NCBI GenBank assembly: GCA_025526915.1 | Contig: JAHLKH010000125.1 | Location: 1 to 64,000, forward strand | Source of the DNA: Entophlyctis helioformis | Lineage: Eukaryota > Chytridiomycota > Chytridiomycetes > Chytridiales > Chytriomycetaceae | Length of the DNA stretch: 64,000 nt | Reading direction: 5' to 3' | Shown here: positions 1 to 64,000 of the stretch, one piece after another | Layout of the letters: every line of letters starts with the position of its first letter | How positions within the stretch are numbered: the stretch's first letter is position 1 | Notes under the pieces: model-generated | What the model was told of the DNA's origin: nothing | Seen by the model: only the letters and a program-made list of their open reading frames with translations | Database searches by the model: none | Made by a program: the position numbers and the translations under genes

Positions 1-533
1 TTATTATTACTGAAATTATGTTATTTGTTAGTTTCTTTTGGGCCTTTTTTAATAGTAGTTTAGCACCTAGTATTGAATTAGGAGCAGTATGGCCTCCAGT
101 AGGAGTAACAGCAATAGATGCATGGAGTTAGCCATTATTAGGAAGTTGTATATTATTAGGAGCAGGATTTATTTAGACTTATGCACATCATAGTTTTTTA
201 AAAGGTGATAAAGATTATTCTATTATAGGTATGTTCTTAACAATAATATTAAGTTTATTATTTTTAGTAATACAATATACAGAATATTCTTTTGCTGAAT
301 ATAGTTTTAGTGATTCTGTTTTCGGTTCTTCTTTTTATTCTTTAACTGGTTAGCATGGATTACATATTATAGTTGCTGTAATCTTTTTAGTAGTAATGAT
401 GGGTAGACAAATTTAGGATCAATTTACTACTGAACATCACTTAGGATTAGAATTTGCTATATGGTATTTTCATTTCGTTGATGTTGTATGGTTATTATTA
501 TTTGGTATCGTTTATTGGTGGGGTGGTAATTAA
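1..533 (+). CDS. cox3: cytochrome c oxidase subunit 3, mitochondrial, 5' end missing
   Basis: This is the 3' part of mitochondrial COX3, a core membrane subunit of complex IV. Frame 3 reads through the diagnostic segments [37 protein letters not shown] and [20 protein letters not shown], then stops at TAA (531-533). The His/Glu-rich helix 3 region and the C-terminal HFVDVVW motif are typical of the family. Four in-frame TAG codons (129, 174, 351, 414) interrupt a standard reading. At least three fall where COX3 proteins usually carry an aliphatic or aromatic residue (before PLL, before TYAHH, before HGLH), so TAG is best read as leucine, as known in several chytrid mitochondria. About the first third of the protein lies outside the window. 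AT content is far higher than in the nuclear part of the window. Confidence 0.95.
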
Positions 534-1084
534 TTATTACCTATTAATCAGTTAATATGATTTCTCGATCTAGGGTCCAAAATCCGATGATTCACGGTCT
601 CCTGGGGCTAACCCTCAAGGGCCTCCAATTTTTATAGCTTGTCGGATTGTCTCAGCTGGGTCCTTGACGGGGGTTAAATCCAATAGAACTACATTATGTT
701 TGATGTTAGCCGACTGGTTCGGTTTACTATGTAGGCAGAAATTAATTGAAATAAATGGGGCTTAGTCCAGCGATTAATTTTTCAACAAAATCAAATCCAA
801 CAGATCATATCTTGACTTAATGGATTTCTGACCATCAATTGATTTTCTCGGGGGATCCGACAAACTAAGGGTCTAAGGTTAAGCCCGAGGCGGGCCGAGT
901 GGCGACCCTATTAAACAGCAAGTATTCAGCGATACTAAACAAAATCGCCGGCTCATCTGAGAATTTGAATTGAATTCTGGTAAGCTCCACAAAAGGGGTG
1001 ACCCAGCCCGAGGTGGTTAAAATGTCTTTAATAAGAAGGAGCATTAAAAAATAAATAAATAAAAAAGAAAGTAATAAAACTAAG
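534..1084. other. mitochondrial spacer with GC clusters
   Basis: No ORF or convincing tRNA cloverleaf was seen between cox3 and the small rRNA. The stretch alternates AT-rich sequence with GC-rich patches (about 580-680, 850-910 and 990-1015). Such patches resemble the mobile GC clusters known in some fungal mitochondrial genomes. One, CCTTGACGG at 662-670, recurs at 2308-2316. A tRNA that is edited after transcription could be missed by eye. Confidence 0.5.
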
Positions 1085-2215
1085 AAATAAGTAGTAAAAT
1101 TAATCCAATGAACTGGAACTGATTAAGAAATGTATGATTATAGCTAACAATAAACACATATCATTAAATAACACATGTTGGTAAAAAGATTATAAATAAT
1201 CTGATGCGATAAGGTGAGTAATAGGATCTTTCTACCAAAACTTTCAAAAGGAGGTTTTGATGAATAATCTTTAGGTTTAGGTAAAGAATTCTAAAAGGAA
1301 TCTGCCGATAATCCTTAACAGAAGTCACAAAATTGATTAGAAAGCAATTTCCATAGGCAGCAGTGAAAAATATTGAGCAATGAATGAAAATTTGACTCAG
1401 TTAATGATAAAGAATTAATAAATAATGATTAATTTATTTCTTTCGCTTCTTTCGGGGAGCTCTTATTCTGGATAAATACTGTGCCAGCAGCCGCGGTAAT
1501 ACAGATAGAATAGTGTAATTGAGAATAAATAGGTATAAGTGTAAAAAGATGGTGAACAAGTCTCACTAGAATAAAAAAGAAATAAAATGAATAATTAATG
1601 AAAAGATGGAATTTTTATATATTAATTAGAAAAATGTACGACAGTATTTTATTATTTATTATTGACATTCTATTACTAAAGTATGGGGATCAAAACAGAT
1701 TAGATACCTGATTAGTCCATACCCTCAATTGAAGATCATTTTTGGATTTTCCACCTCCTAAGTATTTTGGCAACATTGAAATGGAATTAATTTGGCGGGT
1801 CTTAATTGAAGCAGTGAAATATGTGATTTAATTAGATATAACGCTAGAAATCTTACCTAATTTTTGGTATTGCATGGCTATTGTAAGTTTATTTAGTGAT
1901 AATTTAATTGACAGATGAGATCATTAAGATTTTTTACTTTAAGTACTCATGATCCATAATTAGGGCTATACATGTATTACATTGATAATAATATAACTAA
2001 ATAGGGAAAAAATTATCTTGTTCTTATAATATTCTGAAATTCGAATATTTTAAGTTGGAATTGCTAGTAATCAATTTTTATTATAAATTGGTGAATATTT
2101 TTTTGAGATTGTACAAATCGCCTGTCAAAACAGAATAAAAAATTTTGATTCAAAAGGTCTTATTTTTGATTCGGTTTAAGTCATAACAAAGTTGTGGTTG
2201 CGGAAGCAGTTGCAT
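1085..2215 (+). rRNA. rns: mitochondrial small-subunit ribosomal RNA
   Basis: Conserved 16S-type blocks occur in order. AACACATG lies near 1170, GTGAGTAATAGG near 1213, and GGCAGCAGTGAAAAATATTG near 1355. The 530 loop GTGCCAGCAGCCGCGGTAAT is at about 1481. The 790 region ATTAGATACCTGATTAGTCC is at about 1700. The block corresponding to TTTAATTCGATGCAACGCG is near 1827, GGGCTATACATGTATTACA is near 1963, GGAATTGCTAGTAATCAA is near 2057, and the decoding-site block around GTCATAACAAAG is near 2180. The gene is AT-rich with reduced variable regions, as in fungal mitochondria. Both ends are approximate because they were set from conserved cores, not from a structure model. Confidence 0.93.
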
Positions 2216-2711
2216 AATTCTACTAGTTAAGCATTAAGATTTTTATCCTCTCACACCATATGATTGATTGGTCCGTTCAAATTAATAAACGGGGATCACC
2301 CCCCCCCCCTTGACGGTGGGGCCTCATATTTCATTAGTTCATTAGTACACTCCCTTGAAATCAGATATCTGGCACCGAAGGAGCTGGCATTTGGCCTCTT
2401 AGGGTCACTCTGGAGCTTGATTAATGGGGCTGACAAATTGACTTTTTAAGGAGGGGAAAGACTTAAAGGAAGAAAAATAAAAAAAGAGAAAACTAATTAT
2501 TAGAAGAAGAGGGGGGAATAAAAAAATAAGATAATTAACTGTGGATGACTAATTAATTAATTAAATGGAGAGAAATCAAATATCAAATAGGAAAGCAAAA
2601 TCTGAATCCATATATGAAAATAGAAAAAAAGAAATCAATGAATTGAAATATCTAAGTAATTGATAAAAAACTTTCTTAGTAATGAAGAATGAAAAGAAAA
2701 GAAAATAAACA
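2216..2711. other. mitochondrial spacer ending at the mito-nuclear join
   Basis: No gene was recognised. The stretch holds a C-homopolymer (about 2299-2309) inside a GC-rich patch (2290-2440), followed by purine-rich AT sequence (2450-2710). Composition changes abruptly at about 2711 to GC-rich nuclear-type DNA, with no transitional zone. A short ORF at 2264-2449 lies wholly in the GC patch and resembles no protein. Confidence 0.55.
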
Positions 2712-2911
2712 AGCGCGTACTTGAGGACACCACGGACCAGCCAGACGACGACTCGCAGGAGCGTCAGGCCAAGCGTCGGGTGACGTCAAGCCCATCAGCT
2801 AACAACGACTGTTACATTGTGCGCGTGACGGCGCCAATGCAAGCATGTAAGCGACCGCCAGACCATGTTGCATGTGCCTTTGCCATGTCGGTGGCTGACT
2901 TGAAGGAATGA
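2711..2911 (+). CDS. C-terminal exon fragment of an unidentified protein
   Basis: Immediately after the composition break, one frame stays open for 66 codons to TGA (2909-2911). It contains QPDDDSQERQAKRRVTSS, NNDCYIVRVTAPMQ and DHVACAFAMSVADLKE, which look like ordinary protein and not random sequence. No upstream exon can exist inside the window because mitochondrial DNA begins just before it. If the join is an assembly artefact, this is the truncated 3' end of a nuclear gene. The family is not recognised. The frame could also be open by chance. Confidence 0.3.
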   Translation, partial: KRVLEDTTDQPDDDSQERQAKRRVTSSPSANNDCYIVRVTAPMQACKRPPDHVACAFAMSVADLKE

Positions 2912-3174
2912 TCGCTGATGCAGCGACTGGAACGCCATCAGCCGAGCGCGACCATGACGAACCTTGTGAAGACGGCAGCCTCAGCCCTCTGTCAATGAGC
3001 CCAAGAACTGCAAGGTTTTGCAGCCAGTTGGAGGCGAACTGGAGCAGCAACGGCCGCAGGATGGCCAACGCATGGGCGAGCTCACCGATCGAGCCAGGCC
3101 TCTAGCACAATGGCCGAGTCAAGATGAACAACGACCATTGAATGAAAGAACGTGTCCAGCCTTGCCTTCTTTCT

Positions 3175-3202
3175 TGTGTGTGTGTGTGTGTGTGTGTGTG
3201 TG
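3175..3202. repeat. (TG)14 microsatellite
   Basis: An uninterrupted TG dinucleotide run lies upstream of the E3-binding protein gene. Similar TG/CA runs recur in introns and promoters across the nuclear part of the window. Confidence 0.95.
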
Positions 3203-3320
3203 CTTTGAGCAAACGAATGAATGCCGATCGGCCAAGATCTGCTCTCATTACTTTCCTCCAAACGCCCAACTCCAGACAATGCTCCGTTCAACCGCCTGAA
3301 GACGCTGTCGGCCGCGCTTG

Positions 3321-4840
3321 GCCACGGCACCGTCGCTGCCAGAGCAACCCGCAGTGAGTCCAACCGCTCCTGCACCACCATCCGCACCACCACGCACTCG
3401 GACTGACGCCTCGAGTGCATTGCGTCCTTCTCGGTGTCTCGCGCTGCTCGCTCGAGTGCGCATCACCATGGCAGCGAGACGCTCACACCGGCGGTTGCCA
3501 GTATCGTCGGCAAGCACCACATTGCCTCGGACATTGTTGCCCGCATTCCCCCGCTCGGTACGTCTGCTCGACCCTTTCGGCCGTCTTGACTGTGGATGCA
3601 CAGATGCTCGTTGATCGCATCGTGATGGCATCGATCTCGGTCGATCTCGCAAGTGGGACGAGGCTGGCTGGCTGGCTGGCTGACAGACTGATGCGGTGCG
3701 ATGGCGCATGCGATGGCGCATGCCTTGGACAGGTCCCAAGGGCAGACTGCTCAAGGGCGACGTGCTCGCGTACATCTCCAACCCAGGCATCCTGGCCGGT
3801 CCAGGCGCAAGCGCTGGCAGTGCGGACGGGTTGCCTTTGAGAGCGTCCCCATGCAGTACTATGCCGTCGCAGTCAACCCTGCCGCTGCTGGCATGCAGCA
3901 TCCTTGGTATGCTGGCTGCGAGTCTGTGCTTGTATGGCACCGATGGGCAACTGATGCTGAATGTCTCGCCGATGTGTATGCAGATGGCAAGCCTCGCTCG
4001 GCACAGGATGTCATTGCCAGTGCTGTCGGTCGCACGCTGCAGCAGTTTCCCAAGAGTGAGTTCGGGGACAAAGGCATGGCTTGGTGCACAGAGTGCATCA
4101 GAGCGACTGACTGGCATGAACGGTGTGGCAGTCAATGCGTCGTTTGATGCATCCAAGAAGGCTGCAGTGGCTGGCGCCACAGATCGCATGCTCCTGACCC
4201 GCGAGTCTGCGTTTGGACCTTCAACCATGGCGCTTCCGCTGAGCAACAAGCTCAGCAGCGTGGCTGTTGGCAAAGCTTTCCCGCGACGACTCGACTGCTG
4301 CCGGCAAGACCACAGGTCTCTTCAGGTACGATCGCATCTGCGACTACTCTCGGGTCCTGTTTTTGGCTGCTCACGGATGCATGCCCCAGATTGCACGACT
4401 ACACGGCCTTGCAAGTCGACGAGGTTCCGTCGCCGTACCTGTCGTCCAAGGACACGGCCATCCTCACAGTCTGCGCAGCCGATCTTGGCCAAGATGCTGC
4501 CGCCGCCAGCAGCGCCGACTCGGACGCAGCCTTTGACGAGCTCCTCGGCATTGTTCAGAAGCACTCTGAGCCCGCATCGACTCCGTCCAGCATCGATCTC
4601 TTTGCAGCCTCTGCCCCATCCGCGTCGGGAGCCTCATCGGCTCTTGACGCCGACGACGGACTGTTTGGTCTTGCAAGCCCGTCGCCCTCTGCCTTCCCAG
4701 CCGCCAACGGCACCCAGTCGCGCTCGACCCGGCTCGTGTTCGAGCTCACGGTCGACCGCCGCGCTGTCGACGACAAGACTGCACACAAGTTCCTCGAGAC
4801 GCTCCGCAACACGCTCGAAAGGGACGCCGACTCCTTGTAG
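3321..4840 (+). CDS. PDX1: pyruvate dehydrogenase complex E3-binding protein (component X)
   Basis: The protein anchors dihydrolipoamide dehydrogenase (E3) to the mitochondrial pyruvate dehydrogenase core. An Ala/Pro linker (about 3321-3433) leads, via a 41-nt intron (3434-3474), into a peripheral-subunit-binding domain read as LTPAVASIVGKHHIASDIVA. After a 175-nt intron (3558-3732) it continues as GPKGRLLKGDVLAYI, the hallmark of E2/E3BP binding domains. Downstream pieces such as DGKPRSAQDVIASAVGRTLQ and DTAILTVCAADLG resemble a degenerate E2 catalytic fold, and the end LVFELTVDRRAVDDKTAHKF matches the C-terminus of fungal PDX1. The stop is TAG 4838-4840. No lipoyl domain or presequence was found upstream, so the start is not defined and the 5' part may be missing. 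Middle exon borders (3795-4390) are unresolved. It is convergent with the Hook gene, 94 bp apart. Confidence 0.7.
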
Positions 4841-4934
4841 ACTCCGCCCCACTGGACTTGCCATTGAGCCTCGCTTGCCTCCCTGCCTTCCACCCCACTC
4901 CCACCTGCTCCTTATTTTCTAGCAACACGATCAT

Positions 4935-7900
4935 TCATTGCCCGCCGTCCTTCCATGCATCGCCCTGCGTCCCTTGGTGCAGCACATCCAGCAGTGTCTG
5001 CGACGACTCGAGGATCTTTGCGTATGCATGCTCCGTCTCCTGCCAAACCCGCCGCCAGTCAGCTCCGATCGACCAACACAGCCAGCCAACCAGCCAGCCA
5101 GCCAGCCAGGCGAGCCGAGACTCACCTTGATAAGCTTGTCGTAGCGCTGCTTCTTGTCGTTGACGGCTGATTGGGACAGCCGGACCTGGTGCAGCTCGTC
5201 CTGCAGCTGGTTGATGAGCGCGGTGAGTTCCTGGCTCTTTGCGTCGAGCTCGTCGCTCTCTTGCTGCAGACTGTGGCAGACGGTCTGTCAGCCCGTTGCA
5301 ACCGAGACATTGGGGTTCGCTGGCCATTCGGCCGGACTCGCCTTTGCCGCCGCTCGTACGCAACCTCGAGTGCTGTGGTGGCCGGGCAAGTGTGTCAGTG
5401 GCTGGGCGAGTGTGTGTGTGTGCCTGTGTGCGCTCTCACCCTTGACTATCTCGTTGTTAAAGGCTTGCAGTTTGGACGCCTTCATGCCCAATTGCACAGA
5501 TCGCCGGCAAGATCCGGACATTGCCTGGCTTCATGGCCACGTTGGCAAGCAGACAAGACCACGTTGGAAGAGGATGTTCAATATGATGATGACAAGGATG
5601 GCAAGGATGATGGCAAAGTGATGACGAGCCAAAAGCAATCCAGCACGCAGGTGCACAGCAGATCAGCGACGACGGGCAGACGGCGAGCCGCCATCGAACC
5701 GCTGGCGCTGCTGCCCAAGCCACGACGACGTCGCAGGGCTCTTGGTGCGGGGGGATCCAAAAGTGCCCGAGACGCCGCCGTTGCCGGCTCCAGCGCTGAC
5801 GCCCATGGCCGCCTGCTGCAGGAACCGCATGCCCAGCTCGGTAAAGGCAGACATCATCAGACGCGTCTCGCGGCGTGGCGGCCGTTCGGGTGTCCGCCAC
5901 CTCCTTCTTGGCGCGCTCGAGCTCCATCTCCTTGCTCTTGACCGACTGGCTGCAGCGACTCGAGGGCCTCGGTAAAGAACTCTTGCTGCCAGTCGACGAG
6001 TGCTTGTCAGCGAGTGCCGACCAAAGCGAAGCGAAAGTTGGGTTGATGCAAGCGAGACAAGCGAGACACGCATGCGTACCTTGCCAGAAGCATCCTGGTT
6101 CTGGGATCTTCTTGTTCTGGAGCACGATATGCTGTTTGACCATCACAGGTGCACTGTCAGCACAAAAGCCACGGAATGGCAGGCATGTGAACAGATGGGC
6201 CGCAAGTCAAAGCTGACCTCCTTGGCCTTTCTGAGAGAGTCCTGGTACTGCGCATTCTGGTCCTTGAGCAGCGTGATCTGCTGCGTGGCCATGGCAAGGT
6301 TCTGCGTGGTCTGGTCGGTCGACTGCCACGGGTCTCCGAGGCAGCCAGCGTAGCACGCAGCTCGCTGTTCATGCGGTCGTGCTGCTGCAGACGCTCCTTG
6401 AGATCCATAATGGTGTTCTGCAGCGGCCTCCTTCTCCCATGGACAGCGACGCAATGCGCGACGCTTGCGTCGAGTTGTCCGACGACAGCTGGTCCAGCTT
6501 CTTCTTGGTCTTCACGGGGTCGCCCGAGACGCTGTCGGGAGACATGGGCGATCCGCTGTCGCGGACGGGGCTGTCGGCCGACTTTTGCGACTTGACGCGG
6601 GCAAGCTCGGTCTCGACTTCCTGCAGACGGGTGCGTAGGTTGGAGCTGTTGCCGTCCCTGTCGGTGCCGTTGCGCAGGTGGTGAGCTCGTTTTCGAGGCT
6701 CATGTTCTTCTCGATGCGCCGGCGGTAGTCCTCCTCCAGCTTGCTCTTGAAGCGGTTGGCGTCATCAAGGAGATTCTCGAGCACAAGCAGTTGGTTGAGC
6801 CTCTTGCTGTCCTCGGACTTTTCAGTGCGCAGACGGTGGATCTCGATCTCGAGCTGCTGCACTCGGCTGCTTGTCCCAAACACCTGGATGTAAGCAACAG
6901 AGACCGAGTCATGGCATCCAATGAACGCTAAACCCAATCCTGCGACTTACCTTCGTCGCCTCCGCTGGCCGGCGCAGCCACCATCCGTTGACCCTCTCAG
7001 CTCCACTGTGACCAGCAGACCGCACAATAGCAGCGTTTGAACGATCAGTCAGTCAGCCAGCCAAGCAGCAATGACAGCAGGCACAGGCATTCGCCTCTGC
7101 TCACCGCCAAACTCGAGATCACGGATGCGCTCCTGCAGCTCCTGAATAAGCTCCTGGTCGCGGTTGTGCTCGGCCTCGTAACGCTGGTACTTGACCTTGG
7201 TGTCGGACAGCTCAAACGCGAGCTTGGTGTTCTCCACCTGCATGGCAGATGCCTTCTCTTCGAGCGACGACAGCTGGCCCTTGTAGGTCTCGATGAGCGA
7301 CTTGAAGCTGTTGGCCTTGCGGTACTCGTCTTCGAGGGCGTTGTTGCGGCTCTCGTTGGCACGAAGCTGCTCTTCAAGGACCTGATGGAGCAGACAGCCT
7401 CGGACTGTGAGAACCACGGCAAAATGCACACCGCCTGTCAAGTGAGCCCAAGCAAGATGGCGATAGCCAACCGACCTTGATCGTACGTTTGAGCTCCGTG
7501 GTCTCGTCGATGCGCTTCTTGTACTTGTCGAGCATGGCCTCGGACTTTTGGAGCTTGTCGGCAGCATGGCGGAACTCGTCGACCTGGTCGCGGAGACGCT
7601 GGTTGTCATCCTGGAGACGACTGGCCTGGTCGGCCTGATTGTGGCAGCCAGGAGCAAGATCGTAGACGCGTAAGGAGAGGGGCGGTAAAGGGCGGCATGT
7701 GAAATGGCCGTGGCATACCTTTTTGGTCATCTCGTTGATCTTGATGCTCTGCTTTTCGACAATCGACTCGAACTCGAGACGCTGGTTCTCGCTCTTGTCG
7801 CTGCAGAGAAACAGGGAAGAGGCGCATGAGAGGCTGTGATGATGTGATGCGATGGGAAGCGAAGCGAAGCGATCTGCGCTTACAGCTCCGACTTGAGCTT

Positions 7901-8960
7901 GTCAATCTCTGTGCGCAGCAAAAAGTCGGACATTGCCGGCCGACTTGAACTCGGTGAGGGTATGCTCAAGATCGTCGATGCGCGCAGTCGCTTCCTGCTT
8001 CTCAGCAAGCAGTTGGTCCTGCGGTGGATGCAAGTGTGAGTGGATGCTGCAGGCGTTGGATTGGGATGGATGGATGGATCGATGGGTGGATCGATGGATA
8101 AAAGACATACGTTCATGTGTTGGAGCTTCTCGAGTTTGGTGCGCATGTCCATGTTCACCGACTCCAACTCCAGCTGCTGGCGCGTGGACATGGAAGCCGG
8201 CGCCATGTTTTGGATGACCTCGGATCTGCAGCCAGACACAAACACACTGTGAGCGGATATGGACGGGCACCGGGAGCGATCGGACGCCGAGCCACTTACG
8301 GCTGGATGTCGTCCTCGAGGGGTCTAAGGCGGCTCATGATCTGCACACGGGATGGGAGAGCATGCCCGATGAGTATCGGCGGATCGGGGCACAGATCCGG
8401 TGCACGGCACCCGAGGCTTACCGATTCGATGGCCACCATGAGCTCGTGCTGGTCGAACTGGCTGAGATTCTGGATCTTAGGTGACGAAGCGCTGGTTTGT
8501 CCTCTGACTGCACCGAGAGCGCAACGACAAAGTGGGCCAGGCGCAGGATGTGCTCTGGATCGCCCTGGGCGGCCAGCTGCAGCGACGGGCCGTCAAAGCC
8601 CAGATCGCTCGTGTCCTGGCCAGGAACTCCTCAAAGTAGCTCTCCATGAGTTTGTACAGACGCTTGATGGTGTTGAACTTGTAGACCCAGTTGTCGCCCA
8701 TGTCTGTTATCTTGGGCAGCTTGAACCACTGCGGATCACTGCCAGGGGGTGTGACAGACGCCGGTGTGTCAGACGGTGGGACCTGGCCAAGCAGACGAGC
8801 GAGGCGAAGCGAGGCGAGGCGAAGCTTACACGTTGTGGAGCACCTCCAGGAAGGTGGTGCCGTCGGCCAGGTCCTGCAGCGAGCTAGGCGGCGAGGACAC
8901 GCCGTCGAGCGAGTTGAGCTGCACAGCGTCGCCAGCGTCGCCAGCGTCGCCAGCGTACAT
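4935..8960 (-). CDS. HOOK: Hook family dynein/early-endosome adaptor
   Basis: Hook proteins link cargo, classically early endosomes through FTS/FHIP, to dynein-dynactin. The N-terminal exon starts MYAGDAGDAGDAGDAVQLNS and contains LADGTTFLEVLHNV, DPQWFKLPKITDMGDNWVYK, the LGQDTSDLGFDG region and AQGDPEHILRLAHFVVAL. This follows the Hook (CH-type) domain order: L-DG, DP-WF, NW, LGQ and GDP-LGRL-like. It is followed by roughly 900 codons of heptad-rich coiled coil spread over many short exons (8.4 to 5.1 kb) and a terminal exon with HAYAKILESSQTLLDVLHQG, stopping at 4935-4937. Introns are mostly 60-150 nt. The start of the CH domain is short, so a further 5' exon is possible. Frame slips near 8620 and 8490 interrupt the Hook domain and look like base-call gaps. 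The gene is divergent from HDDC2. Confidence 0.8.
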
Positions 8961-9338
8961 GGTCAGTGTGCGGCGATATTAGCGCAGCCCCTGCAAGCCA
9001 GCCGTGCAAGCCAGCCAGCCAGCCGTGCGAGGCAGGTGCCGCAACAGGATGCAAGGCGGCGCAGAGGACGGGCGGCAGCAGGAGCAGCACGGCGTGCACA
9101 GCGAGCGGCGGGCAGTGTGGACGGCACACACGCCGGGCGGGCCTTGCAGCAGGGGCACGGGCCTTGCAGCGCGGGCGTGGGCAGGGCGTGGGCAGGGCAC
9201 GGACAGCTTACCCAAGCGAGAAGAGCTTGCGCAGAGGCGGCCGCCATCGGTGCGTTGTTGGAGTTGGTGGTTAAGCAGTTGGCGTCGAATCGACCAACAC
9301 AACAACCAAAGTCCAACTACCAAGACAGCGACCACGAC
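8961..9338. promoter_or_regulatory. divergent intergenic region, HOOK and HDDC2
   Basis: This 378-bp spacer separates the start codons of two divergent genes and so must hold both promoters. It is GC-rich with scattered CAGCCAGC-type repeats. No TATA box or recognised operator was seen, and the ORFs in it are shadows without family resemblance. Confidence 0.45.
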
Positions 9339-10163
9339 CATGACGGCGCTCGAGTTCCTGCACATCTGCCAGCGCCTCAAGACCACCAAGCGCACGGGCT
9401 GGGTCGACCGCGGCGTTCCTGGCGCCGAGTCCATTGCGGACCACATGCACCGCATGGTGGGCACGCTGTCTTGGACGCTGTCTTGGACACGGCCACGGCC
9501 ACAACGACATGCAGACTGACGCCTGCGTGCACGGCGCAGGGAGTCATGGCGATGCTCATCCAAGACGCGGCCATCGACCGCCACAGGCTCATCAAGATGG
9601 CGATCGTGCACGACCTGGCCGAGGCCGTCGTGGGCGACCTCACCCCGCACAGCGGCGTGTCCAAGGCCGAGAAGGAGCGGCGTGAGCGAGACGCCATGCT
9701 GTCGTTTGTGGACCTGAACGGGTCGTCGCCGCAGATCCTCGAGATCCTCGCGCTGTGGGAGGAGTACGAGGCCGCCCAGTCGCCCGAGGCGCTGCTCTGC
9801 AAGGATCTGGACAAGGTGGGCTTGAGGGCTTCAGTCTCGCTGAGATGGAGTGCCTGGACTGATCTGTTGTGCTCTGCTCTGCTCTGATTCAGTTTGAGAT
9901 GATCGTTCAGGCATTCGAGTACGAGCAGGGTACGCTGCTCTCTTGCCACGCTTTGCTTGCCACGCAAGCCCTCGCATCCTCGCATGTGCATGTGCTTGGG
10001 CATGGACTGCCTTCTAACGGATCGTGTATTGCTCACAGCTACGGGAAAACATCTCGACGAGTTCTACGAGTCCACAAAGGGCCGCTTCACGCATCCAGAA
10101 GTCAAGGCCATGGTCGACGAGTTGTACGCCGAGAGAAAGAGCAAGCTTGGACGCGACGTGTGA
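9339..10163 (+). CDS. HDDC2: HD-domain 5'-deoxynucleotidase, HDDC2/YfbR-like
   Basis: This family dephosphorylates deoxynucleoside 5'-monophosphates using a metal bound by an HD motif. Four exons join in frame: 9339-9456, 9540-9815, 9893-9929 and 10039-10163, with introns of 83, 77 and 109 nt. The product is about 184 residues, the usual size. The metal-binding histidine lies in [10 protein letters not shown], the HD pair in [17 protein letters not shown], and the distal aspartate in [12 protein letters not shown]. The C-terminus reads [20 protein letters not shown], typical of eukaryotic HDDC2. All motif residues are present. It is divergent from HOOK and convergent with the inositol kinase gene. 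Confidence 0.9.
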
Positions 10164-10370
10164 GACGCAACACGCCGCGCTTCGACTCTTGTTTCCAATG
10201 ATACTTATTGATCTACGATTAGTCCATCTGCCTCTGTGTGGCTACGATCGCTACTGTCTGTCAATGCCTACACAGTCTGGGAGCGGCGCTTGCGCCACAG
10301 CTCTGTCCAGATTCATGTGAGACGGGCTGTACACCAAGTGAACGGATCAAGCAACTCTGGCTGCACAAAC

Positions 10371-11856
10371 TTACGCGTCAATCTCCTGCTGGAGCTTGGT
10401 CCACTTGGAGAGATTGGCGATGCTCTTGGAATCCACGTCAATGAGACGGATGCGGTCAAGGGATGCCGTGTTGTGGTCATACGCAGACGGAGTAAAGACC
10501 AGCATGATGGACAGATCCTTGAGTGTCATGGACAGCAGGAACCGGCAGATTCGAGCAAGCCCGTCTGTGCTGGCGTCGCTGCCCGAAGCGTAGTCTTGCA
10601 GGACTTGGTCGATATTGTCCAGCAAGTGCGAATCAATATCCGATTCCTGGATTCCTGCTGCAGCCAGGCCGGCAACTAGGCTCTTGATGACTGCAGGGTC
10701 GTGATGTAAAGCGCCTTGGTGGTCCTGCAGCATGGTCAGCAGCGGATTGGACAGCAGCACTTTGGTCATCTGGTCCAGGAACGCGTCCAGCGAGCCAAAC
10801 AACTCCTGAATGGTAGGCTTGTTCTGAGCGGCCATCCATCACGACTCCAGCGTCAGCCAGTTGCAGCACAGGCTGAGTCGAAATCATGGACCGAGTGCAC
10901 TCACCAGGTCGTGGCTTACATGCGCGCCATCCACAAACACCTTGAGGTTGTTTTGAGGCGTTTCGAGCAGATCGGCAAGCGCTCTGCGAACCTGATCGCG
11001 TGTTCCTCCAAACAGACGCAATGGACAGAACTTGCTTGCAGGCTTTCCCTGTTGGGTCTGTCTGAGGATCTGGTGGCCGCAGAAGCGACAGACACGGGAG
11101 CTTGCTTCGGCAGGGATGAATGCCCACTTTGGCTGTGTGTGTGCGCGTGCGTGTATGAGCAACAGGCGGCCAGCCGCCGACAGTCAGCGACGGCCAAGCA
11201 GCAGTCGGATGGACACCGCACTTGCCTTGATCTCCAGCGCCAGCGAGTGCCACTTGGCAGCGACAGGCACCGCCTGGTCAGGCAGCAGCGATCTGAGCGT
11301 GTGCGCCAGCAGCGTGTTTTCGACACGCAGCGCATGCGTCTGGCTCATGTCGATGAACGAGGTGAGTCTGCGGTCCGGCGAGCGCAGAGGATCGATGACG
11401 GTGGCAATGTCCTTGAGCAGCAGCGGCGACACACGGACGATGGACTGCAGGTGCCGTCAGCAGACGATTGCGGCCACGGCACACGGCACATCGCACACGG
11501 CACACGGCACGCACCGTGTGCGGCACCAGAGCGCGGCCAAACAGCCGCTCGGTGACCAGCGACTGGAAGCCGGCCCGCTTGGCCAGCTCGGACTCGGTGT
11601 GCGTGTGTTGCGACGGTGTTGCCGTCGACGTGGCCTTGGACAGCCGCAGCACACACGGCAGGCCACGAGCCGCACGGGCGTGTCCGTTGGTCTGTCCGTT
11701 GGTCTGTCCGTTGGTGCCGTTGCGGGCATTGCTCTGTCCATCATCATCATTGTCGTCTTTGTTGTCGTCGTCGTTGTCGTCGTCGCTGTCGGCCAGACCC
11801 GCCACCACGACGTGGGCGTTGCCTTCGCCTGCGAGCGTCCACGTCACAACATCCAT
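10371..11856 (-). CDS. IPK1: inositol-pentakisphosphate 2-kinase
   Basis: IPK1 phosphorylates Ins(1,3,4,5,6)P5 at position 2 to make phytic acid (InsP6), which supports nuclear mRNA export. The first exon begins MDVVTWTLAGEGNAHVVVAG, matching the W-x-GEGNA nucleotide-binding start of the family. Later exons contain the conserved lysine region LPCVLRLSK, WHSLALEIK joined to PKWAFIPAEA (the EIKPKWGF motif), and the zinc-binding segment CRFCGHQ ending in SKFCPLRLF. The C-terminal exon holds CRFLLSMTLKDLSIMLVF, the family's terminal signature. The stop is TAA at 10371-10373. An Asp-rich, Asn/Gly-repeat insertion follows the GEGNA loop and is low-complexity. Its start codon lies 60 bp from the divergent ATG8 start. 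Confidence 0.88.
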
Positions 11857-11916
11857 CGCGCGTTATATCGAAGCTTTCCGTTAAACTCTGAAGCTCATCG
11901 CCACTTGACCAACACA
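11857..11916. promoter_or_regulatory. 60-bp bidirectional promoter, IPK1 and ATG8
   Basis: Only 60 bp separate the two divergent ATG codons, so both core promoters and both 5' UTRs must lie here or overlap the neighbouring genes. The sequence includes GTTATATCG (TATA-like) and CCAACACA just before the ATG8 start. The motif assignment is inference. Confidence 0.55.
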
Positions 11917-12857
<941 letters not shown>

Positions 12858-12884
12858 TCGCCATCTGCCCGTCAGTCCGTCTGC

Positions 12885-12916
12885 CCGTCTGTCCACCTGC
12901 CCGTCTGTCCACCTGC
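12885..12916. repeat. 16-bp tandem repeat, 2 copies
   Basis: Two exact copies of CCGTCTGTCCACCTGC lie in the 234-bp gap between ATG8 and PGS1. Nothing else was recognised in that gap, and its only ORFs are repeat-driven. Confidence 0.9.
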
Positions 12917-13091
12917 CCGCCCGTGTATCCAGCCGCCCGCCGCCAGCCAAGCACGCCCACACAACCAACGCCCCACGGCCCCTTGCCACCCACACCGCCC
13001 AGCCGCTGCCTCTTTATCTCTTTGTGTCCATTGCAATACAGTGCGATCTCTGTCGTCTGGCCGTCCGTCCTTTCCGCCGTGTGCCCCAACG

Positions 13092-15071
13092 ATGAATGCG
13101 ATCGCGCAGCTGCTGTCGGCGCTGCCCGTGTTCGCCATTGACGCTGACTCGGTCGCCGTCCTTGACGAGCCGCACGACTTCCGAGAGGCGCTGCGGGTGC
13201 GTCGCCCGGCTGCCACTGCCGCTTCACACGCATGCACGCACACACGGATGCACACACACACGCACGCACACATTCAGCTCCACTCACACGGCTTGCACTC
13301 TCACAGGCAGGCATTCGCTCGGCAAAGCACCGCATCTGCCTGGCGTCGCTGTATGTCGGCTCGTCAGAGACTGCACTGGTACGTTGCTGGCAGACATGCC
13401 CTGCCCGAGGCCGTGTGCACAGCCAGTGCCACGCACCACGCTCACACGTTGCATCGGCAGATGGACGAGCTTGCGGCCGCCCTCGCCGCCAATCCCGACC
13501 TGCAGCTGTCGGTCCTTGTCGACGGCTTCCGAGGCACACGTTCCAACGCACGCGGCGAGAGCTCGTCGACCATGTTTGCGACGCTGGCCAGGCGGTTCCC
13601 GGGCCAGGTGCAGCTGTCGCTATACCGCTCGCCCGCAGCGCAATCCACGCTGATGTCGCTTGTGCCGCAGCGCTTCAACGAGGTCTTTGGCCTGCAGCAC
13701 ATCAAGGCGTACCTCTTCGACGATCATGTTCTTGTCAGCGGGTATGTGCAGCGCGCCGCGTGCCGGCGTCGCACATCTCGTCCAGCCGTCCGCCTGGCTG
13801 CTGACATGCCTGTGCAGTGCCAACCTGAGCGGCGACTACTTTACCAACAGACAGGATCGCTACGTTCTCTTCAGGAACTCGCCCGGCCTTGCCGCCTACT
13901 TTGCCGACCTCATAGATCGGCTGGCCGATATCTCTGCGCCACCACCCGACGAGCCCAAAGCGCTCGTCAGCGATGCATCGGGCCGGCCCATGCGCACAAC
14001 GGCCCGCATGCGTCGCCAGGACCTTCTCTCCCACGCGCGCCAGACGCTGACCGACTTTTCCGAGTCGTGGATCGCGCGGACACAGCTTGAACGATCGCAG
14101 CTGCTCGCCCTGTCATCGCCTGACGATCCATCTGTGTCGCTTGACACGCAAGATCAGGACGCCGGCCCCGAGTCGTCGTCGGTGCGTTCCCCAGACCCCG
14201 CACCAGCCAACGCAACACTTGCACCAACCACCTTTGCGACGCCGGCGATCCAGCTCGGTGTCGCGGGCATCACGTACGACCAGGACACCATGCTCAGCAT
14301 CCTGGCACATCTCGCGGCATCGCCCAACACCGCATCGCTGACGCTGGCGAGCGGCTACCTCAACCTGCCGGAGCCGTATCGCCGGCTGCTGGTCAAATGC
14401 CAGACACCAGACATCCGCATCCTGTGCTCGTCGCCCGAGGCAAACGGCTTCTACGGATCCAAAGGCGTGTCGCGCTTCATCCGGACGCGTACAGCTATCT
14501 CGAGCTTCTCTTTGTCAAGGACTTTACCGCCCGCAACCGCCTAGCTGCTGCTGCTGCTGTTGCCTCATCATCGTCACCGTCATTGCCATCGTCTCATCCA
14601 GCCGCGTCTTCAGAGACTCCTGGGTTCCGTGTGATGGAGTACACACGTGCAGGCTGGACGTGGCACGCCAAGGGTCTATGGCTGCACGAGACAGCAGCAG
14701 AGAATGGCGCAGATACGCGCGTGTCGGCACCCTACCTCACTGCCATCGGATCGTCAAACTTTAATCAGCGGTCGCTCTACCGTGATGTCGAGGCTCAGGT
14801 GTATGTCTACAGCACGCACCCTCGTGTCCGTGATGTGTTCCAGCAGGTCCGTGCTCCCCCATCCACCACCACCTCCTCCCATTGCGACCTTGTTGTTGCT
14901 GTTGCTGTTGCTGTTGTTGGCTTGTGACTGACAGACACGTTGAGGGTGGCAACACAGAACCTCGGCAAGCTGACACAGGATACAAGACCCGTGTCCCTCG
15001 ACACACTCAAGCAGCGCCGGATCCCCGCCCTCGTCAAGCTGTGTGCACGCGCGTTACGCACCATGTTCTGA
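13092..15071 (+). CDS. PGS1: phosphatidylglycerophosphate synthase (CDP-DAG-glycerol-3-P phosphatidyltransferase)
   Basis: Pgs1 makes phosphatidylglycerophosphate, the committed step of mitochondrial cardiolipin synthesis. It is a phospholipase D-superfamily enzyme. Exons 13092-13196, 13307-13378, 13461-13741 and 13818 onward give AGIRSAKHRICLASLYVGSS, LQLSVLVDGFRGTRSN and the first HKD box HIKAYLFDDHVLVSGANLSG. The second HKD box is in WTWHAKGLWLHE and IGSSNFNQRSLYRDVEAQVY. The final exon ends LVKLCARALRTMF, stop 15069-15071. The reading frame breaks at about 14481: GSKGVSRFI is followed in another frame by PDAYSYLELLFVKDF, and one extra C in the ATCCGG run would restore it. Both catalytic motifs are intact, so a base-call gap is more likely than a pseudogene. 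It is convergent with the R3H-SUZ gene, 94 bp apart. Confidence 0.9.
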
Positions 15072-15165
15072 CTGCCCCCCGACGACGGCTCTCCTTACAC
15101 AATACATGTCGGTACAATGTTGAACTCATTGGGTTGGATGGTGGGGGTGGTAGGTGCCAATGACG

Positions 15166-17704
15166 CTACAGCTTTATTCTGTCGAGAGACTCGGCGAGCT
15201 CGGGCGTGTCTGTCGCCGGTGGTGCAGTCGTATCAGACGACGGCTGCGGTGACGCACGTCGCTGCTGCTGCTGCTGAGCGTTGTTGGATGGCGTCGTCTG
15301 CTGGAGAGAAGCACTGCCCGAGTAAGGCTGTGCATTGGGCACATGCGCCGAGTACGGCACAAAAAACGGCGGCGTGGTGCGTCCGGTCTCGTTCGGTTGC
15401 GGATGATGCTGGGACGCGTCAGGCTCGGTGCTGTTGCTGTTCGCGGTGGCAGCACTGTTGAACTGGGCGTCGGGACGGTGGTTGACCCCTGGATAGTGCG
15501 GGACTGGGGGTGCATTGGATGTTGCGCCAGATGGGCCAGAGACAGGACCGGCAGCCATGTGGCTAGCCACATGGTGGGGTGCGTGTGGCGTGGGGTAGGC
15601 ACCCGGGTTGCCATAGTACATGGCATTGGATGCAGGCGGCTGGTTGTAACCACCTCGAGGCAAGGATCCAGGTCCACCCATCTGATGTTGCTGCTGCTGC
15701 TGCTGCTGTGGGTATTGCTGCTGATATGGCTGGTATGGCTGCTGGGGATATTGCTGATACTGTGAGTACTGCTGTGTGTAGGGTTGGTAATGCTGGTATT
15801 GCTGGTACTGCTGATACGACTGCTGGTGCTGCTGCTGGTGCTGGGGGTATTGCTGATATGGATATTGCCCCCACTGTTGTTGATGATAAGCAGGCGCACC
15901 ATACGAGCCGTTGTTGCGGTTGTATCCGTGGTAGTTGTTTGATCGTGGCGGACGAGGATTGAACTGGCGCTCTTGGAACTTGGATCCAGTAGAGCGCGCA
16001 TGGTAGTTGCCATCTGAGCCTGTTTTGGCGGATCCATCATACACATCACGGCCAGATCCGCCCGGCGCAGCGGTTGTTTGCACAGCATTCGCCGGGGCAG
16101 CCGTGGCGCTCGCGTTTTCAGTGCTGGCGACTGCATTGCCGGCCACTGCAGCATCACTCTTTTGAACTCCTGCGCTTGCCGCCGAGTTGCTAGCGGAATC
16201 GCCGGTTGGACTGCTTCCCTTTGCCTTTGCCGTTGTGTCATCCGCATCGTCGTCATGCTCGCCGTCAAAGATGCGTGCGCGTGCTTCCTGGTATCGGGCC
16301 TCGCGCTCTTCCATCGTCAACGTCTCGGTTGCACTCCGCGGCTGGCTCTGCGTATCATTTTCGGTCGATGACGATGCTGATGGTGCCAAGCCAGAACTTT
16401 TCGGATCTCTCGACGCAAGGGCAGGTGGACGTGCCAGCAGCTGTGGTCCGGCAGGGCCAAAGTTGGGCTGTGGCGGAGTATATGTGACAGGCTCGGCTGA
16501 TCCAGGCCGCTCTTGCGACGAATATGTTCGTTGTGGCTGGTAATATTGCTGTTGCTGTTGTGTTGTTGCTGTTGTGTTGCTGTTGCTGTTGCTGCCGAGG
16601 CATGATACGAAAGGCTTGCGTTGGCTGCTGCTCGGCGGCATACTGCTGCGGCTCAGGCGGCTCGTAGGGAACGTCTCTGAGCATAGATCTGGAATTCGGC
16701 TCTCCTGGATGCGGAACATGATGACGGCGCGGCGAGGAGCGTCGCTCATGCGGCCCAGCCCAAAGTGGGATCCGATGCGATGGGCGATCAGACGCTGATA
16801 CGAGTTGAGGCCGGCGTAGTCGAGACGGCGAGTCAGATCTGCCGGGCTGTTGGAGCGGCAGAGTCAAGACGGTGAGCATGGATGGGCATTGCTAAGGTCT
16901 GCAAGCCGTCAGGGACTCGCCTCTTGCCATTGACCAGTGCCTCGCAGTCAAGCTCCAGCCGGAGGATGAACAGCCGGTCTTGGGGGTTGCGCACGGCATC
17001 AAAGAGCACAGGATCGATGCCCGCCGGCGCCATGCTTTGCTGAGCCTGCTGGGCCTGCTGGCCTGCTGGCTGCTGGGCTGGATGCTGGCTTGGCTGGGAC
17101 GGCTGAAAGGCGCCACTAGGTACAAACGGCATGGCAGCCGTCGACACTGGCCTCCAAGCCCTTGGAGGATCTGGACGTGGCGGCAGCGGTGCAAGCGCCG
17201 TTGGTTGAGCTTGCGGTGCTGCACAGGAGCCGTGAGACATGAGCAGGCACAGCGTCAGTGCCAGCGTCAGTGCGAGTGCCAGTGCCAGTGCCAGGCGACC
17301 AAGCGCTGTATGGCGCACAGCGTTGCAGCGTCGCAGCGCTGCTGGGAACAGGCACGGCCAGCGGCAGCGGCGGAGACTCACCAGCAGCAGGCGAGCGTGC
17401 AGAGGGAGACGGCGCACGCACACTGCCACGGCCACTCGCGCTGCCTGCGCTGCCTGTGGTGCCTGCACTGCCTGCGGTGGTTGCGGTAGTTGCGGCTCCT
17501 GCGGCGGCCTGGCTGCGCTGCCGCTGCCGCCGTTGCCGTCGCTGCGTATCGGACTCGTCGGCGCTGAGGGCATCGTGCTTGCGCTCGGCTGCGATTGTTG
17601 TCGCCAAGACGAACAACGCGCGACCTGCAGATCCGTGACAAGACCGCGATGGACGCGACGTACGCTGCTGCCTCTGCCACGGCGGCTGCTCTCGCGGCTG
17701 CCAT
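15166..17704 (-). CDS. R3H-SUZ domain, glutamine-rich RNA-binding protein
   Basis: R3H and SUZ domains bind single-stranded nucleic acid, and this architecture occurs in encore/R3HDM proteins and fungal relatives. Exons near 17704-17640 and 17600-17390 encode Ala/Ser-rich sequence. The next exon leads through DPVLFDAVRNPQDRLFILRL into LNSYQRLIAHRIGSHFGLGR and VIMFRIQESRIPDL, the R3H fold. The SUZ motif is LTMEEREARYQEARARIFDG. The C-terminal half is a Tyr/Gln/Asn-rich low-complexity tail with CAG-like runs (about 15680-15860), ending PELAESLDRIKL at TAG 15166-15168. Just after the R3H domain the family-like stretch LRDVPYEPPEPQQY is in a shifted frame (about 16683), suggesting a one-base gap. 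The intron splitting the R3H domain may use a GC donor. The start codon is a best guess. Confidence 0.72.
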
Positions 17705-17856
17705 GGCTGCAGAGCCGACAGACCAAGCAGGACTCGCGCGCGCCTGGAACATTGTCCAGTAGCATCCCTCGCACCAAGCACGCTCTGCCGCCCGCGCTGC
17801 CGGCCGGCTCTCTGCCCAAAGACCAGCGCCGGGCTGGCTGGAATGCAGGCGTGCCC

Positions 17857-20800
17857 ATGACAACAAGCGCCAGCAACAGCAACAACGTCAACAACACAAG
17901 ACGGCCGTCAGAGTATGTCAAGCAGCGCGTCCTCAACCCAAAGGACAGCCCCATTCAAATCACAGACCACTCCCATGTGCCTGTCATCACCGAGCTCGTG
18001 CGTGACAAGGAGTCGGCCATTCGCGGATGCGACGTGCCACTCGACAGGCCCATCTTCCATCCCGAGCCGTCCAACATCACGCTGCAGAGCTATTTGCCCT
18101 TCAAGACCTACGAGCTGGTCATCAACTTCCGCAACATGGACAAGGTACGGCTTCCAGTCCACTCGCCACTGTTTGCGTGCTGCTCTTGCGCTTGCTTTGC
18201 TGCTTGCTGGCTGTCGAAACGCCTGCTCGATTCCTGGCCACGCGTCGTGACATACAACTCGTGTGACTCGCCTGACTTACATCCGCTCATCTCGGCTCCG
18301 TCGCGTCGCACCTGTCTCCGCACCACCATTGTCTTTTCATCCACACCGGCATCTGTCAGTTTGCGCGCAAGCTCCACATCGAGCCAATCAACAGTGCCCA
18401 CTTTTCAGTCCACGGCTGGAAAAACGACTCGCTCAACTCGGGCAAGGTCGCTCCCGGCATGGAGATCCCGTTCATTGTCAAGTTCAAGCCAGAAGAAAAC
18501 ATCGACTATGTCTATAACCTCGTCTGCGTAACCGAGCGTGAAAAGTTCCTTCTCCCCATCAAGGCTATTGGCGCTCGAGGTTAGCCGCGTCTCACGGGCT
18601 GTCCGGACAGGCATTGACACGCACACTGACTGACTGGTCGCTGATCGCATCCGGCGTCACGCTGAACAGGTGTTCTGGATCTGCCCGACGAGGTTGCCTT
18701 TCCAGTGTCGCATGTGCGCTACACCAACACGGTCATCAAGTATGTCCGCAACATTGGCAACGCTCCAGCAAAGTTTACAGTGGCTGCTTTGCCGCCCTTT
18801 TCAGTCTCTCCAAGCAACGGCTTCTTGGAGATTGGCAAGTCCATCCAGATGGAAGTCAGCTTTTCACCAAAGGTACGTCCGTCAGATGCTCGCCGATTTC
18901 AATAGACTGGAATACAATGCAACCCGCAGCTGATTGCCGAGCCTGTCGCTCAACAGCAATCCGGCAGCTTCGAATCAAGCCTGCTCTTCACGTATGACAC
19001 GGGCGAAACCATCTCGGTTCGTGCCGTAGGCATTGCCGAGGACGCGCACGTCAGACTCGACAAGAAATCCATTCACATGGAAAGCACGCCCATCACTCTG
19101 ATTTCCTCAAAGACTGTCAAGCTCATGAACCGCACAGACATTCCAGTGAGCCCCTTCATCTCCTGCACTGCACCGATCCTTCACGAATGCCCGCCCGCTC
19201 ATGGCACTGACATGGTGGCGGCGTTTAGGTCAGGTTCAAGTGGAAGCAGTTTGCCAATGAGATGGAGGAGGAGCATCATCGCGCCAAACAGCTTCTCCTG
19301 GCTGTGCGCGAGGAACAGGAAGAGCGCGAATCGTTCAACAAGCCAGCGTCAAAGGCTGCGCAGCAAACTGACCTCATTGACTTTTCGCTCCTCGCCCAAA
19401 AGTACAAGGTAACGCCTATCCCAATCGCTGCGATTTTCCCGTCTGACTTGCAGCTCACATGTCGCATCCATGTATCTCCTGCGTGGATGGTCTGGCAGTC
19501 CAAGAGCCGCATCATCCACGACCAGGAGTTCGAGTTCAACGACCCCGTCTTCCAGATCGAGCCGCTCGAGTATCTCGTGTCGTCCAACAGCGAAAAGGAA
19601 ATCACGATCCATTTCTCGCCAGTCAAGGCCGGCGAGCACGCCCGTGTCGCCTACTGCGAGGTCGATGGACGCGAGATGCGACTTGCGCTGCAGCTGAAGG
19701 GAGAAGCGCTTGGTCCCCGTGCACGCTTTTCGTACGACCTGCTCGACATGGAAAGCATCTTCATCAACACGTCGCACACGTACGAGGTCGTGCTCGAAAA
19801 CAAGGGAGACATCCCCACACATTTCTCGCTCGCCGAGCCCAAGACGCTGTTTGGCCCCAAGTTCTCGTTCAGTCCTCGTGAAGGGTCGATTGGCGTTGGA
19901 GAGCAGCGAGTGATCGAGATTGCGTTCTGCTCAGACATCCTGGGCGACTTTACAGAAGAGTTCCAGTGGGATCTCAAGGGAACATCAGAGCCGCTCATTC
20001 TGTCCTTCAGAGGCACCGTTGTCGGACCCACGTTCCACTTTGCGCCGTCGTCCCTCGACTTCCAAAGCATCTCGTATGGCTTTCCGGTCACGCACAAACT
20101 CAGCCTCATCAACACCTCGCACATTCCCATGGTGTACTCACTCCGCATCGACAATCCCGTCGATGTGGCTCATGCTGTTGATTTCAGCTTGACGCCCGAT
20201 CGTGGCGTCGTGCCGGAGATGTCGCAGTCAGACATTACCGTGTTCATGAAGCCTCAGACACTGCAAGATGTCGCTTTTGAAATTGTCGTGGATGTCGAGA
20301 ATGTCGGCAAGGACATGCTCAGACTGCCAGTTCACGCTGAAAGTGTTGTCCCCGAGGTCAGTAGCCGTTCCTTGTACTTGGATCGGCTCTCCACTGACGA
20401 TATGACGCTTACAACCGCAACGGCGGCATCATCAGATTCATGTCCTGTCGACCCTGCTTGATCTGGGCGATTGCTACCTGTGCTACAGCTACCACGGCAT
20501 CATCGAGCTTGTCAACGACTCGGACTTTCCTGCTCGGTTCATGTTGCTGCCGCAGGAAGAAAACGCCAAGGCAGTGTTCACCTACACGACCGACGCCTTT
20601 TCTGGCGTCATCGAGCCTCGATCGCACAAACCCATTGACTTGGATGTCCAGATCAAGCGACTCGGTCAGGTCAACTTTCCAGTCTTTATCAAGATCGTCG
20701 GCAAGGAGCAGTCGCCCATCGCCGTCGACATTTCCGCCAACGGAATGGGCCCAAACATCCAGCTCTTGTCGACAGAGCTCAACTGGGGCAAGATCGCCGT

Positions 20801-23800
20801 GCTCAAGAAGACGCCGCTGTCCCTCACGCTGACCAACGACTCGCCCATTGTCGCGCATTTCAACTGCATGACGCTGTCCGAGCCATCCGTGTTCAAGGTG
20901 CACCCAAGCCAGGGCACCATCCAGCCAGGCACAAAGACCGAGGTGATTGTCACGGCCTATCTCGACGACACCCTCAAATTCACGGACATCCTGAAAGTAG
21001 GCGTCCAGTCAGATGGCATCCATGAAGTGCAGCTCGTTGCGCGCGGACAAGGCACCACAATCGTGTTTGCAGACGTTCTGCGCCACGTCGACTTCAAGGA
21101 CGTCTTCAGCAACTGCCAGTGTGCAGCAGACTTTGTGCTGAGCAACATGGGACGCCGAGCGCAGACCATTCACTGGACGCGCGACGAGGCACGCGTTGCT
21201 GCCGGCAAGGACCCAGACTCGGGATCCAGCCAGGTGTTTGAGGTGATCCCGTCACGCTTCACGCTCAAGCCTGGCACGCACCAAACCATCTTCATCCGCG
21301 GCTTCTCCAACAAGGCTGCTGTTCTGCGCGAGAAGCTCGTGTGCCAGACCATGATCGACAAGGAGCCGACGCGCAAGGTTGTCGTGGAAACCGTCGTGAC
21401 GGCAAACTTTATCAATCCCCTCATCGAGCTCACACCCAACGCACTCAAGTTCGAGTCGACCCACACGACCGACGACAGCTTTGAGGCTCTCGAGCAGCTG
21501 CTCACGCTGCGCAACACCACGTCGCTTGCACTCAACCTTGCGTTCAAGTGTCCAGCGCCGTTCAGTGTGGATGTCAACTCGATCGTCAACGCCGATGGCA
21601 CCATCGCCGACAGTCACGGACGCGAGCTGTGTCTTGGCCCGCAGGAATCGGTTGTTGTGCCTCTGCGCTACGATCCTTCATTCAACATGAACCGCATCTC
21701 GTCGCGGGAGCATGCCAAGCTCGTCATCTCGTACCGCGAGCACCCGCAACGTGACATTGTCGAGCTGTCGAGCGAGATCTCGTTCCCCAATCTCACTTTT
21801 TCAGCCAACTCGATCAAGTTTGGATGCATCGAAAAGGACCAGGAGCAGCGGCGTACGCTCTGGATCACCAACACCTCGTCGCTGCCAGTCAGCTACCAGT
21901 GGTACTTCCTCGAGGACTCGCATGCCGTGACATCCGTCAATGCCGCACATGCGGACACGGATGTGCATCGTGGAAGCAACGCGAATGCATTGGTAAACGC
22001 GGGATCGTCGACGCAGGGTGGGCTGAGCATCGACCAGATTGCCCAAGTGTTTGACATCCAGCCGCTGCGAGGCGTGCTCGAGCCTGGCGAGAAACAAGAG
22101 GTCGATGTCTACTTTTACGGCCAGATTGGCAACCGCTTTGACATCAAGGCGCTCTGCGATGTTGCTGGCGGACCAAAGTACGAGGTCGCGCTCCAGGGCG
22201 AGGCGTCTACCATCGAGCACGCCTTTGACCGTGTCAATCTCGACTTTGGAACGCTGCTCTACCAAAACATTGCCGAGCAGGAGATTGTGCTCTCCAACAC
22301 GGGGCTGGTGACGTTTGACTATTCGACCATCATTTTCCCTTCGACCCAGCTTGCTGCCAAGCTCATGGTGTCGCCGGCGCAAGGCACGATTGGACCCAAG
22401 GGACGCCAAAGGATCCTTGTGCGATTCTGTCCGTGCGTCCCCGAAGTCGTCAACGACCGCTTCTACATCCAGATTGCCCACTACGAGCCGACCGAGATCC
22501 ACGTGACAGGCAATGGCGTTTTCCCTCGGCTGTCGGTCGACATTCCACGCATCCCCGAGTCCAAGTACGACCAGTTTCTGGCAGAGGCCGTTCGACGCAA
22601 GGGACGTGCCTCTGATGCGGCCGACGCAGAGTCAGAGGCAGAGCGCCTGCTCCTGATTGACAAGACGCGCGAGTACATTGCGCGTCTCACGGATGATGCT
22701 CGCCAAAAGATGACCCCCGCCGATCTTCAAAAAGCGCGGTTTGCAGGATCCCTTGTGCTGTACAACAAGGGTGTCCAGCACAAGACAACCAAGGAGAAGC
22801 GCGTCATGAACATGAGCGAGAGCTCGCATGTCAAGCTTGCAAAGTACATGTGTGATTTCGGCACCATTGTCCGCAACACAACAGCCAAACGCACGTTCCG
22901 TATCTACAACAGCGGGCTGCTGGCCGTGTCGTTTTCGCTCGACAAGAGCATTCTGGCGGGGTCGGGCTTCTCGATTGATCCTGACAAGATCAAGGCGCTG
23001 CCGCCCGGAGAGGGCATCGAGTTTAGTGTGACGCTCAATGCGCGACACCATGTCATGGACGCGATCGATGTGGAGCTTCCCATTGCGGTCTCGGGCGGAC
23101 CAACGATCGTCATGTGCCTCAAGGCAGCGGTGACGGTTCCCGAGATCAAGTTTTCGGACGACCGCATTGAGTTTGGCGAAGTGCTGTGCGGATACCGCAA
23201 GACGGTGTTTGTGCAGGTCATGAACCCCAATGCCGTTGGCTGCGAATGGACGGCGCATGTTGCGGGAACATTGGCAAGCGGAGCCGAGTCAGACGCTGCT
23301 CACAAAAAGGCAAAGAAGCGCACCGGCGGGCCGACACAGATGCGCGAGTTTGAGGTTGTGCCTGCGAGCGGCACTCTCCAGCCGTTTGAAAAGACGTACA
23401 TCATGGCGCGGTTTGCACCGCTCGACGAGCGCGATTATGATGTGACGCTGCCCATCAAGGTCGCCATGAACAGCCGCTCGTTTGTGCTGCATCTGATTGG
23501 AAAGGGCATCCGTCCGTCGATCTCGTTTGAGCCAGACTCCATCTCTGTTGGCCCCATCCTGCCCTACTCGGAGGGCATCGAGGCTCGGTTTGCGATCCAC
23601 AACACCATCAAGTACCCGCTGGAGATCTACTCGGTCGACTTTGACCAGCAGTACCTCGAGGAAGAAGAGATTCTGCGCCAGATTGGCACGCACGAGACAT
23701 CGCCTATTTTCCTGCCGCCACGCGAGCCTGGCGCTGCCCTGCCCGACTATGTGGTCGAGTATGTGTCTCGCAAGGCCAAGATCGAGTACCAGCTGCAGCA

Positions 23801-26800
23801 ACACACACTGATGCAGCAGCAGGCACACCACCATGCTCATCATGGGCACGCGCACCATGGCGCCCACGCTCATGGTCATCTACCAGGAACGCAGCACACG
23901 CCTCGCAATGTTCGGCAGTCGCCGATACCGCAGTCGCATTTGCCGGGCTCGCAGCACGTCGTGCCTCAAATCATCACTCAAGGCACGGTTCCGTCATTGT
24001 CTGCTTCTATGGTTGCAACTCACGGACAGCTGTCAATGTCGCCGTTGCCAGCGACACAGGCTTCGCAGGGTCTGTCGCCTCAGCACAGGGTCAGAATGCA
24101 CATGCTGCTCAGGCTATACCGACCAACACCACTCAAGGGCGGCACAACTCCAGCAGTCGTCCATGTCTGCAGTGCACCAGAACCTGGGCGGGCTTGTCGG
24201 AACCAGCCAGCAGGATCAGCAACAGCTGCAGATGCTGGTACAGACTGCCTCGAATGTGCCAGTGCAGGCCATGATGCAGCAAGGTAAGCAGCGATGGAGT
24301 CAGTCTTTCAGATCTCGACGCGTTTATTCTGACCGTTTGCATTGATCCATGCAGACACTGGTGCGCATCCAAGCATGATGCCCAGCCAACTCTCGGTGCG
24401 GCCAATGCAGGAAACAACGCAATGGCAAATGCACATGGCGGCCATGCAGTAAGCAGCGACATTGCCACGCGCATCGCCAAGGCACAGGCAGCCGCTGCAG
24501 GCATGATGCCGACTCTTCTGTTAAACGGAACGACGCTTGGAGCGACGATGGCTGCGCAGACCATGAACGCAGCCGCTGCAGCCGTTGCAGCCGCCGCTGC
24601 GTCCATCGTGCCTGGCGTCTTCCTTCCCAGCGTCCTTGACCTCAACCCACAGAGCGGCTCAGGAGGCATCACGGCTGATCCGGTCTTCAGCATCATCCTT
24701 CACGGCCCGCCGTTCTGCGGACGCACCACCCAGGCGCGTCGCATCGCCCAGCATTTTGGCAAGCGGTACATCCACATTGACGAGGTCATTGAGTCTGCTG
24801 CGCCGTTCAATGCGGGCAATGGCGTTGCAGGCGTCGGCGGCACAGCTGGTGCCAACGGTGGGATCAGCGGCGCTGGCATCGACGCTCTCTCGGGAAGTGG
24901 CAGCGGATCCAACGGTGGTGTAAATGCCGGTATGGGTCTTGGCGGTCCGGTCGGCCTTGGTCTAGGCGGCGGATTGAACGGTATCGACATGATCAGCGGC
25001 GGTGCGAATGGCGGCATGGCTAGTGGCAATGCTCTCAATGGCACTGCGATGGGTGCCATGGGCGGCAATGCTGGAGGACTTGGTGCCAATGCCAGCATGG
25101 GAGGTGCAGCTGGAGGCGGCGCGAATGCGGCTGGCGATCACGCGGCCAACCGCAAGGATCTCATGTCTGCGCGTGGACTGTCCATGGCTGATGACGACGA
25201 TGCCGGGCCGCTGATGCAGACGTCACAGTCGCAGCAGGCCCAGATGCAGCAGCAGCAGCAGACACAGCAAGTCCAACAGCAGCAGTCCCAGCAGCAGCAG
25301 CCTGCTAGCCAGCAGCAACAAGGAAGTCAGCCGCAGCAAAACGTGCAGAATGCGCAGCAGCAGGCATCCCAAATGCAGCAACAACAACAACAACAACAGC
25401 AGCAGCAGCAGCAGCAGCAAGGAGGTCAGCAGGGTCAAGGGCCGATGCTTCAGGGCCAGCAAGGCAGCAGCAGCCGCAGACTCTCCCTCGTGAAAAGACA
25501 GCTGCCGGCCACGGCAAAGAAGGCAAGGATCTCAAGGGCGACGCGTCAAAGGACGACGACAACGATCTCAAGGCTCACGAGACACTGGAAGAGGGACGCA
25601 GCACCATTTCCGAGGAGGCTCTGCTGGAGATTATTCGTCACCGTCTGCATCGCGACGATCACCGCGGCTACGTAGTTGATGGGCTCGAGTCCAAGTACAT
25701 TCCCAACATGACGCTGCTTGCCAAAACACTGCTCAAGGTGCTGAGCGAAAAGGGCCGACGTGTCGCAGTGTTCCATCTGAGCCTTGAAATCCCCAAGATT
25801 CGCGAGCGCGAAGTCATGATCCAGCGTATCCTCGCCGACAAGGAGCTCGAGTCACTGCAGATCAAGGAGCTGTCCGAAGAAGAGTATGATGCTCTGACCG
25901 AGTCGGACCGTGCGGCCTACGATGCGTCCATGTGGCGATACAAGAAACGCGCCAAAGAGATCGAGGACCGCAGACGGCTGAGCGTCGTCACCTGGAAGAG
26001 GAAGTCGCCAACCGATCTGGCGAGCGCAAGGCTGAAGAGGACCCAAAGGCCAAGGGGCGCAAGGCACGCAAGGTTGCCACGGGCCGCCCTGTGCCCGAAA
26101 AGCCGGAAAAGACGCCAAATTCGAACAAGAACGAGCCCAAGGGTGGTGCCAAGGGAGCCGCAAAAGCACCAGGCTCGCCCAAGCCGGCTCGAAAGGCAGC
26201 AGGCGACCGTGCCGAGCGCGCCAACGACAAGGATGTCCGCGCAGCAGAAAAGGCTGACCGCGGTAATGCCGGCAACGCAGAAAAGGAGGCGGGCGACGAT
26301 GTTGTGGGCCGCTTTGGCATCTGCGAGGACACGTTCTTAAGCGAGGTCACGTACAAACGCGTCGAGTCGTACTTTGCCAGCCTGGAGTCGTTCCTGGCTG
26401 TGATGAAGGACAGCGACAAGAGCCTGGCTGCCGCCGCTGCCAAGGCGGCTGCCGCGTCCACTGTAGCTGGCCCGGGCGAAAAGAAGCCCAAGGCACCAAA
26501 GGGTGCGACGGGTGCGGATGCTGCAGGAGCTGGGGCTGGGGCTGGGGCTGCTGGCGGCGGCATTGGAGGTGCTGCGGGAGCGGCGGCGGCTGATGCGGAC
26601 GCACACCTGGCCGAAGATTCTGGGGTGTTCTACTACGAGATCAATGCCAACAGCCACGACGAAGAGGGCGTGTACAAGTCTGTTGTCGAGCATGTTCCGC
26701 ACCCTGCCAAAGACGACGATGCACGCAGTCTGAGCGACCACAAGCCCCAGCCGCTGCTCGAGCAGATCTACTTTGCGTCTCACGACCGCGACGTGATGGC

Positions 26801-29800
26801 CAGCCAGAAACACTTTACACTGCTGCCTCCCGTGTCCGGAGCCGATGACGACGAGACGGCCGGATGCGACGGCATGCCGTCTGCGCCGTCCACGTCAGCC
26901 CTTCCCGCAGGTGTATCGCCCGCGGCTGGTGCACAGGGGAGCGGCAAGCCCGAATCAGCAGCGTCGCGTCTGACCGCCCAGCAGCAGCAACAGCAGGGCC
27001 AAAGCCAGGCACAGGGCCAGCAGCAGGGACAAACTGCGCAGCAAACCCAAGCACAGCAGCTGCTTCAACAACAGACGCAGGCACAGCAGCAACTGCTGTC
27101 TCAGCAGGCTCAGCAGAGCCAGCAAGATGGCGGCAAGGCCGATCCCAAAAAAGCCAAGCCCGTGATCAAGGTTCTCGACGAAGCCAAGCCCGTCGTTCCA
27201 GCCGAGACTGACGAAGAGGTTGAAAAGGAGGGCCAGACCAAGTTCCGCTGGGTGTTCCAGCCCGGCGAGCGGAAAGAGCTGTGCATCAAATTCAACCCAA
27301 CCGATGTCGGCAAGTTTGAGCAGGTGCTCAACTTTGAAGTCGTTGGCTGGCGCGGCCGTTTCTCTCTGCCGTGCGCAGGCATCTGCCAGTACAACCAGAT
27401 CGTCAACGATTTCCGCAAGATCTACTCCAAGTGGCGCCGCCACAAGGAGGACAAGGTGGCCGTGCATGGCGAGTACATTGTGTCCACTGGCACATACGAG
27501 TTTGGGCCGCTGCTGTACAACAAGCCGCGAGAAAAGTACCTGGAGCGGTTCCCTGAAAACCGCGCCAACTTCAACATCACCAATCCCGGCTCGAGCGAGA
27601 TCAAAGTGACGTTTGCGCTTCGCAGCGACGTCAAGGGCGAAGTGTTCTTCTTTGAGCCGCAATCCATGGATCTTGCGCCTGGACAGACGCAGAGCGTGTC
27701 GGTGTGGGCATATCCGCGCACAAACAACCATTTTGAGGATCTGTTTGTTATCAGCGTCAAGGACAATCCCGAGCCGTACTCGTTCAAGGTCAGCTGCATT
27801 GGCGTCAAGCCCGAGCTAGAGATCGACAAGAAGCATCTGAGCTTTGACAAGCTGCTTCTTGGACGCAGCGAGCGACGCGAGATCAAGCTCAAGAATCAGA
27901 CGCACATGCCGGTCGCGTGGAAGCTGGCTGGAATCGACTCGCTGGGCGAAGAGTTTACCGTGACGCCCGTCGAAGGGATTGTCGACAGTTTCCAGGAAGC
28001 GACCGTGACGGCCGAGTTCCGGGGCATCAAGGCGATTGTCGTCAAGCGTGTCATGCGTCTCGAAGTCGGCGACGTTGAAAAGATTGGCGGCATTGTCCAG
28101 GATGTGCCGATTCTCGTGACCGCCGAGGCGTATGACATTGCCATGGACCTCCACTTCCCGAAAGGATTCGAGGGCGGCCTAGACTTTGCTGTTCTCAAGG
28201 TGTTTGAAGAGGGCAAGCAGCTGTGCACGCTCAAGAACAAGGGCAAGTACGAGGTTGGATTCCGGTTCCTGTTTGATACGGTGGACATCACCGAGTACTT
28301 TACCATCACACCGACGCAAGGCGTGATCCAGCCGTCAGACAAGCCATTCTTTGTGCAAGTCGTTTCAAGACCAATGTGGAGATGACGATCCGAGACAATA
28401 CGTCGCTCAAGTGCGTCGTGTTTGAGCCAACGACGGGTGAGGTCACGGCATCGATCCCGATCAAAGTCAGTGCCCGCGCCGTGTTCAGCAAGTTCAACGT
28501 GCTGCCGGTGCGGGATCTCAACTTTGGCGCACTCGTCCACGGCACCAAAGCGACGAGACAGTTCACCATTGAGAACTTGGGCGAGTTTGATTTCCGGTAC
28601 ACAATCTACAAGCTAGTCGCACGTGTTGCCGAGCCGAAGGGCGGAAGCAAGCCGCGCACCACATCGCGTCCGGGCGGCAAGCCGTCGCGGGCAGCATCGC
28701 CTCCGCCTGCATCCAAGGTTGTCAGCAACAAGAAGGAGGTTGTCAAGCAGGCGGACACGATGAGCTTTGGCGCATTCACGCTGTTCCCGACGAGCAGCGT
28801 CATTCCACCGGGCACCAAGCAGCCCATCACGGTCGAGTTCCACGCCGACAGCCCCGGCAGTTACGAAGAGATTATCGGCATTGATGTGTCTGATCGATCG
28901 CCCGTGGACAGCTCAGATGTGCTCGAGTACCGACTTGTTGGCGAGAGTTGCGTCCCAGGAATCAACACAAGCGACTACGCGTCCATCTTTGAGGAGCAGA
29001 GCGTGTGCAAGCGGCTGGAGCTGTTCAACACGCAGAGCAATGTCTACGCCGAGGAAGATCGCGTGTTCTATTTTGGCGCGTACCTTGCTGGCCAGCAGAT
29101 CCAGGTGCATTTCAAGATCTCCAACCCGTTCAAGGTTTCGTGCGACATTGCGCTGTCAACCAAGCCGCGAGGAAAGAGCAAGTCGGACAGTACTGACTTT
29201 GCCTTTGATGTCGAGCCCAAGAAGTTGACGATCCCGAGCCACGAGTATCGGTACATTTCCGTCACGTTCCACCCGACATCGATCCAGTCCTATGCGGGTA
29301 TCTTTGAAGCGGTTGTGGAGAATGTGACCGAGGGCCGCAACAAGACGCTCATGTTTGAGCTGCGTGGCGAAGGAACCCTCCCGCGCGTCATGGTGGAGAA
29401 ACCAAGTCTCAAGTCCAAGACTGGACTCCCTCTTCTCAAGTTCAAGCGGCTGCTTGTCGGCACCTCGCAGACGCTGCCGATCGTGCTGCGCAACGACGGC
29501 ATCATTCCCGCCAAATTCAAGCTCGAATGGGTATTCAAGGACTCTGAGGACATTGACTGTGCGCTCATGAACACATACCACAACCTCAAGCCGCAGGAGG
29601 TGCGGACGATCGACGTCAAGTGCCGGCCGTCGTCTGTGCGCAAGTTTGAGGGCGAGTTGAGACTCAAGGTGCTGGACAATTCGTTCGAGGACTCTTCGAT
29701 CCAGGTGGTTGGCGAGGGATACGTGGACGACGTGACGTTTGAGGGGCTGCCGGACGACTCGGAGAACGAGATCAACTTTGCAGACTGCTTCATTGGCGAG

Positions 29801-32800
29801 AGCAAGCAGATCTCACTCAAGGTCCGCAACCACTCGCCTGACTGGGTCCGCCTTGCGATTGCCGACTCGGCCGACTTTGTCTTCTCTCCCGCACTGGCGC
29901 ACATCAAGCCGCGCAACGACCGCGAAGTGACGGTCACGTTCTCGCCCAAGCAACCTGTCGAAGTCCAGCACACGCCGGCTGCAATCCGCATCACCAAGAT
30001 GCGGCTGACCGTCCCGCAGGATATCGAGTGGGACGACCGCATGAAGATTGTGCGCTGGGTTGGGCTGGACGGGCCGGGCGGACGCAATGCAGCGCCAGCA
30101 CGCAAGGTGATTGAGCACCTTGCCGAGCCGGGATACGAGAGTATCGCAGCAACAACCGAGTACTCGCTGCAACTGTCTGCCTTTGCAGACTTCTCGACCT
30201 ACGAGTGCGACGTCACAAATGTCAACTTCAAGAGCACACTGATGTTCCAGAGCCGCGCGTTCCGCTTCTCTCTGCGCAATCCAGGCAAGATTGCATTGCG
30301 GTTCGCGTTCCTGATCTGCTCCGAAGACGGCACGCCACTCGACACATCCACAGACGAGGGACCATTCGCGCTGTCGCCGTCGTCGGGCACCATTTTGGGC
30401 AACGAGACCCTGATGGTCACGCTGCGGTTCTCTCCGCTCGACGTGGGCGAGTACCGCAACATCATTGCGTGCAGCATGCCCAATCTCGCACGCGACATGA
30501 AGCCGCTTGTCATCCAGGTGCACGGTGTGTCGTTGCGGCCGCTCTGCCACTTTGAGCTGGAAGACAGCGACTACATTACCAGCGAGCGCCGCAATCCCGA
30601 TCGCGGCGTCGCAGATGGCATCCCACCGATCCTTGAGCCCAACACCAAGGTCATCGAGTTCAGCTCGTGCGGTGTGCGCAGCAAGAATACCAAGCGGTTC
30701 TATATCGTCAACCCGACCAACATGAGCTATGAGTTTGTGTGGGCACTCGAGTCGAATGGAGAGTCCAAGAATTTCAAGTGCTACACGCCGCGTGGAGTCG
30801 TTGCTCCCAACAAGAAAACCGAGGTCATTTTCGAGTTTAACCCAGAGACCATCGACATCAAGGTGAGCAGCTTGCTGCGGTTTGCATCTGGTGGTCACCG
30901 TGTGCGTGCGTCTGTTGACCGGTGGTGCTTGGCTTGCAGGAATCCCTGTGGTCGTTCACAATTGTCGAGCACGGCATCCGCATTCCGTTCCTGTTGGTCG
31001 GCCAGGCGCTGGAGCCCAACGTGTATGTGGATCATTCGGGCGTCAACTTCAAGTCTGTGCTTGTTGGTCGGCAAGTCAAGGAGATTGTCAAGCTGTCCAA
31101 CGACGAGCTTGTGCCATTCAGCTTTGCGTTCAACGAGACTTCTGTCGAGATGGGTCCCGACGGCACGCCAGTCCTGCGGTTCTCTCCGACGACCGGCGTC
31201 ATTGGTCCGCAGTCCGAGGTGCCTGTCGAGATCATATTCTCGCCATCGTCGGAGAAGACGTTCAACTTCAACCTTGTGTGCAACATCCGCAAGAAGCCTA
31301 CTCCCGTCACCATCAACGTCAAGGGCGAGGGCTATGAGATCCACGACGCGCTGCAGACGGAGCTCCAGGACGGCGTGATCTTTGAACTGGCGGCCGGACA
31401 GACTGTGGAGAACCTGCTCGACTTTGGCCAGGTGCAGATCAACGAGAAACGCGTCAAGCGGATGTACATTATCAATGCGGGCAAGTTCAACTTTGACTTT
31501 GCGTGGAAGTTTTCCAACAAGAGCAGCGGCGGCATGGTGTCGATCACGCCCGAGATTGGCACGGTGTCCAAGGGCGAGCGCATCTTTTGCGAGATTGCAT
31601 TCATGCCCACGTCGGCCACGGTCATGAAGAACATGAGGGCCGTCTGCCACATCATCAACGGCCGCACGTATCCTGTGACGATCATGGGAGTTGGATCAAG
31701 ACCGCTTCTCAAGTTTTCGGAGACGAGCATTGACTTTGGCACGCACTTTGTGTACAAGGCGGGCATGACTCCGGCGACGGCAACCCTGCAGGTTGTCAAC
31801 TCGGATGTCAAGGACATCTCGTTTGATATTGTGACGCCAGACGTGCCGTGGATGGAGATCCAGCGCGGCCTCAACACGCTTGCGCCAGCCGAGGCCACGT
31901 CGTTTGTGTTTACATTCTTCCCGCGCGACCAGGCCGTCTACGCTGGCTTGGTCAAGTTTGAGGTCAACGGCCTGTCGACGGTGGACGTCCCCGTCCGCGG
32001 CGAAGGCGTCGAGTACCGCATTGAGGCAGATCAGCGGCAGTTCAACTTTGGCGCACTGAGAATAAGTCACACGTCGGTGCGCACTCTGCGGATCATGAAC
32101 AAGAGCAAGCTGACGGCGCATTTCAGCCTCGGGCCCATGTCTGCCATCGAGAACCTGTCAAGCTACGGCGTGCATCTGTCGCAGTTTGAGGACATTACGC
32201 TGCGGCCCAAGTCGAGTGTGGGCATTGATCTCAAGTTTGCGCCGCACCGCCGCATTCCGCCGTTTGCGGAAGAGCTGTTTGTCGAAGCGCCTGGCGTGTC
32301 GAGATCACTTGCAATGATTGCCGGCGCATGCCAGGGCATTGAAGTGCGTCTTGAGAATGACACGCTGCCGTTTGGCGCGGTCGTCCAAAAGAGCAGCACG
32401 ACGCGGCGCATGCAGCTGCAAAACATTGGCGACATTGGCACCAAGTTCTACTGGGACATGTCGCAGTTCCTTCCCGACTTTTCCATCTCGCCGACAGAGG
32501 GCTACATCTCGCCTGGCATGGAAATCCCGCTCGAGATCACATTCCATCCGACCGAGCTGAACCCAGACATCCGCTACGAAAACATTCCATGCGAGATTGA
32601 CGGAGCGCAAGGGCTGTATCTGACGCTGACGGGCATGTGCATCCCGCAACCGCCGCAGAACGACGCCATCAAGTTTGCTGCCCCTGTCCGATTGCCCGAC
32701 ACCAAGAGCATCTCGCTGTCCAACAAGACCAGCACAACATGGCACATCCGGCCCATTATTGATAACGACTACTGGAGCGGGCCAGAGACGATCGACATTG

Positions 32801-34365
32801 ACCCCGGACAAACCAAGTCGTACGACATTACGTTTGTTCCACTCGAGTCGAATGGAATGGGCGAAGGCGGGCGGCACGAAGGCTCGGTCTTCTTCCCACT
32901 CCCTGATGGCAGCGGAATTCTGTACAAGCTCAACGGCATGGCAGACAAGCCGCTGACGGCAGGCAACGTCAACCGCGAAATCCCGTGCAAGACATCGTTC
33001 ACCGAGGTGCTTGGCGTCACCAACTGGCTCAAGCGATCGCAGCGATTCAAGGTCGTGACCGAGGTTGCCAAAGCGGATCCGAGCGTTGTGATCAAGGGTC
33101 ACGACTTTATCGACGTGTCGCCACTGATGACCAAAGACTACAAGCTCACGTTCTATGCGTACAAGGAAGGCGTGACGAACCTCAAGGTGGTGTTCAAGAA
33201 CGAGACGACACAAGAGTACATTTTCTACAACCTGGTGTACAAGAGCACTCCGCCTGGCGTGATTTCGAGCCATGAGATGACAACGACCGTGCGACAGCTC
33301 GTTACACGCGAGGTTGTGCTCAGCAACCCACTTCTGGTACCCGCAACGTTCAGCGGCACGAGCAACAATGCCGATGTGACTGTGCCACACTCGCTCACAA
33401 TCCAACCAAAGTGAGTGCCACACGTGCATGCAACTCCGTTTGACGTTTGACGTTTCTGACCATCATTGCGGCGTCCAGGTCTGAGGGCAGCTTTGCGATC
33501 GAGTTTCTGCCACTGCAACCCAAAGAGTCGCTGGCACGCGTGACTCTTATTCGCCAGATCTGGGCACATACCAGTATGACCTGAAGCTGACGGCTGTGCT
33601 AGCAGGGCCTGAGAGAAGCCTGCACTTCAAGGTTGGCCTTGGCGGCAGCCAAGTGCAAACGTTCCGCTTCACGAGCTTCGCCAAGACGCGGACAGACTAC
33701 CTGTGCAAGATTGACAGTACCGACTTTGCCGTCGAGAAGAGCGTGTCGGCCTCTGCAGCCCCGGCTGGTGGCGTTGAAGTGTCGGTTGATATCACGTACG
33801 AGCCATCCAAGCTTGGTGACACACGGACGCAGTTGATTGTGTCTTCCACGAGTGGCGGCGACTATGTGTGTCCACTCTATGGCCACTGTGTGGCGCCACG
33901 ACCGCAGGGCCCGATCCTGATCAAGCCGGGATCCACATCGACGCTTCCTTTCAAGAATGTGTTTGGCGCATCAGCCACATTCAACTTTGTAGTGGTAAGT
34001 GGCGTGGCTGATTCTGTGAAGGAGACGGCTGATGCCGAGGCCGAAACTAATGCTCGCACTCGAAACAGGACAATCCCGCGTTCATTGTCAAGGCAGCGGA
34101 GACGATTGCTCCCAAGAAGACCATTCAGCTGTCGATTGGATACAAGCAGCCTGCAGCTGGCCCGACATCAGGTACTGGCGGCGCAGGTGCCGGCGGTGGA
34201 AATGCAGCAGGACAGGGCCAGCAGACAGGACAGGGTGCATCCGCCGCGGCCGCTGCCGCAGCAGCAGCAGCCAAGGTCAATGCATCCAAGATCGGCAAGC
34301 TGACTATCACGCATGCAAGCAGCAGTATGATGTGGATCTATTACCTGCGATACTCGACCAACTGA
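17857..34365 (+). CDS. HYDIN: HYDIN, giant central-apparatus protein of motile cilia
   Basis: HYDIN belongs to the central-pair apparatus of motile axonemes. The gene encodes roughly 5,200 residues, close to animal HYDIN. After an N-terminal segment (VLNPKDSPIQITDHSHVPVI, SNITLQSYLPFKTYELVINF) it consists of many ASH/MSP-type beta-sandwich repeats with recurring patterns such as EITIHFSPVKAGEH and VTVTFSPKQPVEV. An adenylate kinase-like domain, characteristic of HYDIN, spans about 24.69-25.93 kb (LHGPPFCGRTTQARRIAQHF; GYVVDGLESKYIPNMTLLAK). It is split by a Gly/Asn- and Gln-rich insertion. Introns are few and short (for example 18145-18359, about 30862-30939, 33412-33478). One-base gaps near 25980, 28364 and 33546 interrupt conserved repeats. 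Coding ends THASSSMMWIYYLRYSTN, stop 34363-34365. Its presence implies a flagellate stage. Confidence 0.93.
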
Positions 34366-34370
34366 GCCAC

Positions 34371-34376
34371 AATAAA
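34371..34376 (+). terminator. AATAAA polyadenylation-signal candidate for HYDIN
   Basis: A perfect AATAAA hexamer lies 6 nt after the HYDIN stop and 9 nt before the next ATG, inside a 20-nt spacer. If used, cleavage would fall within the CIBAR 5' coding exon. Confidence 0.4.
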
Positions 34377-34385
34377 AGAACGCGA

Positions 34386-35496
34386 ATGTCGCGACGCGAG
34401 CTGTTGCCAACAACAATCACAACTCCGAGACAGCAGGCAGTCCATGATGCTCAGCACTCCCACAGCCGGCACGCCAACCAACTTGACCAACACGTGAGTG
34501 GAGCATGGACGAGACAAAGACACATGGTGTCGACACGGCCGACTTACAGGCCAGCACACCTGTCCAGGCAACAACACAATGTGTATGCGCAACGCACCGT
34601 CAACATGACAGGTGCGTACCCCCATGCCACATCCACCATTTGGATAGACAGACAGACGGGCAGAGCCTTACCAGCTGTTTACTCGTTCAGAGCAAAACTA
34701 TGGCATTCTTAACGCCACGATACAGGCATATCTGCGCAACAGCGAGCGCATGAGGAAAAAGTCGCTCAAGCTTGCCAGCGTTGTCGCCATCATGGCAGAG
34801 AACGAGACGCCGGCAGCAGCAGCCATGCTGGTGTCCGTCGCCAAATGTCTGCGCGAACGCGAAACAGTGCGGTCGGCATTGCAGCTGCGTGTTGACCGAC
34901 ACTCGCTTGGCCCATTGAGTCTCTATCCAGTAAGCCAGCTGTGCTGCGCCGACAATAGGCGGATGGGGAGCTGAAGCAGAGAGCAACAGGCATTGTGCGG
35001 CAGAGTCCTTGGCGAAGTGCGAGCACATCGCACAGCCATTGATGTTGAGCGCAAGAAGCGAAGCGTGCTTGATAATGCGATTGTCAAGGAAGGCACGGAT
35101 CCGATTGCGCGAGCCAAGATTGTGTGTCGCAAACAAGGCTTGGCCAGTGCCGTGTGTTGATGGGATGTCTAACGACCATGCGGGCTGTGTGTGCAGATGC
35201 AGGGACAGAGCGAGTTGGACAACGCGTCAAAGTCTGTTGTGCAGACCCACGAAACGCTCAACAAGTCCATCATGGCGTTTGAGCAGAAGCGGCGGCTTGA
35301 CCTTCAAGTAAGATAGGACGCGCTTGCTGATACAGACTGCGCGATTAACCAACGTGCTGCTGCTCAACAGGCATCATTGAGCGAGCTGATCTACTCCGAG
35401 ATGCAATTGTGTGCACGGAGCCTGGAGCTGCTGACAGAGGCACACCAAGCCATACACCAAGCCGGCTTTGACAGCGACATTGACGTGAGCGACTGA
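34386..35496 (+). CDS. CIBAR1: CIBAR/FAM92 BAR-domain protein
   Basis: CIBAR (FAM92) proteins carry a BAR-like membrane-curvature domain and act at the ciliary base with CBY1. A first exon starts MSRRELLPTTITTPRQQAVH. Later exons encode AYLRNSERMRKKSLKLASVV, ENETPAAAAMLVSVAKCLRE, HSLGPLSLYP, then DVERKKRSVLDNAIVKEG, QSELDNASKSVVQTHETLNK and LSELIYSEMQLCARSLELLT. The order matches the helical BAR domain of FAM92 from its AYVRK start to its final helix. Introns are short (about 30-110 nt). Reading ends at TGA 35494-35496 after DSDIDVSD. The 5' exon is divergent from known proteins and its start is uncertain. Being 20 nt downstream of another ciliary gene in the same orientation is notable. Confidence 0.72.
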
Positions 35497-35669
35497 TGAT
35501 GCTGTTGCTATTGTCTCTTGCGTTCTAACAGGCCAGGGCTGACTGACTTGCTGGACGCGATGGAATGGCAGAAGATACGCTTGCTGCTGGAAAATGCGTA
35601 TCTCGTCTGACGCACAGCAGTGGAAAGAGAGGTCAATGAGAAGCGGCGGTTGTATTTCCAACGACAGGT

Positions 35670-36708
35670 TTACATAGTGAGCTCCTGCAGAATTGGCAAA
35701 GCAAGCTGTGTCAGAAGTCGAGCAGAAAGGAAACGACAGGAATAAACAAGCCCGTACCATGATGGCGTTGACAATGTCGTTGTTGTTGGCCTGTGGATGG
35801 CAGCCATTCATACAAGTAAGTTATCAGGACGGAAACGAGCCATCGGCATCCAATCAACGTACCTTGAGGGCCTTGATGGCCTTGGAGCGCGAGACGTTGG
35901 CCTGCGAGACGACAAGGTCAATGTCCTTGGCCTCGACACCCTCGGCGTCAACCTCCTCGTCGTCCTCGTCGGCGGCGACGGCGGCAGCGGGGGCCGCAGC
36001 GGCAGCCTCGGCAAGAGCGCGCTGGATGTCGGGGTTCTGGGCCTGGAGCTTCTGGAAAGCGGCGGCAGCCTGGGCCTGCTGGGCCTGCTCGTTGGCACCG
36101 GCGATCTCACCAAAGACAATGTAGGTGTCGCTGTTGCTGGACTTGTAGACATCGGGGTTGGCGATGACGATCATCGACTGTTGTCCCAACGCAGGCTGTT
36201 AGTTGGCTGCAGTGATCGGCAAGGGGCAAGCCTGCACAGACGTACCGTCTTTGACCGGCGGAAGACGACGCGGTTGAAGTCGGGGAGGTGCTTGAGGCCG
36301 AGCTTGGAGAGGGCCTTGCGGGCCTTCTTCTCGCCACGGCTGATAACACGGCCAGAGGCAGACTCCTCGATTCCCTCAGTCTCCTCAATGTCGGACTCGA
36401 CGGCAGGCTGTTTGGGACCATGCAGGCGTGAGCGTTAGCCACTGTGCATCTTGGCTGCTGCTGCCACGGCTGAGTGCGCTCAGCTGATGCGACTGCTCGG
36501 CTGACGCCGCCCGCTGGCTCCGATCGCATTGCAGCACAAGCCGGACCCCAGCCAGGCCCGATCTGCAGAATCCAGATGTGCAGCCGACGCAGACGCCGGG
36601 CCGAGCGGGAGGGGGCAGCATCTGCACCACATCCAGCAGCACCACATCCAGCAGCCGTGCACCAGTGCGTATCGTTGGCGGTCGCACCTTCTCAACGATC
36701 TCAGGCAT
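35670..36708 (-). CDS. EGD2: nascent polypeptide-associated complex subunit alpha
   Basis: NAC alpha pairs with NAC beta on ribosomes and shields nascent chains. Exon 1 encodes MPEIVEK (36688-36708). Exon 2 encodes [20 protein letters not shown] and the ribosome-binding basic stretch [20 protein letters not shown], ending [12 protein letters not shown]. Exon 3 carries the NAC domain ([40 protein letters not shown]), an acidic linker and the UBA start [20 protein letters not shown]. Two small exons complete the UBA domain as [10 protein letters not shown] and ELTM, stop TAA 35670-35672. Residue order and length (about 200) fit the family with no break. It is divergent from TLG2 by 607 bp and convergent with CIBAR. 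Confidence 0.94.
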
Positions 36709-37315
36709 GTTGTCTGTCGTGGGGCAGAGAGCGTCAGTTCAAATATCTGGCGGCAGCAAGCGGCAAGGCGAAAGCGTGCGGCAGCAGTTGAAGCAGCGGT
36801 AGTTGTGCAGCAGCAGCTGGTGCAGTTGGCGATGCTGTTGCACCCAGCGACTGTTCCGGTCGCCTGCTGGGCCTGGCTGGCTTGGTTGCCGAATCGAGTC
36901 GGAAACAGCGATCTCCCGCGCACACCAGCTGCATCCATCCCGTTCATCCCATCCACTCGGGGGCAAGGGTGCCATCCCATCCATCGTGCATAGGTCGCCC
37001 CTAGATTCGGCTGCCTTCTGGATGCGTCTGCTGTTGTGCTGCCCGCCGTCGCCACTGCTCCTGCTGCTGCTGCTACTCCTGCGACTGCTGCTCCTGCCAC
37101 GCGCACGCTCAGTCGTCACGGACCTGTTCTGTTTTGCTCTGGGCAACAGGATCGCTTGGCCGCCCAACACAAAGTGAATACAGTCACGTGACCAGATCGA
37201 AATCTACGCGGCGGTCGCCGTCAACTTGGCGCCGCTCTGGCCAGCCCTCGCCGACAGCAGCCAGCCTCAGCATAGCAACAGCAACAGCCCCAGCAGCAGC
37301 AGTATCGCCATCATC
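36709..37315. promoter_or_regulatory. divergent intergenic region, NACA and TLG2
   Basis: This 607-bp spacer lies between two divergent start codons. The middle is CTG/CAG-rich (36780-36840, 37040-37100), which produces long meaningless ORFs on both strands. A perfect GTCACGTGAC palindrome lies 124 bp upstream of the TLG2 start. No other element was recognised. Confidence 0.45.
37183..37192. promoter_or_regulatory. GTCACGTGAC E-box palindrome
   Basis: This perfect 10-bp palindrome contains CACGTG, the core bound by bHLH factors of the Cbf1/Pho4/USF type. It is positioned as a promoter element of TLG2 or NACA. Assignment to a factor is inference. Confidence 0.4.
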
Positions 37316-38948
37316 ATGGCAACCAGAAGCAGAACGCTCCTCTTTCTCAACTTCCGCAACTCGTTTGCCCGCAACAACAGCCAGTTCAGGGCAACAACGC
37401 AAGGACCAAGCGGCGGCCGCGACTTTTACGACACATCCGAGCATGCAGGACTCATTGCGAACCAGGGCCATGCCGGCGAAGTAGCCGTCGAGCTCTCCGT
37501 CCTGCCACCACGATGGTGCGTTGCCGTGTCTCGCATCTATGCCAATCTGCCTCTGCATCTGGATATCTGCCGCATGCTGCTGCCAATGAAGGCATGCAGC
37601 CTTTGCGCTGCGATGCGATGCGATGCTCTGGGAGTGGCTCAGCATCGCAGACGCGGCGATCCAGACTTGTGTGGAATCAAAGCTGCTCACCAGACTTTCT
37701 CGTGTCTCTGGCCCATGCGCGCTGCCATGCGCGTCTCAGGGTTGACATTGTGGACGAGGTGAGCGATTGCGTCCCGATCAACTGCGGCACTGTGCCATCT
37801 TGTGGCGGACACTGACTCTGACGCCGACATGCCTCGCCCTGCTGAATGCTGTACTCAGATCGAAGAAGATATCGGGTCATTGCAGCACAAGAGTACGACC
37901 ATGTTTGCCCTGCATTCACACGCGTATCCATGCAATGGCCGGCTGACGGACCAGCTTGCCATGCGTTTTTGCAGTCACCTCTCTTGAAAGCGCCTACAAG
38001 AAACACGTGCTGCCAGGCTTTGACGATCGGATTGGTGACGAGCAGTCGATTGAAAGACTGACAGACGATGTCACGCGGGTCAGTTGCCTCGCTCGCCTTT
38101 CTCTTTGCTGCCCAGCAAAGCAGCGTGTTCAAGTGGCAACTAACGGCATTCATGGGTTCGACTTGCAGACCTTTCAAATGATCCAGCACAAGATCAAGCG
38201 CGTTCACATGGAGAGCCGCAACACAGACCAACGGCAGACCAAGTCGCTGAGTAAAAACATCCAGACATCACTGGCCACAAAATTGCAAGAATTGTCCTCG
38301 TCCTTTCGCAAGACGCAGTCGACATATTTGCGAAGTACGTGATGCACGGAGCTCTTTCAGTTGCTGCCGCTACTGGCGCTACTTGCGCTACGGGTACTGC
38401 AGACGATGTTGATACTGACTATGCTGCAACTGCCAACGCCATCCTGCGTGCATCTTATCCAACACAGAGCTTCGGGGGCGAGAGGCGGCCACAAACCCGA
38501 CCAAGTATGGCGCAGTTGAAAGTCCAGACGAGGAGGATCTTGATGCCGTATTCACAGACGCGCAGCTTGCGACCGTCATCAACAATGAGCGGGCGATATC
38601 GGAGCGTGAGCGAGAGATTAATGAGATTGCAAAGTCCATCCTTGGTCTGGCGGAAGTCTTCAAGGACCTCAACACCATGGTGATTGACCAAGGCACCGTG
38701 CTCGACCGCATTGACTACAATGTGGAGCAGACCAATATTGCGCTCGAAGATGCGCACAAGGAGCTTGTCAAGGCAAGTGCGCGTCGCTCTTGTTTTGGGC
38801 AGCGTGCCGTACTGACCTGCTTGCGGCGGGATTCCAGGCATCGACATATCAAAGCACAACGCCGGCCAAATATTGCATAGCCGTGCTGCTCGTCATGGTT
38901 GTGATCATGATCTTTGTTCTTTGGTGGAAGATTGCACACAGGCGATGA
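37316..38948 (+). CDS. TLG2: Qa-SNARE syntaxin-16/Tlg2
   Basis: Tlg2/syntaxin-16 is the target SNARE for endosome-to-trans-Golgi fusion. It starts MATRSRTLLFLNFRNSFARN, matching the MATRxRT family start, then LPPRWVDIVDE across a splice, IEEDIGSLQHKSTTMF, and TFQMIQHKIKR from the Habc region. The SNARE motif reads INNERAISEREREINEIAKS, then DLNTMVIDQGTVLDRIDYNV, with the zero-layer glutamine in IDQGT. The last exon encodes a single C-terminal membrane anchor (CIAVLLVMVVIMIFVLWWKI), stop 38946-38948. At least six exons are joined by GT-AG introns, including one after STYLR (about 38335-38469). No frame break was seen. The usual C-terminal tail is very short (AHRR). Confidence 0.92.
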
Positions 38949-39319
38949 TAGACTGCTCTGGACGAATGACCGACGACAAGGGCGTGGCATTGACCCAACC
39001 TCTAAAATGCATCGATTAGAGCGAATCTTGTTGCTGTTCTTGAAGCAATGCTGCATTGGCAAGGTGGCTGGAACGCGCGACTTTGGGAGGTGTCTGCCAG
39101 CCATTCCATCGCCGCGTGCAGAGATGCAGCGAGTGGACGGTTTGGCTTGTGGGCAGGTGTTGCAGAAGCGGTCGACGCCAACAGCAAGTCACGTGCTCTA
39201 TCACGTGATCCAACAGACTTTTTGTTGAGCGAACGATGAGGGGCAGGCAATTCTGTGTTTCCCCGTAGAGCACCCTGTGCCGGCACCTGATTGGTCGGCT
39301 GGTTTGCCTCGAATTTTGT
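38949..39319. other. spacer between TLG2 and the 39.3-41.2 kb gene
   Basis: No gene was seen in these 371 bp, which separate two convergent stops. It contains paired CACGTG motifs (39189-39208). Toward 39300 it turns unusually AT-rich for this genome, which may mark the edge of an inserted segment. Confidence 0.45.
39189..39208. promoter_or_regulatory. paired TCACGTG E-box motifs
   Basis: TCACGTG at 39189-39195 is followed after 5 nt by TCACGTGA at 39201-39208. Both share the core of the palindrome upstream of TLG2. Here they lie 3' of two convergent genes, so their role is unclear. Confidence 0.3.
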
Positions 39320-41213
39320 TCAATTTGGCATCCAATTTTCAGACTTTTTGAATCCAATTTCATATTCTTGTCCAGATTCCCAGTCACTCTGAGCAGCCTG
39401 CAGCCGATGCCTTCTCAAGTCGTGGTCGCTTTGGCGCTTGCTTGTGGACTGCCGAGCCTGTCCAAGGGGCAGCAGTTGGTTGCGTGTTGGTAGTGTCACG
39501 AAGGACTGTCTGCCACTGCCTGTTGCGGCTGCTGTCCCTCTGCATCCAGTTGGCGCACTTGTGTGTGCTGCTGGGGCGGCCTGCTGCAATGTCCGAACGG
39601 CCGGTGTCACAGCCGGCACAGACGCACTGGCATCAGCTGCTGCTCTCTTCCGCTTGCTTGACGCTCTTTGGCGGCTGGCTGTTGGTGTGGCAGCTACAGC
39701 AACGGCTGGCTGTCCATGCTCGTCCACAAGGTACTTGTCGTCGTCAAGATAGTCAAGGCACACAGTGTCAACAGAGTCGCAACTGTTGACAGCCATCGCA
39801 CAAGAGGCAGTCGAGCTCACCAACAAGGACATGGATGGATCACTCGGCGTATTGTTGAGCTGCCGCGTATCATCAAGCTGCTGTAAGGCATCGCGCTTGG
39901 CTTGATCTGACTTTGAGAACTGTCGAGGCGATACACACAGCAATCCTGCTCACACATGCCAACCTCTCCTGGCTGCCTTTGTGTAGACAGCATACTCTTT
40001 CCAGACGGGATTGCTGATGGATCCCCATACAAAGATGTTGTATGATCTGTCGTAGGATGGGTATGTGCTGTTTGTGCAGTTAGTCTGCTGTGCGATCAGT
40101 GCATACACATCCTATGAGAGTATCCTACCGGCATTTGAATGATGGCTCAACAAGGAATCCGTGCTGCTTGACGTCCATCGACCTGATCTTGAAGATGAGT
40201 TGCATCTGTCGCGCGACTGACATGAACTCTTCCAGGTCTGACTTGTCATTCCGGCCCTTTCCAGTCCGTCGTAAACTGTCTCGCCATGCGTTAAACAGCT
40301 GTGTCCCATGCAATGGTTAGTGCTGATCGTCAAGGAGAGTGTGTTGTCTGCATGCTTGTAAGCTTACTTGCTCCACGGGATAGGACGTAAGCGCGCGACC
40401 ATGCAGGTGCGTAAAGGTAGCTCCTTCTGGGACTGCAAACTCTACATCTGGATCAAGTGTCGCAAGCATGCCCAGATTCTGGTTGTTGGCTGCTGCAAAG
40501 ACACTCGTCTCGGCAAACTGCCGTGTGAGGTTTGGAGTGATTGCCCTGCTTATTGTGCGTTGTGGGTGATCAGACTTACCTTGTGATGATCGCGGTACTT
40601 TGCATAGTGCTCAAGGAGTTGGAGGACGCTGTCCTTGAACAAGGGATCAGGATGCAATGCCATGCATCACGATGTCAGGATTGCTGGGATCTACGAGGCA
40701 TGGGAGCTTGACGAGAAGCTTGTCAATGTCTTTGAGAAGCACCACCTATACTTCACGGCCGCCAAGTTTCACCTTGATGGCAAGAGCATGGACGTTGTTG
40801 TTAAGTCGTCTTGGCACAAAGCTTGTCAGAACCAAGGGGAGTCGAGACGGCTGGATGCATATGACGCCTTTACGCGGGCCATCTGTGAGCTTGATGAGTG
40901 GCAGCAGCGAATGTATTTGGTTCTTCTCGTCCTCCAGTGTCATGCTTTCGAATGAACCATTGTCGCAGTGGAAGCACAAGCTGTTGTCCAGAAACTTCCC
41001 TGTTGGGTCGATGGCCTGTGGGTCTGCTTGACTGGGAGCTGGCTCTGTGGTGGCTGCTGCGTCCATGTCGTCCTGCTGGTGCACGGCGGCATGTGGTGGC
41101 TGTTGCTTGTCCATTCCAACTCTGTCGCCAGAGCACCACTGCCACTGGTGGTGGGATTGCTGTGATTGGTCGAGCCCAGATTGTGTCGCGGCACTTGCCC
41201 AAATGCGCGCCAT
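39320..41213 (-). CDS. unidentified multi-exon gene, apparently disrupted, divergent from the XPG-Fanzor gene
   Basis: The family is not recognised. Five blocks look coding and are bounded by splice signals. They are a 5' block with NSLCFHCDNGSFESMTLEDE and RKGVICIQPSRLPLVLTSFV; MALHPDPLFKDSVLQLLEHY (about 40583-40665); NLGMLATLDPDVEFAVPEGA (about 40373-40527); WRDSLRRTGKGRNDKSDLEE (40129-40298); SYNIFVWGSISNPVWKEYAV (about 39985-40075); and a Ser/Ala-rich last exon ending YEIGFKKSENWMPN at TGA 39320-39322. The 5' block meets an in-frame TAG (40746-40748), yet the same frame continues as KDIDKLLVKLPCLVDPSNPD, then shifts before DPLFKDS. It may be decayed, or these may be base-call errors, or two genes. 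Its position, back to back with the Fanzor-like gene, suggests a companion ORF. Confidence 0.4.
39348..39359. repeat. 12-bp direct repeat, left copy
   Basis: TTGAATCCAATT lies in an AT-rich patch at the left edge of the 39.3-49.0 kb segment. An identical copy in the same orientation is at 49038-49049. Confidence 0.5.
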
Positions 41214-41452
41214 CAACAGCAAGCACAACACGGGCGACAACACAAGGCAGATGATGGGCGGATGGTTCCGACGGGCCAATCGGGAAGCGGGCGAACAAAG
41301 GCCGACCGACAAGCTGGCGAAAAATGGGCCAAGCTGCCACTGGCAGGTGGATCTGATGGTGCCATAATATGGATATGGGCGTTCTGTTTTCCACCCATCC
41401 GACAAACCTCATTGCACTTCGCACCACCACGGCCGCTGACAGGTGTGCCTGT

Positions 41453-41547
41453 GTTTCTGTGTGCCTGCGTGTGCTTGCGTGTGCGTGTGCGTGTGCGTGG
41501 CGTGTGTGGTGTGGTGTGTGTGTGTGTGGGCGTGTGTGTGTTGGTGG
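41453..41547. repeat. GT-rich imperfect microsatellite
   Basis: About 95 bp of GTGTGC/GTGCGT-type sequence lies between the divergent genes at 41.2 and 41.9 kb. Open frames across it are repeat-driven. Confidence 0.9.
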
Positions 41548-41698
41548 AGAGGGACGTGTGCATGCAGGCGCAACTGAGCGGCAGACGGCAGGCTGCACCG
41601 ATGCACTGCTGGAAGTAGAAGTGCTTGCTGGTACTGACCGTCACGCTGTTCTATGCCCCTGCCTGCCACGCTCTTCACAGCCCAAGACCTCATCAGTC

Positions 41699-41751
41699 CA
41701 CAACTACCGCCTCCCAAGACAACCAGCCCACAACTACCGCCTGCCCAAGAC
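41699..41751. repeat. tandem repeat, two about 22-bp copies
   Basis: CACAACTACCGCCTCCCAAG is repeated as CACAACTACCGCCTGCCCAA with an 8-bp spacer, in the leader of the XPG-Fanzor gene. Confidence 0.85.
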
Positions 41752-41774
41752 TGTAAGTCCCCCTGCCGCACGCT

Positions 41775-41838
41775 CTGTTTCGCCGCTGCCGCCCATTCTG
41801 TTTCGCTGCTGCCGCCCATTCTGTTTCGCCGCTGCCAC
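41775..41838. repeat. 23-bp tandem repeat, 2.7 copies
   Basis: The unit starts CTGTTTCGCCGCTGCCGCCC and is repeated almost three times, ending about 80 bp upstream of the XPG-Fanzor start codon. Confidence 0.88.
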
Positions 41839-41920
41839 GTGCTTTCTTGCCGCGTGTTTTCTTGCAGACACACTCTTCACTGCCACATGCTGACGCCACC
41901 GCCACTCGCCTTGACACAGC

Positions 41921-44900
41921 ATGGGAATCACCGGGTTCGGCCAAGTATCCAAGAAGGGGTATTGCAGCGTCGCAATACCCCCCGACGACAAGGTGTCCGG
42001 CGCATTGGACGTGGCATTCGGAGCCACCCAGCCGCACCAGCCTCATCAACCACCAGCCTCACCCCGCCCACCAGCCACCTCATCAACAGCACCAGCCTCA
42101 TCAACCAGCCGCACCTCATCAACAGCACCAGCCTCATCAGCCAGCCGCACCCAGCATCATCATCGTCCTTGTTGATGTGCTGAGTGTGTTCTACCCTCAG
42201 CTCGCGGCAGCAGCCGCACTTCAGCCGCCATCGTCCATTGGTGAGTGGCTGGAGATCGTCGCACCCATCCTTGAGGCATTCCTCAAGTCGGTCGGCGACG
42301 GCCGGGTCATCATCTTCCACGTCGACGGCCAGCACGGCGACTCTGGCATCAAGCAGCAGGCGCATACCAGCCGCGCCTTGAGCGTCTTGCGCGCAGCGGC
42401 CAAGGTCCAGCAGTTCTTTGCCAAACGTGCAACCAATCAAGGGTTTAGACAGCTAGAAATGCAAGTTCCCTGCTTTGTGTTGCATGATGCGATCCTAACT
42501 AACAGTCGATGTTGCAGAAAAGAGCTGCAAGCCCTCCTCCATTCATTCACGTTGACACGCGACCATAAGGGCCACATTGCCGAGGCTCTCAAGATGCTGC
42601 TTGGACCCACTTCCCCGCATAGGGTCTGTTGGTGTGCCCACGAGGCCGACGTTTGCATTGCACGCGACGCTGCCGAGTATGCAAGCCAGCCAAGGTACAG
42701 ATAGCCATGACATCCGTCTGTTGTGATTGATGGCTGACAATCTGCATCTCACAACAGCGACATTCCCATGGCGGTGATCGCCAACGACTCGGACGTCATT
42801 TTCCACTGCGCCGGACGTTGTCCTGTGATCACGACACGCATGTACCGCGGCCGCGCCACCAACATCCACACATACAATCACCAGGGCATTGCGACCATTG
42901 CAGCCGCCCTGGGATTGCGCAATTTCCCAGGCGCTTGCCAACTGGTCGCCGCCCTTGCAAAAAACGACTATCACGATTGTTACGGGCGAGGTATGTGCGA
43001 TTCCTGGCTTCATGCTCTGTGTTGTCATCGATCCTGTGGTGTTGACTAACTCGCGTTGCCACTCACATCATCTTGCAGGCATTGCTGCTGCCGTCAAGTT
43101 CGTTAACAAGCAGTTTGACGCCGCGGCAAAGAAGCGCGGCTTCAACAACCCGGCCGACTTCTGTGCGCTCCTTCAAGATCCTACGGAGGCCATGGATTTC
43201 GCGTACACTGTCGGATTCGCGTACTACAACGACCTGCTGAAGGTTGGAGGCGTGGCTCTTGCCAAAACTTTCCTGAACGCCTTTGCCGTTTTCATCCTTC
43301 ACGAGGAATCCGGGGCTTTCGCCAACATGGTCGTCGCCCAGACTGGCGACAGCAGTCAATCCACCGCGCCAGTGCCGAGGCAAGTCTTTGCTTGACCGTT
43401 CGAGGACACTGCATTGTAGATGCATTTGGATGCATAGCACCATACTGACCATCCATTGCTACGTGGAAATGACAGCAGCCAGGCTGCCAACACGACCACC
43501 ACGCCCCAAGAACGGTATGTATGCATGTGATCTCTGCAGGTTCTCACATTACTGACTTATGCTCCTATTTTGATGTCATTGTTGGATCGTGATGCAGATG
43601 CCAGCTGCATGACGGCTGCGTTCTTGTTCACCCCAAGTCGCAGAAACACAACCCCAACTCGATCGCCGTACATCTGACTCTGGAGGACGTTGAACGGCTT
43701 GGCATCGACATTCTCAACACGAGGGAGATGGATGCAACTTTGGACAGATCAAGAACTGCCCAATTGCTCTCGACGGTGTCCTCAAGCACGCGGCAGATCG
43801 CCTCGCTGGCATGCCAGACAGTGTTGCTGCCCGTGATCTTCTGGCCGAGATCAGCAGGTCGGCGAGCTCGAAACTGTTACAGATTGTCCACGAGCAGTCT
43901 CAAGCAGCGACAGTACGCGCGACGCTCGAGCCAGTCGATCAGGCTGTTTGGGATGGACATGTAAGTTGCTGCATGTCTCTGATGCATGTGCACTCCTTGC
44001 CTGGACGTGTCAAACTCAATCCACTGCTCATTGTACAGGGCGCTGCCGAAAGGATGAAGAAGCAGTTGGGCAAGATTGTCAATCGTCCATGCAAACCACA
44101 CCGCCACCTATCGACACCGCGTACGTACTGCTTGCATTGGGATCATGCCAACTCGTTACTGACAGCACCTTCTTTGCTGAACGTTGCTATTCCAGAAACA
44201 GATGCGCAGAAGGACTCACAGAAAGACCCACAGCAAGCCACGCAGCAAGTCAAGCATCAAGGCAAGGCCATCACCCGAGGCGGTTCCCCATTGACCGCTG
44301 CCGACATCTGCAACAAGGCCGTGGACAGGCTGAACAAACTGAGAAGCCTCACGGATGGCCAACCAGTGACACACCGCGAGCAGCTGAAAGCGGCCATCGA
44401 CTTGCTAGAGTCCATCATCAAGCAAGCCACGGTGCGTCTTCATCTTCACTGGCTGTGTGTGCATGCCATGACTTGGCACGATCACTCATTGCTCCACTTG
44501 ACAGGAGGCTCAAGTGCCCAAGCTGCCCGAGCAAGAACCGCCATCCGCCGACAGCCAGGCTGATCAAGCAGACCGCAAGATCTTGTATCTCAATCAAGAT
44601 GCAGACATCCGGACGACGGTCAGTTCTGGTGTTCCATTGCTGCTTGCGTGTGCATTGTGTGCACTTGGAATGCATTGCTGATCATGCATCCAACCTCTAC
44701 AGGCGCGACGCCGAATCACCAAGCAACAGGAGGCTGCGAACAAGCAGAAGCGCGAAAAGCAAGCTGCCAAGGCCGCGGCAGACAAGGCCATCGACAGGAA
44801 CAAGGAGAGTGCACGCCGGCAAGACCGCCGGAAGAAACCAGGGAGCAAAAAGAAGCAGACGTACGTGTTGTACACTGTGCCATGTGCCTTGGGCATGCTT

Positions 44901-47900
44901 GCTGACATCTGTGGGGTTTGCAGACGCAAAGCTGGAGCACGAGTGACACAACGTCGGGTTGACAGAAATGGGGGACGCCTCTTCTCAGGGGCACCCATGA
45001 CGCTCCCTGCGGCCACCGCCAGCGACAATCAACAGCCTGCTACAGTCACCAGCGGCAATGATCAACAGCCAGCCGCGGATGCACCCGACCATCCCACCAC
45101 CGACGCACCTGATCCACCCGCTGCAGACGCACCCGACCATCGTAGCATGAGAGTGGAGCTGGAGGTACGATTTAGGATCACCATTCTGCCTGTCTACATG
45201 CATGTATGACTTTGCATTTACTGACATGTTGGCTGGCATGGTGCTCAGGACATGCTGTCCAGTGGCCCGCAGAGTGCCCCGATCTTTGGCGTTCATGCCA
45301 TCAGGTCATTGGCAGATTGGACGCGTCCTCTGCTCTCCCAGGACGTCGTCACAAGGGTGCACTCGTTTACCGTCGGTGCGCGACATGCCGGCCTCGTCAT
45401 CATCGGCGCCATCCTCGAAGAGCTGCTTGAGCTGGACCAAGACGCACCCCTACCGCACAAGTACCATGTCTACGGCTGGCTTGATGGCCAGACAACGCGG
45501 TACTGCTTCCTGGATGTCGACTTCAAGCGACTCGACGACCTCGGCGACAAGGACATCATCAAGGGCCTCGGCGCTGTCACGAAAGCGGAGCTCCTGTCTG
45601 GCCGATTCACGCTTCGCGAGGGCATCACTGCGCGGGCCATGTACGGACGGAGTCAATACAACCACACAAGCAAGGAACGTTGCTTTGGGCACCCAGTGAA
45701 ACTGGCGAAGGGTACAACACTCGAGTGCTGTACATTCGAGTCGCCTGAGTCGCCCGAGCATGACACCGCCAAGCAGCCCGACGATCAACAAGTTGCACCC
45801 CAGCCAGCTGTGCCCGATGATCACGGCAAGCCTGAGCAGCCAGCAGCAGCAGCACTGGCAGCACCAGCACTGGCAGTGCCAACACCAGATGACATTCTCT
45901 CGATCATCACGACGGATGAGTCGTCCATGGCATCCCTCTTCCGGCACGTGTCGTATGTGTTGACTGGAAGCGGGATGGAGCAGCCGCAGTCCACCATGCT
46001 CCAGCTCAATGCTTGGCTTGTGACCATCGCCCAGCTCATGATCCATCGTTGCTGGACGCCGAGCACGTTGCAGGCCAATGCGACCAAGAGAGCCAACGCG
46101 ACCAAGAACAACGCGCGGCAGAAGGGCACAACCAAGAACGACGCGCGGAAGGCCGAGTGGAAGGCAGGCGCGCGGCATCCGACCAGATGGTGGTCGAGCT
46201 CACACCCAGACAACGCACAACGGGCTGATGCACAGCAGGCAGCTGTGCCCTATCGGCTTGTCAACACCCTGCTGACCGCAAGCGGCGACATATTTGACAA
46301 CTTGGCGAGGGAGGTGAGCGCCACACTCGCCAAGCACTTCATCGAGAACCGGTCAAAGCTTGCATTGGTCGCAGCCCAGAGAGCAATGCCTGCTGTGACT
46401 CCGAGCAGATTGCAGCGTGGGTCGATGCCATATTCAAGCCGCTCAAGACCACCAAGGTTGCCAGGCGTGCCTCCACTCAGGACGCTGCTCAGGACGCCCC
46501 ATTGCCGGCCATCGAGGACATCACCATGGACGCCGCTCAGGACGCCACTCAGGATGTCGCTCCTCCCGCCCCAACTCTCAAGCGGACTGTGTCACAGCTT
46601 CTGCTGGCCACTGATGGCAGTGCATCCAAGAGGCAAAGGGACGAGACTACTGCCCCTGTTGCCACAGATGCCATGCAGGCCACACCACCAGCCGCACAGG
46701 ACGGGGACGCCATCGAGATCCCGCAAGAGCTGCATCCGATTCAGGCGATTGTGCGCAGCATGTCAACATCGGACGTTGGACGGTTCTACCAACTCCTCAA
46801 GCTCGCTGGCACTTCGGTGATGAAGCTCTGCCCGCAACCAGCAAGCCGCGATCCTTTTGTCCTCATCACCGAGGCCACGCTCTTTTGGGCGGTGGTGGGG
46901 CAGCAAAGGGATCGCATCCAGGGCAAGCGCGATCCTGTCCTCCAGGCATTGCGAGAGGAGCTCCTGGCCGCAGTTGGTAAGTTGCATGTGTCTATGCCAC
47001 GTCAATGCTATTTGATGCTGACACTCCACTTTTATCCAAAACTACAAAGATGGCACGTTGACTCTCGAGTCGACTAACAACGACATCCAAAGGGCCTTCA
47101 GCAATAGCAAGGAGCTGGTCATCCTCGACATCCTCCTGCCCGGCCTCCGCCCCAAGAATCGACGCCTTCCAACACAGGCTGAAGGTGATGAGGCTGCAGT
47201 TGATTCTCAGCCTCTGGTGGCTTCAAAGCAAGTGATCAGACAAGGCAGCATCATGACGGATGGATACACGGTCTATCAGCTGGCACTGGACTGCCGCACA
47301 GACCGTCCAGAGTCGCCTCGCAGTATGTGCCATGCTTGGATGCTGTGGTGCACGCATTGATTCTGACTGCCGCCTTGATCTGCAGGTCCCAACGCGGCGT
47401 CTCCAGCCCAGCAGCCCAGTCTTGCTGATGCTGCTGTTGGCATCCTTAATGCCTTGAATGGTCAATTTATTGAGCCTGACCACATGGACGGCACATGTGA
47501 GTTGCTGTGCCAATCCAGACGCACACTTGTTGTCCACACCAACTGACATGCCATCCACAGCCGCCGATCCAGCCAACCCGTCAGCCACCAAGCCAAAAGC
47601 ACCCAATCCTGTAAGCCACTTGCATGCCAACCTCGCGCATTGGTGCACATGCATTGCACATCCCTCACTCATTCCATGGCATGGCAGGCTCAGCGCAACT
47701 TTAATGCATCCCAGCGACTGCCCAATGTTGCTGATGCCAACAAGCTGCTCGCCGACAAGGACTATGGACTGTTCGCATTGTCAGCTTTGATTGGGGCGAA
47801 AGGTACCTGTTTGGCGCGTCCAGCATGCTAGTCAATGTCAAGGAGGAGACATACACGATGGAGTCCAACTACGTGCTCTCCTCTGGCATGGCACATGCCG

Positions 47901-48911
47901 AGGGCATCTTTCTGCGATGGTATGTATGCAATGACTCTGTGCCACTCTTGACCAGATCAACTCACAGTGCCTGTCTCTTGTGCCAGGTTCAACAATCGAT
48001 ATGCTAAGGCAACCGACGTCCACGAGGTTATTGCATTCAAGACAGCAAAGCATGCCGATCCAAACGCCACAGCAGGCGAGAGAGCCTTTTGGGATCTGCG
48101 CTGCCATGCGTACTGCACGCCATTCCTCAATGCACGGGTACGTTTTCTCTGTTTCTGAATGCCCATTGACATGACCGCCATGCTGCTTGATTGCCTGCTG
48201 ATCACACTGCATGGCATGGCATGACATGGCATTCCACAGAAGGTCAAAGCCAAGCGGTTCACCAAGCGCAGCAACCGCACGTCTGATCGCGGAAACGCTC
48301 TTGAGAGCATCATGAAGCTGGCAGGATCGACCACTGGCAAGCGCGCATCTGCTGCGTCTCAAGGCCGCTGTGACGAGCCAACAGAGAAGGACATTCCCGT
48401 TGTGTGGGCATTTGGCATCGACTTTACAGGCCAAGGTGGCCGGCATGCAGTGTTTGAGAAGTTTCTCATCAGGCATCTGCGGTCGTCTGGATATGCCTAT
48501 GTGCGTCTGATGCCACGCTGTCCATCCATCCATCTATCCATCTGTGCACCAACTGACCACACGATCATGCACACACACACACAGATCTACCGCTGCAACG
48601 AGAACCTGACCAGCCAGATGTGCCCGCAGTGCAAGCAGCGGATCCCATACGAGAACCACACCAACCTGCGACGCTACGAGTGCACAGACTGCGAGACTGT
48701 CTACCACCGCGACGTGCTTGGAGCCACCAACATCGGGATGGTCGCACAGGGACATCTACTCTTTGGACACCGGCCGCTCTACTTGACGCACACGCCAGCC
48801 GGTCAGCCTGTCAACAGCATCGCAGCAGTGTCCTCCACAGACACTCCACGTGCTCTGACTTCCAGCACAACCACCAACACTTTGAATCGGGGCACCTCCC
48901 GATCGACCTAA
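41921..48911 (+). CDS. XPG/FEN1-like nuclease fused to a Fanzor (eukaryotic TnpB-like) nuclease
   Basis: Twenty-one exons join in phase into about 1,800 residues, allowing one missing base near 43740 and one near 47766. The N-terminus MGITGFGQVSKKGYCS and the motifs LVDVLSVFY (Asp36), IIFHVDGQ (Asp86), AHEADVCIARDA (Glu173, Asp175) and ANDSDVIFH (Asp200, Asp202) reproduce the XPG-N/XPG-I metal site. An H2TH-like segment follows (HQGIATIAAALGLRNF). A Lys/Arg-rich coiled stretch (about 645-700) and an unassigned domain (about 780-1130) lead into a Fanzor part. This has GSIMTDGYTVYQLALD, RuvC-I VSFDWGERYLFG (Asp about 1512), VVWAFGIDFTGQGG, ENLTSQMCPQC with a second YECTDC knuckle (zinc ribbon), and RuvC-III HRDVLGATNI (Asp about 1735). 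Fanzors are RNA-guided DNA endonucleases. The fusion with an XPG nuclease is inferred from splicing, and two adjacent genes remain possible. One intron (43380-43475) has a GC donor. Confidence 0.75.
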
Positions 48912-49299
48912 CGGGTCACTTCAATAGAAGGTGAGATGCTTGTTGGATGTGCCTCGCCCGCCTGTCGTCGCATGCTTGTTGCTGACTCGAACCTTCCATC
49001 GTGTGATGTGCTGGCTTGCATTCGTCGCCTCTCGGGTTGAATCCAATTCCAAATCGCTTGGTAATTGTTTGAATGTCGGGCCATTTGCCGGCGGTTTGCC
49101 GGCATTCCCTCGCCCTATTGCCCACCCCTCGCTAAAGACCGCACACGTCACAAACATGTATGTGGCATGCGCCTGGCTGTGTGCCGTTCACTGGCCGTCC
49201 ATGCAGCCTGCTGACTCTCTAGGGCCGTGCTCCGATATGCTGCACTTACCTCCTTGGTTGCGCCGCTATGCCTGGGCTCGCCATTCCTCTTGACAGCCG
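48912..49299. other. 3' flank of the Fanzor-like gene; candidate guide-RNA end
   Basis: No protein gene was seen between the Fanzor stop and the COX4 start. An AT-rich patch (49030-49075) carries the right copy of the 12-bp direct repeat. A 9-bp repeat, TTTGCCGGC, occurs twice (49084-49092, 49095-49103). In known Fanzor loci the guide RNA is encoded at the 3' end of the gene and overlaps or follows the ORF, so this is where one would look. No RNA fold was computed. The region must also contain the COX4 promoter. Confidence 0.35.
49038..49049. repeat. 12-bp direct repeat, right copy
   Basis: TTGAATCCAATT, identical to 39348-39359 and in the same orientation, lies 127 bp after the Fanzor stop codon. 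Confidence 0.5.
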
Positions 49300-50246
49300 A
49301 TGCTCGCACCAGTTCGCTCCACCCTGCGCCGTGCCGTTGTGCAGCAGCAGCACCGTTTTGCCTCGACCGTCCCGGCTGTGTCCAACGCTGCCCTCACACA
49401 GCTCGAGACCCGCTGGTCCAAGCTCCCCGAGGCCGAGCAGGGCGCCATTGCCGACTACCTCGCCGAGGCACAGAAGGGTGACTGGAAGGCCATGACGCTC
49501 GAGCAGAAGCGTGCGGGTGAGTCGCTTGATGCTCAGACGATGGTGCCAGACCGCCTGTGTGGGGGTGCGAGGGGCGGCGGCGGGGAGACGAGCGGCACGG
49601 GTGCGGCGAGCTGGCAGCTGCCTGGCAGCCTGTCTGGCCGGCCGTGCGCAGGCACCTCTCAGCCCACGCACTCGGCAGCAGACCGCCCCAAGCCGCCCGC
49701 CCACGCCTACACGGCGGCCGCTCTCTTTGCTCGCTCGCCGGCTGTCCATGACGCAACACTGACTGACAGCGCAACACGCCGCTCGTTTGCTCGCACTCGA
49801 TACGGCTGGCTGCCACTGCGGCCACCTCAACTGCTGCTGCGATAACCACAACAACGGCATCTTGCACGGCATCTCATGCAACAAACAGCCTACTACATTG
49901 CCTACGGCTCGTACGGCGCCCGCACCCCCTCGGACCCCGTGCTCCGCACCAAGGTTGCCAGCTGGATTGCCGGCATCTCTGTCGTGTCGCTTGCCCTCTG
50001 GACCTACTGGGAGAAGAGTACGTCTGCCCTGCAATGTCCTGCATGTATATGGGCAGCTCGGCGCTCTTGGTTGTGCAACATCTTGGATCTGACACTCGCC
50101 ATGGCAACCCATCAACAGCCAAGATCCAGCCGTCGACCATGACCAAGGAGTGGCGGGAGGCTACCGAGAAGTGGTCGATCGAGAACAAGCTCAACCCCCA
50201 CCTTGGCCCGTACGCCGAAGTGCGTGCCAAGAACCCCGACGCATAA
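49300..50246 (+). CDS. COX5: cytochrome c oxidase subunit IV/Cox5, mitochondrial
   Basis: This is a nuclear-encoded complex IV subunit of the COX4/yeast Cox5 family. Three exons (49300-49516, 49889-50017, 50119-50246; introns 372 and 101 nt) encode 157 residues. The presequence is Arg/Gln-rich and hydroxylated (MLAPVRSTLRRAVVQQQHRF). RWSKLPEAEQGAIADYLAEA and WKAMTLEQKRAAYYIAYGSY are the family's matrix-side signature, and SWIAGISVVSLALWTYWEK is the single membrane segment. The C-terminus is MTKEWREATEKWSIENKLNP. Length and motif order are normal. The first intron is long for this genome and produces long meaningless ORFs on both strands. Confidence 0.93.
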
Positions 50247-50691
50247 GCCGTCGTGGACCCTCCTCTGGCCGCCACCAATCTTGTCGGTCCCGTCAGCAGC
50301 AGTGCCAGTATCAGCAGCAGCCTTTTGAGCACGAGCACAGCCAGCATCACCCTACAACAGCCTCACCCGTCTCGACAGCACCCATGTCTGCAATGCGAAC
50401 AAGCGGTGTGCTCTTGTCTGGAATGTGGCTGGTGTGCTCTGCTTCAACCGGCTCTTGTTGTGCCTGTCTTGCTGCCTGCTCTTCAATATCACCGTCGATC
50501 CATTCCGTCACATTCACACTTGCCCACAGTCTGAAGATCTGTTGCTTGTCTGCCAGCCATGCAGTCGCAGGTGTGTCTTGGTTGAACAGCTCGTGGACAC
50601 TTGGCCCGAGTGCCGTGCCGGGCCTGGCACTGCGCAGCAAGCACCAGGCATACACTGCCACCCATGCTTTCTCGGCCGGTTGCTTACCTGC
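50247..50691. other. region between COX5 and the recognisable NXT1 sequence
   Basis: This 445-bp stretch probably holds the NXT1 promoter and its first exon, which could not be placed. On the minus strand an ORF at 50347-50754 reads plausibly as protein (GPSVHELFNQDTPATAWLAD) but overlaps the NXT1 coding exon and matches no known family. Confidence 0.35.
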
Positions 50692-51351
50692 CAGCATCCA
50701 CCCCGGACAGCTTCTGGACGTTTCGTCTCGAGCGGCAGACCTGTTCGTCTCCACCTTCTACTCGACGTTCGACCGCCAACGGCACCGGATCGGACAACTC
50801 TACGACGCATCGGCTGTGCTGCTGTGGAACGGCAACCCGCTGGCTGGCATCCAGGAGATCGAGAAGCGATACCTTGACTTTCCCATCACAGGTGCGTTGT
50901 CCGTCTGCCTGTCAATCCATGCCCGACTGTCTGTCCATGTCCAGATCAGCATGTTGAGTCGTTTCCATGGACAGACCATGACATCATCTCGTACGATTGC
51001 CAGCCGCTGGTCGGCCACGGCGAAAGCGACTTGCTGGTGGTCGTCTCTGGTCAGTAGCATTCATGCGTGCATGCATGCAGATAGTCATGCACGATCGATC
51101 CATGGGGTTGCTGATCCGGCTTGCAGGCAACGTCAAGTACGCCAACGAGCAGCGAGCCAAAGTGTTTTCACAGACGTTTATTCTGCGGCCAGTCGCCACG
51201 CAGGACGGAGCCAAGTCCAACTGTACGTGTGGCGGTCTCTCCCTGGCGCGGCATGCTGAGCCTCTCGTCGGTGGTGGCACGCACGCTAACGATCATGACA
51301 CTGCTGGCCGGTTAAGACGCCATATCGGTCGATACCTTTCGTTTTGTCTGA
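50692..51351 (+). CDS. NXT1: NTF2-related mRNA export factor NXT1/p15
   Basis: NXT1 (p15) is the NTF2-fold partner of NXF1/Mex67-type mRNA export receptors. The first recognised exon reads LLDVSSRAADLFVSTFYSTF, RIGQLYDASAVLLWNGNPLA and EIEKRYLDFPIT. Further exons give HDIISYDCQPLVGHGESDLL, VVVSGNVKYANEQRAKVFSQ and TFILRPVATQDGAKSNYAIS, ending VDTFRFV at TGA 51349-51351. The order matches p15 almost residue for residue, including the WNGN and DCQP motifs and the FRF ending. The start codon is not identified. An upstream acceptor (CTTACCTGCCAG, ending about 50691) suggests a small first exon. SGF73 begins 39 nt downstream on the same strand. Confidence 0.82.
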
Positions 51352-51390
51352 AAATATATACCGGATTACCGACAAAAGTGTCGATTGGAG

Positions 51391-53236
51391 ATGACGGGCA
51401 TCAAGGGAAAGGAGCATCTGACGTGGTCGGCATATCGAAGCACATTGGGCTTCACAGATGGTACGCTGGCGGGTGCGCACACAGTGCCTCCGGCAGTGCT
51501 TTTCCGAGGCGGTCTCTTGGCTGCCGCCACAGGGCCGTCTCGCCTGTGAGCTGGTTCAGCTGCTGTTGGCTGACCCTGTCCACGTATGCGCCGCCTCCTG
51601 TCTTGCCCGTGGCAACATGCCGGATGTGGATGGATGGATGGATGGCGTGCGTTCAGACCTGCCCAGCGAGCCGCAGGCATCAGGCGCTTTTGGCATCCCC
51701 GTCAAAGAAGAAGTCGTCATTGTCAACTGCAGCGCCTGCTCGAGGCCGGTCCTCCAGAGCGGCTTTGCTCGTCACTTTGGTCCGTTGCTCGCCATGGTTG
51801 GCGCGGTGGCTCCCTTCTCCTGCATGTGCCTGCCTGGTCTGTGTCGACGTGCGGCTGACTGGCGATCCATCGCAGAGACCTGTCGGCAGCGATCGTCGCT
51901 CTCGGGCATCAAGGGCGGCATCAAGGCAAAGTCGTCATCCTCGTCGTCAGCAGCCAACAACAAGAAACGCAAGGGAGCGCCATCGTCGTCGTCGTCGACG
52001 CCGACTCCACTGGCATCGGGTGCATCCACGTCGTTGATGTCGTCTGGCAAGCCATCTGGCCAGCAGCGCACATCTGCCGCAGCGACGGCATCTGCATCTG
52101 CACCGACCGGATCTGTAGCAGCTGCGTCTGCCACGCCATGGCCATCATCATCATCGGCGGGCCAGCAACAGCCAGATCTGCCACGCCGCAGCCCAGCGGA
52201 CACGGCGATCTCGATGCTGGCGGTATGCTGCTTCATGCTGTTCAACAGCACGCATGGCTGGCTGACGACTACGCGTCTGCCCACCAGGCACACCGTCCCG
52301 CACACCGAAACACGACCAAACCAATCCAGCCAAGCGTGTCAAGGGTAAGCCGGGCTGCACTGTATCCATCTCACTCGAGCGCATCTCGCTCCATCCCATC
52401 GTCGTGTCCCCCTCTACTACTACTGCGACTGATGCAATGATGCTGCATTCCCATCAGGCGGCCCAATCAACCTCGACCTGCAGTGCGGTGTCCAGCAAGA
52501 CGGCAACCCGCCTTGTGCCCGCTCCATCACGTGCAAGATCCACTCCATGTCATCCAAACGCGCCGTTGTGGGCCGCACGCACAACTACGACACGCTCATC
52601 CAGGAGTACCAAGCCAAAGCCATGATTGCACGCTCAACACGAGGTATGACCGCGTTGCCATGGCGTTTCTCGGCCAGTGTGTCGTGCAGGAGACGCGCGC
52701 GTGGCGGGACTGGGGAATGACCGACTGGGTGGCTGACTGACTGACGGACGGACGGACGGACGGACTCACGACTGATATCCGTGACAGATGGAAAGGGGAT
52801 CGTGGGTACGGCCAAGAATGTGCCGAAGAACGCGCTGGCTCCCGGTGCAGCAGCCGCGACGGCGGCAGCGGCAGACGAGATAGTCAACCCAGAGGAAGAG
52901 GTGGCAAGAGTTCTCGCCGGTGTAAGCGCGTACTGGCCGACAAGCATTACAGGAGGACTGTCGAGTGGAGCATTGGGGCTTGGGTCGGCTGGTCCGGCGG
53001 CTGGTCCGGCGGCTGGCGGTTTGGGCTTGGGCATGGGGCTTGGCCTCGGTCTGGGCATGGGCATGGGCTTGGGAATGGGCATGGGAATGGGCATGGGATT
53101 GCTCGCTGGTGGGGCTGGAAACGGTGGCGGCGGGCTGGTGGTGGTGGACAGGCATCATGCAACATTCACATCATCGCTGGGCATGTGGGCCTCGTACAAG
53201 AGCCGCCTGGCGATGCAAGACGTGTTCCGACGCTAG
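51391..53236 (+). CDS. SGF73: SAGA deubiquitinase-module subunit Sgf73/ataxin-7
   Basis: Sgf73 (ataxin-7) tethers the H2B deubiquitinase module to SAGA. The probable first exon, MTGIKGKEHLTWSAYRSTLG, is followed by a C2HC zinc finger spread over two exons (VNCSACSRPVLQSGFARHF joined to ETCRQ). A Ser/Lys-rich linker follows ([20 protein letters not shown]). The SCA7 zinc-binding domain is INLDLQCGVQQDGNPPCARS, ITCKIHSMSSKRAVVGRTHN, YDTLIQEYQAKA. The last exon has a striking Gly/Leu/Met-rich tract (about 53028-53100) and ends SYKSRLAMQDVFRR at TAG 53234-53236. Zinc ligands of both domains are present. The start is inferred from position and a family-like TW motif. It is convergent with NOT1. 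Confidence 0.82.
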
Positions 53237-53439
53237 ATCGGCAACAAGCAAACATCCTGTAATTGCAGCTGTGCAGTTGTCTTGTGAACATTCATTCGTT
53301 CATCGTGCAAGATTGGCATCACCAGAAGAGAGTAAAAGTAAAGAAAGTGAAGAAGAGAAACAGGCAACAGAGGATGGGTGGAGAACAGAAAGAAAACAGC
53401 TGATAGGCGCGCAGATATGCAGCATCTACTATCGGCGTG

Positions 53440-56400
53440 CTATTGCGGTGCGCGTGCCATGGAGTTGTTGATCGACTTGGCTGCGTTCTGGAACAGTCGC
53501 TCAATCTCTGGTGCGCCGCTGATGAAGCTCGAGTGCTCCCAGAAGTTGTAGTGCGGGTTGCGGATGAGCTCAATGAACGTGATGAGCAGGCCATACGGAT
53601 GCGGCCGGTTGACAATCAGACGCTCGATAAGCACTCTGTCCAATCGCATGTCAGTTTCGAGCATAGCCGGTGGCCGCATACAATCAGACAACAAGGACGC
53701 GACTCACCTCGTGATCTGCTCTTGAATAACCTCCTGGCTGGCCTCGGCAAAGAGGTACAACAGCACACAGCTAAAGTAGTGCGTGTGGCTGTTGGGATAC
53801 CGCAACTGGTTGGCAATTGCGCTGAGGAACAGATACCGTCCTTCCAAGTCAAGATCGACGACAAGCTGCTGGAACAGGTCCATTGGCGGGCTGTGCGTGA
53901 TGGACGAGCTGCCCTGGAGCTGCTGCTTGTGCTGTGCCTGCGCAATCGCCTGCACGCCGACATAAAGCACCAGAGCGTTGATCATGGGCACGTTGTACTT
54001 TGACGAACCCACGCTCGGCTTCTGTGCCGGATCCAGCAGCAGACGGCTCCGCAGGTCAGTCAGGAACGAGACTGGCCCACGCGTCTTGAGGTATGTGTCG
54101 ACGTCGTGCTTGAAGTTGTTGACCATCAAGCTCGATGTGTAGTCGGACAGAACACGCGGCGACTGGTTGATCTCTGGCAGCAGCTCGACCTTGAGGTTGG
54201 GCGTGAAGGGATCCGGCAGACGCATGTTCCGAGGGAATGCGCTCAGAATCAGGTTGCGCAGCTGGATGCACGTGTGCGGGATGACGTCCACGAGGCTAAA
54301 GTGGTAGTCGCAGAGGAACTCGGGGAAGTCGTGCAGAAGCACCAGCATGATGCGCAGGCTACCGCGGTAGAGCAGACGCGTCGACTCTGCCAAATGGCCG
54401 TGGCGCAAGAACGGCCCAAGGAAGCGGAACAAGTCCACAAGCAGGCGCTGGAAGAACGGCCAAAACTGTTGCATTGCGGCAGTGCCAGAACGGATCTGGT
54501 TAGACAGCTGGCAACTGCAAGCTTGTGCGGCTGCAATGCAACCCGGCAGCCAAGACCGACCTTTTGGTTCTCAGACATGAGCAGACGCGGCATAAAGTAG
54601 CGGTGTGCAATCAGCTGCAGCCAGGCAAACGTGAAGCCAGGCAGGAACGTGGGCTGCAGTGTCAGGAACGTGTTGCTGATGGCCGACAGGATCTGGATGT
54701 AGATGGGCTGCAATTGGGCCTCGTATGCATGCAGGTCGTTGAGGAGGCTTGAGAACAGACGGTAGAACGGCCGTTGGTTGAAGCGGCCCTGTCCCTGCTC
54801 GTGAGCGTGCACCAGCACAAGCACGGTGATCGACAGGATCTTTGTGGTGAGGTTGAGACGCGAGAGATTGTGGTCCGCACCGGACGGATCCGTGTGTTGC
54901 GACACGAGCAGCACAATGAGACGCGCAAATGCGTCAACAGCGTGATATGCCCGAACGGATGCGCCAGCCCCGCTCTTGATGATGGCTTGATGCGAATCGA
55001 TGCTGATCTCTGTGCAGACGCGGAAGAAGAGCGGCGAGATCGCGTCGGCCTTCAGGATCGTCTGCAGCTGGTCCACAAAGGCCTTGTGCGTTTCTTCGTT
55101 GGACGAAGGGTGGTAGTAGATGTTAACCCATTCCTGGAACACCGTGCCAAGCTGCTCGCGAAGCACATTCTTGTCTGCGGGCTCGTTGCCAATCATGTTC
55201 TTGACCGCGACAATGGACGACATCTGCGACACATCCTCGAGAAGCCTGTCCACACTGCAACGCCGTCGAATGTCAGTGGGCATGGTGCCAAACGAATGGA
55301 TTCATGCCAAGAAAAATGCACGCTAGCAGTACCTTGCGGTGGACTTGCCCGCTGCTTGGAGCTTCTTGAGCGCCTGGATCGTGAACAGAGCGTCTGTATA
55401 GTAGAACTTTTTGTTCTCAAAGAACAGCGCCGACAAAAACGCCGTTGAAAAGTCAATCACAAACGGACGTGCTGTCTCGATCTGTCTTGCCAGCTGCATG
55501 TCGACCTCGGAAATGGACAGGAACTCGTTCTCGAGGAGAACGACCGTCACGGCGGTATCATACTTGCGCTGGCATTCGCGATTCAGCAAGAGACAAGTGA
55601 CGGCAGGACAAGGGTCAGACAACGGTCCCGACGATCCGTCAGCAAGAAGATGAATGCCACGGACGAACCTCGTCATCGTGGTAGAGGAACCACTCCTTCA
55701 GCTCCTTCAGAAGCGGCTTGGAAGCCTCGCAGAAGCGCTTGAGTGTGATCGCATAGACAGTCCGAGCAATGTGCGACGTGCTCTTGTACAGCAGCTGCAC
55801 GACCTTTTGGGAAAACACGAGTGCAAAGTCGTCGACAGACGGCAGCTGCGTGAGGAGCAGCGGGATCTGAACCATGAGCGTGTGGACAACGTGCTGTGCG
55901 GGCAGCTCGACAAAGGCGATGCTGGCATTCTCCGCCAGCTGCTTGTCGAGCTCGGTGATGAGCTGGCTAAACTTTTCAATGATCTGCTGCGGCGAGGGGG
56001 CCGGCACAACCTCTTCCATGCCCATAGCCACGACACCGTTGCCGCCCATGTTGAACGGCATGTGCGGTTCGCCGCGAGCAGGAGCCGCGGGAAGACGTGC
56101 CTGGCGATCGATCGAGTGCGGGATATGCAAAAAGTCCTCGTACACACGCATCTGCGAGAGCGACAGGCCGCCTGTGCGAAGACGCAGACTTTCGGGCAGA
56201 ATGGATGGGTATCGCGACGACGAGTACACTGCAATGTCAAAGTATGGCTGGCCGGTGCGCTCGCGGTGCTTGCGACGGTTGACGTATGCAGGTGCCAGGC
56301 TGTCGTCAATCTCTGGGATGGCCTTTTCAGCCGCGGCCTTTTCCATGACCGAGCAGGCGAGGTCCAGGTTGTCAGAAACGATAATATACACGACCTGTTC

Positions 56401-59400
56401 CGGGACGGTCTGCTCGGTGAATCCATTCTGGATCAGCAGGTTGCGCAGGTTGGCGTTCATGGCCATGCGCAGAGGCTCGCGAGAAGACACGGACGCCAGG
56501 CTGCCGGCGAGGCTCTGGGCCATAAAGTGTGCCGACTTGCGCATCTTGTCTTCGTTGGGCTCGAGCGCAAAGTCCTTGATAACCAGCTCGCGTGTGGCAA
56601 CAACCGCAATGGTCACACTGCGCTCCACGACAGGCAGCATGATGACCTCGCGGATCGAGCGGTCGATGGCAATGTGCACAATGCGCTTGAGCGACGGCTG
56701 CGTGGTGAAAATGGCGATGTTGGGGTTGAAAGTGATAAACGACGCGAGGTTGGGATATCCGACACCAGTGCCCTCGTCTCCTTGCTCCATGGCAGTGTGG
56801 AGGGCAGCCATGGGAGTGCTGGCTGTGGCGTAGCCAGTCATGGTGGATGGGTTGTGCATGCTGCTGTGCTCTGCGGCCTCTTCGGCAGCAAGGCGCTGCA
56901 TCTGCATGCGCAGGATCTCGGTTGGCTGCACCTCTGTGATGTCCATCTTGAGGTTCTTGCACAGCACCTCAATCTCAAACTTGAGGTTGAGCTTGAGCTC
57001 TGCAAAGTGGTAGAGCTCGACGAGGAGCCGCATGTTGGCCATGAGCCATGGGTTCGGCATGCGGAAGACGCGGCTCGAGCCACTCTGCTCGAGAACCTTG
57101 CAGACAAAGGGAATGACGACAATCAGCCGGCTGCTGCTGTAGCCCTCCATGAGGAGGTCCTTGACCGACAGGTGCTTGTGTCTGATGGGCTTGTTCTTGG
57201 CGAGCGTGATGCCGCCGAGCCAGGTGCCGAGGTTCTTGAGCAGCGTGCGCTCCTGCGACGACGTGACCGTCTTCTCCGAGTTGAGCAGCATGCTGATGTT
57301 GTGCAGGGTCTCGCGCAAAACGTGGTTGTACAGCTGAGGCGCTTCGAGCGAGTCCAAGAAGGAGATGTACAGCGAGTGGAAGTTGGGCTCGATGCTGGCT
57401 CGCTTGACCACGAGGTACTGGCTGAACCAAGCGTAGAACGACGGGTCGAGAATCTCGCGCATGTCGGCGACCTTGTTGTCAAAATTGGCAAACGACAGGT
57501 TGTTGATGATGAACAGGATCTTGTCTTGGATGGCTTCGGACGGGACTTCGGCCGGAGTGTCGCCAGGAGAAAACTCGGGGCTGACAGCCTTGAAGACGGT
57601 GTCGTCTGCTCTGCCCTGGCCAAGAGAACCGCTGCCGCCAGAGCCCTTGAGAAGGCCATTGCCAGCGATGGCCTTGTGGCGAGCGGCGGCGTTCATGTCC
57701 ATGGAGTCTGCGGGTCCTTGGCCCACGCCGCCGCCCATTGCGAGTGACGAGCCGGGGTTGGTCGCCTGCTTCTGCGCGTTCTTGATGGTCTGGATGATCT
57801 CGGGCTGAGCGTCGTGCAGATGATCGATCTGGAGCAGCAGGCCGCAATACTGCGGCCATTCAAACAGACGCGTCTGGAACTGCATGAGCGCCTGCAGGCC
57901 AAACTTGAACAGCTTGGAGCCAACCGGCTGGCGCAGAGCATCGAGAGCAAAGCGCAGCGCCATGCCGAGATCCATGGCCGTGACAATCTGCTTCTGGATG
58001 AGCAGACCAAAGAGAACGCTCGTCACGGCAAGCTCCTTCTCGGGGTAGTCCTTGAAGAACTTGTACTCGTCAAAGAGATTGTAGATGGTGCAGCGGTACA
58101 CTTCCTGGTCGCGCTGGTTCTCCGAGACCTTGAGGCGCTGGAGCATGTCGACGACTTGGTTGATGGACAGCTCGCCCTTGTAGATCTTTTCGTAGTACGA
58201 GTTGGCCTCCTCGTCCACGTCGGATGGGAAGGTGGTGCCCTCGACAAAGGGCACGTCCTCGGCAGCGCCAGCCAGCCGCGGGTATGCCTGCGAGCACATG
58301 GCCAGCACTTCTCTGAAAATGTCGGCGTTCTGCGGCGACATGATGGTGGCGCTCTCATGCAGGATGCGCAGGAAGATGGCGACAATCTCGACCGACAGGG
58401 GGACAGACTGCGCAACCATCTGGGTCGGGTCTTGACGGGCCAGCTGCAGCACAATCTTGGTGTTGAGAAACTCGAGGCACGAGCGGATAAAGTTGTTGCC
58501 ATCGTCGCGGATGTGATCCTGCAGCCACTTTTCGAGGTTGAGGTACTCACGACGCGATGCGAGAGACGCCAGGTCGATCGAGAACGAGTAAGGCTTTGCC
58601 TCGAGGATCTGCGCGAGAGCCTTCATCTCTTGGGCAATGTCGAGGATGCGCGAAAGACAGGAGGGGTCCTTGGAGTGCATGAGCACGAGGCCGGAGATGA
58701 ACAGGCCAGGGGCGACCTGCCACACGCGCGGGAGCACGTATGGCGCGTGCGGGTGGCCGGCCAGGAAGATCATGACAAGGGTCGGGCCATACTCCTTGAT
58801 GATGTTGCTCCACGACGTCAGCAGCTGGGCAAAGCCAAGAAGGATCAGATCGGGGCTCTGCTGGATGCCAAGATCGACGAGGGCCTTGGCTTCGTCGGCA
58901 AAGGGCGAGTCGCCCAGCTCGATGATGCACTGCACGAGATCGAGCGAGTTCCAGGGCGAGACGGCGGCGGATCCAACGACGGAGCGGCCAACGTTTCCCG
59001 GCGGGGTGACGTCGAGCGGCACGACGCGGCGAGGAAGGGTTTTGATCATGGTCAGCAGCTCTGCCGCCATCTGGACGGTGTAGCGCAGGAAGCTGAGCTG
59101 GGCACCCGAGTTGGACCATCGCTCGAGGAACACGTTGGTTGGGAAGAGGTAGATGTCCTGGCGGGGGGATCGACGGCAGAAGGGGCGTGAAGGGGGGTGT
59201 GAGACACACGAGCGACAAGATGAGATGAGACAGGCGAGACACGCGAGACACGCAGCAGCCAAGCGCACCTGCAGCACGGCCTTTGAGGCCTTGAGCACGA
59301 GGGCAAAGCTGTTTGGGTCGGGAAAGGCCATTTCGGGCGTGTCGAGGTTGCGCAGCACGTTGGTCCAGCTGATGCCGGGGTTCTGCGGGCGTGAGACATC

Positions 59401-59994
59401 GAGTGTGAATGCATCGAGTAATGCATCGAGTAATGGATCGAGTGATGCATACATTGCATACATGGCATACAACCACACGAGTCAGTCAGTCAGTCAGTCA
59501 GCTTGAACAGGCACAGCAGCAACAGCAGCCACGGACGCACCAGCTTGACCAGCACCGGGAAGAAGAGGTCAATGTTCCACGTGTTCATGTTGCGCAGCAT
59601 GTCGCACTCGGGCTCGCTGAGGATGCTTGCGGCCAGCGACTGCAGCGTGGCATTCTCGGGCAGCCCCGTGTGCGACAGCGCCATCATGGCCAGCAGGCGA
59701 GCCACGTCGGCCTCGCTGATCTTGGACGCTGCGTTGGACGGGTAGATGCCCACCTGCTCGAGCACGGCCAGGATGACGTTGGACGAGTACGTGGCGCCGT
59801 AGCCGAGCTCCTTGAAGAAGGCGGCGAGCTGGCCAGACTGGGCGTGTGCCTGCGCCTGCGCTTGGGCCTGCGCCTGTGCCTGTGCCTGGGCGTGTTGGCC
59901 AGGGCCTGCAGCGGACAGGGCAGCACCAGCAGAGCCATCCGCAGGACTGCCTGCGGCCGACGCCTTGGGCTGCTGTCCGCTCATGCTGGGACAG
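53440..59994 (-). CDS. NOT1: CCR4-NOT complex scaffold NOT1
   Basis: NOT1 is the scaffold of the CCR4-NOT deadenylase. The gene encodes about 2,000 residues. Exon 1 starts [20 protein letters not shown] with a Gln/Ala repeat, then [21 protein letters not shown] 3.5-kb exon (about 59160-55670) holds the HEAT/MIF4G regions: the segment [20 protein letters not shown] is just upstream, then [20 protein letters not shown], the CAF1-binding MIF4G, the CAF40-binding DUF3819 region, and [20 protein letters not shown]. After smaller exons the NOT-box-binding superfamily domain ends [40 protein letters not shown], stop TAG 53440-53442. Introns are short (70-150 nt). No frame break was found in the long exon, which argues for locally good sequence. 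It is divergent from NAA10 by 265 bp. Confidence 0.95.
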
Positions 59995-60226
59995 GGGGCT
60001 GGGCGGGGGCTGGGCAGGGGCTCTGCGTGCGGGTTGTGAGGTGGGAGGGAGGTGGGCAGAGACCGGGGGTGCGTCTGGCTGCCTGTGTGTGTGCCTGTGT
60101 GTGTGCCTGTGTGCGTCTGCCCAACTGGCAACCAGGCTCAGTGGAGATTGGCGGTTTGGGGCCAACACAAACGGGCGGGCTGCCGCTGATCTTGGCCTCG
60201 CACTGCTCACCACCCAACTCAGCTCA

Positions 60227-60253
60227 ACACACACACACTCACACACACACACA
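60227..60253. repeat. CA microsatellite
   Basis: A CA run, interrupted once by a T, ends 6 nt upstream of the NAA10 start codon in the NOT1/NAA10 divergent promoter. Confidence 0.95.
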
Positions 60254-60259
60254 GGCGAG

Positions 60260-60985
60260 ATGAGCGTTACGATCCGGCAAGCGACGGTGGACGACCTGAT
60301 GCAGATGCAGAACTGCAACCTGTCAAATCTGCCAGAGAACTACCAGATGAAGTACTACATGTACCACGCCCTCACCTGGCCGCAGCTGTCGCACGTTGCT
60401 ATTGACCAGCACACCGGCAAGGTCGTTGGCTACGTCCTCGCCAAGATGTGAGTGTGCTCGGCGAGTCTGTCTGACTGCCTGCCTGTCTGCCTGCCTGCCA
60501 ATCCATCCATCTGCCTGCTTGCTTGTCTGCCTGCCCACCATCCGACCCACTTGAACCAGCCAACTCACGCCGTCTCCTGCCGCCGACATGCCCGCAGGGA
60601 AGAGGACGTCAACGAGCCGTTTGGCCACATCACATCGCTGGCCGTGATGCGCAACTGGCGGAGACTGGGCATTGCCGAGAAGCTCATGACGCAGGCACAA
60701 AAGGCCATGCACGACAACTTCTCGGCCAAGTACGTCACGCTGCATGTGCGCAAGAGCAACCGCGCGGCGCTGCAGCTCTACAGAGACACGCTGCAGTTCA
60801 CCGTGCGCGACATTGAGAAGGGATACTATGCCGACGGCGAGGATGCCTACGCCATGCGCAAGAACCTCGGCCCGCAGCCCGAGGGCAAGGAGGGCAAGGA
60901 TGCAAAGGATGCAAAGGATGCAAAGGAGGGCACAGACGCAAAGGAGCACAAGAAGGACGCGCAGGCGATCGAGCCGTCCAAGTAG
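60260..60985 (+). CDS. NAA10: N-alpha-acetyltransferase 10, NatA catalytic subunit
   Basis: Naa10/Ard1 acetylates N-termini exposed after methionine removal, in complex with Naa15. Two exons (60260-60447, 60598-60985; one 150-nt GT-AG intron) encode about 191 residues. [20 protein letters not shown] and [20 protein letters not shown] match the family's substrate-binding start, including LPENY. The acetyl-CoA motif is [10 protein letters not shown] (R-x-x-G-x-A), followed by [20 protein letters not shown]. The C-terminal tail is a Lys/Asp-rich low-complexity repeat of KDA units, as is usual for Naa10. No break was seen. Confidence 0.96.
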
Positions 60986-61110
60986 TCGTCAACGTCCGCT
61001 TGGTGTTGGCTGTTGAATGAATGGCATATCTGTCGATTGTGCAAGGCGTGGTTCTAGTTTTTGCTTCAATTTGTGTCGAAATCCGTTCTTGCTCAACATC
61101 CACCGTCGTC

Positions 61111-62048
61111 ATGGCCACAACGCAGCAGAAGAGCAAGGCCGACATGAGCGAGATTGAGCTCAAGGCTCTGGAGGAAGCCGAGTTCCAAACAGGCCCGCTC
61201 TCCGTCCTCACGCAGGTGCGTCTCTCTGCGCCTTCCCTCTTGCTGCCTCTTGCCTCCTGTGCTCTGCACGCTGCACTCTGCCGTTGGGCAGCACGCACCA
61301 GCACGGCATGATCGTGCCTGCCTGCGAGCCAGCCCCTTGCAACACCACCCGACGCACTGGCATTGCGTCTCCGACTAACGCCGCCTGGCTGAGCACAGGC
61401 GGTCAAGAACGGCTCGCAGATTCTCATCATGTGCAGGTACACATCCATCCACCTGTCCATCCATCCGTCCGGGTCCTGCATCTCCATCCTCGCACCGTTG
61501 GCCTGAACTGACTCGCTCTCTGCTCCGCTTGCACAGAAACAACCGCAAGCTGCTCGCCAGAGTCAAGGCCTTGTGCGTCCACTGGCATCTTGGCTGCTAC
61601 TGTCCGACTGTGATGCATCTTGCTGACACGGCTTGTCTGCGTATCCATCTGCATTCCGGCCCCGGATCTGGATCTGCTGGCCCAGTGATCGCCACTGCAA
61701 CATGGTTCTGGAGAACGTCAAGGAGGTGAATGCATGCAACGTACAGCATGCACTGTGCTGGCTGGCTGTTTGATGGCTGGCGGGATGGCGGTTGATGGCA
61801 TCGCGACTGACGGGAATGGCACAACCTGGCGCAATCGGCAGATGTGGACAGAGACGCCAAAGACGAGCAAGGGTGTCAAGAAGGCCAAGCCGGTCAACAA
61901 GGACCGGTTCATCTCCAAGATGTTCTTGCGCGGCGACTCTGGTATGCTCTTTTTCGGATGTTTGGCTGGCAAAGTCATGCTGAAGGCACTCTGACTGATC
62001 GTCTTGTCTGCGTAACCAGTTATTCTGGTCCTGAGAAACATTGTTTGA
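61111..62048 (+). CDS. SMD2: small nuclear ribonucleoprotein Sm D2
   Basis: SmD2 is one of the seven Sm-ring proteins of spliceosomal snRNPs. Six tiny exons (61111-61215, 61399-61436, 61537-61572, 61686-61725, 61842-61941, 62020-62048) encode 115 residues. The order is [39 protein letters not shown], then [20 protein letters not shown] (Sm1 motif), [20 protein letters not shown] and [10 protein letters not shown] (Sm2). All splice phases agree and no frame break occurs. Five introns in a 348-nt coding sequence shows how intron-dense this genome is. Confidence 0.97.
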
Positions 62049-62247
62049 GCAGTGGCTGGTTGTTGGGATGATGAACAGACACGGGATGGTATGCAGCAGC
62101 AGCGAACTCACATTGAAAGAGCAGACGGGGATCTGGGTGCACACGCAGTGATGGAGAAGGGCCTGGCGCCACACCACCGACACGGCGTCGCATCGGCATC
62201 CGTTTCAATGAAGACGCGCTTGAAAACAACAATCACTCTCGTTCATT

Positions 62248-62292
62248 CCAAGTCCCTGTTGTCCAAGTCCCTATCGCCCAAGTCCCTGTTGT
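62248..62292. repeat. 15-bp tandem repeat, 3 copies
   Basis: CCAAGTCCCTGTTGT, CCAAGTCCCTATCGC and CCAAGTCCCTGTTGT lie in the 259-bp gap between the convergent SMD2 and NADSYN1 stops. Nothing else was recognised in that gap. Confidence 0.9.
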
Positions 62293-62307
62293 CCAAAGAC
62301 ATCCTTT

Positions 62308-64000
62308 CTAGGATTGCTGCTCGTGCTCCTTAAGGGCTTGGTCGATGCGGCCAAACTGCCAGGTCCATCCCGCATTGTACAGGAACGGACGCAGGTCAAA
62401 CCGGTTGTCATCGGCCGAGTAGCTCGACATGTGGTACGCGGGCGGCAACACGGTGGTCTTGTGGCGGTTGATGGAGTAGAAAAAGAACATCTTCTTGACC
62501 TTGGCCGCAATCTGCACACAAACACAAACACACACACGATCCGATGCAGTCCAGCAGTTGTGTGTAGGTTGTGGTTAGTGCACGGCCGCAGAGGATGGAT
62601 GGTCCCACGAGAAAGCACTGGCTTGCCTCAGTTGGCGACAGGATGCCGCTCCAGTCGACAAGCAGCCGTGAGAACATGGACACGGGCCCCATCTTGTAGA
62701 TCTTGCGAAGTGTTCCAAAAACAGACAGCTCGCGGTATGTCATGCCCATATCGACCTTTGCGTGCGACAGCCACTGTCAGGCATGTCTTGTCGGTGCACA
62801 CGCACCGCCATCCCAAGACTCACCTCGTCCGTCTGCGTGTGCGAGGCTGTGATGGGCTCAAGTTCGGCAGTCGGCGGCGCGTCCAAGAAGGTGGCGAGAA
62901 TGTCCAGATGAGGCACGGACTCGCACATGTGGCGCACACACTTGTTGAGGTCGACCTTGCTGATGCCGCCAATCGGATTGATATCGGCGCTTGAGCAGTC
63001 ATACTTGGTCAGATAGCCGCGGAGTCTGTTTGGAGGTACAGACGGTGAGCCTTTGCAGAAGACAAAGAGGAACGGATAGAGCGACATACGTCTCGTCGAT
63101 GTTGGCGCTGCCGAGCACCAGCAACGAGGCGCGACGGTCGCGTGTCCAAAGCATCAGCTGCGCAAACAGGTAGGCAAGGACCATTCGGAGCCGTGCCTGT
63201 CGTCCAGCACGGCACACATCAGCCACAAAGTCTTGCACAATGCATGGTGATCCGACTGCTCGCGGGCCAACAGCTAACCTGGACATTCTGCAGAGCGAGG
63301 TTTTCGCGGTCCGAGCCGCCATGGACGCGGAACATGGGGGACTTGCCAGTCGCAAGACGGAAGATGCTCAGCATGGCATCCACACCAAGATCGATGTTGA
63401 TGTTGGAGTGGTAGCTATGTATGCAGCAACAGCCCAATGGGGCTGCTTTCAGTCCCTGGCGGCCGCTGAGCACGAGCAAAGCACTCCGGCAGGACTGACC
63501 TGCCGATACGCTCAGACAGGAGCTGGGCACGACTGCGCGTCTCCTGGCTCGAGTTGACAGATCCCATGTAGCATGTGTGTAGAAGCATGCTGTATGCAGT
63601 CATGCGCTACGTGTCAGCAAATGCAAGCATGCCAAGATTGCTCGTTCATCAACCCACCCGCAAATGGACTGGGGCGTGACCGTTGCAACGTCAATCTTTT
63701 CGCCAACAATCGTCTCCAGGTCGCTCAGCACAAGAGCGTCTGGCTCTGATGGGTAGGCAGCACACGCAGAGTTAATCGAATTGCCTCTTAAGGCCCTCCA
63801 ACAACGGCAGACAGGCAAGCCAGAACGCACCCGCAGCAACAAGACGAGCGTGCACAAGCTCGCACATGGAATAGACAATGAGGGCAGACGCGCAACTGTC
63901 AATGCCACCACTCAGCGGCAGAAAGTAGCCGCCAGACTTGGTGCGGCGTAGATAGTCCCACAGCCAGCAGGCTGGGCCAAGACGGATCTCCTCGTCTGGT
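62308..64000 (-). CDS. QNS1: glutamine-dependent NAD+ synthetase, N-terminal part outside window
   Basis: The enzyme amidates deamido-NAD+ to NAD+ with glutamine as ammonia donor. The visible part is the ATP-dependent synthetase domain. [20 protein letters not shown] and [20 protein letters not shown] contain the SGGxDS ATP-pyrophosphatase P-loop. [40 protein letters not shown] and [20 protein letters not shown] follow, then [20 protein letters not shown] and the C-terminal [20 protein letters not shown], with stop TAG at 62308-62310. At least seven exons are joined by short introns. The nitrilase-like glutaminase domain would lie beyond position 64000. Confidence 0.93.

Follow-up and report, generated by a model that had tools for sequence, protein, structure and literature searches.

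A high-copy transposon of the chytrid Entophlyctis helioformis probably has as its only recognised gene one that encodes a single protein of about 1,800 residues, in which an N-terminus of the XPG/FEN1 superfamily, a linker and middle region and a Fanzor1-like C-terminus follow one another; the element would be spread by guide-led copying. At the level of sequence, this reading is supported by the order of the two modules and its recurrence, readable gene models, motifs, a conserved right end, terminal repeats and the mosaic make-up of the copies. The window, the whole stretch of 64,000 nucleotides that was analysed, lies on contig C125 of an assembly of 29.57 Mb in 482 contigs, and the gene in it is one copy of a large and very abundant transposon family.

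Layout of the element and state of the window copy

The features of the window are listed with their coordinates, strand and, in brackets, the basis of the assignment.

39238..49133, no strand, whole composite element with ends GAGGGG...CCCCTC (genomic matches, right-tail copies)
39384..41114, minus strand, left-arm gene of the composite, ~390 aa predicted (gene finder)
41146..49082, plus strand, core element with the predicted XPG-Fanzor gene (comparison with L063, L067 and L068)
41921..43514, plus strand, XPG/FEN1-like module with MGI, VDVLS, HVDG, HEAD, NDSD and NDY (motifs)
43598..45164, plus strand, linker exons, the first one frame-broken in this copy (models, copy comparison)
45249..46716, plus strand, first part of the long middle exon, frame-broken at ~46.4 kb (copy comparison)
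46717..48911, plus strand, Fanzor module as modelled, start placed by comparison (TNB match, Fanzor motif)
47236..47290, plus strand, TDG motif, GSIMTDGY (motif as in the available part of PMC10711439)
47688-47919, plus strand, frame-broken exon in the Fanzor module of the window (comparison with copies)
47777..47830, plus strand, RuvC-I, SFDWG (motif reading)
48582..48760, plus strand, putative catalytic E (NENLTS), C4 zinc ribbon and HRD (motif pattern)
48872..49082, plus strand, conserved, mostly non-coding right end, candidate omegaRNA scaffold (copy alignment)
49083..49133, plus strand, composite right tail, its first bases being the would-be guide of this copy (tail copies)

The left-arm gene, for which the gene finder scored 38 on the minus strand vs 16 on the plus strand, had no Pfam match, and neither did the middle-exon part, searched as a piece of copy L061.

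In the preliminary description the window gene was read as 21 exons chained with compatible phases once a base had been added in each of two exons. Exons and introns of that kind are present, with high-scoring candidate exons at 43961-44038, 44121-44195, 44432-44504, 44619-44702, 45165-45248, 47611-47687, 47920-47986, 48138-48239 and 48501-48584; the exon number, on the other hand, varies between copies and a further break had been missed. Comparison with L061 and L065 confirmed the frame breaks at ~43.7 and ~47.8 kb and revealed the third at ~46.4 kb, in an exon that is continuous without an intron in L061, L065, L062 and L066, and the 21-exon chain must have bridged it. A further difference of 70-73 bases between the copies lies at ~42.1 kb, where the first exon is rich in repeats. 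Frame-broken in these three places, the window copy probably makes no full-length protein. The gene finder chains even this broken copy without a frame jump, by way of introns that remove RuvC-I, and a phase-compatible chain in a single copy is therefore weak evidence. The claim of an XPG-Fanzor fusion has been strengthened by recurrence in the same order in many copies, while the copy on which it was made is more broken than claimed; the odds of a fusion are unaffected by the third break, because the fusion rests on the other copies.

One gene or two

Pairing of the two modules was scored across the genome from 129 XPG-I places, hand-picked among the matches listed (of 223) with matches from other exons of the same copies excluded, and from 150 scored TNB matches of 205 candidates. 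A TNB zinc-ribbon match lies downstream on the same strand at 69 of the 129 places, and 56 of these 69 pairs are spaced 5.1-6.7 kb. The reversed order on the same strand was found 0 times among the matches compared, and five pairs within 16 kb are on opposite strands. With element right ends (100 listed of 192, also used for the element spans below) and tails added, 90 of the 129 XPG places have a downstream Fanzor part or right end, pairing being counted among the matches listed; at the other 39, no partner appeared among the matches listed or before the contig ended. The recurrence of the XPG-Fanzor pairing exceeds chance.

Eight full copies (L061-L068) were compared, seven of them modelled to the end and L063 at its N-terminus only. 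The modelled gene in the other copies runs for ~1,700-1,900 codons, from MGI or MGV to past the zinc ribbon, and is divided into 17 to 24 exons across the seven models. Six of these (L061, L065, L066, L062, L064 and L068) have no frame break and L067 has 2 interruptions; as in the window copy, the gene finder may mask breaks by false introns. Most weight was put on L061, L065 and L068, because the motifs of both ends are kept there; NDY is missing from L066, EAD from L067, several XPG motifs from L064, and both NDY and RuvC-I from L062.

In the diverged pairs L061/L066 and L064/L068 the dN/dS of the XPG part is 0.24-0.44, and codons 601-1200 of L061/L066 give 0.30-0.54. No third-position excess is seen in codons 401-600 (0.60), and in L061/L066 the dN/dS of the final 200-codon bin is 1.12, from few changes. 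These codon statistics favour translation of the XPG part and, in L061/L066, of codons 601-1200. Of the short indels by which the exons of L061 differ from those of L066, 2/3 are triplets in the XPG part, 2/2 in the linker, 8/8 in the middle and 2/4 in the Fanzor part; the corresponding counts for L064/L068 are 6/9, 2/7, 2/8 and 2/7, and the mostly non-triplet indels of the linker and middle in that pair mean that one of the two models is partly wrong or decayed. Between subfamilies the introns are often as conserved as the adjoining exons, or more so, which counts against a fusion reading.

The public protein records found for the family are 14 fragments of 151-349 aa, 11 of them matching a Fanzor profile and three an XPG profile. 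A 1,779-aa query gave no full-length homologue among 7,999 scored proteins, only those of 0.55-1.75x its length being considered; no relatives were confirmed in viral contigs, in a set that may omit records near this genome, and an NCBIfam search returned nothing relevant.

The separate pieces in which the public models come would be expected if the element carried two adjacent genes with their own promoters, the chain being only apparent because the introns are short and often readable. The ease with which even a broken copy is chained and the slight constraint on codons 401-600 agree with that arrangement, which we nevertheless regard as unlikely: several diverged copies that keep the motifs of both ends can be read along the whole chain without loss of frame, the linker and middle indels of L061/L066 are all triplets (a regularity that L064 vs L068 does not show), and the reversed same-strand order is absent among the matches compared. 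A fused XPG-Fanzor protein, translated from a single predicted transcript, is the best-supported reading of these sequences.

The two nuclease halves

The open reading frame at 48225-48911 matches the Pfam family TNB (PF07282) with an E-value of 1.8e-11, above the cut-off. The motif that defines Fanzors in the available part of Bao and Jurka 2013 (PMC3627910), D-X(125,275)-[TS][TS]XX-C4 zinc finger-X(5,50)-RD, is satisfied in six of the seven modelled copies; the seventh model, L062, skips RuvC-I and hence lacks the full motif. Three further fingerprints are given in the available part of PMC10711439, namely a rearranged glutamate that precedes the zinc finger by six residues, a DPG in RuvC-I that is near exclusive to Fanzors and a TDG motif that marks the WED domain of Fanzor1. 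The pattern E-x6-CxxC-x(12,18)-CxxC-x(4,8)-D occurs at 30 of 30 TNB loci, themselves selected by TNB score. DPG is absent, RuvC-I reading DWG at all 16 loci with readable motif context (30 searched). MTDGY, KTDGY or RTDGY is found in 7/7 models, its location in a WED domain being assumed. Compared with the PDB, the zinc ribbon gave nothing convincing, the best match being an AI-designed nuclease (E 0.38). By these motifs the C-terminal half is a Fanzor1-like protein that has diverged, DWG for DPG being its one altered fingerprint.

The models begin with MGI or MGV, followed by VD, VDG, EAD, DSD and NDY, arranged as they are in FEN1, whose metal-binding acidic residues are D34, D86, E158, E160, D179, D181 and D233. 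The E-A-D of the element carries D in place of FEN1 E160, the residues being assigned by eye. The acidic motif set is complete in L061, L065 (where VDG reads IDG) and L068, and incomplete in the L062, L064, L066 and L067 models. M1, G2, V60, D61 and D206-S207-D208 are invariant in a six-row alignment, the rows of which are 36-97% identical to the first, some being without a motif and one including a stretch taken from a sister copy.

The profile searches proposed in the preliminary description as a check of the product bore out its Fanzor side and fell short on its XPG side. XPG_I_2 of Pfam matched four sequences with E-values of 0.014-0.038, all under the curated cut-off, and its best match, P0013, had an E-value of 1.9e-4 and 21.5 bits vs a cut-off of 24.2. 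It had no match in six further sequences (three of them raw reading frames), and the window's own XPG reading frames gave no XPG profile match. Genome searches with XPG_I_2 and XPG_I recovered genuine host XPG genes and no element copy. With hhalign, the XPG part was aligned to the host Asteroid homologue on EAD...DSD (E 0.015) and to the host Rad2/XPG homologue on other residues (E 0.08); an unrelated control gave E 0.67. The XPG profile had no match in the PDB, ribosomal proteins appearing at E 0.14 or worse. AlphaFold models of the annotated fragments were both poor, that of the XPG-side fragment having a low-confidence pLDDT of 43.5.

Profile matches that stay under the curated cut-off, their absence from six other sequences and from the PDB, and the low-confidence AlphaFold model would all suit a Fanzor joined to some other nuclease-like domain, PIN-like or lineage-specific, outside the XPG/FEN1 superfamily. 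We consider this quite unlikely, given an MGI or MGV start with VD, VDG, EAD, DSD and NDY in order, and given that XPG_I_2 is the sole Pfam family to match these N-terminal sequences more than once. Judged from its motifs, the N-terminal half is very likely XPG-like; it looks, and by its sequence would work, like an XPG nuclease, and is a putative member of the superfamily. The Asteroid-type XPG_I_2 group appears to be the nearest. With that group and with the FEN1/XPG nucleases it shares acidic motifs in identical order; it differs from them in being too divergent for a curated match and in being joined to a Fanzor part, and its FEN fold is putative.

Element ends, mosaic copies and mobility

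The core is bounded by an imperfect inverted repeat: its left end reads GGCCCGGTTCTCATACCATTACC, and its right end, in reverse complement, GGCCCGATATTCATACAATTACC. Allowing ≤3 mismatches in the 29.6 Mb, 192 right and 80 left ends were found, and 0 with backward-pattern controls. This multi-copy transposon setting of the gene had been missed by the earlier reading. For 36 of the 80 left ends, at least one of the listed right ends is on the same strand and no more than 22 kb away, with one case in the reversed order, and 26 of the 36 paired-end elements span 7.2-9.8 kb. Core copies on C35 and C193 have repeated flanks of 7-9 bases near their ends, read by eye; two core copies are too few to fix the core target duplication.

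The window core lacks the left inverted repeat, C125 not being among the 80 left ends, and retains the left repeats TGGTGG.ATYGCTGTGATTGGTC. In this class the core, less its left repeat, is nested in a second element with GAGGGG/CCCCTC ends (39238-49133), and of the 42 further genomic matches that were scored, 36 start at window positions 39228-39277 (40 of 108 candidates scored). The composite right tail has 76 occurrences; a 21-base piece of it is found in 58 places and in 48 of the 76 tails. The composite flanks match at 9/9 bases in 3 of 11 copies, at 7/9 in two more and at 2-6 in the other six, and in a control one of 110 cross pairs reached 7 of 9 and none was higher; C50 was not entered, C53 was dropped (without the usual tail) and small offsets were allowed. 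The flanks of the window copy match at 6 of 9, within chance, so that the 9-bp duplication is seen in other copies only. MuDR/MULE transposons make target duplications of about 9-11 bp, and the composite class has the 9-bp duplication of this type. The MULE transposase domain PF10551, the one transposase domain searched for, had 0 matches in the genome, and no exact empty site of the core was found in a composite.

The element copies are, on sequence comparison, recombinational mosaics. Exon identity between L061 and L066 is 0.62-0.75 in E1-E6, 0.81-0.98 in E7-E10, 0.71-0.81 in E11-E12 and 0.84-0.98 in E13-E18, and their synonymous divergence is 1.1-1.4 in the XPG part vs 0.07-0.13 at the Fanzor end. 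Much of the last 1.8 kb of the window is ~85-90% identical in DNA, introns included, to L063, L064, L067 and L068, with which its XPG part shares ~65-79% identity or no DNA match. The right module is apparently being homogenised or exchanged between copies.

The right end (48872-49082) has a mean column identity of 79% in 16 copies chosen among those with a match. Just before the window stop codon is a hairpin whose pairing is kept through one double (compensatory) change, and a second short hairpin spans the stop codon. The stretch is no more stable than its shuffles (z 0.60) and had no Rfam match at gathering thresholds. The bases 3' of ...CGGGCC vary from copy to copy in the core class and form a fixed tail in the composites. 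In the published Fanzor layout, as given in the available part of PMC10432273, flanking DNA serves as the guide; the right-end arrangement would be compatible with that layout, a fit and not a proof.

We suggest that an RNA from the right end would use the sequence just outside it as a guide and take the Fanzor part to a vacated, empty or allelic site, where repair of a cut, with a filled copy as template, would restore the element. The XPG part might trim 5' flaps or branched intermediates of that repair or, alternatively, act during excision. In the window class, the element, which lacks its left repeat there, would move along with the surrounding inverted-repeat element.

That all copies are dead relics and the fusion is without present function is very unlikely: the window copy is frame-broken in at least three places and L067 has its two interruptions, yet the models of L061, L065 and L068 are free of interruptions and have the motifs of both ends, dN/dS is low in the XPG part, and 3 of 11 copies are flanked by 9-bp duplications without a mismatch. 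Academ transposons carry an XPG nuclease and, in addition, a DDE transposase with a zinc finger and a helicase. Very unlikely, too, is a reading in which mobilisation is the work of the XPG-Fanzor protein itself, with no DDE transposase or recombinase, its RNA-guided cut and flap-type nuclease excising and inserting the inverted-repeat element. The fixed tail piece of the composites would then be a common guide for homing of the 3' module between copies, which would make the Fanzor end uniform and leave the XPG end diverged.

The available part of PMC3627910 already describes transposons with Fanzors, chimeric elements among them, as well as duplications of 9 bp. SPu-1 of Spizellomyces punctatus, a single ORF of 633 aa in ~2.1 kb with putative TA duplications (PMC3627910 and PMC10432273, as far as available), likewise has a Fanzor gene between inverted repeats and the same defining motif, and no transposase was found in it; the element described here, mostly 7.2-9.8 kb long, differs in encoding ~1,800 aa in ~20 exons, in its N-terminal nuclease module and in the DWG of its RuvC-I. 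The MuDr-like Fanzor1 elements ROr-4, PBl-3 and MCi-4 of the same source (PMC3627910) are also fungal, with 9-bp target duplications and no MuDR transposase within the element; here PF10551 had no match in the genome, the comparison covering host group, duplications and transposase. The Sola2-Fanzor chimeras of Dictyostelium and Polysphondylium (section 11 of PMC3627910, in its available part) resemble the present element in joining the arm of one transposon to exchangeable Fanzor parts, although they belong to another superfamily and it is here the 5' coding part that varies and the right end that is uniform.

The preliminary description knew of no Fanzor with an N-terminal XPG module, and likewise no paper in the literature searched named both Fanzor and XPG, while the papers listed first for flap endonuclease, PIN domain and FEN1 showed no such fusion. 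Such genes are easily missed, the 14 public records found for the family being short hypothetical proteins. The XPG-Fanzor fusion would be a ready-made candidate for a two-activity enzyme. An RNA-guided nuclease fused to a flap- or branch-type nuclease, and kept in many copies, would hint at what Fanzors do for transposons, bearing on copy-back repair, excision and homing as candidate roles.

Left arm and right tail of the composite

The composite, the second element around the inverted-repeat core that carries the XPG-Fanzor gene, carries in its left arm a multi-exon gene that matches no Pfam family and is oriented divergently to the XPG-Fanzor gene:

39384-41114, minus strand, multi-exon gene of the left arm

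The left arm has 88-93% identity in long genomic matches to the composite. At the opposite end, one composite copy on contig C53 (right flank, stretch L081) has the GCCGGC...GCCGGC piece of its right tail inverted, and unrelated sequence comes after this piece.

Start of the window and flank of one insertion

Positions 1-2000 of the window have a G+C content of 0.31, compared with about 0.5-0.64 elsewhere in the window. In the flank of one insertion, on contig C336, a stretch resembles by eye a gene for an RNase H2 subunit and is a candidate for such a gene (L008:2341-3186, minus strand).

Conservation and size of core copies

Between subfamilies, introns throughout the XPG-Fanzor gene are often at least as conserved as the neighbouring exons (core copies L061 versus L066, and L064 versus L068); in the first linker of L061 and L066, identity is 0.74 for exons and 0.91 for introns.

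With the right ends listed, most core end pairs span either 7.2-8.0 kb (n = 12) or 8.8-9.8 kb (n = 14), the two main size classes; ten longer pairs of 11.6-20.6 kb may contain insertions or extra genes or may reflect wrong pairing of ends. An element of about 1 kb on contig C35 (L007:1029-2016) retains the zinc-ribbon exon and both core ends, with AGATCGC on each flank, the right-hand one being one base off the right end. This short element is a copy of the core with an internal deletion.
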